Below, piece after piece: positions 1-64,000 of a stretch of DNA of 64,000 nt (position 1 is the first letter of the stretch; each line of letters starts with the position of its first letter). Origin of the DNA: Gordius sp. MW1 (lineage: Eukaryota > Nematomorpha > Gordioida > Gordea > Gordiidae); NCBI GenBank assembly GCA_964036665.1, contig OZ038527.1, forward strand, positions 18,250,221 through 18,314,220. The letters are read 5' to 3'. The position numbers and the translations under genes are program-made. A model generated the notes under the pieces. It was not told the origin of the DNA. It worked only from the letters and a program-made list of their open reading frames with translations, and did no database searches.

Positions 1-2
1 TT

Positions 3-317
3 TGGCTCCGCCAATGGGCTATTTTCGCCCCCAAGAATAATGACATCCACGAGCTCAACAATCTCATTCTGTCTAACATTCAAGGCAATCCAATTACTTA
101 CAAATCGGTTGACACTGCTGTTGTTATTGATGACGCAAATTATGCAATCGAATCATTCAATTCAAATGATCTGGCAGGGATGCCACCTCACATTCTGCAT
201 TTGAAAATTGGCGTACCAAGTATCGCGATGTGCAATTTCAGTCAGCCTAAATTTTGCAATATTTACGTCTCGCTGTTAAACGCTAGATGTGCAACGTTGA
301 AGAAGCCACGGTTTTGA
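3..317 (+). pseudogene. Helitron helicase C-terminal fragment, cut by window edge
   Basis: The frame is open from base 3 to the stop at 315-317. It carries the late Pif1-type helicase segment of Helitron RepHel proteins: a WLRQWAIFAPKN block, then LAGMPPHILHLKIGVPSI and MCNFSQPKFCN. In the family this lies between the helicase core and the C-terminal signature. After FCN the expected GLRIAV continues out of frame because of a small deletion, so the copy is dead. The same segment ends both complete ~5.4 kb units further right (near 14,929-15,228 and 20,270-20,570). This copy keeps the APKN reading better than those two do. Similarity is judged by eye. Confidence 0.75.
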
Positions 318-1474
318 CTGGACATGTGCATTTTTAAATTTTATAACTCCGTAACAGGTATAGCTGCATATTTCTTCATTTTAGCCTATCTACTAATACC
401 AATATGTTTCTTCCCCACCAACCATATCAATCTCCCAGTTTTATTCTTATTCAAACTTATTTTTAGGTAAATTTAAGCATAGTTTTCTTTCGGCCGTCCG
501 AAGCCAGGCCCAAACCTGGCCCGATGGGTCGAGCATATCTTAACATCTCGCTGGTAAAGTGCGCCAGCATATCATGAATCGTACATTGCAAAATACACTT
601 GACATATCTTATAAATTAATGCTAGTATGTAAAAAAAATTTTAATTAATATTGAGATGTATAATTAGTTACGATCATTCGTCTACTTAATTAATCTTATT
701 TTGTTTATTTAAATTTGATTGTCTGAATTTGGAAGCAAATTTAAATTTGACTCGTGAAAGGTAAAATTTATCAACAAAATATTTTTAATTTGTATTTAAA
801 TAGGGCCGACAGCTGGCTGCTTACGCTTTCGAATTAAAATTTATTTATTTTTCTTGCTCGCTTTTTCCCATTTTTGTACTCCACATAATGTTTCTAAATC
901 GAATAAACACAATTTTTATACTTTTTTTTATTTTATTGAACTTTAATGAAAAAACGTTTCACAAATAATAAGATTTTGAATTTTTTAAATATCCTTTGAA
1001 ATTAGTAAATATAATTTGTAACCCACTATTATTTTGAATCTACTATCTATATTTAAATGAATTTTTTACAAACTTTGAGGGGTTTATGTTTAAAAATTGA
1101 TACGCGCTCCTCTATTAGTGTTAAATTATGATAATTTAAAGAATGGGGTTTGTTTTACCTTACAACCACAATTATGCTCAGATTTTCACAAGTATTTTCG
1201 AGGGTTATATATAAATACTAGCTGACCAGGTGTAAAAATGTTGTTTTGCTATATACATTACTTCTAGCAAATAATATAAATGTATGGGTATTATGTGGTT
1301 ATGATTGACATAAGAATGAAGCGTTGTGGCAATGTTAGCCTATAAAATGACCTTACATTAATCTTATTAATTTCATTTTTTTATACTTTATTAAATCAAC
1401 AAATATATTTATAGATTACATTTTTTGATACCTACATATACATCAAATTATGACGATTAAAAAATAATTCATCA
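318..1474. other. AT-rich stretch without recognisable gene
   Basis: I see only short interrupted frames here. A GC-rich patch near 490-530 contains paired ggcccaaacctggcccg-like sequence, and the rest is A/T-rich with poly-T runs. It lies between a plus-strand helicase fragment and a minus-strand Helitron remnant, so it is probably decayed transposon DNA, but nothing in it proves that. Confidence 0.4.
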
Positions 1475-3480
1475 CCAATCTCTAAGTGCGATGAAGTATA
1501 TAATATTTTTGGCTAGTCCGTCTTTAGCCAACACAAACAAACTGGATGGTTTACCCACGCGAGAACATGCAACGTATGACCGTGAGAAAAGCATGGTGTA
1601 GCAAAATTCAGGGTTTCTTCCAGAAAAAATGCTCCGGAGAGTATTTTCAACTTCCGGAGGGGGAGGGATTTTTTTAATTGCTAAACCATTCTGTATAATA
1701 TTTACTGATTATTATTGGTGATATAAGTGATATATAAATAGATACATACACGCATAATCATTAAATAATTTATGACTTCATGATGGAACTTGAGTTCATG
1801 CTTCCTTCAATCAAAACTCACCGGGGGGGGGGGGGTATTTGAAATTGTCCGGGGGGGGGCCCCCCCGGGCTCCCTACTGAAAGAAACCCTGGCAAAATAT
1901 CTACAAATAGACATCGTTTGGCCTTGCGCCTTATGGATTGTCATTGCGAAGGCCAATCTAATTGGAAATTGAATACGTTTGAATTCAATCGACACATCTG
2001 TGGGAATTATAGGATTCGTGGCTGCAATCAAAATGCTGACTTCTAGTTTTTTAATAATATTTTAATGACAGGGCCAATGTAATATACATAACAAAGAGAC
2101 CCCCTGTCCTGCCGAAACTGTCAGCATAATGCGGTCGTAAATGATTTTTTGCTCATCAGTCAGTAGTGGAACATTGCGAGTAACAATCGCTGCCATATTT
2201 AAAGTATTGTACTGCAGTTCAAGACTCATATCATTGTTGAGTAAATCAGATGTACCTCGATTTAGTTAACTCATACCAAAATGACTAACTTTAAAATTGG
2301 CAATGACAATGCAGGGATCCTTTAGCTATCAAAATGCTTCATTGTACAATGCGCCGCTGAATGATAGAGTTAGATCGTTGCACCTTGAAGGATGTCGATA
2401 TCATCAGTCATTGAATCTTTGCTTATACCACGTTTGTGCTTGGGGCGGGAAACATGCAGTCAACACTATAGCAAATAGTAGACGAATTTGCTTCAGTAAG
2501 CATACTATCCCGATGGTTGTCGTCTTCTATCAAATGACAATGAGCCGGTGACATTAACCGACAACAGTCGCAGTTGAAAGCACTCAGTCTGCCTTGGATT
2601 CATTGTATATACAATACCCAAATTGTTTGATTAGAATAAAACGGTCCATTCATGTGCCTTGCTTGCGGGGCATCCATTTTTTCGATTGAGTCCACATAAA
2701 ATAGCGTGGTATTTCTGAAAGGAGTAGTGTTCGTGCCAAGGCACCATAACCATCGGCCCGATTACACAATTCAAAAAAAAATGGTGAGTGTAGTTTTTGG
2801 TATATTTCTAGCACGATCAAGCGCTGTCCGTTCGCGAAAAATAAGCGCTGGCCGTTTTCTAGATCAGCTAATTGAATAACTACAGTACCCCCCGTTTATG
2901 AAATGTGAAACCGAAGATACGCTAAACAGCTTCATTGGAGCTGATGTACGGGCCAATACAGTAATTCGTTATTTCATCATTGTTTGAATGGAGGAGCATT
3001 CACGTTGGTATTTTTAATTTTTAATACATTCATTATTCACATACTTGCAAATATATTTGATGCTCTTCACCGAACTGCAGAACTGTACATTAATATGAGC
3101 ATTGAGTGTTTAACACACCGCAGCAGAGGTGAATATGGTACCACCCAAAGATTGCCATCTGCGTTACTGATGGTTTTAAGATTGTCCGCCATTATCGGTA
3201 CTTCTTCGACGATTTATTGGATATCTGTCGACATGTGTGGCAGTATCATTGATGAAATCTTTAGGAAAACGCTTTGTACATTTTCCATCTAACATGCAAG
3301 GCGATGATCGATTAAAATATCCATATGGGTCATGAATCATGTTTGTAGTAACAATATCAAACAATAATTTATCAGTGGACGGATTTGAAATCTATGCATA
3401 AATTAAACTATCGATTCTTCAGGACGTATTTTGTCGATGAACTAAGTCAAAATGTGAGCACGTGCTAATCCTCGCATTTG
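1475..3480 (-). pseudogene. Decayed Helitron RepHel gene (minus strand)
   Basis: Read on the minus strand from 3,480 down, Helitron motifs appear in the expected order in shifting frames. First comes the Helitron-like N segment (NMIHDPYGYFNRSSPCM, then GKCTKRFPKDF, 3,176-3,364). Next is NLWVVPYSPLLR (~3,140), then YISSNEAV and a TTLT-type block (2,750-2,960). IYTV...ECFQLRLL-like sequence follows (~2,600), then the helicase start LLTDEQKIIYDRI (~2,150). After a large deletion of the helicase core come FKRIQFPIRLAFAMTIHKAQ (1,900-1,990) and YVACSRVGKPSSLFVLAKDG (1,500-1,580). Stops and frameshifts throughout make it non-functional. A miniature element (1,609-1,891) splits the last two blocks; removing it rejoins them. 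Confidence 0.85.
1609..1891. mobile_element. hAT-type miniature element inside the Helitron helicase
   Basis: The termini are inverted: cagggtttcttccag on the left and the reverse complement of cagggtttctttcag on the right. Flanks are gcaaaatt (1601-1608) and gcaaaata (1892-1899), an 8-bp duplication with one mismatch, as for hAT elements. Deleting the element restores contiguity of the Helitron helicase sequence, which supports the boundaries independently. The interior is 283 bp with long C/G homopolymers near 1,821-1,867 and no coding frame. It is non-autonomous. Confidence 0.8.
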
Positions 3481-3678
3481 CCACTCATTCGAATACAACC
3501 AGCATCGTGCGAGGCCAAATATTATTGCTGATATGTTAATAAATAGAATACTTTTAATAAATAGAGTACTTCAGCCCTTTATATATCTTCTTCTTCTTTA
3601 TCAGTTATTTGGTCCCACAGTCGTGGGGTTTGTTTTGATTGTTTCTTCCATCATGATCGGGTGAGTGCCATATTTTTA

Positions 3679-4148
3679 TTAATCTCTTATTTTCATTACT
3701 TTATCCACTTGCCCTTTCCAAGTGACACGGGGTCGTCCTCTCCCTCTCTTGCCCGGTACCGCCATGTCTTGTCGCACACCGGATATACTTCGCCATTTAA
3801 GGCATTCTTTTTGGATCCGGGCATTGACTTTCGTTGCGTAACCTCCTTCTTGATGTAGCATCGAGCCGAGGTATGTAAACCTGTATACTTTTGGGTACTT
3901 CAGATGGTCATCCAGCGATGGGCTGCCTGTACCGTTCATTTCCATGTATACCGTTTTTTGATCCTTGACCTTTAAACCATATCCAGCTAAGCGCTTTGAC
4001 CACATTTCGGCTTCTTCGAATACTTTCTTCCTCGTTTTTTCGCAAAGTACTATATCATCGGCATATAGCATACACCATGGCGATGGCTTTTGAATGTCCC
4101 TCGTTCTCGTGTCTAAAAAGGGACTTAAAGCAGATCCTTGATGTAATT
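3679..4148 (-). pseudogene. LINE reverse-transcriptase fragment (RTE-like)
   Basis: On the minus strand the segment begins with HQGSALSPFL (the conserved QG-S-LSP block of LINE reverse transcriptases). It continues with MLYADDIVLCE, which holds the catalytic YADD motif. Next comes the typical post-catalytic FTYLGSMLHQEGG followed by INxxxxKWR-type sequence. The frame then jumps to GKRGRGRPRVTWKG, the basic tail near the C-terminus, so a few hundred bases between thumb and tail are missing. Both ends are truncated. The motif style resembles RTE-clade LINEs, and the same style recurs at 7.5-8.4 kb and 52.5-54.3 kb. Clade assignment is by eye. Confidence 0.8.
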
Positions 4149-4242
4149 ACATTGTTGAATTTTACAGTATTCCTGTAGGACGTCATAAAATTGCCTATGG
4201 TTGACATTTTATTAAGTGTCAAAACGTATAAAACAAAATTGA

Positions 4243-4370
4243 CGGCCCTATAAATCCAAAAACTCTTTGAAGCTTATTAAAATAATGGCTAAAGTCAAAA
4301 AATATTATTTTACCCCTCCCTAAATTTTTTTTGCCCCCCCCCTCAAATTCCAATGCAGGCTACGCCCATG
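4243..4370. mobile_element. Fragment of CGTAGCC-type miniature element
   Basis: The right end reads ggctacgcccatg, the reverse complement of the catgggcgtagcc terminus. The body (ataaatccaaaaactc ... aataatggctaaag) matches the complete element at 33,707-33,863. The left terminus is missing, so this copy is truncated. It has no coding content. Confidence 0.6.
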
Positions 4371-5690
4371 CTATATGGTATTTTTATAAGTAGAATACTT
4401 CAGCCTTTTTATATATTAAAGATTATTTACATTGTCGAATTTTACAGTATCCATGTATGACGTATGAAGTTTCTTATGATTGATATTTTATTAAGTGTCG
4501 AAATGTATAAAATTTTGATTAACGTATCCATGTATGAAGTCATGAAATTGCTTTGATTAACATTTTGTTAAGTGTGAAAACATATAAAACAAAAAAAACT
4601 GGACCGTCTTATCACTTAGAGATATAAAGTTAAAAGCCTATTCTTAGACCTACCAAATATTCGCCAAAATTTTCATAAAAATCGGTCAACCCTTTAGGGA
4701 GGAGTTTAATTACAAACTCCGTGACAGGTGAATTTTTTATATTAGATATTGCCTAACCTATGGTATGGATTAGATATCTGCACAGGCAGGCCCAGCCCGC
4801 GGGCGGGTACGGACGGACTTTGTATCATCAAAATTTTAACAGGTCGGGACGAGCTTAACAATCAATGGCTAGGATAGGCTTGAGACTTTGGAACGGGCTT
4901 GAATGGGCCTGACGTTTTATACATGGCCCAGAACGGGCCAGAGTTTATATAAACGGTCATGGAATCGCAAAGATGCTTAAAAGTAAGAATGATTTTTATA
5001 AAATTTATAGATTATTAATTGCTTAATTTTTTTAACCTCTAATTTTTGTATATCCTGTAGCATTCATTCGTTTTTCAAGCGCCAAATTTGACTTTAAAAG
5101 ATTTTAATTCTATTTGCTTTAGGTTTTTGCCTACATAATTTAAGATTATAGCTTCGTATATACTTATAAGTAAGTTCAATTACTTAGTTACAATGAACCA
5201 AAATTTTTATGTTTAATCATATCACAAATTTTACTGGTATAATTATTATTAGTGCCATAAAATTTAATGAAAATACTTTTGTTCTAATCTATAACTTAGG
5301 TGTGTTACATGATGTAAATAGATAAAATAAAAGTAAATTGTAGAAAGTGGAATATTCTCGTGTAATTTTTTTAAGTAGTAGTACTATATGGAAATTTATG
5401 GTGTATTGACTAAAATTAATAAATAAAATTAATGTAAATTGCTATTATCAAAAATAATAAATAAACCTTACTGCATAAATGAAGTTATAATTATTAAATA
5501 AGTATACTTAGCATTATATGCCAGCTGCCCACTATATTAGTACGCTATAATTAAATTTACTAAAAACCATGTTTAGTTTCAAACAACCCTGCTCGATACC
5601 ACGGTTTATATCAAGCAACTCTGCTAAATGCCCGGTTAGTTTATATCTCACTCAATCAGTAGCCATGACAACTTTAATCTTCCAGTGCTT
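4371..5690. other. Unassigned repeat-rich AT DNA
   Basis: Three diverged copies of a ~75-bp motif with the core ttttacagtatcc lie at about 4,154-4,235, 4,438-4,513 and 4,520-4,592, so the first precedes this stretch. At 4,768 the sequence tagatatctgcacaggcagg resembles the left end of the hAT-type element at 45,002, followed by GC-rich gcccg repeats to ~4,930; I found no matching right end. From 4,980 to 5,690 I see no gene and no repeat I can name. Confidence 0.4.
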
Positions 5691-5713
5691 GTAATCGGGT
5701 TATAAAGCAGCAT

Positions 5714-7080
5714 GTGCTCGTTATGCTGATGGTAATGGTAGGAGATATGTGCCTATTACCAGGTTTAGCACACAAGCAAAACCATTTCGAGCGTTTTAAC
5801 ATCACTATTCGTACCCTAATTCCCGCTGAGAAAAACTATGCAGTAATAGATGGGGAAGCATCAGCCATAATGTATGCGATTAATAAATTACATCAATATA
5901 TTTATGATCGTAAATCTACTATACAAACAGACCGTCACCCTCTCATATATATTTTTTAACTAATAATAGTTTATTAATGGGCTATAAAATTACACAGCTC
6001 TACAAATATTGACTTTGTGATCACATCTCGCAATCCGACCAATAATTCTGATAGAGAATTTTGTGCTGAAAAATAATCTGTTTTTAGTTATTACGATTAC
6101 TAGTTTTTTGGATATACGAGGTTGAAGGTGCAAATCGCGTCTAATCAGTGTGCGGATGCGCTCTCACGTTTGTGCCTGAAAGATTCTCCTCATAACCTAA
6201 ATTGAAAATGAGACGGCAAATTAAAATACAGTAATAGATGATTTGACCTTAAATATAAATAATCTTGAAGGAGAGACAGTAAAAGACACCGTTTTAAAAG
6301 AATTGATTGAGCTATTTCATAATAGATGGCAAGGCTCCACAAATAATGAAAACGTACAAAAATATGTTCAATTAAAATAATTATTTCTTTCGAAAACAAT
6401 CTTTTGTATTATAAAGATCGACTAATAGTACCGGATAAATTAAGGTCAAATATACTTAAAACTTTACACGGTGGCAATCCGGAAATAGTAGCCATGAAGT
6501 CGTTGGGGAGTTATTATGTCTATTGGATCAACATTAACGCAGATTTTGAAAAATACGTTAATGCTTGTAAATTTTGCCAAGTTGAAAGACCTAATATTAA
6601 AGAAGTTCCATTATACGCTTGGAACGTTCTAAACAAGCCATGGGAACGGGTCCACATTGACTTGGCGGGTCTTATTGAAAATAAATACTGGTTGGTTTGT
6701 ATCGACGCTTTTTCGAAATGGCCCGAGGTATGGTACTTAGAGAGATTTGTTCGACAAATATTATCCAAAATTTAAGAACAATTGCGCGTTTTGGGTTACC
6801 AGATATATAGTTAGTAACAATGGGCCCCAGTTTAAATTCATGGAATTTAAAATATTTTTTAAAAAAAATGGTATCGTACATTTTGAGGGAGCCCCTTACC
6901 ACCCCAAAACAAATGGTTCTGCGCAGATATACATTAGAACAATAAAAAGCATTTTTTTTTGCTAAGAAAAATTCGGGGGTAAACGACTCATTAAATTCGT
7001 TACAAGTACTAATCAGCATGCGATCGAGCCAGAACGTAACTACAGGCATTAGCCCCGCTGGCAATGTTTAATCGCAGGAT
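5714..7080 (+). pseudogene. Degenerate Ty3/gypsy pol (RNase H and integrase)
   Basis: Three broken plus-strand frames are in pol order. At 5,714-5,959 the RNase H block has AEKNYAVIDGEASAIMYAIN and a decayed TDRHPL. At 6,404-6,775 the integrase zinc region (LHGGNP ... CKFCQ) is followed by PWERVHIDLAGL and IDAFSKWPEV. At 6,747-6,965 the second catalytic aspartate region survives as NNGPQ, with YHPKTNG after it, but the glutamate motif is damaged. Wording is close to the intact gypsy at 22.1-26.0 kb (NPWERVHLDYAGP), so both probably belong to one lineage, this copy being much older. A G-run resembling a polypurine tract at ~7,370-7,382 may mark a former 3' LTR junction. Confidence 0.85.
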
Positions 7081-7463
7081 TCATACATCGCTAGACCAGC
7101 TAAAGAAGACTCGCGAGAAGGTTGAAGAATCTCTTTGGGAAGCAAAAGTAATACAAGAACAGGTGAACACGGAAAAGATGCCGGGATAGAGGGAAGGGCT
7201 TATAGACGCAAAAACAGCGCGACTACATATGGTATAGACGGAAGTACAAGAAGGAAACTCGGGGATGAAATAAGGGGAAGAAAAACATTAAATCAAGGTG
7301 CGGTCTGAAAGAAACATTCTAAATGATAAAAGGATTAACCACCTTACCGCTAGAATGGGAGTCATCTTTAAAGGGGGGGGGGGATAATGTAATGTATTAT
7401 TGATTTGTAATTGTCGTTGTGATTCTTTTTTTATGTTCTAGAAATGTGTATTCGATTGGAAGG

Positions 7464-8420
7464 TTAACCAATTATTATTATTTTACACCGTTTTTGTACT
7501 TCACGTAAACTGTTGTTATCCCCTTGTGAATATTTTATATTACGCTGAGGGTTTCCTTTGTCTGTGAATATGGGTGTAATCGTGCTTGATCTTTTAAGAA
7601 TTCGCTCTTCTGCTATCTTGTTAAGGAGATTAGTCATGGTCGTGCCTAATTGTTTTCGGCATACGTTCCATAGGAATTCCATATGGACCATTAGCTTTTC
7701 CTTTTTGCATCTTGTTCATTCGTGTCTTAACTTTATCCTCCTGAAACAGTTCGACTATACTTCTGTTTAGCTCAATATCGGGAAGTTGTCATTTGCAATA
7801 CCATCAGCTTTGCCTCCTTTGGTCTGTAATAGAACCCGAATCCCTGTTTTCTTTATTTCCTTAGTTAGCGTCTCACAATCGTCGTCTACGTCCCTGAACC
7901 CAAGAGTGTAGCCTAGTCATATCCTTTAGCCATTCGTATCAAATACGAGTTTTTTAAACCTTTCTCTTTTCGAGATATACTTTTCTTTCAAGATCCATAA
8001 CATGAGGACGAGGTTACCTGGCGAAATCTTCTCCCGGTAGTTTGCAATTCTTGATGCTCCATAGTCCTTTAGTCGTAAGAGCAGATATTCAATTTGACTT
8101 AGATAATCCCACTTCTATAGGTCACAATATGATCTTCGCGTTTTTGAAAATAGGTGTTATGTCGTATGCTTGGGATACTTAGAGAAGCTGATCCTTCACT
8201 GATCTTCAGACCATAACCATAGCCTCCATGATTTTGTTTATATCCGCGGTGATCTTTCCGTAAGTGGGAGTTGAAACGCCCGATTAATTAGCTTTTCATT
8301 TTGTCCTATTCCGCGTATTTAATTTTCAATTTAATCGAAGATTATGTCTTTCTCTGATTCTTTACACCATATATGGGGAGCATACGCTCACATAACGATT
8401 AGAAGGCCCTCTTGATATGC
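7464..8420 (-). pseudogene. Degenerate RTE-like LINE (endonuclease and start of RT)
   Basis: The minus strand preserves an APE-endonuclease stretch near 8,040-8,150 that reads HIVTYRSG followed by an S/T-Q-I-x-Y-like segment. This corresponds to the VTYRSG..SQIDY region of LINE endonucleases. Nearer 7,460-7,690 it preserves the pre-RT segment EERILKRSSTITPIFTDKGN, which corresponds to the WR.S...PI.K.KGD block. Frames shift several times, and no YADD region is left because the element stops near the gypsy remnant. The element at 52.5-54.3 kb shows the same domains better preserved. Confidence 0.6.
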
Positions 8421-8844
8421 AACCTTCACCCACCTTAATCTGTCGAAACAACGCTTACACCACCTTTTCCTTGAACAATAGGCTAAGAACGATACTCAAC
8501 CCGTTTCTAGGATTTGAGGACCCACTGTAGATAGTTTTATCCTTTTCATAAAACTCCTGAGCTTTGACACGTTTTACCTGGTCTCTTGCTTGCAGGCGAT
8601 TTCTTTTAGCATTTGTGTGACTTCGATGCTCTTTCTTGTCAACGTGCATCAACGCTTCCACATTTTAGCCACTATTCGCATTGTTTCCACAACAGATTTT
8701 TTTGCCATTTGTTCGTTTATTTGACGTAAACATTATAGAAATGAAGTGTTAATATTTAAAAAATTAAAGAGCGGGTATAAAACAAAATAAAAAATTATAA
8801 TTCTAAAGCGTCGCATGTGTCATCTATTAAAAGCGGCTAAGGGC

Positions 8845-9505
8845 CAACGATTTAAAATTGTCTTGGCTATAAAAATACCAATTTTTTGTTTAAGTAAAAT
8901 ATTTGTTGAATATTTAGAGGGCGGAAAGTGACGGCCGATTTTGAAAAGCTTAATGAGCCGAAAAGTCTCAGAGCACCAGGTAACGATAGGGGTAAGATAT
9001 TAAAAGATAGGAGGACCTGGTATCTTACCATTTTGCGGTCTTCAGCGAGGGTCAGAGCGTTTTTGAATAGGGAATTTCTAGTCTAAGGCCGATGGAATAT
9101 GTCATCAATCCAGAAAGTGAACTAGGATAAGCTTTTAGCCACTCGTGACCCGATCCATCAAAAAACTAAAAATTTAAGGTTGAAGTGCTGGCGGGCGTCG
9201 CAACTCGATAAGAGGTAATCAACGGAGCGCGTTACGTGGCCAGCGTCTCAATCCTTTTGTCTTGAGGTTATGGGGAAGGGGGTCTCTGGGTTGACGTTGG
9301 CAGACCAGACATCTAGAGCTTGTACAAACGATGGATCCTCATTTGGTGTTATTAATCGGCCGATAAAACATGGACCATAATGAGATGAAGGCTGCTAATG
9401 AGATTGATAAGTCGAAGCCGCAAGCTTTAGTAGGTAATGAGGCTTGGAGCCACGAAGAAGTGCTGAATTTAATGTTAAGGATTGCTTCTAGAGTGTTTAA
9501 AGCTA
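8845..9505 (-). pseudogene. Internally deleted 3' fragment of the WYLDD-type LINE
   Basis: The minus strand matches the C-terminal region of the LINE at 30.1-33.5 kb. NTLEAILNIKFSTSSWLQAS at 9,339-9,500 corresponds to the start of its last frame. The segment reading FDGSGHEWL (around 9,150) and the SRSVDYL-like stretch follow in order. The region encoding the cysteine-rich and RPDG motifs is deleted, and there are numerous frame breaks. It lies immediately left of the tandem unit, whose first component is another fragment of the same LINE. Confidence 0.8.
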
Positions 9506-9739
9506 TCGCTCGTAGAGTTGAACAGTAACTCTCATATATTTTCAAATTACACGGGCGGGGTATGCAGTGTGCGTCGTTTATGGAGGACGCCCTAGCTTTC
9601 TGTTGTAGTTCTACTTGAAACTATCACGATTTTGGATATGGTTTTTATAGCCGGTGCTTTAAAGTTTATTTGTAAAAATCCGTTGACATTAATATAATAT
9701 AAATACATGGAATATTAAAACCAAATTGCGTCAATTAAA

Positions 9740-10735
9740 ATGATAGAAATAAACTATTCTGATAGAGCATCATCGAGAGGATCTTCCAGAATTGGCCAGG
9801 AATCTGCGAGTGATTTAAAATTGTATTTGGCTATAAGGGTATCAAATCATTGTTTTAGTAAAAATGCTACCGAATATTTAGACGGAGGAGAACGTCTTCC
9901 TACCTATTTAAAAAGGGGGTTGCCAAAGGTGCTTGAACACGAAGCGACCAATGGAATAAAAATGTTTGAGGATAAAAGGTCTTACTAGGTTTTCGCCCCT
10001 CAGCAACAATAAAAGTATCATTGTTGTAGTGAGAGAAGGAGGTCAACACAGGTAAGTCTCGTATAGGTGAAAACCATTTATCCGTGGTAAAAGAGACCCC
10101 TCAGGACGCATACCTCTTTCCATCCGACTCCGAGATGGATGGGATCTTTGGCCTCTTAAGAGCACTTTGATATATGGCATTGGCCTTATTGTGTCGAGCA
10201 TATTTAAATTTGTTTGCCAGGCAGTTTAAGAAATGCCTGGCTTGTTCGTCTACGAGTGTGTGGCAATTTCGACAAATAAATGGCTTCCAAAATTTGACCC
10301 CTACTCTGAGCTGTGGAATACTTGAGTTCCGAGTCGTTCAGCATCCTCCCGTTGAGACGGTTGACTTCTAGCCACTCGTGACCTAGGCCATCAAACAAAA
10401 ACGACCTTAAATTAGAAAACTGGTGGCATCTCTACGCAAATTTAGATAATCAACGGAGCGCAACACAGGTCTGGCATCCCAATCGCTTTGTTGTGGGGTT
10501 TGTGGCAGAGGTGTTGCGGGATTGGTATTGTATTCCCAAATAGCTAAAGCTATAGTGGGTCCTCTTTAACCAAGTACAATCTTGATAGATATCTTGTACG
10601 GATTCGTAAGAAGAATGAAATGAGACTATAGATATTAAGGCAGGTGAGCCAATCCCTACCTGACGCCAACCCTTTTTTGCACACGGAGTTGTCGTAAGTA
10701 CAATAGTTTTGTCTCTCTAATATCCACACTTAGAT
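9740..10735 (-). pseudogene. WYLDD-type LINE C-terminal fragment (copy 1)
   Basis: Minus-strand frames match the LINE protein of 32.3-33.4 kb: MFDGLGHEWLEVNRLNG corresponds to FDGSGHEWLEAY, and upstream (higher coordinates) lie SRSVDYL-like and ISIVSF-like blocks. The terminal part has frameshifts in the RPDG/WDxTCID region. The plus-strand frame starting MIEINYSD in the same place is only an antisense shadow; the intact LINE shows the equivalent shadow on its own opposite strand. Confidence 0.8.
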
Positions 10736-11572
10736 AAAATGTGATGCCTTGTCATAATTTTTTATTGGTCCTGATTCCTATATGTTATAAAACCTTTAAT
10801 ACTAAATTGAAAAGTTATTTTGATCGGGCTTCAAATTTTACCTAAATTTTTTTTTATTAATTTATAGGCCAGTGTTAATTTTATTATATATATCACTAAA
10901 ATTCAGTTAGCTCAGAGATTAAAGTAGACATATGAGATACTATTGTTTGCCTCATGATTGAAAAATACAAAGTTAATAATTATCAGAATCCGGTTCATGC
11001 CCAATGCCATTTTTTAATTAGTCCTAGCCCGAGCCTAGTCCGGCATTTGTTTGGTCCATCCAGAGATCGAACCCAATCTGACATCTCTTTTGAACTCTAA
11101 CTAATGGACAAATATTGGGTTTAGTATTTATTTTAACACCCAAATGTATAATGAATTTGATTGCTATTATTGAAATTACTTAAACAACTATTACAAATAT
11201 CAATTTCCACATTTAAAGTTTGTTCAAAAATAACTATATTAGTAATTTTTAAAGAGTATATAAACCTTTATTTTGAACTTCAGTTTCAAAATTTACGTTC
11301 TAAAGATTTTTGCACAAATGCAAAAATATTAAGACCATATGCATTTTTGTCATCACAAAAGAAGCTAAAGAAACGCATTTTATTATTTTTCTATATTAAC
11401 AAGATTTAACTCTCTTTTGTCAAATAACTACAAAACTTTGTGGTTAAAATAGAGTGTTTATTTAAAAGAAAATATTAATTGTTCTAAATTTATACAAAAT
11501 GTTTTTTTTAATTAAGCGAACGAGCATAAAGAATGTCATATTCTATTTAAGTTCAAAACAATTTCAAAAAAT

Positions 11573-11821
11573 ATGTTTAAAGGTGTGTTTATAATACTTC
11601 TAATAACTATGGCATTAATTTCTTTGAATTACTCCTTACCGAATGTTGGGAAAGAAAATTTAGATCGCCCTAAAAGAGGTAAGAGTTATTGTAAAGTTTG
11701 ATATAGATTATATTTATACTTTATTATCACAATTTGTTCATAAATAAATATTTTAAATTTACTAGACTACAGATTCAAAACTTTCAATAAAATTCCAAAG
11801 GTAGGAAAATTGTCCAAGTAA
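11573..11821 (+). CDS. Candidate two-exon secreted-peptide precursor (copy 1a)
   Basis: Exon 1 (11,573-11,678) encodes a strongly hydrophobic start, MFKGVFIILLITMALISLNY, that looks like a signal peptide. A short spacer follows and ends in DRPKR. A consensus donor (g|gtaagag) begins an 87-bp intron (11,679-11,765) ending tttactag. Exon 2 (11,766-11,821) continues in frame with DYRFKTFNKIPKVGKLSK and stops at TAA. The precursor would be 53 residues; cleavage after KR would release an 18-residue lysine-rich peptide without cysteine. Exons in copy 2a are identical and differences I saw are in the intron. The splice model is inferred. I recognise no family; it could be a neuropeptide, toxin-like or antimicrobial peptide, or a chance frame. 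Confidence 0.55.
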
Positions 11822-12196
11822 GTTTAAAACGAATGAAAAAATATTTTGCAAAAAATTGTTCATATCGAGATTGATTAAAATTTTGACATTTTTAGGGATT
11901 AGATTTTGACTAAATTAAGTATTTTTTATATTTCAAAGTGGTCCCTCAATTTGGTGCTTACCTATAGTTGGGTGCGTAACTAAACTCCCTGGCAAAAAAT
12001 AGAATTATTTAGACAAATTTTTATACAACTATTTTAAAAACTTGTCTTTAGTATTCCATTTATATATTTAAATTTATTAATTTTGACATTTTGTGAATAT
12101 AAAGGTGAAATAAACAAATTCATATTATATATTTTTTATTATTCTGAACATGGTATGAACGTGATGCTTTAATTTAACGACAAAATTTCTTGTAAT

Positions 12197-12648
12197 CTAT
12201 ATATATAAAGTAAAGTGTATATATGTATGTATTTGTGTATGTATGTAAGGATTAAATTCTGAAACTACCGGCCCGATTCGCGCGAAAATTTAGCCATAGA
12301 TGCCAGGGCGGCCAGGGGTAAAATAGCTTCTTCAAGTGTTAAAATTACTTTTTTGTTTTAAAAATATCGGACATTTCGTTTTTAAAAAGGGCTAAACTTT
12401 AAAACTACCGGCCCGATTCGCGCGAAAATTTAGCCGTAGATGCCCTGGCGGCCAGGGGTAAAATAGTTTTTTTTAGATTCCTAAAATACCTTTTCGTTTT
12501 AAAAATATTGGACATTTCCCGGCCAGTTCCATTTATAGCATCATATACAATAATGACGTCATACATATAAGGCTGAAGTTCTCTCGAATTTTATTATATT
12601 AAAGAAAATTGTATTTTTAGCAAAACAACGTTTGCCGGGTCAGCTAGT
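12197..12648 (+). mobile_element. Non-autonomous Helentron-like insertion
   Basis: The insert begins (t)ctatatatataaag and ends gccgggtcagctagt, the terminal style I know from arthropod Helentron-type elements. No target duplication is present. The empty site is visible in the window: copy 2 of the tandem unit reads ttgtaatattatataaagg at 17,719-17,737 where this copy is interrupted. Two ~60-bp direct repeats (cggcccgattcgcgcgaaaa core) start near 12,266 and 12,405. There is no coding frame; movement would depend on a helicase elsewhere. Confidence 0.85.
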
Positions 12649-12933
12649 ATTATATAAAGGTGAATAGAAAATCTCACATCTTTTTTCCGCTACAAATAGA
12701 AATATACCAAAATAGGATAAAGACTTTAAGGTCACTTATCATAACACAATGACAAAATATTTAACCTATTATTTTAGAAAAAAAAATTTAAATATTTTTT
12801 TTGGTTAAAATAAAGGATATTTCTTTAAAAGAAAAAATTAGTTGTTCTAAATTTGTAAAAAAAAGAATTTTAAATCAAGGGAACAAGGATATATAGGATA
12901 TCATATTCTATTTAATTTCATAACAATTTCAAA

Positions 12934-13120
12934 ATGTTCGAAGGTGTGCTTATAATTTTTCTAATAACTATGGCATCAATTTCTTTGAATCTCCTTAGAT
13001 CGCACTAATAGATGTAGGAGTTATTTTTAAATGCTGTACAAATTATAATATTGGTTTATTTCCACAGTTTTCTAATGAATAAGTTTAAAAGGCATCAGAC
13101 TACAAATTCAGAGCTCTTCA
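12934..13120 (+). pseudogene. Decayed paralogue of the peptide gene (copy 1b)
   Basis: The start MFEGVLIIFLITMASISLN matches copy 1a, as does ~150 bp upstream (catattctatttaa and acaatttcaaaa motifs). The spacer and dibasic site are lost: the frame stops at SH* two lines later. An exon-2-like actacaaattcagagc follows a catcag acceptor at ~13,092-13,097 but then stops early. It is a duplicate that has lost the processed peptide. The copy 2b version keeps a longer frame. Confidence 0.6.
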
Positions 13121-13152
13121 TTAAATACAGATTTGGAAAATTGTATATATAC

Positions 13153-13585
13153 CAATCAGTGGCGTAGCTAGGGGGGCAAGAGCAAAAACCGGGCCCCATG
13201 GGCCCCCCCCCCCAAGCGTAAATTTTGGGCCGCTCCTGGGCCCCTTAAGCCATTTTTTTCTTAATCAAAAAACAATATAAAGATTATTATTGTTGTTTCT
13301 GAATAAAAGTTTTAAATATAATATTACAAATAAAAATAAAGATGCTGTGTAGGACAATAAAGGGTGAAAAATTTTATTATTTTGATTAAAATAATTTTAA
13401 CTATCCCAATAACTTCATGTTCATGCAAAGATCGTTCTTATCTTCGTTCCAGAATTGGACAAGATAGGTTATCTTCCCTAACTTTATTGAACTTAGAACA
13501 TGACTTTATAAATGATATTCCCGCGGATGATATTATAAATTCGTTTGCAACATCGATTAAAAGTCGTAATGAACTACTATTATAA
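13153..13585 (+). pseudogene. hAT remnant: terminus plus C-terminal dimerisation domain
   Basis: A hAT-style end, cagtggcgtagctagg, begins at 13,153 and is followed by G/C homopolymers. The frame at 13,364-13,585 carries the hAT C-terminal dimerisation signature in reduced form, ILTIPITSCSC followed by SYLRSRI and a LSSLTLLNLEHDF segment. Compared with the copy in unit 2 it has lost ~39 bp around the ERSFSLLKRIK motif. The catalytic core is absent. The domain resembles the ZMYM1-like branch of hAT proteins, judged by eye. Confidence 0.75.
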
Positions 13586-14889
13586 GACTAATTTTAATAT
13601 TTAATGAAAAATTATATGGGCTTTTAAACTTGTTTTAAACTTTTTAACACTTTCAAAATATATTAAAATATTATTAAATTTACGAAAATTCCATCCTGGA
13701 TTCAATTTTATTGTCCATCTCACATGCATATTGTTTAACATATCTTGCATATTTTTATGCACCACATGCACATATAAAGCCAATAGTTTTCCAAAAAAGA
13801 GTTTGTACACCATTTTTCCCTCTTATCATAAGTTTGATAAATTAATATTAATAACTAGTGTTGTGAATGAACGCGTTCAAATTTTTTGAAAAAACTGATG
13901 AACGGCGTTTCTTTTTTTCGGTGAACTTGGAACGTGAACGCGTTCGAATTTAACGTTCGTTCAATTTTAAAAACCCTTTTTTATTTTTTTGTTTATAAAA
14001 TAATGTTAATCACATTTTTTAACAAAAAAGTCTTATTTTGCTGTTTTTTCTTTTTCCTGTTACCTATTCCGAAATACTTTTAACATACCATAACGTGCAA
14101 AAGAAGATAAGATTAAAGTTTATTAATTTGATATTTTTAATTACATTTTAATTTATAAAAATATACTTGTATCTTTTGTTAAATTATAGTATTTTAAATA
14201 CAAAATACTTTTAAATTACCATTTCATTACCAACAAACTTTTCGTTTTATTGAAAAAAGAAATTGAAACCCCTTGAATTAATGATGAAAGAAGAAGAACT
14301 GTCGATTCCAAAATATCGTTTTTTTGACTAGGAAGTTGAGGGCGGATTGGAGGATAAAATTATCGCAATACATTAAATGTTTTTAATAAATTTCCTATTC
14401 AAAAAATTTGTTTATTAAGTATAATACGCCAATCCCCTCATCTACCCTTGTGGGGCGGGTCTTTAGTATAGCTAATGCTGTATTAACTGCCAAGTGTGTC
14501 CGCTTATCCGACAAAAGTTTTGAAAAACAATTATTATAAAAAATTTTTAAGAAAATTTTTTTATAAAAAAATCTTTATATTCGCTCTATTATATTATATT
14601 GTATTTATAATTATAAAATCGAAATAAAACTGTTATTTTTTTATCATGGCTAATATATTGTGTTAAAAAATATAAGAAATTTATTTATATTAAATTAAAT
14701 TTAAAAAGAAATTATCATACAATTTTGAACGAAAGTGAACGGGTTCCCTTTTTTGAAAACCAACGTGAACGTGAACGCCTTCGAATTTTATTGGGAAGGG
14801 AACCGTGCACGTTGATATATGCTCAGGACGGATTTCTTTTCCTACCAACATTTGCATTTTTGTTCCATCTAAACTGCTTGGTTGATAAA

Positions 14890-15228
14890 GTGTTTCCAAA
14901 TATTAACGCCCATTATCATGATCTAATTTGGCTCCGCCAACGGGCTATTCTCGCCCCAAGAATAATGACGTCCACGAGCTCAACAATCTCATTCTGTCTA
15001 ACATTCAAGGCAATCCAATTACTTACAAAATCGGTTGACACTGCTGTTGTTATTGATGACACAAATTATGCAATCGAATCTTTCAATTCAAATGATCTGG
15101 CAGGGATGCCACCTCACATTCTGCATTTGAAAATTTTCGTATCAAATATCGCGATGTGCAATTTCAGTCAGCCAAAACTTTACAATGGTTTACGTATCGC
15201 TGTTAAGCGCTTGATGTACAACGTTTAA
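14890..15228 (+). pseudogene. Helitron helicase fragment (unit copy 1)
   Basis: The frame ends with LAGMPPHILHLKIFV, MCNFSQPKLYNGLRIAVKRL and a stop, matching Pif1-type Helitron helicase. Upstream, CLVDKVFPNINAHYHDLIWL and RQRAILAPR match the same protein. Between them the frame is off by one (the helicase would read NDVHELNN but this frame reads through another phase), so the fragment is dead. It joins directly to the start of unit copy 2. Confidence 0.8.
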
Positions 15229-15265
15229 ATACATTGAATATTAATACCAAAATGGGTCAAATAAA

Positions 15266-16254
15266 ATGATAGAAATAAACTATTCTGATATAGCATCATC
15301 GAGAGGATCTTCCAGAATTGGCCAAGAATCTGCGAGCGATTTAAAATTGTATTTGGCTATAAGGGTATCAAATCATTGTTTTAGTAAAAATGATACCAAA
15401 TGTTTAGACGGAGGAGAACGTCTTCCTACCTCTTTAAAAAGGGGGTTGCCAAAGGTGCTTGAACACGAAGCGACCAATGGAATAAAAATGTTTGAGGATA
15501 AAAGGCCTTATTGGTTTTTCGCCCCTCAGCAACAATAAGAGTATCATTGTTGTAGTTAGAGGAGGAGGTCAATACAGGTCGAGTCTCGTATAAGGTGAAA
15601 ACCATTTCTCCGTGGTAAAAAAGACCCCTCAGGACGCATACCTCCCTCCATCCGATAACTCCGAGATGGATGTGATCTTTGGCCTCTTAAGAGCACTTTG
15701 ATTATGGCATTGGTCTTAATGTGTCGAGCATATTTAAAAATTTGTTTGCCAGACAGTTTAAGGAATGCCAGGCTTGTTCGTCTACGAGTGAGTTTCAATT
15801 TCGACAAATAAATGGTTTCCAAAATTTGACCTCTACTCTGAGCTGTGGAGTACTTGAGTTCCGAGTCGTTCAGCATCCTCCCGTTGAGACGGTTGACTTC
15901 TAGCCACTCGTGACCTAGGCCATCAAACAAAAACGACCTTAAATTAGAAAACTGGTGGCATCTCTACGCAAATTTAGATAATCAACGGAGCGCAACACAG
16001 GTCTGGCATCCCAATCACTTTGTTGTGGGGTTTGTGGCAGAGGTGTTGCGGGATTGGTATTGTATTCCCAAATAGCTAAAGCTATAGTGGGTCCTCTTTA
16101 ACCAAGTACAATCTTGATAGATATCTTGTACGGATTCGTAAGAAGAATGAAATGAGACTATAGATATTAAGGCAGGTGAGCCAATCCCTACCTGACGCCA
16201 ACCCTTTTTTGCACACGGAGTTGTCGTAAGTAGTTTTGTCTCTCTAATATCCAC
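15266..16254 (-). pseudogene. WYLDD-type LINE C-terminal fragment (copy 2)
   Basis: The best minus-strand frame (15,556-15,930) reads FDGLGHEWLEVNRLNG, a tract aligned to the cysteine-rich region, then GGMRPEGSFLPRRNG and DSTCIDLLL. These align with GRMRPDGSTLIPWQNG and DFTCIDIFAPS of the LINE at 33 kb. The catalytic-looking PD is changed to PE. Higher coordinates hold the ALISIVSFHSSYESVQ block, equivalent to ATSISLAAFISSYKSAQ. The plus-strand MIEINYSD frame here is an antisense shadow. Confidence 0.85.
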
Positions 16255-17097
16255 ACTTAGATTAAATGTGATTCCTTGTCATAATTTTTTATTGGTCCTG
16301 ATTCCTATATGTTATAAAACCTTTAATACTAAATTGAAAAGTTATTTTGATCGGGCTTCAAATTTTACCTTAATTTTTTTTATTAATTTATAGGCCAGTG
16401 TTAATTTTATTATATACATCACTAAAATTCAGTTAGCTCAGAGATTAAAGTAGACATATGAGATACTATTGTTTGCCTCATGATTGAAAAATACAAAGTT
16501 AATAATTATCAGCATCCGGGTCATGCCCACTGCCATTTTTTAATTAGTCCTAGCCCGAGCCTAGTCCGGGATTTGTTTGGTCCATACAGAGATCGAACCC
16601 AATCTGACATCTCTTTTGAACTCTAATTAATGGACAAATATTAGGTTTAGTATTTATTTTAACACCCAAATGTATAATGAATTTGATTGCTATTATTGAA
16701 ATTACTTAAACAACTATTACAAATATCAATTTCCACATTTAAAGTTTGTACAAAAATAACTATATTAGTAATTTTTAAAGAGTATATAAACCTTTATTTT
16801 GAACTTCAGTTTCAAAATTTACGTTCTAAAGATTTTTGCACAAATGCAAAAATATTAAGACCATATGCATTTTTGTCATCACAAAAGAAGCTAAAGAAAC
16901 GCATTTTATTATTTTTCTATATTAACAAGATTTAACTCTCTTTTGTCAAATAACTACAAAACTTTGTGGTTAAAATAGAGTGTTTATTTAAAAGAAAATA
17001 TTAATTGTTCTAAATTTATACAAAATGTTTTTTTAATTAAGCGAACGAGCATAAAGAATGTCATATTCTATTTAAGTTCAAAACAATTTCAAAAAAT

Positions 17098-17346
17098 ATG
17101 TTTAAAGGTGTGTTTATAATACTTCTAATAACTATGGCATTAATTTCTTTGAATTACTCCTTACCGAATGTTGGGAAAGAAAATTTAGATCGCCCTAAAA
17201 GAGGTAAGAGTTATTGTAAAGTTTGATATAGATTATATTCATACTTTATTATCACAATTTGTTCATAAATAAATATTCTAAATTTACTAGACTACAGATT
17301 CAAAACTTTCAATAAAATTCCAAAGGTAGGAAAATTGTCCAAGTAA
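17098..17346 (+). CDS. Candidate two-exon secreted-peptide precursor (copy 2a)
   Basis: The model is as for copy 1a: exon 1 at 17,098-17,203, an 87-bp GTAAGAG...TTTACTAG intron (17,204-17,290) and exon 2 at 17,291-17,346. I read the same 53-residue product, with hydrophobic leader, DRPKR processing site and DYRFKTFNKIPKVGKLSK tail. Exons are unchanged between units while the intron differs (for example atatttatac versus atattcatac). That is compatible with constraint but also with recent duplication. The upstream block ending atttcaaaaaat is shared with the b paralogues and probably includes the promoter. Confidence 0.55.
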
Positions 17347-18226
17347 GTTTAAAACGAATGAAAAAATATTTTGCAAAAAATTGTTCATATCGAGATTCAT
17401 TAAAATTTTGACATTTTTAGGGATTAGATTTTGACTAAATTAAGTATTTTTTATATTTCAAAGTGGTCCCTCAATTTGGTGCTCAGCTCGACTTGGGTGC
17501 ATACCTACATTCCCTCCTGGCAAAAAATAGAATTATTTAGACAAATTTTTATACAACTATTTTAAAAACCTGTCTTTAGTACTCCATTTATATATTTAAA
17601 TATATTAATTTTCACATTTTGTTAATATAAAGGTGAAATAAACAAATTCATATTATATTTTTTTTATTATTCTGAACATGGCATGAACGTGATGCTTTAA
17701 TTTAACGACAGAATCCCTTGTAATATTATATAAAGGTGAATAGAAAATCTCACATCTTTTTTCCGCTAAAAATAGAAATATACCAAAATAGGATAAAGAC
17801 TTTAAGGTCACTTATCATACATAACACAATGACAAAATATTTAACCTATTATTTTAAAAAAATTTAAATATTCTTTTTGGTTAAAATCAAGGATATTTCT
17901 ATAAAAGAAAAAATTATTTGTTCTAAATTTATACAAAAAAAGAATCTTAAATCAAGGGAACGAGGATATATAGAATATCATATTCTATTTAATTTCATAA
18001 CACTTTCAAAATGTTCGAAGGTGTGCTTATAAATCATAATACAATGACAAAATATTTAACCTATTATTTTAAAAAAAATTTAAATATTCTTTTTGGTTAA
18101 AATCAAGGATATTTCTTTAAAATAAAAAATTATTTGTTCTAAATTTATACAAAAAAAGAATCTTAAATCAAGGGAACGAGGATATATAGAATATCATATT
18201 CTATTTAATTTCATAACACTTTCAAA

Positions 18227-18440
18227 ATGTTCGAAGGTGTGCTTATAATTTTTCTAATAACTATGGCGTCAATTTCTTTGAATTACTCCTTAGATCGCAC
18301 TAATACATGTAGGAGTTATTTTTAAATGCTGTTACAAATTATAATATTGGTTTATTTCCACAGTTTTCTAATGAAAAAATTTAAAAGGCATCAGACTACA
18401 AATTCAGAGCTCTTCATTAAATACAGATTTGGAAAATTGT
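18227..18440 (+). pseudogene. Peptide-gene paralogue (copy 2b)
   Basis: The leader MFEGVLIIFLITMASISLNY and a following SLDRTNT are in frame. The 24-bp spacer present in copy a is missing and KR is replaced. A weak donor (t|gtagga) could join to the actacaaattcagagc acceptor segment near 18,394, giving a shortened tail ending ALH. Alternatively the unspliced frame ends at CRSYF. A truncated extra copy of the first codons occurs at ~18,012 because of the local duplication. I regard the gene as decaying but cannot exclude expression. Confidence 0.5.
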
Positions 18441-18446
18441 ATATAT

Positions 18447-18904
18447 ACCAATCAGTGGCGTAGCTAGGGGGCAAGAGCAAAAACCGGGCCCCATGGGCCC
18501 CCCCCCCCAAGCGTAAATTTTGGGCCCCTCCTGGGCCACTTAAGCCATTTTTTTCTTAATTAAGAAACAATATAAAGATTATTATTGTTGTTTCTGAATA
18601 AAAGTTTTAATTATAATATTACAAATAAAAATAAAGATGCTGTATAGGACAATAAAGGGTGAAAAATTTTATTATTTTGATTAAAATAATTTTAACTATC
18701 CCAATAACTTCATGTTCATGCGAAAGATCGTTCTCATTGCTAAAGCGGATTAAAACTTATCTTCGTTCCAGAATTAAACAAGATAGGTTATCTTCCCTAA
18801 CTTTATTGAACTTAGAACATGACTTTATAAATGTTATTCCCGCGGATGATATTATAAATTCGTTTGCAACATCGAGTAAAAGTCGTAATGAACTACTACT
18901 ATAA
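18447..18904 (+). pseudogene. hAT remnant with C-terminal dimerisation domain (unit copy 2)
   Basis: After the cagtggcgtagctagg terminus near 18,453, the frame at 18,659-18,904 encodes the hAT dimerisation motif more completely than unit 1: ILTIPITSCSCERSFSLLKR, then IKTYLRSRI and LSSLTLLNLEHDF. The CSCERSFS core is the recognised hAT signature. No BED finger or catalytic residues remain, so the source element was internally deleted before the unit was duplicated. Confidence 0.85.
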
Positions 18905-20231
18905 GACTAATTTTAATATTTAATGAAAAATTATATGGGCTTTTAAACTTGTTTTAAACTTTTTAACACTTTCAAAATATATTAAAATATTATTAAATTT
19001 ACGAAAATTCCATCCTGGATTCAATTTTATTGTCCATCTCACATGCATATTGTTTAACATATCTTGCATATTTTTATGCACCACATGCACATATAAAGCC
19101 AATAGTTTTCCAAATAATAGTTTATACACCATTTTTTCCTCTTATCATAAGTTTGATAAATTAATATTAATAACTAGTGTTGTGAATGAACGCGTTCAAA
19201 TTTTTTGAAAAAACTGATGAACGGCGTTTCTTTTTTTCGGTGAACTTGGAACGTGAACGCGTTATTTTTTTTTGATGAACGCGTTCGAATTTAACGTTCG
19301 TTCAATTTTAAAAACCCTTTTTTATTTTTTTGTTTATAAAATAATGTTAATCACATTTTTTAACAAAAAAAGTCTTATTTTGCTGTTTTTTCTTTTTCCT
19401 GTTACCTATTCCGAAATACTTTTAACATACCATAACGTGCAAAAGAAGATAAGATTAAAGTTTTTTAATTTGATATTATTAATTATATTTTAATTTATAA
19501 AATTATACTTGTATCTTTTGTTAAATTATAGTATTTTAAAGACAAAATACTTTTAAATTACCATTTCATTACCAATAAACTTTTCGTTTTATTGAAAAAA
19601 GAAATTGAAACCCCTTGAATTGATGATGAAAGAAGAAGAACTGTCGATTCCAAAATATCGTTTTTTTGACTAGGAAGTTGAGGGCGGATTGGAGGATAAA
19701 ATTATCGCAAAACATTAAATGTTTTTAATAAATTTCCTATTCAAAAAATTTGTTTATTAAGTATAATACTCCAATCCCCTCATCTACCCTTGTGGGGCGG
19801 GTTTTTAGTATAGCTAATGCTGTATTAACTGCCAAGTGTGTCCGCTTATCCGACAAAAGTTTTGAAAAACAATTATTATAAAAAATTTTTAAGAAAATTT
19901 TTTTATAAAAAAATCTTTATATTCGCTCTATTATATTATATTTTATTTATAATTATAAAATCGAAATAAAACTGTTATTTTTTTATCATGGCTAATATAT
20001 TGTGTTAAAAAATATAAGAAATTTATTTATATTAAATTAAATTTAAAAAGAAATTATCATACAATTTTGAACGAAAGTGAACGGGTTCCCTTTTTTGAAA
20101 ACCAACGTGAACGTGAACGCCTTCGAATTTTATTGGGAAGGGAACCGTGCACGTTTATATATGCTCAGGACGGATTTCTTTTCCTACCAACATTTGCATT
20201 TTTGTTCCATCTAAACTGCTTGGTTGATAAA

Positions 20232-20570
20232 GTGTTTCCAAATATTAACGCCCATTATCATGATCTAATTTGGCTCCGCCAACGGGCTATTCTCGCCCCA
20301 AGAATAATGACGTCCACGAGCTCAACAATCTCATTCTGTCTAACATTCAAGGCAATCCAATTACTTACAAAATCGGTTGACACTGCTGTTGTTATTGATG
20401 ACACAAATTATGCAATCGAATCTTTCAATTCAAATGATCTGGCAGGGATGCCACCTCACATTCTGCATTTGAAAATTTTCGTACCAAGTATCGCGATGTG
20501 CAATTTCAGTCAGCCAAAACTTTACAATGGTTTACGTATCGCTGTTAAGCGCTTGATGTACAACGTTTAA
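20232..20570 (+). pseudogene. Helitron helicase fragment (unit copy 2)
   Basis: This is the same fragment as at 14,890-15,228, with the same off-phase middle section, so the frameshift predates the unit duplication. It reads LAGMPPHILHLKIFVPSIAM and NFSQPKLYNGLRIAVKRL before the stop. It differs from the unit 1 copy by single substitutions such as VPSI versus VSNI. Confidence 0.8.
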
Positions 20571-21510
20571 ATACATTGAATATTAATACCAAAATGGGTC
20601 AAATAAAATGATAGAAATAAACTATTCTGATATAGCATCATCGAGAGGATCTTCCAGAATTGGCCAAGAATCTGCGAGCGATTTAAAATTGTATTTGGCT
20701 ATAAGGGTATCAAATCATTGTTTTAGTAAAAATGATACCGAATGTTTAGACGGAGGAGAACGTCTTCCTACCTCTTTAAAAAGGGGGTTGCCAAAGGTGC
20801 TTGAACACGAAGCGACCAATGGAATAAAAATGTTTGAGGATAAAAGGCCTTATTGGTTTTTCGCCCCTCAGCAACAATAAGAGTATCATTGTTGTAGTTA
20901 GAGGAGGAGGTCAATACAGGTCGAGTCTCGTATAAGGTGAAAACCATTTCTCCGTGGTATAAAAGACCCCTCAGGACGCATACCTCCCTCCATCCGATAA
21001 CTCCGAGATGGATGTGATCTTTGGCCTCTTAAGAGCACTTTGATATATGGCATTGGTCTTATTGTGTCGAGCATATTTAAGTTTGTTTGCCAGACAGTTT
21101 AAGGAATGCCAGGCTTGTTCGTCTACAAGTGTGTTGCAATTTCACAAATAAATGGCTTCGAAAATTTGATCCCTACTCTGAGCTGTGGATTACTTGAGTT
21201 CCGAGTCGTTCAGCATCCTCCCGTTGAGACGGTTGACTTCTAGCCACTCGTGACCTAAGCCATCAAACAAAAACGACCTTAAATTAGAAAACTGGTGGCA
21301 TCGCTACGCAAAATTAGATAATCAACAGAGCGCAACACAGATCTGGCATCCCAATCGCTTTGTTGTGGGGTTTGTGGCAGAGGTGTTGCGGGATTGGTAT
21401 TGTATTCCCAAATAGCTAAAGCCATAGTGGGTTCTCTTTAACCAAGTACAATCTTGATAGATATCTTGTACGGATTCGTAAGAAGAATGAAATGAGACTA
21501 TAGATATTTA
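20571..21510. repeat. Tandem unit, copy 3, left part
   Basis: The third copy repeats the LINE fragment at the start of the unit (minus strand, 20,608-21,510). It stops being colinear at gatattta (21,503-21,510), the target site of the Mutator-like element. The unit resumes at 27,925. More substitutions relative to copies 1 and 2 are visible here than between those two. Confidence 0.9.
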
Positions 21511-21854
21511 GCGTACCAAGTCAAACGATATAAAGACACTAAATATAAAATCTCTAAAAATCTCTAAAAATAACTAAAAATCTCTAAAAATAACTAAAAA
21601 TCTCTAAAAATAACTAAAAATCTCTAAAAATAACTAAAAACCCTAAAAACACCTATTGTAATATGAATCACGTTCATTTTACTCAATCCCAAAAAAGAAA
21701 ACCAATTTTAGTTTATCAAGATCATTATTATACAAAGGTCAATGGGACAGATTCAAAATCTTACTACAGATGTAGGGTAAATGAATGTGGTGGCAGAGGT
21801 TTCTATTCAGATGCAAGGTTTACAATGACACGTGCACATGACAATCTCCCACAT

Positions 21855-22057
21855 TGTTGTGTTGATACTTTATATTCTTATTTCAATTGTTATTACAACT
21901 CTCATTGATTCTATTAACAACCATATATATATATCGATTTGTACCCAATTGTTGGTAACCATGTTAATTTAGTTCCTGTGTCAACGTTCATGTTCTAACT
22001 AATAAATATCAATGTTTAGTTTCATTCCTGTGTCAACGTTCATGTTCTAACGTAATA
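21855..22057 (+). repeat. 5' LTR of the gypsy element
   Basis: It starts tgttgtgttg and ends acgtaata. It contains two direct copies of a 27-bp motif with core ttcctgtgtcaacgttcatg (21,973-21,999 and 22,025-22,051). It should hold promoter and polyadenylation signals; an aataaat lies between the two copies. Its first 54 bases extend the FLYWCH exon-1 reading frame to a stop at ~21,908. Confidence 0.95.
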
Positions 22058-22058
22058 G

Positions 22059-22072
22059 TGGCGACGAGGAAC
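22059..22072 (+). other. Putative tRNA primer-binding site
   Basis: tggcgacgaggaac begins two bases after the LTR. TGG pairs with the CCA end of a tRNA, as in retroviral-type priming. I cannot assign the tRNA with confidence. Confidence 0.7.
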
Positions 22073-22109
22073 AAGTAAATTAATTAATTGTTTGTAGGAA
22101 ACATTCGAA

Positions 22110-25100
22110 ATGGAGGAATCAAAGTTATCAAAAATTCATTTAGCAGAGTTCAATGCTGAACTACATTCAATTGAGGATTATATATTTAATATGGAATCCA
22201 TATTGGAAATTAAAGGAATGGAGGCTACTGCATCAGTTAAGAAAAAGGTTCTTCTAGCTTTCATAGGGCTCAATACTATTAAAGAACTTAGACAATTACT
22301 TTACCCTACTAAGTTAAAGGATGCACAATATGAAGATATAGAAAAAATGTTATTCCTAAAATACCAACCCCCTCAGACTGTATTTGCTTCAAGATTTGAA
22401 TTGTTAAATATTACAAGACATAATGGTGAATCCATACTAGAATTAGTCAGAAGAATTAAAACATGTATTAGCAAATGTAATTACAAATCTGACATTGATG
22501 AACGTTGCAGGGACCATTTTATTTTTGCAATTAAGTTAAAGAGGCTAGAATTGGAGCTGAGGACCAAATTTCCTGACACCTTAGATGAAGTGGGTAATCC
22601 GTTAACTTTTGATAGGGTAATCAATATGGCAATAACAATGGAGAGGGCAGATACCGAAACACAAGAAGAGAAAGAAGAAATGCTTTGTAAGATTAAACAT
22701 GAATCATTCTCTCATAATCAACGTGACCAATCAAATAAACATTTTGGAAAAACGGTAAGTTGCTCAAGGTGCCATAAAGAACACCCCAAATTTCGTTGTC
22801 CAGCGTTCAATGCCACATGCTACAAATGTAAAAGAAAAGGACATTTTGCCATTGGCTGTCGAAGTTCATTGAATCAGATTGTTGATTACGAATCTTCGGA
22901 TTCTGTAAACCGGATTGGGCAACATGCTAAACGTCTAACCATTACGGCGAGGCTTAATGGGCATCCGATTTCTATGGATTATGATACTGGAGCGCAGGTC
23001 TCCGTTATTAATGTTAAAGTATGGCAGCTTTTAGGGAGACCGTCGCTTCATGAATGCGCGATTCCCAAAGCCTATGGAAATCAACCCGTCGAAATAATGG
23101 GAAAAACTCATATGGTCGTGGAAGTCGGTCATATTTCGCACTATCTTTCGGCTGTAGTTACGAAATCCAAAGATGTACCCTTATTTGGGTTGCCCTGGAT
23201 TATTAAGTTTGGATTCCAAATTCCTAAAGAAGTTAAAATACATAAAATCAACCAGGAATTTGTGCAAAAGGAATCAATTAATCTCAACAAAGAGTTTCCA
23301 CTGGTATTCAATGAAACTCCTACCCATTTACAGGGATTTGTTGTAAAAATCATGCTTTTGGACGTAGCGAAACCTATTGCGATCCCGGCGAGAAGAGTTC
23401 CTTTTCCGTTACGGAAGCCGGTTGAACTGGAACTCAATAGATTGGTACAGTCAGGTATCATTGAAAAAGTGGATCCTAGTGTTAGTAAAATAACGTGGTG
23501 CACGCCGATAGTAAACGTTAGGAAGAAAAATGGCGAAATTAGAATTTGTGCCGATTTCAAGGTCACTCTTAACCCATTCATTCATAATGATCATCACATC
23601 ATTCCTACGTTTGACGACATAGCAGCTAAAATTCGGGATGGTTATTTATATACCAAAGTTGACTTACGTGATGCATACCTTCAACTACCAATTGCTCTGG
23701 AATGTCAGAATTTATTAACTATTTCCACACACGTCGGTTTTTTTAAATACAAAAGAATGCCATTTGGGTTATCTTGTGCGCCTTTGATTTTTCAGAGATA
23801 CATGGAGAGTATTTTGAGTGGTTGCAACCACACGGGTATTTATTTAGATGATATAATTATCACGGGCAAAGATTACCAGGATCATCTATACAATGTAAGG
23901 GAAGTACTGAGCAAGTTACAATCCGTGGGCATGAAAGCACAATTTTCAAAGGTCGAATTTTTGAAAAAATCTATCACTTTTCTTGGACACACCTTTGACA
24001 GTGAAGGTATCCACCCTTCAAGTGATAAAGTACGAGCCATCAAAGACTGCCCAGCCCCAAAGAATGTTAAGGAATTGCGTTCCTTTCTGGGCTTAATCAA
24101 TTATCATGAAAAGTTTATACCACATTTACATGGTATAATGGCTCCCCTACATAAATTAACTAGTATCAAATCAAAATGGTATTGGTCACAAACCGAGGAG
24201 TCGGTGTTTCAAAAGGTTAAAACTTTGCTATCGGAGCAGTCTACGTTAGTTCCTTATTCTAATGAGTTACCGCTGATCCTGGAATGCGACGCATTGGAAC
24301 ATGGATTTGGAGCGGTACTTTTTCACTTAATTGGCGATAATAAGAGGCCAATTGCTTACGCGTCAAGGACGTTGATTGATGGTGAGAAGCAATACGCATC
24401 AATCGATAGAGAAGCAAGGGCCTTAGTCTTTGGTATGGAAAAGTTTCATACTTACTTATCAGGTCGCAAGTTTGTGCTACGCACGGACCATAAACCGTTG
24501 GAAAGGATTTTTGGGGTTTCAAGGGAATTGCCCAAAATCAGCAATAACCGTTTAATAAGGTGGGCATGGAAAATGTCGGGGTATGATTATAAAATAGAAT
24601 ACATTCCTGGCAAAGATAACGGATGTGCTGATGCCTTATCTCGTTTACCGGCCCCTGCCACGGAGTCCGATATGATCAATTTTTACAAAAGCAATTCGAT
24701 AAATAGTATTCGTCTTTTAAATCTACAAGATTTACACTTAACAGAGGAATTATTAATAAAGGAATCTCTCGTGGATACAAACTTAAAACTGTTAAAAAGA
24801 TTTATAGATAAAGGTTGGCCTAAAAGCAAAAAGGACCTCCACAAGGATATTCAAGTTTTTTTTGACAGGAAGAATGAGTTAGAGCATGACAAGGGAGTCA
24901 TTTTTGTAGACGGCCTGATAATTGTGCCGTCACGACTAAGGCATCAAGTCCTGTCAATAATTCACCGGGGCCATCCAGGGATCAATGCAATGAAATCGAT
25001 CGCCAGATTATATGTTTATTGGCCGCACATGGATAAGGATATTGAAAGGCACGTGCAGAATTGTGTGGGGTGCCAGAAAAATAGAAGTAATAGACCTGAA

Positions 25101-26000
25101 GTCCCTCTGTATTCTTGGAACGTAACTGAAAACCCTTGGGAAAGGGTACATTTAGATTATGCGGGGCCAGTTGACGGATATTATTGGTTGGTGGCGGTGG
25201 ATTCGTTTTCCAAATGGATTGAAGTAGCGCAGTTACGAAGTTCGACCATTCAGGTTACATTAAAGAAATTACGAGAGTGGTTTGCCAGATGGGGCGTTCC
25301 GAAACAAATAGTTACGGACAACGGACCCCAGTTAAGAAGCCAAGAGATGCACTTCTTTTGTGATCAGTATCATATTAAACACATTAAAACAACGCCGTAC
25401 CATCCAAAAACGAATGGACTCGTCGAAAGAGCCATCAGGACGTTGAAATCACGTTACGCAGCGGCGCGCGAATATAATGCGGACCCGGAAGTCTGCATGT
25501 TAGATGTCCTCCTTAGCTATCGCATAAGCGAGCATTCTTCAACCGGTAGATCCCCATCTAAAGCATTAATTGGAAGAAATGTTAAAACGGCGTTGGACTG
25601 GGTACGTCCCACTCAGAAGAAATATATGGAACAAAAAATCGATAAACAGGAAGAGTGGCATGATGCGCATGCGGCGAAGAGAGAATTCATTCCGGGTCAA
25701 TTGGTATGGGTAAAAAATGAAATGAATAGCGGGTGGAGAGCGGGAAAGATTCTTAAACGCAACGGACCTTGGTCCTATCTAGTGGAAACGCGAAACAAAA
25801 ACATGCGAAAACATGGTGATCAGTTGAGAGATCGGGCAAGCATTGTTGATCCTCAGGTCCCGGAAGAGGGGGAAGATGATAGTTCTGACGACATGTCTTC
25901 TGGTCCAACACCAAACGAACAAGAACAAGAAAGTAGTACCATCCTAAGGAAATCGGAAAGGATTAGGAAACCCCCCAGCCGTTTAATAGAAGAAATTTAG
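22110..26000 (+). CDS. Ty3/gypsy Gag-Pol polyprotein, intact
   Basis: The 1,296-residue frame encodes everything needed for copying through RNA and integration. A gag-like region (1-230) ends in a zinc knuckle, CYKCKRKGHFAIGC (237-250). The aspartic protease has DTG at 292-294. Reverse transcriptase has the catalytic YLDD at 578-581. RNase H residues D727, E768 and D793 are present. The integrase has H952/H955/C985/C988 and the catalytic triad D1016, D1070, E1106 (35 residues between the last two). The C-terminal tail is acidic and ends KSERIRKPPS-like. Gag and pol are fused without frameshift. The start is the first ATG after the leader. All key residues are intact, so it may be active. Confidence 0.97.
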   Translation: MEESKLSKIHLAEFNAELHSIEDYIFNMESILEIKGMEATASVKKKVLLAFIGLNTIKELRQLLYPTKLKDAQYEDIEKMLFLKYQPPQTVFASRFELLNITRHNGESILELVRRIKTCISKCNYKSDIDERCRDHFIFAIKLKRLELELRTKFPDTLDEVGNPLTFDRVINMAITMERADTETQEEKEEMLCKIKHESFSHNQRDQSNKHFGKTVSCSRCHKEHPKFRCPAFNATCYKCKRKGHFAIGCRSSLNQIVDYESSDSVNRIGQHAKRLTITARLNGHPISMDYDTGAQVSVINVKVWQLLGRPSLHECAIPKAYGNQPVEIMGKTHMVVEVGHISHYLSAVVTKSKDVPLFGLPWIIKFGFQIPKEVKIHKINQEFVQKESINLNKEFPLVFNETPTHLQGFVVKIMLLDVAKPIAIPARRVPFPLRKPVELELNRLVQSGIIEKVDPSVSKITWCTPIVNVRKKNGEIRICADFKVTLNPFIHNDHHIIPTFDDIAAKIRDGYLYTKVDLRDAYLQLPIALECQNLLTISTHVGFFKYKRMPFGLSCAPLIFQRYMESILSGCNHTGIYLDDIIITGKDYQDHLYNVREVLSKLQSVGMKAQFSKVEFLKKSITFLGHTFDSEGIHPSSDKVRAIKDCPAPKNVKELRSFLGLINYHEKFIPHLHGIMAPLHKLTSIKSKWYWSQTEESVFQKVKTLLSEQSTLVPYSNELPLILECDALEHGFGAVLFHLIGDNKRPIAYASRTLIDGEKQYASIDREARALVFGMEKFHTYLSGRKFVLRTDHKPLERIFGVSRELPKISNNRLIRWAWKMSGYDYKIEYIPGKDNGCADALSRLPAPATESDMINFYKSNSINSIRLLNLQDLHLTEELLIKESLVDTNLKLLKRFIDKGWPKSKKDLHKDIQVFFDRKNELEHDKGVIFVDGLIIVPSRLRHQVLSIIHRGHPGINAMKSIARLYVYWPHMDKDIERHVQNCVGCQKNRSNRPEVPLYSWNVTENPWERVHLDYAGPVDGYYWLVAVDSFSKWIEVAQLRSSTIQVTLKKLREWFARWGVPKQIVTDNGPQLRSQEMHFFCDQYHIKHIKTTPYHPKTNGLVERAIRTLKSRYAAAREYNADPEVCMLDVLLSYRISEHSSTGRSPSKALIGRNVKTALDWVRPTQKKYMEQKIDKQEEWHDAHAAKREFIPGQLVWVKNEMNSGWRAGKILKRNGPWSYLVETRNKNMRKHGDQLRDRASIVDPQVPEEGEDDSSDDMSSGPTPNEQEQESSTILRKSERIRKPPSRLIEEI

Positions 26001-26012
26001 GCTTTTGTAGGC

Positions 26013-26021
26013 GAAGGGAAA
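26013..26021 (+). other. Polypurine tract of the gypsy element
   Basis: gaagggaaa lies immediately before the right LTR and 12 bases after the Gag-Pol stop codon, the expected plus-strand primer position. Confidence 0.75.
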
Positions 26022-26224
26022 TGTTGTGTTGATACTTTATATTCTTATTTCAATTGTTATTACAACTCTCATTGATTCTATTAACAACCATATATATATA
26101 TCGATTTGTACCCAATTGTTGGTAACCATGTTAATTTAGTTCCTGTGTCAACGTTCATGTTCTAACTAATAAATATCAATGTTTAGTTTCATTCCTGTGT
26201 CAACGTTCATGTTCTAACGTAATA
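26022..26224 (+). repeat. 3' LTR of the gypsy element
   Basis: It is the same length as the 5' LTR, and I found no difference on comparing the two, including the (at)6 run before cgattt. It is followed by the second cacat target duplication and then the continuing MULE/FLYWCH sequence. Confidence 0.95.
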
Positions 26225-26319
26225 CACATAAAAGTATGTTAATATTAATTTTACTTATTATATTATAGAGTACCCTAATTATGGATTGATACCTTCAGAT
26301 CTACCTATATCCCATTTGA

Positions 26320-26660
26320 GTAATTTAATTTAAAAACTTTTATCATCATTTCTTTAGACAGTGGATCTATACAAACATCCTACTTAAATGATGCAACAAA
26401 TCTACCTATATCACTTTTGAGTAATTTAATTTAAAAACTTTTATCATCATTTCTTTAGACAGTGGATCTATACAAACATCTTACTTAAATGAAGCAACAA
26501 ATCTACCTATATCCCTTTTGAGTAATTTAATTAAAAAACTTATATCACTATTTCTATAGACAGTGGATCTATACAATCATCTTACTTAAATGATGCAACA
26601 ATCTACCTATATCCCATTTGAGTAATTTAATTTAAAAACTTTTTAATTGGTAAAGATAAT
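26320..26660 (+). repeat. 101-bp tandem array of mini-intron plus symmetric exon
   Basis: Each period is a 38-bp gtaatttaattt...ctttag segment plus a 63-bp acagtggatctata...cttttga segment. Introns are 26,320-26,357, 26,421-26,458 and 26,522-26,559; exons are 26,358-26,420, 26,459-26,521 and 26,560-26,621. The first two introns are identical. The third differs at several sites but keeps GT and AG. The final donor at 26,622 has no matching acceptor, and the last exon has lost one base, which brings in a TGA at its end. It could be a plain minisatellite, but the phase bookkeeping argues for coding units. Confidence 0.8.
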
Positions 26661-27924
26661 AATGTTGTAATTATTAAGCAGTTGTATATAATATTTTTGT
26701 TAGTATTTTAATGATAGCATGTAGATAAGATTTTATTGTTATAATTTATAAATAATTCAAATAATTCTAACTTTTTGTAAATGTTGTTATAATTATATCT
26801 AATAAGAATTAATTTATTAAGACAGCAATATAATTAAAGAGATGGATATAGTAGCTTTATGTTTTAATGATTATTCATTAGAGTTAATTGCTAAAGATAT
26901 TAACAGAAATTTAGAAATATATGAATATTAGTGGTGTTGTAATAAACATACTTAATAGAGTTTAATTAGGATAATAGTTGTAATATTAAATGATTTTGTA
27001 AGTGTTATAATCACTATGTTAAAATAAGATAAGTGTTATAATGATTTTTACTTTTAAAAGCTAATAACTCTCTGAATACACCTATGTTAAAATAGATCTT
27101 CTAACGACTGTCATGCATACAAAGAATAATATTTGTTGATTTCAAATCAATCAAACTTATATTAACATTTTATTAAATCAGATACATCATATAAAAAAGA
27201 GTCAGGTTTTTGAGAACACATGCAGTATGAGGCATTAAAAAAACATAAATGTAAAGGATAATAAATATCAGTATAAAGCCATATAAGCCTATTAATATTA
27301 TCATTTATAAGTAAGTTATATATATTTATTGAATAAACTCTCTTCCTTTGAGAGATGTGAAGCAAATTGAATTTGGTTTTGGTCTTTGCTTTCAAAAATT
27401 CAAGATCATTAACTAAAAATTATATTAAAACTAATATCTAAAGGGATTTACTTTAATGATTGTTTTGAAATCCTTGAAGAGCTTCTAATAATAAATGTGC
27501 ATCTTCAAGAGAACCTATTCTTTTGCTTCTATTTATAGGGTTTTTAGTTTGATAAGAGGTATCTTTTTGAATTTCCACTCCTCTCTATATTTTTAATAAA
27601 ACTTTAACAGACTAAATATTTACATTTCGTAACCTTAACTACATGTCCAATTCAATCAAAAATTATATCTAAGCCAATATAAATTTTTTATCATATAATA
27701 AACTTTTCTAATTTAAAAAACAAATACAATTGAGTTAGGCAATTATAATTAAATTAATTTTATATGCTAAAGATTTATATTATAATATCCTTGCACCCTT
27801 TTTTTATATAATAACTTTTATACTAAAATATTGTTTATTATTTTATCTTTATTTTTATATTTTAAATATGTACCAAAAAGCTGTACTATGAAACATTTGA
27901 CTTTATAACGTTTGACCCGGGTTC
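26661..27924. other. AT-rich right half of the MULE, no gene recognised
   Basis: I see only short frames. One at 26,842-26,931 (starting MDIVALCFNDYS) and a 77-residue minus-strand frame at 27,162-27,395 match nothing I know. No MULE DDE or SWIM motif is visible. The last ~30 bases form the right TIR. Confidence 0.45.
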
Positions 27925-28164
27925 GATATTTAGGCAGGTGAGCAAATCCCTACCTGACGCCAACCCTTTTTTGCACACGGAGTTGTCGCAGGTAGTTTTG
28001 TCTCTCTAATATCCACACTTAGATTAAATGTGATGCCTTGTCATAATTTTTATTGGTTAAAATCTTTCCTGATTCCTATATGTTATAAAACCTTTAATAC
28101 TAAATTGAAAGTTATTTTGATCAGGCATCAAATTTTACCTTAATTTTTTTTATTAATTTTTATT
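27925..28164. repeat. Tandem unit, copy 3, right part
   Basis: After the second gatattta the sequence resumes the unit at ggcaggtgagcaaatccc, matching 10,651 and 16,172 onward. It includes the end of the LINE fragment (to ~28,025, minus strand) and the ttataaaacctttaatac segment. It departs from the other copies at ~28,160 where a different repeat begins. Confidence 0.9.
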
Positions 28165-28172
28165 AGCATCTA

Positions 28173-28511
28173 CATGGGTTTACCCCCTGTCCCCCCCTAA
28201 TTAAAAAAAAAAATTTCAATACAAAAACCCTTAAAAATTAAAAAAAAAAAGTTTTGCCCACCCCCCTAATTAGCTAGGGGGGAGCAGGGGGTCCGGCTGC
28301 CTCCACTGCCTAATACAGGGAGTTGCTTTTTTTTGGTCGCCGAAAAATTTTTGGATTGTCGAAACCTTTTTTTTTTGCTCTCAGGAAAATTTTTGAATAG
28401 TCGAGACCTTTTGTTTTGCTCTCAGGAAAAAATTTTTTAATAGTCAAACAAAAAATTTTGTTAAAAATAATCTGTCCCCCCCCCCTAATTCAAAACCTGG
28501 GTACGCCCATG
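28173..28511. mobile_element. hAT-type miniature element with CATGGGYGTA termini
   Basis: The ends are catgggtttacccc and the reverse complement of catgggcgtacccagg. Flanking agcatcta copies lie at 28,165-28,172 and 28,512-28,519, an 8-bp target duplication. The 339-bp interior contains C and A homopolymers and repeated ttttgaatagtcgagacc-like stretches, with no coding frame. Its ends resemble those of the 33,707 element and the ggcgtagccagg motifs at 38,625 and 40,790. Confidence 0.75.
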
Positions 28512-28845
28512 AGCATCTACCTTACAAAATGTTATTAAGATGAATATAATTAAAATTATATCAATTTAAATGTATAAGTTATCTATCTCTAATTCAAATA
28601 TGGGATAATTGACGTTCAAATTTAAAAACGCTATGGTATAACAATGGGATCGTCAAAAGTAACAAGGCTTTTCGAATCCCCGCCCAATCCCCTGCTAGTA
28701 AAAAAAACAAGTGATAAACGTCAACGCTCATTATTTCGTGCTTTTAACTAATAGCAATTGGGGATTGACGTTCGCTGTTTTACAACGTTCGAGATTTCTG
28801 TACGCTACACCAGGGTGAGATAAAGTAGAAGTAAGCAATGGGCAT
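28512..28845. repeat. Repeated flank, copy 1 (uninterrupted)
   Basis: The segment from agcatctaccttacaaaatg to ctacaccagg is found again at 29,897-30,101, continuing at 33,508-33,610 after the LINE. This copy shows the empty LINE target, aagtgataaacgtcaacgc. The two copies bracket the G/C minisatellite. I find no coding frame. Confidence 0.85.
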
Positions 28846-28861
28846 CATTATTTGCAAGGAA

Positions 28862-29855
28862 TTGGGGTTTGCCCCCCCCCCTTATTTTTTACCCTCTTTC
28901 TCACCAGGGGGGAGGGGGGTGATTTGCCCCCCCCCCTTATATTTTACCCTCTTTCTCACCACAGGGGAGATGGTGGGGGGGGGGGGTGCTTTGCCCCCCC
29001 CCTCTTATTTTTGACCCTCTTTCTTACCAGAGGGGAGGGGGGTCTTTAGCCCCCCTATTTTTTATCCTATTTATTACCAGAGGGGAGGGGGGGGGGGTCT
29101 TTTGCACCCCTTATTTTTTATCCCTCATTTTCACTGGTGCCCCCCCCTGGTAAGAAAAAGGATAAAATATAAGGGGGGGGGGGGCAAAACACCCCCCTTC
29201 CCATCTCCCCCCCTGGTGAGAAAGAGGGTAAAAAAAGGTGGGGGGGGGGCAAATCACCCCCCTCCCCTCTGGTGAGAAAAAGGGTAAAAAATAATGGGGG
29301 GAAAGAAAATCCCCCCTCCCCCCCCCCCCTGGTAAGAAAGAGGGTAAAAAATAATGGGGGGGGGCAAATCACCCCCCTCCCCTCTGGTGAGAAAAAGGGT
29401 AAAAAATAATGGGGGGGGAAGCAAATCCTTCCCTCCCCCCCTGGTAAGAAAGAGGGTAAAAAATAAGGGGGGGCCACCCCCTACCCCCTGGTGAGAAAGA
29501 GGGTAAAAAATTGTGGGGGGGGGGGGCAAATCACCCCTTTCCCCCTGGTGAGAAAGAGGGTAAAAAATAGGGGGGGGGGGGCAAATCACCCCCCCCCCCC
29601 CTCCCCCCTTGTGAAAAAGAGGGTAAAATAAGGGGGGGGCAAATCACCCCCCTCCCCCCTAGTGAAAAAGAGGGTAAAAAATAAAGGGGGAGGGGCAGTC
29701 ACCCCCCCCCCCCCCCCTCCCCCCTGGTGAAAAAGAGGGTTAAAAATAGGGGGGGGGGCAAATTACCCCCCTCCCCCTGGTGAGAAAGAGGGTAAATAAT
29801 AAGGGGGAGGGCAAATCACCCCCCTCCCCCCTGGTGAGAAAGAGGGTAAAAAATA
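28862..29855. repeat. Inverted G/C-rich minisatellite
   Basis: The array has ~50-65-bp units made of a conserved linker (ggtgagaaagagggtaaaaa on one strand) and C- or G-homopolymer blocks of 5-16 bases. About five units in one orientation (28,862-29,135) meet about thirteen in the opposite orientation (29,140-29,855), so the array has a head-to-head inversion near 29,135. The long proline/glycine-rich frames here are by-products of the repeat. Runs of four or more G blocks occur on each strand. Confidence 0.9.
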
Positions 29856-29896
29856 ATATTCTTCTATTTAATTAATTTAATATTTAATACAACACA

Positions 29897-30101
29897 ATTA
29901 GCATCTACCTTACAAAATGTTATTAAGATGAATATAATTATATCAATTTAAATGTATTAGTTATCTATCTCTAATTCAAATATGGGATAATTGACGTTCA
30001 AATTTAAAAACGCTATGGTATAACAATGGGATCGTCAAAAGTAACAATGCATTTTCCCAATCCTCACCCAATCCCCTGTTAGTAAAAAAAGACGTGATAA
30101 A
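29897..30101. repeat. Repeated flank, copy 2, left of the LINE
   Basis: It matches 28,513-28,710 closely (agcatctaccttacaaaatg, ttgacgttcaaatttaaaaa) and is interrupted by the LINE at gataaa (30,096-30,101). It resumes at 33,508. Confidence 0.85.
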
Positions 30102-33100
30102 AATCATCTTGGAATCTATACAAATTAGTATATATCCCTCAAAGGATTTGGAAAAAATTGCCGTTATAGGAATTCTGCACGAAAATTATATTAATTCTTA
30201 TTATGCACTACAAACGGAATCCTCTACTATTTACCTAGAAATTCTTCATGTATCACTTATCTATTAACATTGGTACATTACTTATCCCTATTTTATTAAC
30301 ATTCATAGTTCTTTTTACAATACATATTTAGGCCTAAATTTATATACATAAAAATAAATATTAAACATAAGTCCACATACAATGCAACAATCACCTTTTT
30401 CATACACATATTATCCTTAAAATGTTCAGAGGTTTTATTATAAAACTAATATCTATATAATTTATATATATCTTAATAATGGTTCACCAAATGCTTTAAT
30501 TCCTAAAATAATTTAAAAATGGTTTCAACTAAATCCTTTTGTTGTACATGCAAAAAACTTATTAGCCTCAAAAAAAATAACTGTTTTATAATACATGGCC
30601 ACCCTTCTGCTCGTTGTATCTCCTCTGGGAAATTCCCACCTGCTAGCCCTCTTATTCCACCTCTTGCCTCCATAATAGAGGATGCTCCTCATAATGCCCC
30701 TTGCTCGTCCAACTCAGATACTCAATCCTTAGACAGCCCCATTATTACCACTTCTTTGGACTATTCTTGGAGTGATTCTTTTTTAGCCTTAACCTTCCCC
30801 AATACTATTTCAAGAATCCCTAGGGGAGCTCGCCCGGCTTCTCAACAGTTTTTAATCAACCTTATAACTTCCATAACAAACTCTCCCTCAAATCTTACTA
30901 ACTGGGATAAACTTTTCAGGCTTACCTTTCACACCTTATATGTAAGAGGACCCAACGCTGTAAATCTGTCCAAACATATTAAAGACTCCTTTTTAAATTT
31001 CAATATTGATAATATTTTTAAAAATACCCCCCAGCACAAACAATCCCCAAACTCCTCCACTGCCAAGCAAACTGCTAGCTAATTTCTAAAAAAATTGATA
31101 ACTTTAACCCCAAAAGTGCTCTAAGAATATTTTATGACAATGACTCAATTGCTCCTTACTCCCTTGATTCATACCAACAACTCAAATCTAAACATCCCCC
31201 ATCCTCATCGGCAAATCGACTCCCTACCTCAGCCTCTTCCATAAAACTAGACTCATCCGACATTCGGGAAGCCATCCATTCCTTTCCCATCGACTCTGCA
31301 GCAGGCCTTGATGGTTTCCGCCCTGTTTATTTACAAGACCTGATTAACCTCCAAAATGTGAGCGCTGCAATTTTACTCAACTCTATAACGTCCCTATGCA
31401 ATTTAATTGTCAACGGTAATATTCCTACCGAGATAATCCCTATATTGTTCGGCGCTAAACTCATCGCTATCAAAAAACCTGATAATTCGGTGAGACCCAT
31501 TGCTATTGGCAGTGTTTTTCGACGTATAATATCAAAACTCATTTGTAAGACAATCAAATCCAGTTTAAGCGACAAGTTAATTCCTCATCAATTAGGATTT
31601 GGGGTTAAAGGCGGCTGTGAGGCTGCCAGTCACGCTGCGCGGATAAGTCTAAAACAAATTCCCTCCAATCACTGCATGGTTAAACTGGACTTTGCCAATG
31701 CTTTTAATAATATTCGCCAAGAAACGATAATAAATACCTTCATTGATGAGTTTCCAAAGTTTTCAAATTACATCAGTTTAAGTTACGGTTGTATATCAAA
31801 ACTAAAGTTTGGGGACTTTTTAATTGATTCGGCAGAAGGTATTCAACAGGGAGACCCCCTAGGTCCACCTCTGTTTTGTCTTGGGATCAAAAATTTAACT
31901 GAATCCCTCTCAAACCAATGCTCATTATCATTAAACGTCTGGTACCTGGACGATGCTACCTTATGCGGCCCTCCTGAAGAAATTTCCAAGGTCATTCTTT
32001 TAATCCAACATTATGAAACCTCCCTAAACTTGAGATTGAATATCTCTAAATGCGAGATATATCAGTGCCCGGATACCAACAAATTTCCCATTTTTAAGCC
32101 CTTTTTAAAAGTTGAATTGATGAGTTTTACTCATCTAGGCTCTCCAATAGGTGGGCAAATCGCCTTAAAAGAATTTTTACATAGCCACTTATCAACTCTT
32201 ACATCGAAGATGGATATTCTTAATACCCTCCCCAAACAACGCATTTTATATCATTAAAAACTATTTCAACATCTCAAAAATTCAACACTGCTTCCGGTCC
32301 TCTTCAGCCTTTTTATTGCCCGAGATTTTAAAAAGCTACGATAGCTTCATGAAGAATACTTTAGAAGCAATTCTTAATATCAAATTCAGCACTTCCTCGT
32401 GGCTCCAAACCTCTTTACCTACTAAAGCTGGCAGCTTGGGCATACACCCAGCTACCTCAATTTCGTTAGCTGCGTTTATCTCTTCTTATAAATCTGCCCA
32501 AGGATTGATCGACCGTTTAATCACAACAAATGAGGATCCGTCGTTTGTAGAAGCCCTAGACGTCTGGTCAGCCAACGTCAACCCAGGGACCCCCTTCCCC
32601 ATAACCTCTAGACAAAAGGATTGGGATGCTGGCCTCGTATCGCGCTCCGTTGATTACCTCTTATCGAGTTGCGACGCCCGCCAGCACTTCAACCTTAAAT
32701 CTTTAGTTTTTGACGGATCGGGTCACGAGTGGCTTGAAGCTTATCCTAGCTCACTTTCTGGATTGATGTTGGAGGACCCAGAGCTAGCATACGCCATCGC
32801 CCTCAGACTAGGAATTCCCTATTCAAAGGAATATTCCTGCCGCAACTGCTCCCAGAGCATAGACATTTATGCAAGGCATCCCCTACACTGCCTTTACAAT
32901 AAATTTAAATACATAAGGCACGAAAAGGTGAATAGCCTTATCCAATCCGCTTTTAAAAAAGCCAACATTCCCTCCGTTTTAGAGCCGTCAGACCCTTCGT
33001 TGGAGGGAAGGATGCGACCAGACGGCTCTACCCTTATCCCTTGGCAAAATGGTCTACCCCTTAAATGGGATTTCACCTGCATAGACATTTTCGCCCCCTC

Positions 33101-33507
33101 TAACCAAAACTACAACGCTCTGACTCTCGCCGAACACCGCAAAACGGTTAAATACCAGGCCCTCCTACCATCTAATATCTTTACCCCTATCGTTGCCTCG
33201 TGTTCTGGGACTTTTGGTCCGGCCGCCATTAAGCTTTTTAAAGAAATCAGCCGTCGCTGCCCGCCCTCTAAATATTCCACTAATTTTTTACTTAAACAAA
33301 AAATTGGTATTTTTATAGCTAAGTACAATTTTAAATCCCTGGCCGACAGTTGGCCACTTTTACAAGATGACACATGCGACATTTTTGAATCATAATATTT
33401 TTATTTTGTTTTACATCCGCTATATTTTTCGAATTTTGACACTTCGTTTTTATAATGTTCTTACGTTCAAATAAACAATATATACATTTAAAAAAAAAAA
33501 TAAAAAA
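30102..33507 (+). mobile_element. Nearly full-length non-LTR retrotransposon (WYLDD type)
   Basis: The insert lies between gataaa copies (30,096-30,101 and 33,508-33,513). The second repeated flank at 28.5-28.8 kb gives the pre-insertion sequence. It ends with an A-rich tail (33,490-33,507). About 417 bp of leader precede the coding region, which is interrupted by two frameshifts only. Fragments of the same family are at 8.85-9.5, 9.74-10.7, 15.3-16.25, 20.6-21.5 and 34.6-38.0 kb, making it the most common LINE in the window. Confidence 0.9.
30519..33395 (+). pseudogene. LINE polyprotein: RT and restriction-like endonuclease, two frameshifts
   Basis: Part 1 (30,519-31,082) starts MVSTKSFCCTCKKL with a possible zinc-binding site and later has NWDKLFRLTFHTL. 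After a frameshift near 31,085, part 2 (to 32,257) is reverse transcriptase. It has AAGLDGFRPVYLQ, SVRPIAIGSVFRRIISKL, GGCEAASHA, MVKLDFANAFNNIR, GIQQGDPLGPPLFCL and the catalytic WYLDDATLCGP. A second frameshift near 32,240 leads into part 3 (to 33,395). That has CRNCSQSIDIYARHPLHC and then GRMRPDGSTLIPWQNG and WDFTCIDIFAPS. The latter looks like a PD-(D/E)xK endonuclease as in restriction-like-endonuclease LINEs. The joined length (~950 residues) fits one protein. Clade is uncertain. Confidence 0.85.
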
Positions 33508-33640
33508 GATAAACGTCAAAACTCATTATTTCGTGTTTTTAACCAATAGCAATTCGTATAAGACGTTCGCTATTTTACAATCGTCGTCATTTCTGTAAGC
33601 TACACCGGACCTGGCACAAAAGTGTTTAAATATTTTACAC
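33508..33640. repeat. Repeated flank, copy 2, right of the LINE
   Basis: gataaacgtcaaaactcatt, then tttctgtaagctacaccgg, match 28,716-28,812. This completes the copy begun at 29,897. Confidence 0.8.
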
Positions 33641-33706
33641 CGCATCCCTCCCGGACGCGTTTCAAATTTTGGTATCCAACGCGAGAGTAAGAAACATTGC
33701 GGTGTG

Positions 33707-33863
33707 CATGGGCGTAGGCAGGGGATGGCAGGGACGGGCGGCTGCTCCATATAAATCCAAAAAATCGTAGAGATTAAATAATGGCTAAAATGTAAAAAAT
33801 GGATATTTTGTCCCTCCCTTAATGATTATTGCCTCCTCTAATCTCAATTCTGGCTAAGCCATG
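33707..33863. mobile_element. hAT-type miniature element, CATGGGCGTAGGCAGG
   Basis: The left end is catgggcgtaggcagg and the right end is ctggctaagccatg (reverse complement catggcttagccag). Flanks gcggtgtg (33,699-33,706) and gtggtgtg (33,864-33,871) form an 8-bp duplication with one mismatch. At 157 bp it is the smallest complete member. The truncated copy at 4,243-4,370 shares its body. Confidence 0.75.
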
Positions 33864-33871
33864 GTGGTGTG

Positions 33872-34555
33872 TAAAATCTAATCGACAAATTAAAGTGCAT
33901 TATGAAATAATTGATTCCACAAATTTTGATTGCTTAATTTATTTTAATGGTTATAACATAGGGATGTATAAATATGATAACATCTATAATATCACATTTG
34001 ATTTGAAATATATAGTTTTACAAATGAACCAACCTTAGTTTAATTTGTTTTATGAATATATATTTTTATTTATGTAGTCTAAATAAATAATGAACTACCA
34101 TTTTACATTATTTAAATACAATTTAAAAATATCATTTTGTTGATATATTCTACCTTTTACGAGTCAGATTTAAAGTTGCGTTCAAATTAAAACAATCAGA
34201 ACTAAAAAAACAATAGGAATTTAATTAACGAATAAAGGATCTTCAATTATACATTTCGATATCAATTAAAAAATTTTATACATATTGCATTAATTTAAAA
34301 GATATGTCCCGTGTATTTTACAATGTTAGATTCATAACATTTGACCCGACACGTTAAATCTAACCCGACCCGAAAGCATATTAAAATTTCAACCCGAACC
34401 CGACCTTACACGAAAGCATATTAAATTTTTCAACCCGACCCTACCCTACTTGAAGACATTTCAAAAATTTCTACTTAGTCCAGGTCGGGTTTCGGGTCAC
34501 CCATGCAGATCTTTACATTCACTCAATCCCTCGATCAATCAAGCCTTATCTCTAT
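33872..34555. other. AT-rich stretch with a CCCGACC-rich patch
   Basis: There is no gene. At 34,340-34,516 repeated acccgaccc-type sequence ends in catgcagatcttta, which resembles a hAT right end. No matching left end or target duplication was found. The rest is unassigned. Confidence 0.4.
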
Positions 34556-34559
34556 GGAA

Positions 34560-35080
34560 TGAGTTGTCAACTTAGGGGCTAATATACCACTATCATCTGC
34601 CCAAAAAGATTAGGATACAAGTATGGCGTCACGGTGAGTAGCTTACCTTCTTTCGAGTTTCGTCATGCGACGCCAAACAGCATTGCAATCTTAGGTCGTT
34701 AGCTTTGACCAATCCAGTCATGAATGGCCAAGTTTTCTGGAAAGCTCTTAGAGAACCCTAGACTGTCCTTCAATATCCCCTTTGGGTTGTAAATCTACGT
34801 CACCTTACCCCTGCTGGCTTTGTAATTTACTTGTAGGTTAGGAAACGCCTCACCTTTTGTATTGTATTAATAAAACAGGAGTAGGCACCAAAAAATAAAC
34901 ACATTGTTACAAGCCGCCCTCAAACAATCAAAATTTCCTTCCATCCCTGAACCGTCAGAGTCCTCTCTTGTAGGCGGATGCGCCCTTACGGTTCGTCACT
35001 TGTTTTATGGGACATAGGCCTTTTTTAATATGGGACCACAATTGTATTGCTCTTTTTGCAGTCTCTAAATATTCACGATC
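34560..35080 (+). pseudogene. Old WYLDD-type LINE copy, left part
   Basis: The plus strand reads LSSAQKD (stop) DTSMASR (stop) VAYLLSS, then FDQSSHEWPSFLES. These correspond to ITSRQKDWDAGLVSRSVDYL and FDGSGHEWLEAY in the LINE at 32.6-32.8 kb. Further right, recognisable remains of the EPS...RPDG region follow, out of frame. Many stops mark it as old. The hAT transposon at 35,089 interrupts it, and it resumes at 37,774. Confidence 0.75.
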
Positions 35081-35206
35081 CCCTAGAGCAGTGATTCTTA
35101 ACCTAGGGGTCGCGACCCCCAAGGGGGTCGCGAGAAGTTTGCCGGGGGGTCGCCAAATTTTTTTAGAATAAAATAAAAATATTCAGAAAAGCTTTAGAAA
35201 AAATAC

Positions 35207-35290
35207 TCACCTTGGGATTCGAACTCGTTGCATTATGTTTGTTTACATTTACAAGACGTCGCTATAACCACTCACACCATGCTGCTATTA
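35207..35290 (-). ncRNA. tRNA-like segment inside the hAT 5' region
   Basis: On the minus strand, gtgtgagtggttatagcgac resembles a pol III A box with its D-arm, and gagttcgaatcccaaggtg resembles the B box and T-arm of a tRNA. The intervening region is longer than a standard anticodon arm and I could not fold a full cloverleaf. It is probably a tRNA-derived SINE head or relic captured by the transposon. Confidence 0.4.
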
Positions 35291-35539
35291 AAATACGTTG
35301 TGAAACTTATTATTTATAATGAAAATAATTTTTTGAATGGTAGATTTTTTTGCTGTTTCATAATTTATTCATTTTCTAATCTTTAAAATAATTATCTTCA
35401 TTTAATTTTACAATTCAACAAATTTAACTTCTGAAATTTAAAAATAAAGCGAACTTCTCACCACAGACTTTGGATCGCAAAATAGTGCATTATTTCTTAT
35501 ATTGTTTGTTCATTTTAAATAGTTATTATATTCCATATT

Positions 35540-37480
35540 ATGAGCAAAAAGCAGAAAGAAACATTGGAAATTTTTTTTGATCTAAATAATCGCGGACCAG
35601 GAACTTCAAATATTAGTGAAGGTTCCGATGATGATACAGCGAAAAATGAAACGGAAAAAACCAATAGTCCTAAAACTAAAGGTATAAAATCAAGTAACAA
35701 TAGAATTAGAAAATACTATCGTGATTATATTAAATATGGGTTTGTAAGCATAGAAGTTCGAGGAACTACAAAACCACAATGTGTTATATGTGGTGTAGTT
35801 CTCTCTAATGAATCAATGAAACCTAATAAATTGTGGAGGCATTTAAATCTTAACCATGATAAATATAAAAATAAAAAGGAAGATTTTTTTATAAGAAAAA
35901 GAGATGAATTAAAAAATCAAAAGACGCTCATAAATGTGACAACTACTACCAATAAAAATTTATTAAAAGCTTCATTTATTGCAGCTTTGTACATTGCAAA
36001 AGCAAAAAAACCATTTACTATAGCCGAAGAATTATTAAAACCTGCCATGTTTAATATTTGTAAAGAGCTATTTGAACCCTTTGTGTCAAACAAAATTAAA
36101 GAAATACCTTTGTCAAATGATGCAATTTATAATAGAACTTTATTAATAGCTAATGATCTTCAGGAACAGTTAACTGGCTATATTAAAAATTCTCCTTGGT
36201 TCTCATTACAAATAGATGAATCTACAGATGTTTCTAACAGGAGCATTTGCTTAGGATACATTCGATTTATTGATTTTATAAAAAGGGATATATCTGAAGA
36301 ATTTCTCTTTTGCATAGACTTAGAAACAGATACAACAAGTGAAAATATATTTAACAAAATAGATTCCTTTCTGAATACTAATGGCTTACTCTGGAAAAAC
36401 TGTGTTGGAATTTGCACAGATGGTGCTGCCTCTATGACTGGCTGTTATAAGGGCATTACATCAAGAATAAAACGTATTGCACATGCAAACATAACAACTA
36501 CTAATTGTTTTATTCATAGGGAACAATTAGCCTCCAAGGAAATGAGTGAAGAATTGAATGAAGTTTTGATAATTTCAGTAAAGATTATAAATTTCATAAA
36601 AGGAAGTTCACTAAAGTCAAGATTATTTTCAATTTTTTGTGAAGAAGTTGGCGCAGATAATAGTTCTCTTTTATTTCACACAGAAGTGAGATGGCTATCA
36701 CGAGGAAAAATCTTAACTCGTTTATTTGAATTGAGACTGGAAGTTGAACTTTTTTTAAATGATAAAAACTCCAGCCTATCAAGCTATTTTGATGACAATA
36801 ATTGGGTCGCTAAATTGTCATATCTAGCGGATATTTTTACAATTCTAAATCAGTTGAATATATCTATGCAAGGACCTAAATCTGATATTTTTACTATGCA
36901 TAACAAAATTAAGGCTATGAAAATGAAATTACAAAGATGGATTCAAAGAATAGACTCAAATATATATGAAATGTTTCCATTCTATTCACAACTAATCTCT
37001 GATTCAAAATTTCAATTCGAGAAAGAAAATGTAAATTACTTGATTAAATGTCATATTTTAAAATTAATTGATAAATTTGAAAAATATTTCCCTAATGATG
37101 AAGGTCACATTACAAAACTCTGGATTCAAGATCCATACAACAATTATAAAAATACCAATTTATCATCAGATGATGAAGATTCATTATTAGAATTAATAAA
37201 TGATTGTAATTTAAAATCTTTGTTTAAAACTAAAAGTTTGGCGCAAGTTTGGATACAAATTCGTGCAGAATATCCTCCATTATTTTCAGCAGCAATGCAA
37301 AATTTGCTGCCTTTCGCTAGTACATATTTGTGTGAAAAAGGTTTCTCAACTATGGTGGATATAAAAACTAAAAAACGCAATCGATTGCGACTAGATTCCT
37401 GCATGAGGATAGCATTACAATCAATTGAACCAAGAATTAACAAATTGGTTGATGATGTTCAGCAGCAGAAATCTCATTAA
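35540..37480 (+). CDS. hAT transposase, ZBED5-like, intact 646 residues
   Basis: The protein would bind the element ends and cut and paste the element in the nucleus. A BED-type zinc finger sits near the N-terminus (C81, C84, H101, H106; QCVICGVVL ... LWRHLNLNH). The catalytic region has FSLQIDESTD (aspartate at 226) and CTDGAASMTG (aspartate at 294). CFIHREQL (322-330) is the usual hAT Cys-His motif. The C-terminal dimerisation domain reads STYLCEKGFSTM at ~594-605. Length and motif order match the family. The ATG chosen is the first in frame after stops upstream. No disabling change is visible. Confidence 0.95.
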   Translation: MSKKQKETLEIFFDLNNRGPGTSNISEGSDDDTAKNETEKTNSPKTKGIKSSNNRIRKYYRDYIKYGFVSIEVRGTTKPQCVICGVVLSNESMKPNKLWRHLNLNHDKYKNKKEDFFIRKRDELKNQKTLINVTTTTNKNLLKASFIAALYIAKAKKPFTIAEELLKPAMFNICKELFEPFVSNKIKEIPLSNDAIYNRTLLIANDLQEQLTGYIKNSPWFSLQIDESTDVSNRSICLGYIRFIDFIKRDISEEFLFCIDLETDTTSENIFNKIDSFLNTNGLLWKNCVGICTDGAASMTGCYKGITSRIKRIAHANITTTNCFIHREQLASKEMSEELNEVLIISVKIINFIKGSSLKSRLFSIFCEEVGADNSSLLFHTEVRWLSRGKILTRLFELRLEVELFLNDKNSSLSSYFDDNNWVAKLSYLADIFTILNQLNISMQGPKSDIFTMHNKIKAMKMKLQRWIQRIDSNIYEMFPFYSQLISDSKFQFEKENVNYLIKCHILKLIDKFEKYFPNDEGHITKLWIQDPYNNYKNTNLSSDDEDSLLELINDCNLKSLFKTKSLAQVWIQIRAEYPPLFSAAMQNLLPFASTYLCEKGFSTMVDIKTKKRNRLRLDSCMRIALQSIEPRINKLVDDVQQQKSH

Positions 37481-37773
37481 ATATATTTCCGAATGCATAT
37501 CCTTTTTATTATAAATGAATTGTTTTTATGTTTAATTATGAAGTTTTTATGTTGATATTATTTCATTATCTATTTAAATTTTAAATAGATAATGAAATAA
37601 TAAAGTTGTGTTTTATGTTTATTATTTAATAAAATGAAACAATAATAAAAAATCATATAATAGATAATTTAACAAATATAAATTATTATAAAAAAAATGG
37701 GGGGGTCGCAAAAAAATTATAAAATATTTGGGGGGTCGCATGTATAAAAAGGTTAAGAACCACTGCCCTAGAG

Positions 37774-37985
37774 TCGGCAGAGCACCGTAAATGCTTAAAA
37801 TATTCAGCTGTATTAAGATCCTCCATTTTTATTCTCAACGCCTCGTCATGCTCAGGGACGTTCGGGAAGGTGCTTTAAATTTTATTAAAGAACTTGATAA
37901 AAACTCACATCCCTCGTTTTTACTCAGACATTTAATCACCATTGCATCGCATAAACTAATTATTAGTCCCTGATAAATTGAATGC
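37774..37985 (+). pseudogene. Old WYLDD-type LINE copy, right part
   Basis: After the hAT element the LINE sequence resumes with agtcggcagagcaccgtaaa, equivalent to the LINE tail AEHRKTVKY region. It then has a degraded VASCSGTFGPAA-like segment, read as RLVMLRDVREGALNFIKELD. It ends near 37,985. The upstream half is at 34,560-35,080. Confidence 0.75.
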
Positions 37986-37989
37986 CCAT

Positions 37990-40900
37990 TCTTAAAGAAG
38001 ACGAAGAAAAGGGCAATGCCTTTAATCATTTGTTTTATAATTAGTTTGGTTCTTATGTCTTTTTTTTAATGTCCTTATATGTTCAACACATTTTCTTAAT
38101 AAGCATTTAAACTTTAAAAAATAATTTATTGAAGAACCTTCAAAACGACAAATATTTAGCTATTCGACATCATCCACTTACAAAAAAAATGCGGGAAAAA
38201 ATCTTTTGTTTCTATGATAGGTTTATTATTTGTAAAATATAGTGGGTTAGATAGAAGTTTTATCATGAAATATGAGTGGGTTGAATAGCCAGATTCCAAA
38301 ATTGATGAACCCTTTTCAATGTTTAAAATTGAGGCAGCCCTTGGAAGTATTTGTTTAGCTAATACAGGGATATCCTAAATTTGCCTTACCTGGCAAGACC
38401 CTTGGAATTATTTCTTGCCTAAATTTTTTTATATTAAGGAGTTTTTGTAAAACCCTAGCCTACAGGCGAGTGACTCTTATGTTCACCAGTTTTCGGGTCT
38501 TTTGTTTAAATTTTATGTTGAGCGTCTCTTTTGTTTTTAATCTGATGTGGGTAGATTCATACAACTATAACCCATAAGTGTGTCGGCCAAGCATCAACTA
38601 CGTTTTTATTTTTAACCAAGTCATAGGCGTAGCCAGGGGGCAAGGAGGGACTATGTCTCCCCCTATAATAAATTTAACAATTTTATTTAATTTCAATATC
38701 ATGTTGTTGACCCCTTACCTTATCCTGGTTTTGCTCATGCATTATGTTCAAATTTTTATCTGATCCTTATTTCAATCAACACTTTTCATATCAAAGCTTC
38801 TATCTTATGTCGAATCGAATCCTGGTCAACAATAATTTTTAGGATAGAATCAGGATGCAAAACAAGACACTGCAGGCTAATATTGAGGGAAGTATAAATA
38901 TTAATTAACGGATGTGATGATATATTTGTTATACTTTATTTTATAGTTCAAAGCAAAAAATTATGTTGTTACTAAAACAATTAATGTCTCATCGAATCTT
39001 ATGGCTTTATTTAAGTATGAAACTGTGGCCATTCGTTATCGACAATGAATTCCAATAATTCTTGTCACCCTTTTATTCAATTTAAATTATGGCCTGGTTT
39101 AAGGTAATATTTAATTTTATTAGCGCTAAATTCTGGTCTTAATTACCATAATTGAGATTTTGAAATATTTTTCACCAATATAACAAAATTGTACTATGAG
39201 CCAGATTAGTGTTATTTTTGATGTTCTTATTGGTTTTCGATATATTAGAAAAAATAATGTAAATCGATAGGTGAAGTGAATTAAATTATAAGCAGGTAAT
39301 ATTGATTATTACTTAATTATCGTATATCAATATATTGATTACCAATTGTTAAAGTTTTTTCCATTAATCGATATGGTATTTGATATACCATTTATTGATC
39401 TAATATTTTCCGATAAAAACCTTATAGTATAGGTCATACATAATACAAGGTGGAAGATTACAGTACATTAGTTAGTTCCAAAGAATATGTTTTCCTAATT
39501 GAGGAAATAAATGGTATTTTTAAAATGCACGGGCACGCCAGTCCACAGGGGGGATGGACGGGCTTTGAAAACCAAAAATTTATCGGCCTATATAATTAGA
39601 TGGCCCTAATCCGTGTAAGGAAATGGAAATCGTGTTTATAATTATTTAATCTATGCACTTAGTTAGGAACATTCTTATATGCTATCACATTAATTCATTC
39701 ATTTTGCATTTCTTGCTATATTAATTTTGAACAATTTGCTCGTTATTTTATTTCCTAGTAAATGGCTTAACTTATAAATTTAGCTTCTTTATTTACAATT
39801 AAATATTTTAGGATGTTTTATAATGCAATTCAAATTTTCCTTTAATTTAAATTCTAGGATTATAGCACTATAATAGACTTTTGCCATTTTCCATAAATAA
39901 AAATTAAACTTAGAAAGACTTTGACTGCAACTAGGCACATTTGGATATTTGATTACACAGATATCTTTATTGATTTTAATTATGATAACGATCGAAAAGC
40001 CCCTACATAAATGTGAGGATACAATATTAAAAATGTGATATTTAACAAATCACAACCCTCTAAATACAAATAAAGAAATTATCGTAATAAAACTTTTAAT
40101 GGATCAATGGGTGGAATATTGTAAAACCCTTAAAAAATATTAACCGATTTATTTATGTCTTATTAAATTAGTAAGTGAGCAAAGAATGTTTTATAAATTT
40201 TTAATTGTTTTTTTAAAAGTAGATGAGGCGTTAACCTAAAAAGATTCGAGGAATTTGGGCTTAAAAGGCTTTTTATTTTTGATTTAGTTTGGTTACATCT
40301 CTATGGGCTACATTGTAATTTTTTTATTTTATTATCAAGAATCTAATGCTAAAGAGATTTCCCGAGGTTAAAATAAGTAAAAATTTGAATCCTCAGTGGT
40401 ATAGCTGAGATTTTCCCCTTGTGAGTGTCGAACTTTAAGGATCACACAATTGGGGAGGGGACGACGGTGATTTAAAATTTTTTCCATAGCCATTAGTTAA
40501 ACTTAATTATAAGCTATTCATTAAAATTATATTCCCAAATCTTAGATTATTTCTCTTACCTTCGACTTACACATGAGCATGCGAATAGAGACTTAAGAGG
40601 GGCCTCTATCAACCACCACGCGAAACCCGGTTTGGGCACATTAATATAATAAATGATACACCCGGTCTGCTAATTTTTTGCAAAGCTCGACCTCGATACC
40701 GCATACAAAATTTTTTATTTTCCTTCTCTTTATATAGGATTGTAATTTTCTTAATGAACTAATTAAACAATTTGTAGCAGGCGCGTAGCCAGGATTTTCT
40801 CAAGGGTGGGGAAAGCTGCCAAAAAATTTTTTTGACATTTTATTTTTTATTAAAAATAAAAATTAAACAAACAAAAAGTCGGACCCGCTGCTCGGGACAC

Positions 40901-43330
40901 TCGGCCAAGGGGCTGGGGCAACCGTCGTAATTTAAGATTTTCAAGTAGGCCTGGGCGGGCACCATAACTATGAGATTTTTTTAATAGTTTACTATATTTT
41001 TGACACTTTTTATTTATAAAAATCTAGAATTAAATCAAAATATTTCGAAAAAATGACAAAACTAATGCGTAAAATTAAAAATCGTCATTTTTGGGCCCGC
41101 AGTTCGGACTACGGAGCATTAGTGAATTGGGCAATTAAAGGGTTTGGGCTGGCTTTGGTGGGCAATTTAGTTATCAAACCGTGATGGGTTCTAGCAGAAA
41201 ATATTAGATAAATAATAAAGGTATTATTTCTGTATAGAATCTGGAACATTATTTATTGCTATGCAATTTAATAAATAGTCATTTTTTTATTTGCCCAGCG
41301 ATTGTCATTTAGAGATTTCACCTAAAAAGGAGAATTACCTATGATTTGCTAATATTGCCAATTTATTCAATCGATGTCTTGATATCCTATTTTTATTAAT
41401 AAGCTTTTAATCTCTTGAGTATGGAAAAAATAAGTTCATTGGTTCATGTGGTGTTAAGAGGACAAAAAATGTGGTTAAAGCTTTTTTGGCAAAAATTTAA
41501 TTTAAAAATAAATATAAATCTTTTAAGATATTTATAAATGAGTCTTTTATCTGACTAAATATTTTCAACTGATTTAATATTTTATTTATATGAATATTAT
41601 TTTAATTTTTGTTGGTGGAGGAGAGCCCAGACGTTTTTATCTATATCTTTGAACAATTACAGTGTATCATCTAGAGATTATTAATAAGTGGATGAAAAAT
41701 TCTATATATATAGGATTTGACAGATAACCATAAATAATATATACTTTGAAAGTTAATGCTTAATGGGTCTGGACATAAGTTTTGTCTATTATATGCTCAA
41801 GTAGCAATTTAAAGAATAAACCATAATATTTATAACAAGTGAAATATATAAGAAATTAATTACTATAATTTTTGTGCTATAGATGTTTGTTTCCAAATAA
41901 TTGTGTAGGTGTTACATGCTAAAATATATTAAATTAATGAGCTGGCATCAAGCCATAGATTGAGATTGTATTGGATTTTACAATTTACATGGTAATTTTC
42001 TGCTTGATTTAAAAGAACTCTTTGGGATCGTGTGTAATGGAGGTAATTTATTTTGATCTTTGTTTGAGGAATTGGCTGCCTTTGGGACCTAAATTACTGA
42101 GGGTCATGGCCACTACTTGGACAAAAATGATATAGCTGAGGTATTTGTATTTTTCCATTTTCTTTTTCTCACTAGAAGAGATGAGGTCGGGAGAGGTGTA
42201 GATTTGGCAAATATATCCACCGCAGTGTCCCCCTTATTGTAAAAATGGCTATAAAAGCTAGTGGCATTTAACGGCATATGGATTTGATTTTGAGAGGTGA
42301 AATATTCGTTTAAATATTAAAGTCATAAAATAAGTTGCTATTCTTAACGGGATCATTAAAATATAGAGTTTAACCCAGTTCATAAGTAATATGGTCCGAT
42401 AATTAATGAATTTTTCTAAAATATACGTGTCGGTGAAAATATTGAAAAAAAATATCAATATGTGGTTAAGTACAAAATTTTAAACACCTAATTGGATCAC
42501 AAAATTAGCGAAAAATATTTAATCAGGTTGAACTAGTGTGCACACATAGACTAGATAGACTGCTCAATTATGTATCAAATTTTCCTCCATTTTGAAGACA
42601 ACGACTGGTTTATTCAACCATGTCATTTTGCGTTATAACAGTAAATTTACCTTCCTCACTAGTTTATAAATTGAACGAATGTCAATAAATTATTATTATA
42701 CTAAATATAGATGGCGCTATATTATTAAACAAACTTTCATCACATTTTAGAGTTTTTATGTATTGTGTAATTGATGTTAGCAGCTACTAATGTTTTTATA
42801 ATTTCAATATATAAGGCAACCTGGACAGGTATTATAATATTATGAGACTCTGCACTTTTATATTTTAATGGCCTAAGGTATTAGTTTTCTGTAGATAAGG
42901 TAGAAGTTAGTTTATTTCGTGCTATATAACAAATATATGTTTCGATACAATTGATAATAACGATTAAATATACAACAATTTTTTCCAACAATTTTATAAT
43001 AATGAATTGCGTTTTATGGAATTTAAAATTTATAGCTATGGCTTGTAGATGGGGAAGGTTAAGATTGTATTTATTTATTTTTAACTTATATGTGTTTTTT
43101 ACGAGTTTTTATGTGCCAGTGTTCTCCGGCAAAAACATAAATAATTGTTTTAACTATTTATATCTCAAAAGCTATAAAATTGTAATCAGCAAAAAATATG
43201 AGTAAGAGGGGGGAACACCGCAAAAATAATAGCTCTTGACACTTAATTTTACCAATGTTAGTAGCCTACAAGTGTTACGTTTTCTTATAGTTTTTTTCGA
43301 TGAGACTTGGCCATTTTATAACGAAATCAT
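37990..43330. other. Long AT-rich stretch, no gene recognised
   Basis: Frames are short and unconvincing. Terminus-like ataggcgtagccaggg (38,623) and gcgcgtagccagg (40,790) recall the CGTAGCC miniature elements but I found no partner ends. Palindrome-rich AT sequence (tatcgatatggtat style) lies at 39,290-39,420. A 60-bp block at 40,555-40,600 (cttcgacttacacatgagca) recurs inverted near 61,236-61,260. The 84-residue frame at 42,951-43,205 is hydrophobic by base composition and I do not call it. Confidence 0.4.
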
Positions 43331-43507
43331 ATGGATTTGAAAATTGCCCTATTTTGGTTAACTTTTATAGTTAATGGCAATTTTGTTTGTGCTGGAACAT
43401 GGGATGGCGGCGATATTCTTGCTCTTTTAATTGGACTAGCAATTTCAATTATGGGAATTTGTGCATGCTTAGGCAAACATGCAAGACGTGCATCAGGGAA
43501 TATATGA
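43331..43507 (+). CDS. Small secreted/membrane protein, 58 residues
   Basis: ATG at 43,331 opens a 58-codon frame ending TGA at 43,505-43,507. It reads as a signal-peptide-like start (MDLKIALFWLTFIVNGNFVC), a short CAGTWDGG linker, a single membrane helix (DILALLIGLAISIMGICACL) and a basic tail (GKHARRASGNI). The segment has protein-like codon use, with glycines in GLAISIMG placed as in a helix. It is followed by a 3' region with aaaaataaattt polyadenylation-like sequence (~43,600). No transposon similarity is seen, and it may be the window's best host gene. I cannot name the family. It could be the last exon of a longer gene. Confidence 0.55.
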   Translation: MDLKIALFWLTFIVNGNFVCAGTWDGGDILALLIGLAISIMGICACLGKHARRASGNI

Positions 43508-44139
43508 AAGTCAACTTCTTTAAAATTTATCAGGAGTTTTTGGTATCCCATCAACTATTTTGTTAGTTAAAACTGTACCATTGTATTTATTAAGTAAAAA
43601 TAAATTTCAAAAGTGTTGTATTTTATTTTAAAGCTTAAAGGGAAGTTTTGTATAAGTTCTTTATATTTTTACTGTTTTATTACAATAGATGTTACAAAGT
43701 GAATAAATGCATATTTATTATAACAATATCATTTATATGAAAAATTGGTTAACTTTTATTGGAAATATTTTATTCATTACATTATCAGATTACTAAATAT
43801 TATATGATATTTATTATTAAATGTTTCCATTATTCTTATATTCAAAAATTTGCTGTTAAATTTTTTATTTAATATGTCATATTTGGTAGAATTATTACTA
43901 TAACACAAAAGTTACTTGTAAATATATTTTAAACGTATTTTATTTGTGAATTTATAAAAAGTGAGAATTGTTAAAGATGAACGGTCAATATTCAATTTAT
44001 TTGACATATGGCTAAATAGGTATACAAGGCTTATATGAAATTAAGACATAAAAAATCTTATATCACTTTGTTAGGTAAATTTTTTGTATCATGTTAGTTT
44101 ATGAGATGTATTATACTTATTTTGAACATGAAAGAAAAT
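43508..44139. other. AT-rich sequence downstream of the small gene
   Basis: It contains aataaa-type motifs near 43,597-43,605 that could end the small gene's transcript. Otherwise it is featureless A/T-rich DNA. Confidence 0.4.
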
Positions 44140-44459
44140 GACCAATGTTACACGATCCAAATTCTTGTACTGTATAAGCGATCTGACATTCCATTTTCTT
44201 ATTCGATCCAAAAAATAACAAAGCGCCGATTAGTGTTTTTCGCATTCGGAAAAACACAAATCGTAAGAAATAAACAAAATTTCTTACTCACGTTTTCATA
44301 TTGTGATTTCGGACTCGCAAGGGCAGGTTTTGTAGGGTTAGGGTTAGGGTTAAGTCATTTTAGGTTCAAGATACATAATTACTTTTTTTGGATCGAATAA
44401 GAAAATGGAATGTCAGATCGCTTATACAGTCCAAGAATTTGGATCGTGTAACATTGGCC
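44140..44459. mobile_element. Mutator-type miniature element with 74-bp TIRs
   Basis: The arms at 44,142-44,215 and 44,384-44,457 are inverted copies with one mismatch (ccaatgttacacgatccaaa start). The flanks aaagaaaat (44,131-44,139 and 44,460-44,468) are a perfect 9-bp duplication, as for Mutator-like elements. The interior contains a short run of tagggttagggttaggg (44,332-44,350). The frames on both strands across it are by-products of the inverted repeat. Confidence 0.85.
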
Positions 44460-44469
44460 AAAGAAAATT

Positions 44470-45001
44470 TGTTAAACAAATTATCTAAAACGTTTACAGC
44501 TTTGGTAGCATCATTTAATTTATACATTCTATTGTTTTTAGCTTTGTTTAAGAGGATTAAATATACAATCATTAGAAATTTAAGAAACTAATTTTAAAAG
44601 TTTTATTTTTATTGAGTTATTTGATTTATATGAAAGGTGGCAAATGCTGATTATTTATTTGTTTTGTTTTTTATATAATTAAAAGGGCATCATTAGTTAT
44701 TAATTGAGGTTTGCCCAAGGCACTGCTTAAACCTGATCTGTCCCTAAAGAGGGAGATTGCGACAATAATGTGAGGTAGAAAATGTACAAGGAAAATTACT
44801 TTTCATTGAAACTAAAACATCTTTAATATCTATAAGTATTTTGTATTTTATATATTATGATTGACAATTTTTTTAAAGAAATAACTTTTTTGAAGCCCAC
44901 TTTAAAGATGATACTAAAAATATACAACAGAAAGCTAGGGTGTCGCAGAGTCCATCTTGCACCCTTGTAATGAGACAAAGATATTAGAGTTACGGCACGA
45001 C
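44470..45001. other. AT-rich stretch, nothing recognised
   Basis: I see no gene, repeat or terminus between the miniature element and the hAT-type element. The last eight bases (ggcacgac) are the target duplication of the latter. Confidence 0.5.
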
Positions 45002-46225
45002 TGAGATCTGCACGGGCGGCCCGAGGCTCGGGCCTTAAATTTTGAGGCTATATCCGAAGATACGAGGATATCTTCCCCCCCCCCCCCCCCCCCCATGTTT
45101 TTTCATAAAAAGAAACGGCGCCTCTCACTATACGTGGTACGTATGTTACTTTTTCTTTCCCCCATGCCCCCTGACACAAAAGGTTAATTGATTGTAACAT
45201 CTGTGTACTGAATATATACATAGAACTTTATTCCTTTACATTTAATTTCTAGTACGCGTATGTTATCCCCCCCCCCGACGCGCTTATACGTATTTGTTAT
45301 TTCTATCAATACGGATCATTGATTTTTACACACTCGACGGTTGCTTGATTTTATTCATTAATTAATTTATTCTTGGAGATAGATAAAATACATAAAGGAC
45401 CTAAAGAAAGAATTAAATGTGAGTCCCCCCTTTGAGGGGGGCGGACAAGGATAATCCCTTTACTGCTCAATATAGTTTATCCTTTTACGGCCCGATATAT
45501 CTCTCTATCTTTCCTTTCAATTCGCCCAAATATTTATTCCTATTCTTCATATCTTAAATCCCATCCTGAACAAATACATAGAGTTCATAATCTTGTTTTA
45601 GAATTGGAAATTAAGAATTGGAAACAAATATATAAAGATTGCATTCATGTTCATCGTTTTTGAAAATACAATAATGGTGTCAGAAGACAAATTCTCCCAC
45701 TCCTACCCTCGGAACAATCATTTAAAAATAATTGGCAACAAATCCCCCCTTCTGCTGAATGAAATAAATCATATTCTAGAGATTAAATTCTTGTAACTGG
45801 AGAAGAACAACAAGCAAATTATCACATGATGGCGTCAAAACTAAGGGAAAACTAAATCGTACTCAAGCGTCAGCCATGTTAGTGCTAATAAAGGTATAGA
45901 TAAGGTCGGATCTGTGCCTACGACCATAATTGTTAAGGAAGCGGGTGTCTCCTTAATTTTCAGATGAGGGCAAGAGTTCCTCATGTATGGAGGTAAAGGC
46001 ATATACAAATGCTGAGAATTCCTCATTTAAGATGGATCGTAGGACAAGAGTATCCGATAACAAATGGCAAGACGCACAGATTAAAGGATTATTCGTATAT
46101 AATATTACGCGAGGTTAATTTTTATAATAAGTATAATATTGTTGATATATTATATTATGGCGATGATGATATGGTTTAATATTGTAAGTCTGTCGAATTT
46201 AGCAGATAGGTTTTTGTCTATAAAT

Positions 46226-47006
46226 TAGAGGTGTGCACGGATCAATCCGATCCGACATCCGATCCGTTCGAACTCGGATTCGGACGGATCGGATCAACAT
46301 TTTAATTTTGGAAGTCGGATCGGATCGGATCAACATTTTATTTTAGTCGGATCGGATTTTCAAATTTAAAATAAACAATAATAAGTTCTAATTAATTAAA
46401 TGAATAATTTTTAGTATACCTTTTCATAATTATCTTTGCATTCTTTTTTTACTTTACCATTTTTGATGCCCAATACCACCTCTCACCTTACTTACCCTAA
46501 TATATTTATCAGTATTTCCCTAGCGTTTTTCCCTAGCTAGACTTTCTTGTTTGGCGAGAAAGGAGCTAGTGTCAATGAAAAATCAGCATCTCCCGTTTCC
46601 TTTTTAGCACACGCATCTCTTTCTATCTCAACTCAACTCCGAAAATTATCAATCACACTCTCCCCTTTCCTTAAGGCACACGCGTAGCTCCTTTCCCCGA
46701 ATTAAATCAGAAAAATTAGATTCTTTATTATTTTTATATGATGATATGGAATTAGTCAAATAAAATTTATATTTATTTCAGGTCTATTAAAATTGCTATA
46801 CCTTATTTTTATGTATTTTGAATTTAATCATCATTAAAAAATTCTGTTCGTAAAATTTTAATTTAAAAATATCGGATCGGATCGTATTTAGATTTTAAAA
46901 AACTCGGATCGGATTTAGATTTTAAAAAACTCGGATCGGATCGGATGGATTCAAAAACCCGTCGGATCGGATCGGATCAAAAAAATTTGATCCGTGTACA
47001 CCTCTA
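46226..47006. mobile_element. hAT-type element with CGGATCGGAT subterminal repeats
   Basis: The ends are tagaggtgtgcacggatc and, read inward from the right, tagaggtgtacacggatc. Flanks ctataaat (46,218-46,225 and 47,007-47,014) are a perfect 8-bp duplication. Both subterminal regions carry many cggatcggat repeats in opposite orientation, typical of transposase-binding arrays. The 781-bp element has no coding frame. It is inserted in the larger hAT-derived element. Confidence 0.9.
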
Positions 47007-47879
47007 CTATAAATATCCCTAACCCTGGCCCTAATTTTTGGAAAAAGGGAAGGTATCGTATCCCTTGATACGTGGATTCCCCATTTCCCCCAACCCCTCG
47101 TAAAACAGTGTATTTCATTCGATTAATTACAACATTTATTGTTAGATTTCTTAACATTGTCGGATCTTTTGATTTTATATCTTATACGACTGAGTAACCC
47201 CTTTTCCTGTAACCTTAAGTTCATAGTAATACTTTTACTCTCTATTTAATTTCAATACGTGTGTTACTTTACCCCCCTCCCCCCGACGCGCTTATACTTA
47301 TTTATTTCTCCCCATATTTGATTGTTTAGCAACATGAACACGCATCAGTAATTTTAATAAACGCGTGTGATCGCATTGATAATATTGATATAATTAATTT
47401 ATTCTTGGAGATAAATAAAATATATAAAGGACCTAAAGAAAGAATTAAATGTGAGTCACCCCTTTGAGGGGGGGGGGACAAGGTTTATCCCTTTACGGCC
47501 CAATATAGTTTATCTTTTACGGCTTAATATTTCCCCCAATTCAAGCCTGATAATTCCCCCTTCCTTCAATCCTTTTTTATTCAAAAACAGAATAATGGAT
47601 TCGAAAACAGAATAGAGGCTTTAAGATTTTGGGCCGGGCTTAATTTATAAATTATAGGCCCGGCTTGGATTAATTTAGAAAAGCCTAAGTAGTCTTTTAG
47701 TTTAAAACAATCTATAAAATTTCAAATTAATTACAAGTTAGTGAATCTGTTAAACACTCATTTATTTATTTCGCGCTTATTCTAATATACAAACAATTAT
47801 GTATGAAACAAAAAAAATCTATTGCTAATAGCTAGAAAAATTCAGAAAGAATTATATAAAGCAAAATAAAATCTTAGAG

Positions 47880-48180
47880 AAAAGAGTGAAGTATGGAAGA
47901 GATTATAAGAAAGTAGATTTTGTTTTTTGTAAGATTTGCAAGAATGTGTTATCCTATAATTCCTGCTCATCAGGTAATTTTAGTTTTGATAATGCTTGAT
48001 ATGGAACATTCATCTCCAAAGGCATAAATGCTGTAAAGAAGTCCAGGAAAGGAAAAATTGGACAATTACCTATGCAAGACACTTTCAACAAAACCTACAA
48101 GTTCCGCAAAAATCCAATAAGATCTCATATCCTAAAAGCTCATTTTTGTGGAATGGATATGGCATGAAACATCTTCTATG
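47880..48180 (+). pseudogene. BED zinc-finger remnant of a hAT transposase
   Basis: SEVWKR followed, after a one-base frame change, by KKVDFVFCKICKNVLSYNS matches the BED-finger start of many hAT transposases (SEVWKxF ... C-x2-C). A possible histidine side is out of frame. Nothing downstream is recognisable. It probably belongs to the element in which it lies. Confidence 0.5.
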
Positions 48181-48670
48181 AAGAAAGATGTAGAGGAAAA
48201 TGAAGTTGACACTAACACAAAGTTTAAGATCAACGAGAAAAAATAGAATTATTTTTTTAGAATTATCGGATTTGGTGTAAAAACCACAGTGGTCATTTCC
48301 AGCGCTTAGCCCTCTTGTTTGTAAGATTTTTTCGGCTGCTTTTGCCTCGAGTGAGAGGTGTTTTTTGTTAGCGGGCCGCATTTATGAAGATCGGAGAACA
48401 AATTTAAACACGGAAATATTTGATTCCTGTGTTTTTTTGCATAGTTTTATTATCGATTTATAATTTTTTCATGTGCGTTTTATCATTTAATAAAAAATTT
48501 TTACCCAAAATAAGTTTGATTAAGTTTCTGCAATTACTAAAATTCCGCCGGGTCGGGCCTTTAGAGATGCTAAAATTTGGGCCCGGGTCGGGCCTGATTT
48601 TTTTTAATTTTAAATTCCGGGCTCGGGCCGGGCCTTAAAAAAATCGATTTTGCAGGTCTCTAGGCACGAC

Positions 48671-49790
48671 TCATAACGAAGACTATTCTAAATTAGTTGT
48701 GAATAGGGTGTGAAAAGTTGGCAGAAAAAGCAGCGATTTTACACAAATCCACAGAGAAAAAATGATACACTTTGCTAGCCTATAAGTCAAAGTACGGAGA
48801 GGTCACTAGAGCTGCCCGAATTGCCCGACCCGAAATATTAAATTTGCCCGTTAGTCTTGAATTTAGGCGATCTCATCAAACAGAGGTCAGATTTGTATAA
48901 GTTTTTCTGCCCGAACTCGACCCGGTCCAAATTTTTAACTAAATTGCCCGCCTGAACCCTTCTAAGTGTCCGCTCGGCCATGCCTGAACCATAAGAGCTA
49001 CTCGACCCGTTTAATTAAATTTGCCCGTTAGACCAGAATTGCAATCCCAAAATCTTTGAACCACTATTAAAAAATGGTCACACGATTTTAATGGATTAAA
49101 TGCTAATGCATTTAGGTTAATAAAAAATTATTTCAATTCGTAATACTTACTTTGCTATAGAATAAAATGGAGAAAATTGTTATTTTAAGCAAAAAAGAAT
49201 GGTTGTGAATTAATTATGTGTTATAAAAATAAGTAATAGCGTAGATAAGGGAATATAAAGGGCGAATGAAATGGGGCAAAAAAGTATGATATGGAAATTA
49301 ATTATCATAGAAATTAGAAATAAGTAATAGCGCAGATTAGGGAATAAAAAAGGCGAATCGAACCAAATTTCATTTGGTTTAAAAAATTAAATGAATTAGA
49401 AATAAACAATTATATATGCATACATTGTGTGAAAATGGCATGACGCCTTTGTTTTATGTCTAGACAGCACACATGTGTAATGCGAACAATGAAATGCTAT
49501 ATATACATATATATAAATATTTGAATCTTTTCCATAAACGTAGCTGAGAAAGGAGTCTTGCAAAGATTTAACTTGAGGGTGGCAGCATTCGCGATATAAA
49601 ATCTAAAAAAATAGGCCCTCCGGGTTTAGGCTCAGCCCCCAAACCCCCGTTGGGGGCAACCCCCTTCTCCTGGAGGCTCTGCCCCCAACCCCCTCTTAGC
49701 CAAACACAGTGCCTGCCTCACATATATCTGGTTCAAATTATCATTCACTATGGTTATTGCACTTTTATACTACGTATAAACAAAGCACAT
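48671..49790. other. Repeat-like DNA with CCCGA-rich patch
   Basis: 48,815-49,030 contains repeated gcccga/tgcccg motifs starting agagctgcccgaattgcccg, similar to hAT ends, but no pair with target duplication was found. Around 49,610-49,690 is a palindromic patch of ggctcagccccc/gggggcaac type. There is no coding frame. Confidence 0.4.
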
Positions 49791-51648
49791 TTGCTTTGCA
49801 ATTTATGATTAAATCGAGAGGAGCATCGTATAGAATTTAATATTCCAGGTATATTCATGCCCGACTTGTGTGCAGGCCGGAATGCAGTTACAGTTGCTAA
49901 CGTCAATCAATTGTTAGCTACTTCGCCCCTAACCCCACCCTGGGGGTTCCGTTTATACAAAAAATTATATTCAAATCACACTTTGGCCATTGAGCATTTT
50001 TCCATTGCTCAGTAGCGAGCAGACGGCCAATTATTATTAATGTTATTAATGAGAACACTTTTAAAATTGTGATATGCTATTGGGCCGAAGATATTAAAAT
50101 GCTTTCGAGTCGGGTTCGCGTTGGTTTTAAAAAATGTCGGGTCTAAAACTATAAACAGCCTATCTGTGGAAGCAAAGGCTCTTGTAAGGGAGGGGTGCGG
50201 TTAGACTTGGGAAAGAAATTATACTTTAAACATACTAGTCGTTGCAGCGACATGCAATAGATCCGCCATTGCCTGTACCGACCGCGCATTAGTCTGTAGT
50301 CAGCAGATGGGCAAAAAGCGAATAAATACATAAGAGCCATATATAAAAAAATTTTGTTTCACACCTTGGCCAGTGGTCATTTTTTTCTATTGCTCAGCAG
50401 TCAGTAGACGGGCAAAAAGCGTATAAATACATAAGAACCAAAAAACACTGTATATGAAATTTTGATTCACACTTTGACCAATGGTTATTTTTCTATTAGC
50501 AGCCAGGAGACGGTTAAAAAGGGTATAAATGCATAAGAGCCAAATATAGTATTTAAAAAAACGAAAAAAAAAATCGATTTACCCTTTGGCAATGGTCATT
50601 TTTTTCTTTAATCAGTAGCCAGCGGACGGCTAAAAAGCCTATATTATCAATGTTATTAACAAGAACAATATATTATCAATGTTAATAAAAAAAGCCAAAA
50701 AATTTGCCCTCACCGAGATTCGAACTCATATCTGTAGGGGCATAGGCCCTTGTAAGGGGAGCACAGGGTTTCGTACTCAGATTGGCTCAATCGAATTCCA
50801 AGCGGTCGTAGTGGTAAACACGAGGAAATGTGACGTCAATTTGACGTAGGCAAATCGGGGCAAAATCGAAAAACGCGGCAATTATTAAATACGCTTTGCA
50901 GTTTAGTTCAACGAGGATTTTAGTGGAAAGGCTTGCGTTTAATTTGTGCATATAATGGGAGTTGAAGGGATTCCTCCATGAGATTAGATATAAAAAAAAG
51001 ATGAAAAAATCGATTCACACTTTAATGGTCATTTTTTCATTGGTAGCAGACGGCCAAATAGCCTATAACTTTATAAGGGCAAAATAAAGGATACAAATTT
51101 AATTTAAACTTCAGCCAGTGGCCATTTTTATCATTGGTCAGATAACGGCCAAATAGCCTATAATTATATAAGGGCAAAATATAAAGAAAAAATCTGATTC
51201 ACACTTTGGCCAATGGTCAATTTTTTTTATTGATCAACAGTCAAGAAAAGCTGAAAAGGGTATAAATACATGAGCCAATAAAAAAAATCGATTTACACTT
51301 TGGCCAGTGGTCATTTTTTCCTTTGGCCAGTAGCTAGCGGACGGTCAAAAAGCCTATATTTTTTATGTTGTTAACAAGAACACTATAACTATCAATGTTA
51401 GGTTAAAAATAACAAAAAGCCAAATAAATTGCCCCCCCCCCCGAAATTCGAAATTATATCAGTAGAGCCATAAGCACTTGAAAGGCAGGTGTTGCCACCC
51501 GGTATCGTACTCAGGATGATTTAATCGAAATCCCAAGCGGTTGCAGTTGTAGACCCTACGAAAAAAAAGACACGACGGAAAAAACGAAAAGTGGGACATG
51601 ACGTGACAGTAAACAAATGCAAAGTGAGCCCATAAATTGCATAGCAAC
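49791..51648. repeat. Composite repeat family, member 1
   Basis: The ends are inverted: ttgctttgcaatttatg on the left, tgcatagcaa preceded by gcccataaat on the right. Inside are about eight diverged ~90-110-bp motifs of the form cactttggccagtggtcatt ... agcagacggccaaaaagcc ... tataaatacataagagcc. Two tRNA-like heads lie at ~50,703-50,830 and ~51,422-51,550 on the minus strand. There is no coding frame and no clear target duplication. The second member is at 61,627-62,557. Confidence 0.7.
50703..50830 (-). ncRNA. tRNA-derived SINE-like head
   Basis: On the minus strand atgagttcgaatctcggtg matches a pol III B box with T-arm, and ggtttaccact-type sequence upstream could be an A-box relic. The spacing is too long for a tRNA. 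A related head is at 51,422-51,550 and a shorter one at ~62,464-62,490 (ggttcgatacccggagaggg). Confidence 0.4.
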
Positions 51649-52476
51649 TAAAAGTAACAAGATAATATACTATTATTTTAATTTAATTATCGAATTGCCC
51701 GAATCTTATAAGCGTGCCCGCCCGGGCCCACCCGAAAATTAAAATTTAAGACAGTTGAACGGCCCATGGGCGGGGCCGGGCATTTCTGGTCTCTCGTACG
51801 GATTATACGGGAATTCAAGAATTGGGGCACTAAATCTTAATAATGAGGTCACTATGCGAATCTTACAAAGACAATTTTGTAACCGCAAACCTGCGCAGTA
51901 TATCATCCACTCGCGCCACCACTAATTTTATTATTTAACACCTCTTATTTGCTTTTTATCCTGCGGTATATATGTGGATTTTTAATGTAAAAGAGGAGAT
52001 TATTTTTTGGTTTACTTCGTCATCCTATTATTCCCTTACCGCGATCCTATTAAACCCCACTCCCCTACAGACAAGGTAATTGAAGTCATAAGATGATCAA
52101 GCAGATTGATGTTGGTAAAAATTGCAAATCAGGATGCCTTCTAAGCGTTAAGTGTATGCATTGTAATGCAGAAAATCAAAACAATTTTAATCAATATCAA
52201 GTCACGTCTAGAAAAATTGAGCCGAGACTAGACGAGAATTAAAACAAATAAGCCGAAATCGAGACCGAGTCATTAATCAACCCTTTGCCCTCCCCTCTTA
52301 CTTAAAATTCAATAATGTCACTTAAAATATAGCAGAAAGGACTCATTTAAGACAAAGCAGATGGTTTTTACCCATGCTGTAAATCAAATGATGCAGTGAT
52401 ATGGTGGAACCGTTGATATCCTGGACTATCATGACCGTGTCCTCTTCCACCTTCTTATTCTTTCTATGACTGTTTG
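51649..52476. other. Unassigned stretch left of a LINE
   Basis: A gcccgcccgggcccacccg patch at 51,710-51,795 resembles hAT subterminal sequence. The part next to 52,477 is probably LINE 3' untranslated sequence. No gene is seen. Confidence 0.4.
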
Positions 52477-54310
52477 TCACCTAGGCTGGTGGTCAGTCCT
52501 TTCAGTTCGTTTCCATTTGTTTCTATGTTTACATAGATCTTTCTTTATCTTGTGGACTTTCATATCGTGCCGTATTTTATGAATCCAGGTAAGCTTGGGT
52601 CTTCCTCTCTTTCGTTTTCCTGCGAAATATATCATCTCGAGTTTCTTTCCAACGTAGCTATCGTCCCTTCTTTCGACATGGCCATACCATCTTAGTCTAT
52701 TTGTTAGGAGCTTTGTCTTAATAGATGTAGTACACAAAATTCTTCTTATTTCTTCATTTCGCCTATGTTCCTTTTTGCTTACTCCTAGCACCCATCTTAG
52801 CATTCTCATCTCCATGGTCGCAAGACGCTGCTCTTCTCTTTTACGTATAGCCCATGATTCCGAGCTATACAGGACTGTTGGCTGTATGATGGATTTATAC
52901 ATTGCGCCTTTTAGTCTTCTCGGAATGTGTTTGTCACACAGAACGCCTGTCAAGTCCCTCCACTTAAGCCATCCGGAATTTATCCTTGCTTGGATTTCTT
53001 TATCTATTCCACCATCCGATTGAAGTGTTGATCCTAAATATTTGAAGGAATCCACGCTTGTAAGTTGCCAATCGCCTTAAATAAGGGATGCATTTAGCTG
53101 GTTTTCATCCACTTTAAACTCTGTCATGTATTCTGTTTTTTTTCGATTTACCCTGAGACTACTTTCTTCTGTTGCATTTACCCATTTATTTACAATATTA
53201 GCCAATTCTTGTTCACTTTTGGAACAGAGGATTATATCGTCTACAAAGATCATTGCCCAAGGAGCTTCCTCGCCCATATCCTTGGTAATAATATCCATTA
53301 TCATTATGAATAGGAAGGGATTAAGAGCTGTACCTTGATGGACTCCAGTGTTAATGGCAAAGCCTTTGTAGTCCCCACCGTTGTTCTAACGTATATACTA
53401 TTTCCCTTGTACATATCTTTTATTACTCTGACGTATAATTCTGGCACGTTGTTTTCTTTTAGACATTTCCACACTAAAGTACGAGGAATTTTATCGAACG
53501 CTTTTTCTAGATCGATGAAACACATGTGCAAATCCTCTTCCCTTTCTTTAAACCGTTCCATTAATCTTCTAACACTGTTTAGAGCGTCTGCTGTAGACCT
53601 CTCCAGCATTAATCCGAATTGGTTATCTCGAATTTGGACCAAACTCCGAAGCCGTTTTTTGATCACTTTTTCCCACACCTTGAAAGTGTGACTCATAACT
53701 CATATCATAAGCTTTATCCCTCTGTAATTGTTGCAATCCTGAATGTCTCCTTTCATCTTGTATTTCGGGATCATGTAGCTATCCCTCCACTCCTTAGGCA
53801 TAACACCCGTTTTCAAGATATTGTTGAAAAGGTTGGCGAGGAATTGTGCACCAGTATTGCCTAACGCTTTGAAGCCCTCTATTGGTATATTGTCCGGTCC
53901 AAAAGCTTTTCCCGACTTTAATTTACCCATAGCAACTTTGACTTCCGTTTCCTTGATCCAGTCCGCTGTATTTAATTCTCCTATTGTATATTCCTGGTTA
54001 ATGTCTTCGACTACAGGCCCCTTTTCAATTGAAAAATCGCTATAATAGTCGTACCATCTTTGTAGTATATGGCTGTCGTGTGTTAGTATTTCTCCCTTTT
54101 GATCCTTGATTAGCCGGCATTCTAGGTAATCTTTAGAATTTCGGGCCCTTGACTTGCGATTTTGTAGATCAATTTTTCTCATTCCTTTGAGTTATACAAG
54201 CGATATCGATTTTTCTCCTCCTTAGAACGTCTCCCAATTCTTTGCTCTTGCTAGTCATTGTACCAATATTTCATGACCCAAACTTTATCCTAGGCAAACT
54301 AATGTCTTTA
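52477..54310 (-). pseudogene. RTE-like LINE, internally deleted, minus strand
   Basis: Reading down from 54,310: an endonuclease start KFGS-stop-NIGTMTSKSKELGDVL and RRRKIDIACITQ. It then jumps, the endonuclease core being deleted, to a linker. The RT follows: SGKAFGPDNIPIEGFK, CNNYRGIKL, FIDLEKAFDKIPR and the catalytic FVDD in WAMIFVDDIILC. Then come FKYLGSTLQSDGG, a thumb region and KRGRPKLTWIHKI. A TGA sits inside a 12-bp insertion between RGIKL and MSHTFKVWE. There is one frameshift (~53,304) and a stop at ~53,075. The order matches RTE-type LINEs. It is dead but younger than the 3.7 and 7.5 kb fragments. Confidence 0.85.
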
Positions 54311-55975
54311 ACCGCTTCCGTTTGTTGAGAGAGCGGTAGCCTTCGTTTTTCCCACACATTCCAGGCGAAGAATGCGCGCGTCGCTTAAGGGGGACGCCCT
54401 AGCTTGGTTTTCATGCTGCTTCTTTGTTGTAGTATACATTTTAATTTATAAGGAATGAGGAAGTATTGATATCCCGGCCTTCCAAGCCTGACGGAACTAT
54501 GTTAGATTTTGGCGCTTGACTACCTACTATTCTTTATGATGCCGTCATTTTGGTGAATTAAACTTTTCTTTAGACCCCTCGTATTGATAGGCTAAATCTA
54601 GCACTTCCATTTCACTAGTACTCCCTCAAAAAGCCCAGAAATTTTAGTCTGACCCTTTACCAAGAACCGTGCCAATAGGGTGACCCCACCAGTAACAAAC
54701 ACAAAAATTGTGTTTGGCTACCAAAGGTATAGCTTCTTGGATCACGAGAGTACACAAGCTCAACCACCATTACAAGGTATTTCTGGCTCGGTTGAGCTTG
54801 AGTCTTCCTTCCTTGTACTCGAATAAACAACACGAGTTCACGGTTTAATATAAAAATTAGAAACGACCTTCAAGATATACTTAATTTTATTTTTTAGTAA
54901 GAATCTAGAAAATTAACTATGGCATACTGATGAGCTCTAATAAGAGCGAAAACGTTATATGTCTGTAATCATTTTCGAAGTCACATGCTAAAAAAGATTG
55001 GCATATATATAGTTCAAATTAGTCTCTAATAAAAATCGCCGATAGATGGCGCTAATTAGGGTAAACTTTTAAGTTAATTGCGGCACTCCTGAAAGGGGTT
55101 ATTATTATCTTCTGATTTATCGATAAACCTGCAATTCATTTACTTATTTCTAAGAATATACTATTTTAACTAGATTATCTGCCTCAAATATCGCACACAC
55201 TTTTAGAATTTATAACATCTCACGCTATATCTTTAGAAAACAAAAATAACCAAAAATCTTTTTGTTTCAAATATATAATAGAGACGATACAGGATTTTGG
55301 CAGCGAGGTGATAATTAATTAATAGCTGTAAGTTTTTAAAAATGAAATATAAAATAATTAGCAATTTGAAACATAAGTAATGTTGTTGACGCGAGAGATA
55401 CAGAAAATTCTGGGTCTTAACTTGTCCCAGGTTAGACGAGACTTTTCTAGGGTGAGATGTGACCGATAATCTCATAACCGCACCCAATTTTGCGCATAAG
55501 ACCAAGACGAGATTAAACCATTATGTGCGTGTTGTCCCCAAATTGAGTGTATGCAAACGGAAATTAACAATATCTTGAAATCATTTAAAAGGAGATAAAA
55601 CGGCTTTATCAGGGAAATCAGGGAATAAGCTTAATGAGACATATTTTCGTACACGTGGGAAAATATAGTCAGTCAGGGCTAGTAATAAGTTATGGAGGGC
55701 AGGCATTCTGAAGAAGATCGTAGAAAACTTCTTTGTTTATAACAAGCATAGATGTCAAAGGGGCCAAGGCCCAGGAGCAAATTCCGACCCCATCGGCCCC
55801 CCAAGGGAAAAATCGTGGCCCCTTTGGCCCCCCAAACAATATTTGGTATATGATAATTATATTAATAATACTAATTTTTATTAGTTTTTTAATAAGTAAT
55901 TCTTTTAATTGAGCAGAGTGGCTTTTTTATATCAAATTTCTATTTTGAGGTGCCAGAGAAGGTAAAAAGGGAAGG
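54311..55975. other. Unassigned stretch between LINE and LTR pair
   Basis: There is no gene. caagctcaacc ... ggttgagcttg forms a short inverted repeat at 54,758-54,813. A ggcccc-rich patch is at 55,755-55,840. The last 25 bases (gagaaggtaaaaagggaagg) look like a polypurine tract just before the LTR, as if the LTR at 55,976 had also served an element lying to the left. Confidence 0.45.
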
Positions 55976-56485
55976 TGTGGTAGTTGGTGCCTATTCAAAT
56001 TAGTTTAGTTATTTTTATAGCTGTTAGATAACTTAATTTTCACGCGCCTACGCTAATGTAAGCGTGTGAATAAAAGGGTAATGTATTTTGTTATGTAAAT
56101 AGACGTGCACTAATTTGATGCAGACGTCGAACGGTCGGCATCCCTCATTCAAATTGAGAAGCGCATCGACTGTGTTATAAGGCTGGATTGTACACTTCAT
56201 TTTAATCATATGTATTTCTCTTTTTCTCGATGTAATAGTAAGAGTGATTATCGATCAAGCTCCAAAAGTCCTACGATCCCATACCTCCACCGATTCGTAG
56301 ACTATTAAACTTACGGATAATTACTCACGGCCTCGCCCGATTTATATTTCATTATTACCTGTTCATTATTGATTGATCGGAATTATAACGGACATTCGTC
56401 CTATATTATTTAAACTATTTTTGTTACCAATAAAAGGTAGTCTCATCATCTGGTTAGTACAATTGGTAGTTTCCTGGTTATAACA
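55976..56485 (+). repeat. LTR of defective element A
   Basis: It starts tgtggtagttggtgcc and ends ttataaca. It is followed after two bases by tggtagcacgaggctg, a primer-binding-type sequence. It matches, inverted, the LTR of element B (60,357-60,865), and its start matches the B 3' LTR near 58,340-58,580. Confidence 0.75.
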
Positions 56486-56967
56486 ATTGGTAGCACGAGG
56501 CTGAGAAGATATACCCACGCATAGAGGCGGATAACGGAATTTCTTTTAAAGATCTCAACCTTCAATCCCGATACACAGGACAGGACTCAAGGCACTAGAA
56601 CTTGGATTGTTCGTACAAAACAAAAGAAAAAGGACAACGTAAGTTCTTAATTTTTATTTTTAATAATGGAAATTTTTTTATTAGTTATTATAATATTAAT
56701 ATTAATTTTCATTATGAGTCTGTATAGTCCTTCATTTAGGTGGAGATTAATTAAATTGTTGATGTCAACGCTATAAATTTAATTTATTTATTCGATCACT
56801 TATCTTATTTTTATTATCGTGTTTGATATAGTCCTTCATTTGGTTGGATATTAATTAAATTGTTGAGGTCAACGCTATAAATTTAATTTCTTTCACTGAG
56901 CTTATTTTTATTATCATGTTTGGGCCGAAAGCTTCATTTAATTTTATTAATTTTGTCGTAAGTGAAG

Positions 56968-57222
56968 ATGTTTTTGATAGTTTTAGTGCTGATTATAATC
57001 TTAATATTTTTGATAATTAAAATGAAGCGCGTAGAACAGGTTTACAGGGTTAGGACCTCGGTCCCGCGTTGCTTCAATTGCAATAGATTAGGGCACATCA
57101 GACGCAACTGTAATGTAGGCCGTAACTTTGAAAATAACTGGGCGCATTTTAGATATAGATGGCAGTCGCGTGAACCTTATAATAGATTTTATGGGAATAG
57201 ACAGTTTTATAATATGAAATAA
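56968..57222 (+). CDS. Zinc-knuckle protein with N-terminal membrane segment (element A)
   Basis: The 84-residue frame starts at ATG 56,968. The first ~18 residues (MFLIVLVLIIILIFLIIK) are a continuous hydrophobic segment, then a basic stretch, then a CCHC zinc knuckle CFNCNRLGHIRRNC and an aromatic/basic tail. The knuckle is as in Gag proteins; a membrane-like N-terminus fused to it is unusual. Element B encodes the same arrangement with a stop codon after LQRV, so the feature predates both copies. Conventional capsid sequence is absent. Two ~115-bp direct repeats (tagtccttcattt...) lie in the leader. It may be the end of a larger Gag whose front was lost before amplification. Confidence 0.6.
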   Translation: MFLIVLVLIIILIFLIIKMKRVEQVYRVRTSVPRCFNCNRLGHIRRNCNVGRNFENNWAHFRYRWQSREPYNRFYGNRQFYNMK

Positions 57223-57296
57223 GATATTCCGGGTAATTTTGAGAATAGGGCCACGCAGGAAATTTTTGTTAATCCTGGGCCGCGTAACTTTAATTG

Positions 57297-57906
57297 ATGC
57301 TCGATTGGCGCGGACAACAGTAACATTGTTTATATTAATTTTTTTAATTCTTCACAAACCTCGGTGGTTAATTTAAATATTGAAGGTATGCAAATAAATT
57401 TTTTAGTAGATTCTGGGGCCTCTATTTCTGTTATAAGTAAATGTAATTTTTCAAAATTTTTGCCTTTTAAAACCATCAATAAAAGTCATGTTTTAGTAAA
57501 ACAATTAGACGGGTCGAATATCAAAATTTTGGGGAGTACGAAAGTTCGAGTATGTGCAGGCGAAGAAGTTTTGAAATTAGAGTTATGCGTTATCGATGAG
57601 AAAGTAGATAATATTATGGGGTGGAATTGGATTAAATTAATTGGGCCTCTAGTTAATTGGTGGGGCATTTGTAAAGATTCCACGTATAATAGAAAGATCA
57701 ATTGTTTAATCAATAATGCTGATGACCATGCAACACCCGGTTTCAAGGTAGCTTCTTTAAACGAGCATAAATCCTTGGTTGTTATTAATGAGGCAATGGA
57801 TGATCCAACCTCGGTTTCAGGGGCAAGGGTTTTTGTTGATAAGCCTACGACCTCTGGTTGGGTTGATTGTGATGGTCAATTTTATAAACGCAACTTCTCG
57901 TTTTAA
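57297..57906 (+). pseudogene. Retropepsin frame of element A, without pol
   Basis: The frame is open from 57,297 to the stop at 57,904-57,906. It holds an aspartic protease: INFLVDSGASISVIS (catalytic DSG), then a flap-like KQLDGSNIKILGSTKV and IDEKVDNIMGWNWI (hydrophobic-hydrophobic-G). There is no in-frame ATG before the protease, so it was probably expressed by frameshifting from the zinc-knuckle frame. It ends ~140 residues after DSG with no reverse transcriptase, integrase or RNase H. The element is therefore defective and presumably amplified with help. Confidence 0.7.
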
Positions 57907-58339
57907 ATCCTTTATTTTAATAAGTCAAATTGTACGATTGGGTTATACAATATAAGTCAATAATGAATCAGATAAAGTTTCTCGATATATATAAAAGTTG
58001 GAATGGACGATGGCCGTGGAGAAGCGGTGTTCGCGTAACCAATCGGTTAGAATGAGGGACGTCAACGGTTAACAAATAAGGTATTGAGTTAGGGCCGTTT
58101 TTTCTTCGTGGACAATCGCAGAAGAATACGATTCCGTCTACGGCGAAAGGAGGTATCGGATTAAAGGAACGTCTGGCTCTTGTTAGATAATTGCCGCTGG
58201 ACCCACGTGTCTAAAATGAGGAATTAACATCTCCCCCCGCAGGACTAACGTGTCCTGAATAGCAAACTAAATATTTCCTCCCGCAGGACTAAATAACAAA
58301 TTAATAACTCTCTATCATGGTCAAATTCTCTCTATTTAA
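57907..58339. other. Spacer between convergent elements A and B
   Basis: There is no coding frame. Two gcaggacta-containing repeats (cccccgcaggactaa) occur near 58,235-58,290. Part of it may be diverged LTR sequence of element B, whose recognisable 3' LTR begins at about 58,340. Confidence 0.4.
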
Positions 58340-60865
58340 ACCTTGTCGATGCCCTCCTCAATTTGCATGAGGGATGCCGACCGTTCGATGTCTGCTTCTA
58401 ATTAGGGCACATCTATTCACATAACAAAATACATTAAATTTTATTCTCGACGCTATCTCATTAGCATAGGCGCGCAAAAGTTAAGTGAGTTAACTACCTA
58501 ACCACGGCTGCCACGATAACTAAATCTTTTACTCACGCTAAACTCATTTGAATAGGCGCAAAAATACACCAACTACCACATCCGGCACCTCCTTATTAGT
58601 GCCCAGGGAAAGTTGTTGTAGTGCCTCCGTACCACACCTGTATCGGTGTTAATTAGACGTCTTTAAATGTAACTGATGTAGGCATTCTTCAGATCTATTT
58701 TAGCAAAAAATGTAGAAATCTTTAAATTAGCTAAAATTATTTCGATTCTAAGTAGAGGGTATTTAAAACATCAACCATCTATAACGTTATTGACCTTATC
58801 ACAAATAAAAGGTATTAGACGGGTAGGACAAAACGAGTAATTGCATCTGAGTGAACCCTTATCGAAAAAACGTTATCATTCAAACAACCTAATTTCTCAC
58901 GAAAAATATAACTATATTCCACTTTAATTCTATTAATGTTCTAATGCCACAGTCTCCAGACGTACTGACCATCACAATCAACCCAACCAGGGGTCGTAGG
59001 CTTATTATCGAAAACCCTTGCCCCTGAAACCGAAGGTTGGCTCATTAACCGAGTCCTTTGCCTTATTAATAACAACCAAGGATTTATGCATATATGCTAC
59101 CTTAAAACCGGGTGTCGCATGGTCATCAGCATTATAAGTTAAAAAATTGATTTTTCTCTTATACGTGGAATCTTTAAAAATGCCTCACCAATTAACTAGA
59201 GGCCCAATTAATTTAATCCAATTCCACCCCATAATATTACCTATTTTATCATCGATAAGGAATAACTCTAATTTCAAAACTTCCTCGCCTGCACATACTC
59301 GAACTTTAGTACTCCCTAACATTTTAACATTCGACCCGTCTAATTGTTTTACTAAAACATGACTTTTATTGATGTTTTTAAAAGGCAAAAATTTTAAAAA
59401 ATTACATCTACTTATAACAGAGATAGAGGCTCCAGAATCTACTAAAAAATTTATTTGCATACCTTCAATATTTAAATTAACCACCGGAGTTTGTGAAGAA
59501 TTAAAAAAAACTCATATAAACAATATTAGTGTTGTGCGCGCCAATCGAGCATCAATTAAAGTTACGCGGCCCAGGATTAACCGAATGTTCCTGCGTGGCT
59601 CTATTTTCAAAATTACCCGGAATAATTTGGTTATCATTATAACACTGTCTATTACCATAAAACCTTCTATGGGGTTCTCGCGACTGCGATCTTTATCTAA
59701 AATGCGCATTGTTATTTTCAAAGTTACGGCCTACATTACAGTTGCGCCTGATGTGTCCTAATCTGTTGCAATTGAAGCAACGCGGGACCGAAGACTTAAC
59801 TCTGTAAACCTGTTATACGCGCTGCAATTTAATTATCAAAAATATTACAATTACAATTAGTACTAAAAAAACTATCAAAAACATCTCTTCACTTACGACA
59901 AAATTAATAAAATTAAATGAAGCTTTCGGCCCAAACATGATAATAAAAATAAGCTCAGTGAAAGAAATTAAATTTATAGCGTTGACCTCAACAATTTAAT
60001 TAATGTCCAACCAAACGAAGGACTATATCAAACACGATAAAAATAAGATAAGTGATCGAATAAAGAAATTAAATTTATAGCGTTGACATCAACAATTTAA
60101 TTAATGTCCACCTAAATGAAGGACTATACAGACTCATAATGAACATTAATATTATAATAACTAATAAAGATTTTTCCATTATTACAAAAATAAAAAAATT
60201 GAGAACTTACGTTGTCCTTTTTCTTTTGTTTTGTACGAACAATCGAAGCTTAGAACCTAGAGTCCTGTGTATCGGAAAGAAGGTAGAGATCTTTAAAAGA
60301 AATTCGGTTCTCCGCCTCTATGCGTGGGTATATCTTCTCAGCCTCGTGCTACCAATTTTATAACCCGACGACACTGTGATATCCAGAAGACTAACCTTTT
60401 ATTGGTATCAATAGCTAGTATAAATAATATCGGACGAACGTGGGTTATTATTAAGACAAATAAAATATCGATTGAGTAATAATGGTATATGGGTTGCACG
60501 ATGGTCGTGAGTAAATCTCCGTGAGACTAATTGACGAGAACGGGGGTTGTCTACGTGGAGGAATTGGTTCGCGGGGTCTTGGGCTCTCGATGGTCAATAG
60601 CAGTTACTTTTCCAGAGATGAAAATAAATATATGATTAACATGCAGTGTACAATCCAGCCTTATAACACAGTCGATGCGCCTCTCAATTTGAATGAGGGA
60701 TGCCGACCGTTCGACGTCTGCATCAAATTAGTGCACGTCTATTTACATAACAAAATACATTACCCTTTTATTCACACGCTGACATTAGCGTAGGCGCGTG
60801 AAAATTAAGTTATCTAACAGCTATAAAAATAACTAAACTAATTTGAATAGGCACCAACTACCACA
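58340..60865 (-). mobile_element. Defective LTR element B, convergent with A
   Basis: Minus-strand element: the 5' LTR is 60,357-60,865 (ends ctaccaca), with a primer-binding-type tggtagcacgaggctg just inside. A shorter or diverged 3' LTR lies at ~58,340-58,580. Its zinc-knuckle frame starts at 59,884 and has a TAA after LQRV. The knuckle CFNCNRLGHIRRNC follows near 59,750-59,790. The retropepsin frame is 59,484-59,185 (FLVDSGASISVISRCN) and ends at a stop after LVNW. As in A, no pol follows. Compared with A there are scattered substitutions and small deletions. Confidence 0.7.
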
Positions 60866-61626
60866 GTTATCTATTAATAAGCAAAAAGGCAGGCAATTAA
60901 CACAACTTATTTTTAAAAGCTCCAAACGACAGCTTAAATCAAATATATATGGTACTCTATATAAGATTGGGGCAATACCAAATTGTTATAAAGAGAGTCG
61001 CTATATAGTTTTACCAAAAGTTTTATTGTACAAATTTTAAATTTCTTTAATTAATTTGTGCGAATGCCATATAATTTTAGGTAGGCTTGACATAATCATT
61101 TTAATTACATAGTTTCGTTGTTATTACATTTATTTTATTGCGGGTAAATTATTTTGATGGGCTCAGAACAATCCAGGGTTTATATATTTGTAAGAACTGG
61201 CTGATTGACCAAAAGGGATCCGTTGCGGTCTAATTTTGTATGCTCATGTGTAAGTCGAAGGTAAACGAAAGAGGGAAATCTTTGGGAACATAATATTGAT
61301 ATGGACTTAAAAAGGTACGAGTTCAAGTGTAAAAAAGAAATTATACAAAGGAATAGCTGATTATTAAGTTTGAGAAATCGTTATGAATTTTTTTGTTATA
61401 ATGGCCATTGACCTCTCCTCACCCTAAAACTTGACTTCGTTCCAGGGAAATATGCTAGCTACGTTACTGCTTACGACATAGCAGTTAACACTTCTTGTTA
61501 GCGAAGATTTTATGATGACATACAGAAGTGGAAAGTATATAAAAAACAGGGCCGGGGAAGGGGGGGGGGAGGTGCAGGAGGGAAGGGGGAACGAAACTAT
61601 CTATACTCCGTATAAACGTAGCATAT
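60866..61626. other. Unassigned AT-rich stretch
   Basis: No gene recognised. A block near 61,236-61,260 is an inverted copy of 40,555-40,600. A G-rich run lies at 61,550-61,590 (gggaagggggggggagg). Confidence 0.4.
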
Positions 61627-62557
61627 TTGCTATGCAATTTATGGGCGAGAATGCCTATAGGGGGGGGGTATAAAATGCAAAGTGATTAGTTAATTATTTA
61701 TACAAATATTTAAAAAGTTAAATTTTTGTAAAACCTGCTATAAAACACTTATTAATACTTTACTAATTTTTATTGAGGAATAGGTTTTCTTTCATTCATT
61801 CTTATTTATCAACTTCTATATTAATCAAAGTGACGAAAGGAACGCAAATAGAGGATATGACCTTGGAAAAGCCAATAGTCATCCTTCCAAAAAGTAAAAC
61901 TTTCAATTTAGAGTTTTTTGATACTGTATAAATTTAAACAATTTGGTGTAGGCGACCCATAATTTGAATTATGACTATAGACTCTATTCAAATCATGCGC
62001 ATATGTGTATAGTATAAACAATATATTAAAAAAACGAAAAAATTTTTAATCAGACCTTGGCCATTGATCATTTTTTCTATCACTTTGGCCAGTGGTCATT
62101 TTTCTAATGGTTAGCAGACAGCCAAATAACTAGCCTATAATTATAATCTAGAAAAAAAATCGATTTAATCTCACTTTGGCCAGTGGTCATTTTTTTATTG
62201 GTCAGTAGTTAGCAAACGGCCAAATAGCCTATATTTAAAATATAGAAAAAAAATTGCTACACATTGGCCAATGGTCATTTTTTTCATTCGTCGGTAGCCA
62301 GGACACGGTCAAAAGGATATAAATACATAAGAGATGAAAAAAAGACAAAAAAAAATTTGATTCACAATTTGGCCAAAGTCATTTTTTACATTGGTCAATA
62401 GCCAGGACACGGCCAAAAAGTCATATTAATGGTATTAACAACAATAATATATAAAAAATAATTTGCCCTCTCCGGGTATCGAACCAGCAATTAAGAACGT
62501 TGGACGGACGGACGGACAACGGACGGACGGACAACAAAAAGCGAGCCCATAAATTGC
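61627..62557. repeat. Composite repeat family, member 2
   Basis: The ends ttgctatgcaatttatgggc and (right) gcgagcccataaattgc are inverted copies. Inside are about five ~90-bp motifs (ctttggccagtggtcatttt ... agcagacagccaaa), then a tRNA-like head at ~62,464 (minus strand) and a ggacggacgg run at 62,505-62,532. No target duplication was found. It is shorter than member 1 because it has fewer internal motifs and one head. Confidence 0.7.
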
Positions 62558-64000
62558 TCAAAAACTATTTAAAATGGGAAGAGCAAGCTTGAAGTCCGAA
62601 ATAGGTTTTCCAATGATTAAAAAAGGGATTATTGCAAAATGATATACAAATTCTAGCAATTAATTGGCCTAATAATTTGTATTTAAACAAAAAATTTTAA
62701 AGTATATAATGGACGTTAAGGATGGAAACGCTATATGAGACAGTAAATAGTAAAAAGCAGCCTTTAAGGGATGAGAAGAATTCGGCGACTAGAAAAACCT
62801 ACGCGGAAATGCAGAAGAGTATCTTATTCGTCAAAGCTCAGGTAGGGCCTAAATCCTGTTTTTAAGCAATTCTAATGAATAAGCCACCCAAGTAGTCTCC
62901 AGGCCATAAGATTAAAAATTAATATCATATGACAAGGCTAGAAAACCCATAAAGGTCACTCGCCAGTGATACATGTGATCTAGCAATCCAATGAACTTTA
63001 AACCCCACAGGAGCCCTCAATAGGGGTTTCTAAGGGACACTTGTATCTGAGCGTGATAGCAAGTTGGACCGAATACGATAGCTGGCCATGACGGCCGAGA
63101 CTATAAAACTCGGACTCAATTATTGAGTGACGCTGTTGATTTGGGGAATATGCTGAGACAAGCAGCAATCCCAATGCCGAACCGAACCCTTAGATTAAAC
63201 CATGCTTTACATATTTTAATAATAGACATTCGTATTAATAATTATTTATGTCAATTGATTTTTGTTGTCGGAGCTACGGTATCAAATATACCCGTATAGA
63301 TATTGAAATAGCAGAGGCCATATACAGCCCATACCCCTTGTGGCTGGATACGATCCCTTAGAAATGAGAATAGTTGCGAAAATAGAGCCTAAGATCGTGA
63401 GTGTAATACCAATAAGCCTGTTATTATTGATAAAGAACGTAATAGAACCAATGCTGCTCGAAATCGATTGGAATAAAGGATATTAACCGGGCATTTGCCA
63501 AAGAGTGCAAAAAAGGTATGAACAGCTGATGAACGTTTCGCCGTCTTACATACGATTAAACGAAGGGGTCATAAATGAAGCACCGAAAGCGGCGAAGGGA
63601 ATATATGTATCGTCAAAAGATCACACAGCGCCAATCTTATACCTGAAGGCTAGCGGGCGTTGGCTTGAAAGAAAGAAATGGGAAAAATCAACATTGGGTT
63701 AGAAACGGCATAATTGAATCAATCTATTTTTTTTATTCAAGTCGGCTCGGTGATTCCCGTAATAAAGAGCGACGGGGCCTAGTGTTATGCATCGTATATC
63801 GCTTTATCACAGATAAATGTGCCAAGGATGATGTAATCCTAACACAGAATCGACAATCTGCTAAATAAACTAGTATGCATATTCCTAGGATATTTAAAGC
63901 TTGAATCAGAGATAAGCCAACCACTTACCATATATACACATAAAGGTTATTCAAAAATAAATTATATGCCTTTCTGTGCATACTTTTTCCCAATTTAAAA
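62558..64000. other. Right edge of window, no gene recognised
   Basis: Frames at 63,505-63,702 (MQKRYEQLMNVSPSYIRLNE) and 63,665-63,868 overlap in different phases. Their amino-acid composition is protein-like but matches nothing I know. They might be parts of one broken gene running from ~63,420. The remainder is unassigned. Confidence 0.35.

Follow-up and report, generated by a model that had tools for sequence, protein, structure and literature searches.

The window, by which we mean the whole 64,000-nucleotide stretch analysed here, carries on its forward strand a deletion derivative of a Phantom-like MULE transposon (21512-27924; 6413 bp including a nested gypsy element), whose ends are common to other copies in the genome. 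It is flanked by identical 9-bp target-site duplications, GATATTTAG, at 21503-21511 and 27925-27933. The left terminal inverted repeat, CGTACCAAGTCAAACGATATAAAG (21512-21535), is imperfect when compared with the right end, and subterminal 10-bp tandem repeats detected with TRF, AAAATCTCTA or AAAATAACTA (21547-21649), lie immediately 5' of the start codon. Exon 1 encodes a FLYWCH finger (PF04500, 28.0 bits vs a cut-off of 23.6), of which 64 codons (21663-21854) run from the ATG to the insertion point of a gypsy LTR retrotransposon (21855-26224, same strand), recognized by its LTRs, its domains and a 5-bp duplication, CACAT. The LTRs (21855-22057 and 26022-26224) are identical across 203 bp, and the insertion is therefore probably recent.

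Downstream of the gypsy, and still on the forward strand, the last four bases of exon 1 (26230-26233, matching uninterrupted copies such as L022) lead into a 35-bp intron 1 with the borders GTATGT and ATAG (26234-26268), and then into a 51-bp exon 2 that heads the array (26269-26319). Introns of 38 bp (26320-26357, 26421-26458, and 26522-26559) precede array exon units 1 (26358-26420, 63 bp), 2 (26459-26521, 63 bp), and 3 (26560-26621, 62 bp), respectively; the predicted peptides are KYPNYGLIPSDLPISHL and NSGSIQTSYLNDATNLPISLL, the latter from unit 1. The exact 101-bp period, the block lengths, the phase 1 junctions, and the continuous open frame of the original prediction were all re-read directly in the sequence (TRF: period 101, 3.4 copies, 93% matches, score 606). 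The same is true of its claim that a lost base in the last unit creates a TGA and that the next acceptor is lost: unit 3 is one base short and frameshifted with an in-frame TGA at its end, a one-base loss found identically in L037, and the truncated intron that follows (26622-26643) keeps its donor and has lost its acceptor in a deletion common to L037 and L040.

The 3' half of the window copy is 99.2% and 98.7% identical to these same two copies, L037 and L040, and its terminal segment (27582-27924, forward strand, ending in the right terminal inverted repeat) is common to other subfamilies, with 87-95% identity to 15 further copies. Judged by its sequence, the window copy is a member of a third deletion subfamily. 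A transposase match was looked for in this copy and not found; with the transposase missing, the array frameshifted and exon 1 interrupted by the gypsy, it cannot make the protein, and is a dead deletion derivative, a relic of its family. Scanning the window for Rfam families and tRNA genes gave no matches.

Copies, ends, and predicted gene

A search of the 211.8-Mb genome for the FLYWCH exon 1 gave at least 35 matches, at 77-100% protein identity (150 scored of 520 candidates); these include the match of the window itself, and some elements give two or three. Twenty loci of ~9.5 kb and 15 shorter ones were retrieved, from which the main family was assembled as 28 oriented stretches, comprising the window, 25 loci, and the opposite strand of two of those loci. 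Array units are present in all 28. When three loci were compared with 18 others and with the window, common element ends emerged: a left end of CGTACCAAGTCAAACG and a right end of GTTTGACCCGG(A/G)TTC, with variants. The terminal inverted repeats are about 24 bp long and imperfect. Perfect 9-bp target-site duplications flank 12 of the 19 end pairs found by these end motifs, the window included; that of L032 fits too once the right end is shifted by one base, and the same shift gives 8/9 matches in L021 and L030. The flanking 9-bp sequences of L034 and L038 do not match, and L026 and L040 carry each other's duplications, as after reciprocal exchange. These last two elements (G000:C4:15.38-15.40 Mb) lie ~13 kb apart in opposite orientations, as would be seen after recombination (inversion) between them.

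When introns were removed in silico by fixed patterns, L022, a copy that looks intact, gave one 759-aa frame running through 14 predicted introns, 13 of them in phase 1, to a stop after the transposase. The predicted protein has a FLYWCH finger, the exon array, a second FLYWCH finger, and a MULE transposase, in that order; its exons are the FLYWCH1 exon, the 51-bp exon, eight of 63 bp, a diverged one of 69 bp, another of 63 bp, and then the 465-aa part, and the introns include two longer ones, of 43 and 101 bp. Downstream of the array, the model matches PF10551 (MULE; 41.3 bits vs a cut-off of 27.6), and the second finger, ahead of the MULE domain, scores 24.9 bits vs 23.6. Used as a query, the 465-aa transposase part matched 13 database proteins, the two named ones coming from a mite and a moth, and aligned along its length with six of them (six were aligned). 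Three residues, D182, D248, and E371, are invariant in the transposase and these six homologs, and by likeness to Muta1 we designate them a putative DDE triad. A single finger is seen in each of the six, preceded by at most about 22 residues. Because the homologs start near their finger, the usual Phantom-type transposase probably corresponds to the C-terminal three fifths of the predicted protein, and FLYWCH1 with the array to an N-terminal addition; alternatively, the transposase could start at its own methionine, 3' of the array. With the full 759-aa model as query, none of 7998 scored candidate proteins passed, probably because the search words came from the repeats, and a PDB search with the transposase gave two matches at E about 0.08, which are not meaningful.

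Transposase sequence is present in 8 of the 28 main-family stretches given to the model script, and L022 alone reads to the stop, a count that reflects strict intron patterns and real frameshifts without separating them. L021 has three FLYWCH1-array cassettes in series, fused in frame through 24 introns, all in phase 1, before a transposase that is cut short. The cassette of FLYWCH exon and array occurs two or three times in tandem in L021 (3225-5888), L024, and L027. In the deletion derivative L028, the frame passes from 12 units into the C-terminal transposase sequence, for a predicted 353 aa with 14 introns, all in phase 1.

The transposase domain, the duplications, the putative DDE triad, and the terminal inverted repeats place the element in the MULE superfamily, and the combination of FLYWCH, MULE, and 9-bp duplications matches the Phantom elements. 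Phantom and Muta MULEs have a FLYWCH finger before the MULE DDE transposase (Tm1-A, 496 aa; Muta1, 504 aa) and target-site duplications of 8-10 bp, mostly 9; Tm1 of root-knot nematodes has tandem repeats near its ends, and the host of Muta1 is Aedes aegypti (PMC3169594, PMC5225508). The element described here resembles them in its finger and transposase (465 aa) and in its 9-bp duplications, and Tm1 in its tandem repeats near the ends; it differs in having a second, upstream FLYWCH finger and a tandem exon array with mini-introns, and its terminal repeats are short and imperfect.

Predicted introns and other unit types

Taken alone, the unit in the window is only suggestive of an exon and an intron. 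Among dinucleotide shuffles of the unit, 252/2000 (12.6%) permit at least one parse into a GT..AG block of 30-45 bp and a remaining exon that is open and a multiple of three; the real 101-bp unit has one parse only under these criteria, which is the proposed split. The exon/intron reading is firm because the other genome copies and other families agree with it, and to that extent the original interpretation of the blocks as phase 1 exons with mini-introns is borne out, for predicted splicing. In the transposase, two 35-bp introns fall in stretches where the six homologs align free of gaps. In the relative L053, intron 1 is exactly missing, with CATAAAA joined to the next exon in frame; this stretch (L053 1-300) may be a natural intron loss, or reflect an ancestor that never had intron 1. 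Introns of this size occur in a host gene as well, the single one examined: next to L045 (positions of about 1-1450 on the minus strand of that locus) lies OGFOD1, identified by a match to 4nhx at E 5.4e-55. Two of its introns, of 33 and 36 bp, are in register with the protein, which is restored once they are taken out; its two longer introns measure 108 bp and above 200 bp.

Besides the 63-bp exon of the main family, we found exons of 66 bp (L045, L046, L048, and L050), 81 bp (L047 and L051), 60 bp (L055), and 78-81 bp (L054). The five unit types differ in sequence, and all are in phase 1, multiples of three, and accompanied by introns of 33-44 bp. Multiples of three account for 18/20 measured exons of the 66-bp type (two end units outside the count; 18 introns of 33, 34, 35, or 39 bp), 7/7 of the 81-bp type (six of 81, one of 87), 5/5 of the 60-bp type, and 2/2 of the 78/81-bp type, in which the donor of a third exon is missing. 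Among the exons of the 66-bp type, one in L045 contains a stop and two in L050 have lost the frame. The predicted frame is open in 5/5 unit types and the other frames in 2/10. By coordinates, a 74%-identical transposase follows a 66-bp-type array by about 160 bp (C3), and a 70%-identical one follows an 81-bp-type array by about 1.4 kb (C1). No exon array is present in two more of the sampled families, L052 and L053, so that arrays are seen in 5/7 linker types; L052 has an 81-bp in-frame repeat within one open stretch. Across 352 bp next to and beyond the array, L054 and L055 share 94.9% identity, yet they have amplified different exons, which, in such close relatives, points to repeated, independent birth of arrays.

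Unit-number change and interpretation

Arrays contain 1-15 units each, so that the gain and loss of whole units among genome copies, as originally proposed, is evident. The 101-bp spacing is kept between 232/255 neighbouring unit starts, and unit variants recur as blocks inside arrays (such as BEGBEG in L022), a pattern that slippage or unequal exchange of entire units would produce; unequal exchange is the most likely route. The number of left-end 10-bp repeats also varies between elements (Spearman 0.41 with unit number, p 0.054, 23 copies), a correlation to which we attach no weight.

The main family has 251 units with a complete start; 9 of these, diverged or truncated, were set aside, leaving 242 to be scored. 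Length change out of phase, which the original prediction had named as speaking for an ordinary minisatellite, does occur, in 10/242 units (two shared one-base losses, affecting 9 units, and one 7-bp loss); the other 232/242 retain an exon length divisible by three, a number that includes a unit whose two losses sum to three and an L036 unit that has lost its donor. Among distinct, hand-listed length changes, 7/13 in exons and 1/11 in introns are in frame (p 0.03), or 6/12 in exons when the L036 donor loss is left out (p 0.07), a weak excess. Mean heterozygosity across the 242 units is 0.049, 0.041, and 0.032 at codon positions 1, 2, and 3, and 0.071 in the intron. An excess at third positions was sought in these units and not found, which counts against the exon-array reading. 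Since the units lack codon-position bias, selection on the linker is not visible among recent copies. For FLYWCH1, replacement sites are as changed as silent sites within the main family (L022, L036, and L044), and constraint is seen between families only (12 pairs; dN 0.25-0.47, dS 0.75-2.5, with dS near saturation). A constrained active lineage accompanied by many neutral copies is likely, as is a linker whose sequence matters little.

We consider it quite probable (roughly 85%) that the array lies within a transposase gene carried by a Phantom-like MULE, and that its units are phase 1 exons with mini-introns that change in number by whole units. From n units, splicing would yield n x 21 residues of a Ser/Thr/Asn-rich linker, which would join the additional N-terminal FLYWCH finger to the FLYWCH finger and MULE transposase of the ordinary type. 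Unequal exchange or slippage could then insert or delete entire units at low cost because every unit would be spliced and in frame, and this would explain why copies differ in unit number and why families have amplified different linker exons. The ends and duplications of the element, the unbroken frame of L022, the domain homology on both sides of the array, the variation in unit number, and the five array types are all read from the sequence itself; splicing in vivo, the role of the peptide as a linker, and tolerance of unit change rather than adaptation are what we infer from these patterns. More speculatively, and on the whole rather unlikely, MULEs of this lineage may repeatedly have made an array out of one linker exon, and the array may be a functional and rapidly changing part, its length setting the spacing of the fingers and, via splicing, the yield of full transposase, with internally deleted copies making finger-only competitors.

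A regulatory array, in which retention or skipping of array introns limits the amount of full transposase and FLYWCH1-array proteins without a catalytic domain compete for binding, is an unlikely account of the locus. Reading into an array intron of the main family meets a stop within a few codons, and derivatives of the L028 type, with 12 units joined in frame to the transposase C-terminus, would encode one such competitor; the frameshifted unit present in several deletion derivatives (L023, L025, L030, L039, and the window among them) argues against it. An ordinary noncoding minisatellite within a MULE, its reading frame a coincidence, seems improbable, even though the out-of-frame units and the lack of codon-position bias would suit it and minisatellites in MULEs are already published. 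These are described downstream of the transposase ORF in aphid Phantom and ahead of the 3' repeat in Rehavkus (PMC6446971). The array described here is likewise a tandem repeat inside a MULE-type element; unlike those minisatellites, its units are an exon and an intron within a gene. The 759-aa frame joins two domain-bearing parts continuously, all five unit types are divisible by three and open in the predicted frame, and in-frame length changes are, if weakly, commoner in exons than in introns.

The original prediction had likened the array to the micro-exon genes of schistosomes, which build variable secreted proteins by exon skipping. Tandemly repeated 81-base exons were reportedly described in S. 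mansoni by Davis et al. in 1988, and short, symmetric exons are common to both systems. Micro-exon genes have short exons that are mostly multiples of three, introns of 0.1-5 kb and secreted products (PMC10526429); the exons described here are also short multiples of three, but the array introns measure 33-44 bp and the product is a transposase, so the proposed likeness is not supported. Micro-exon genes have an N-terminal signal peptide; the predicted protein here has a FLYWCH finger at its N-terminus. A host gene as the source of protein variants is not supported either: the copies are dispersed, have transposon ends and 9-bp duplications, and encode a MULE transposase in the same frame as the array, which together make a host micro-exon gene extremely improbable.

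In host genes such as those for collagen, titin, and nebulin, symmetric exons have been duplicated in tandem together with their introns; here, this occurs in a mobile element. We found no description of tandem exons with their own mini-introns in a transposase gene in our searches of open-licence papers. The combination of FLYWCH, MULE, and 9-bp duplications in Phantom, and minisatellites in MULEs, are already known (PMC3169594, PMC6446971, PMC5225508). With the array read as part of the transposase gene, one genome offers many natural replicates of the growth and shrinkage of an exon array whose units carry their own introns, in which exon duplication, the maintenance of mini-introns, and intron loss (as in L053) become directly countable; it also raises the question of whether transposases use the splicing of a repeated linker for control.

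Other features of the window

Several further repeats and mobile sequences lie in the window. Near-identical copies of a 167-aa ORF at 14513-15228 and 19855-20570 are possible Helitron remnants; the second matches Pif1 helicase weakly, with a score under the cut-off. A possible foldback element at 28868-29857 consists of ~55-bp tandem repeats, rich in runs of G or C and in inverted arrangement, and similar stretches lie at 28509-28618 and 29897-30000 (87-92%). Three ORFs at 30519-33395, the middle one with a reverse transcriptase domain (PF00078, 74.7 bits), form a non-LTR-like element. An uninterrupted 646-aa ORF at 35540-37480, which matches DUF4371 only weakly and under the cut-off, resembles a hAT transposase.
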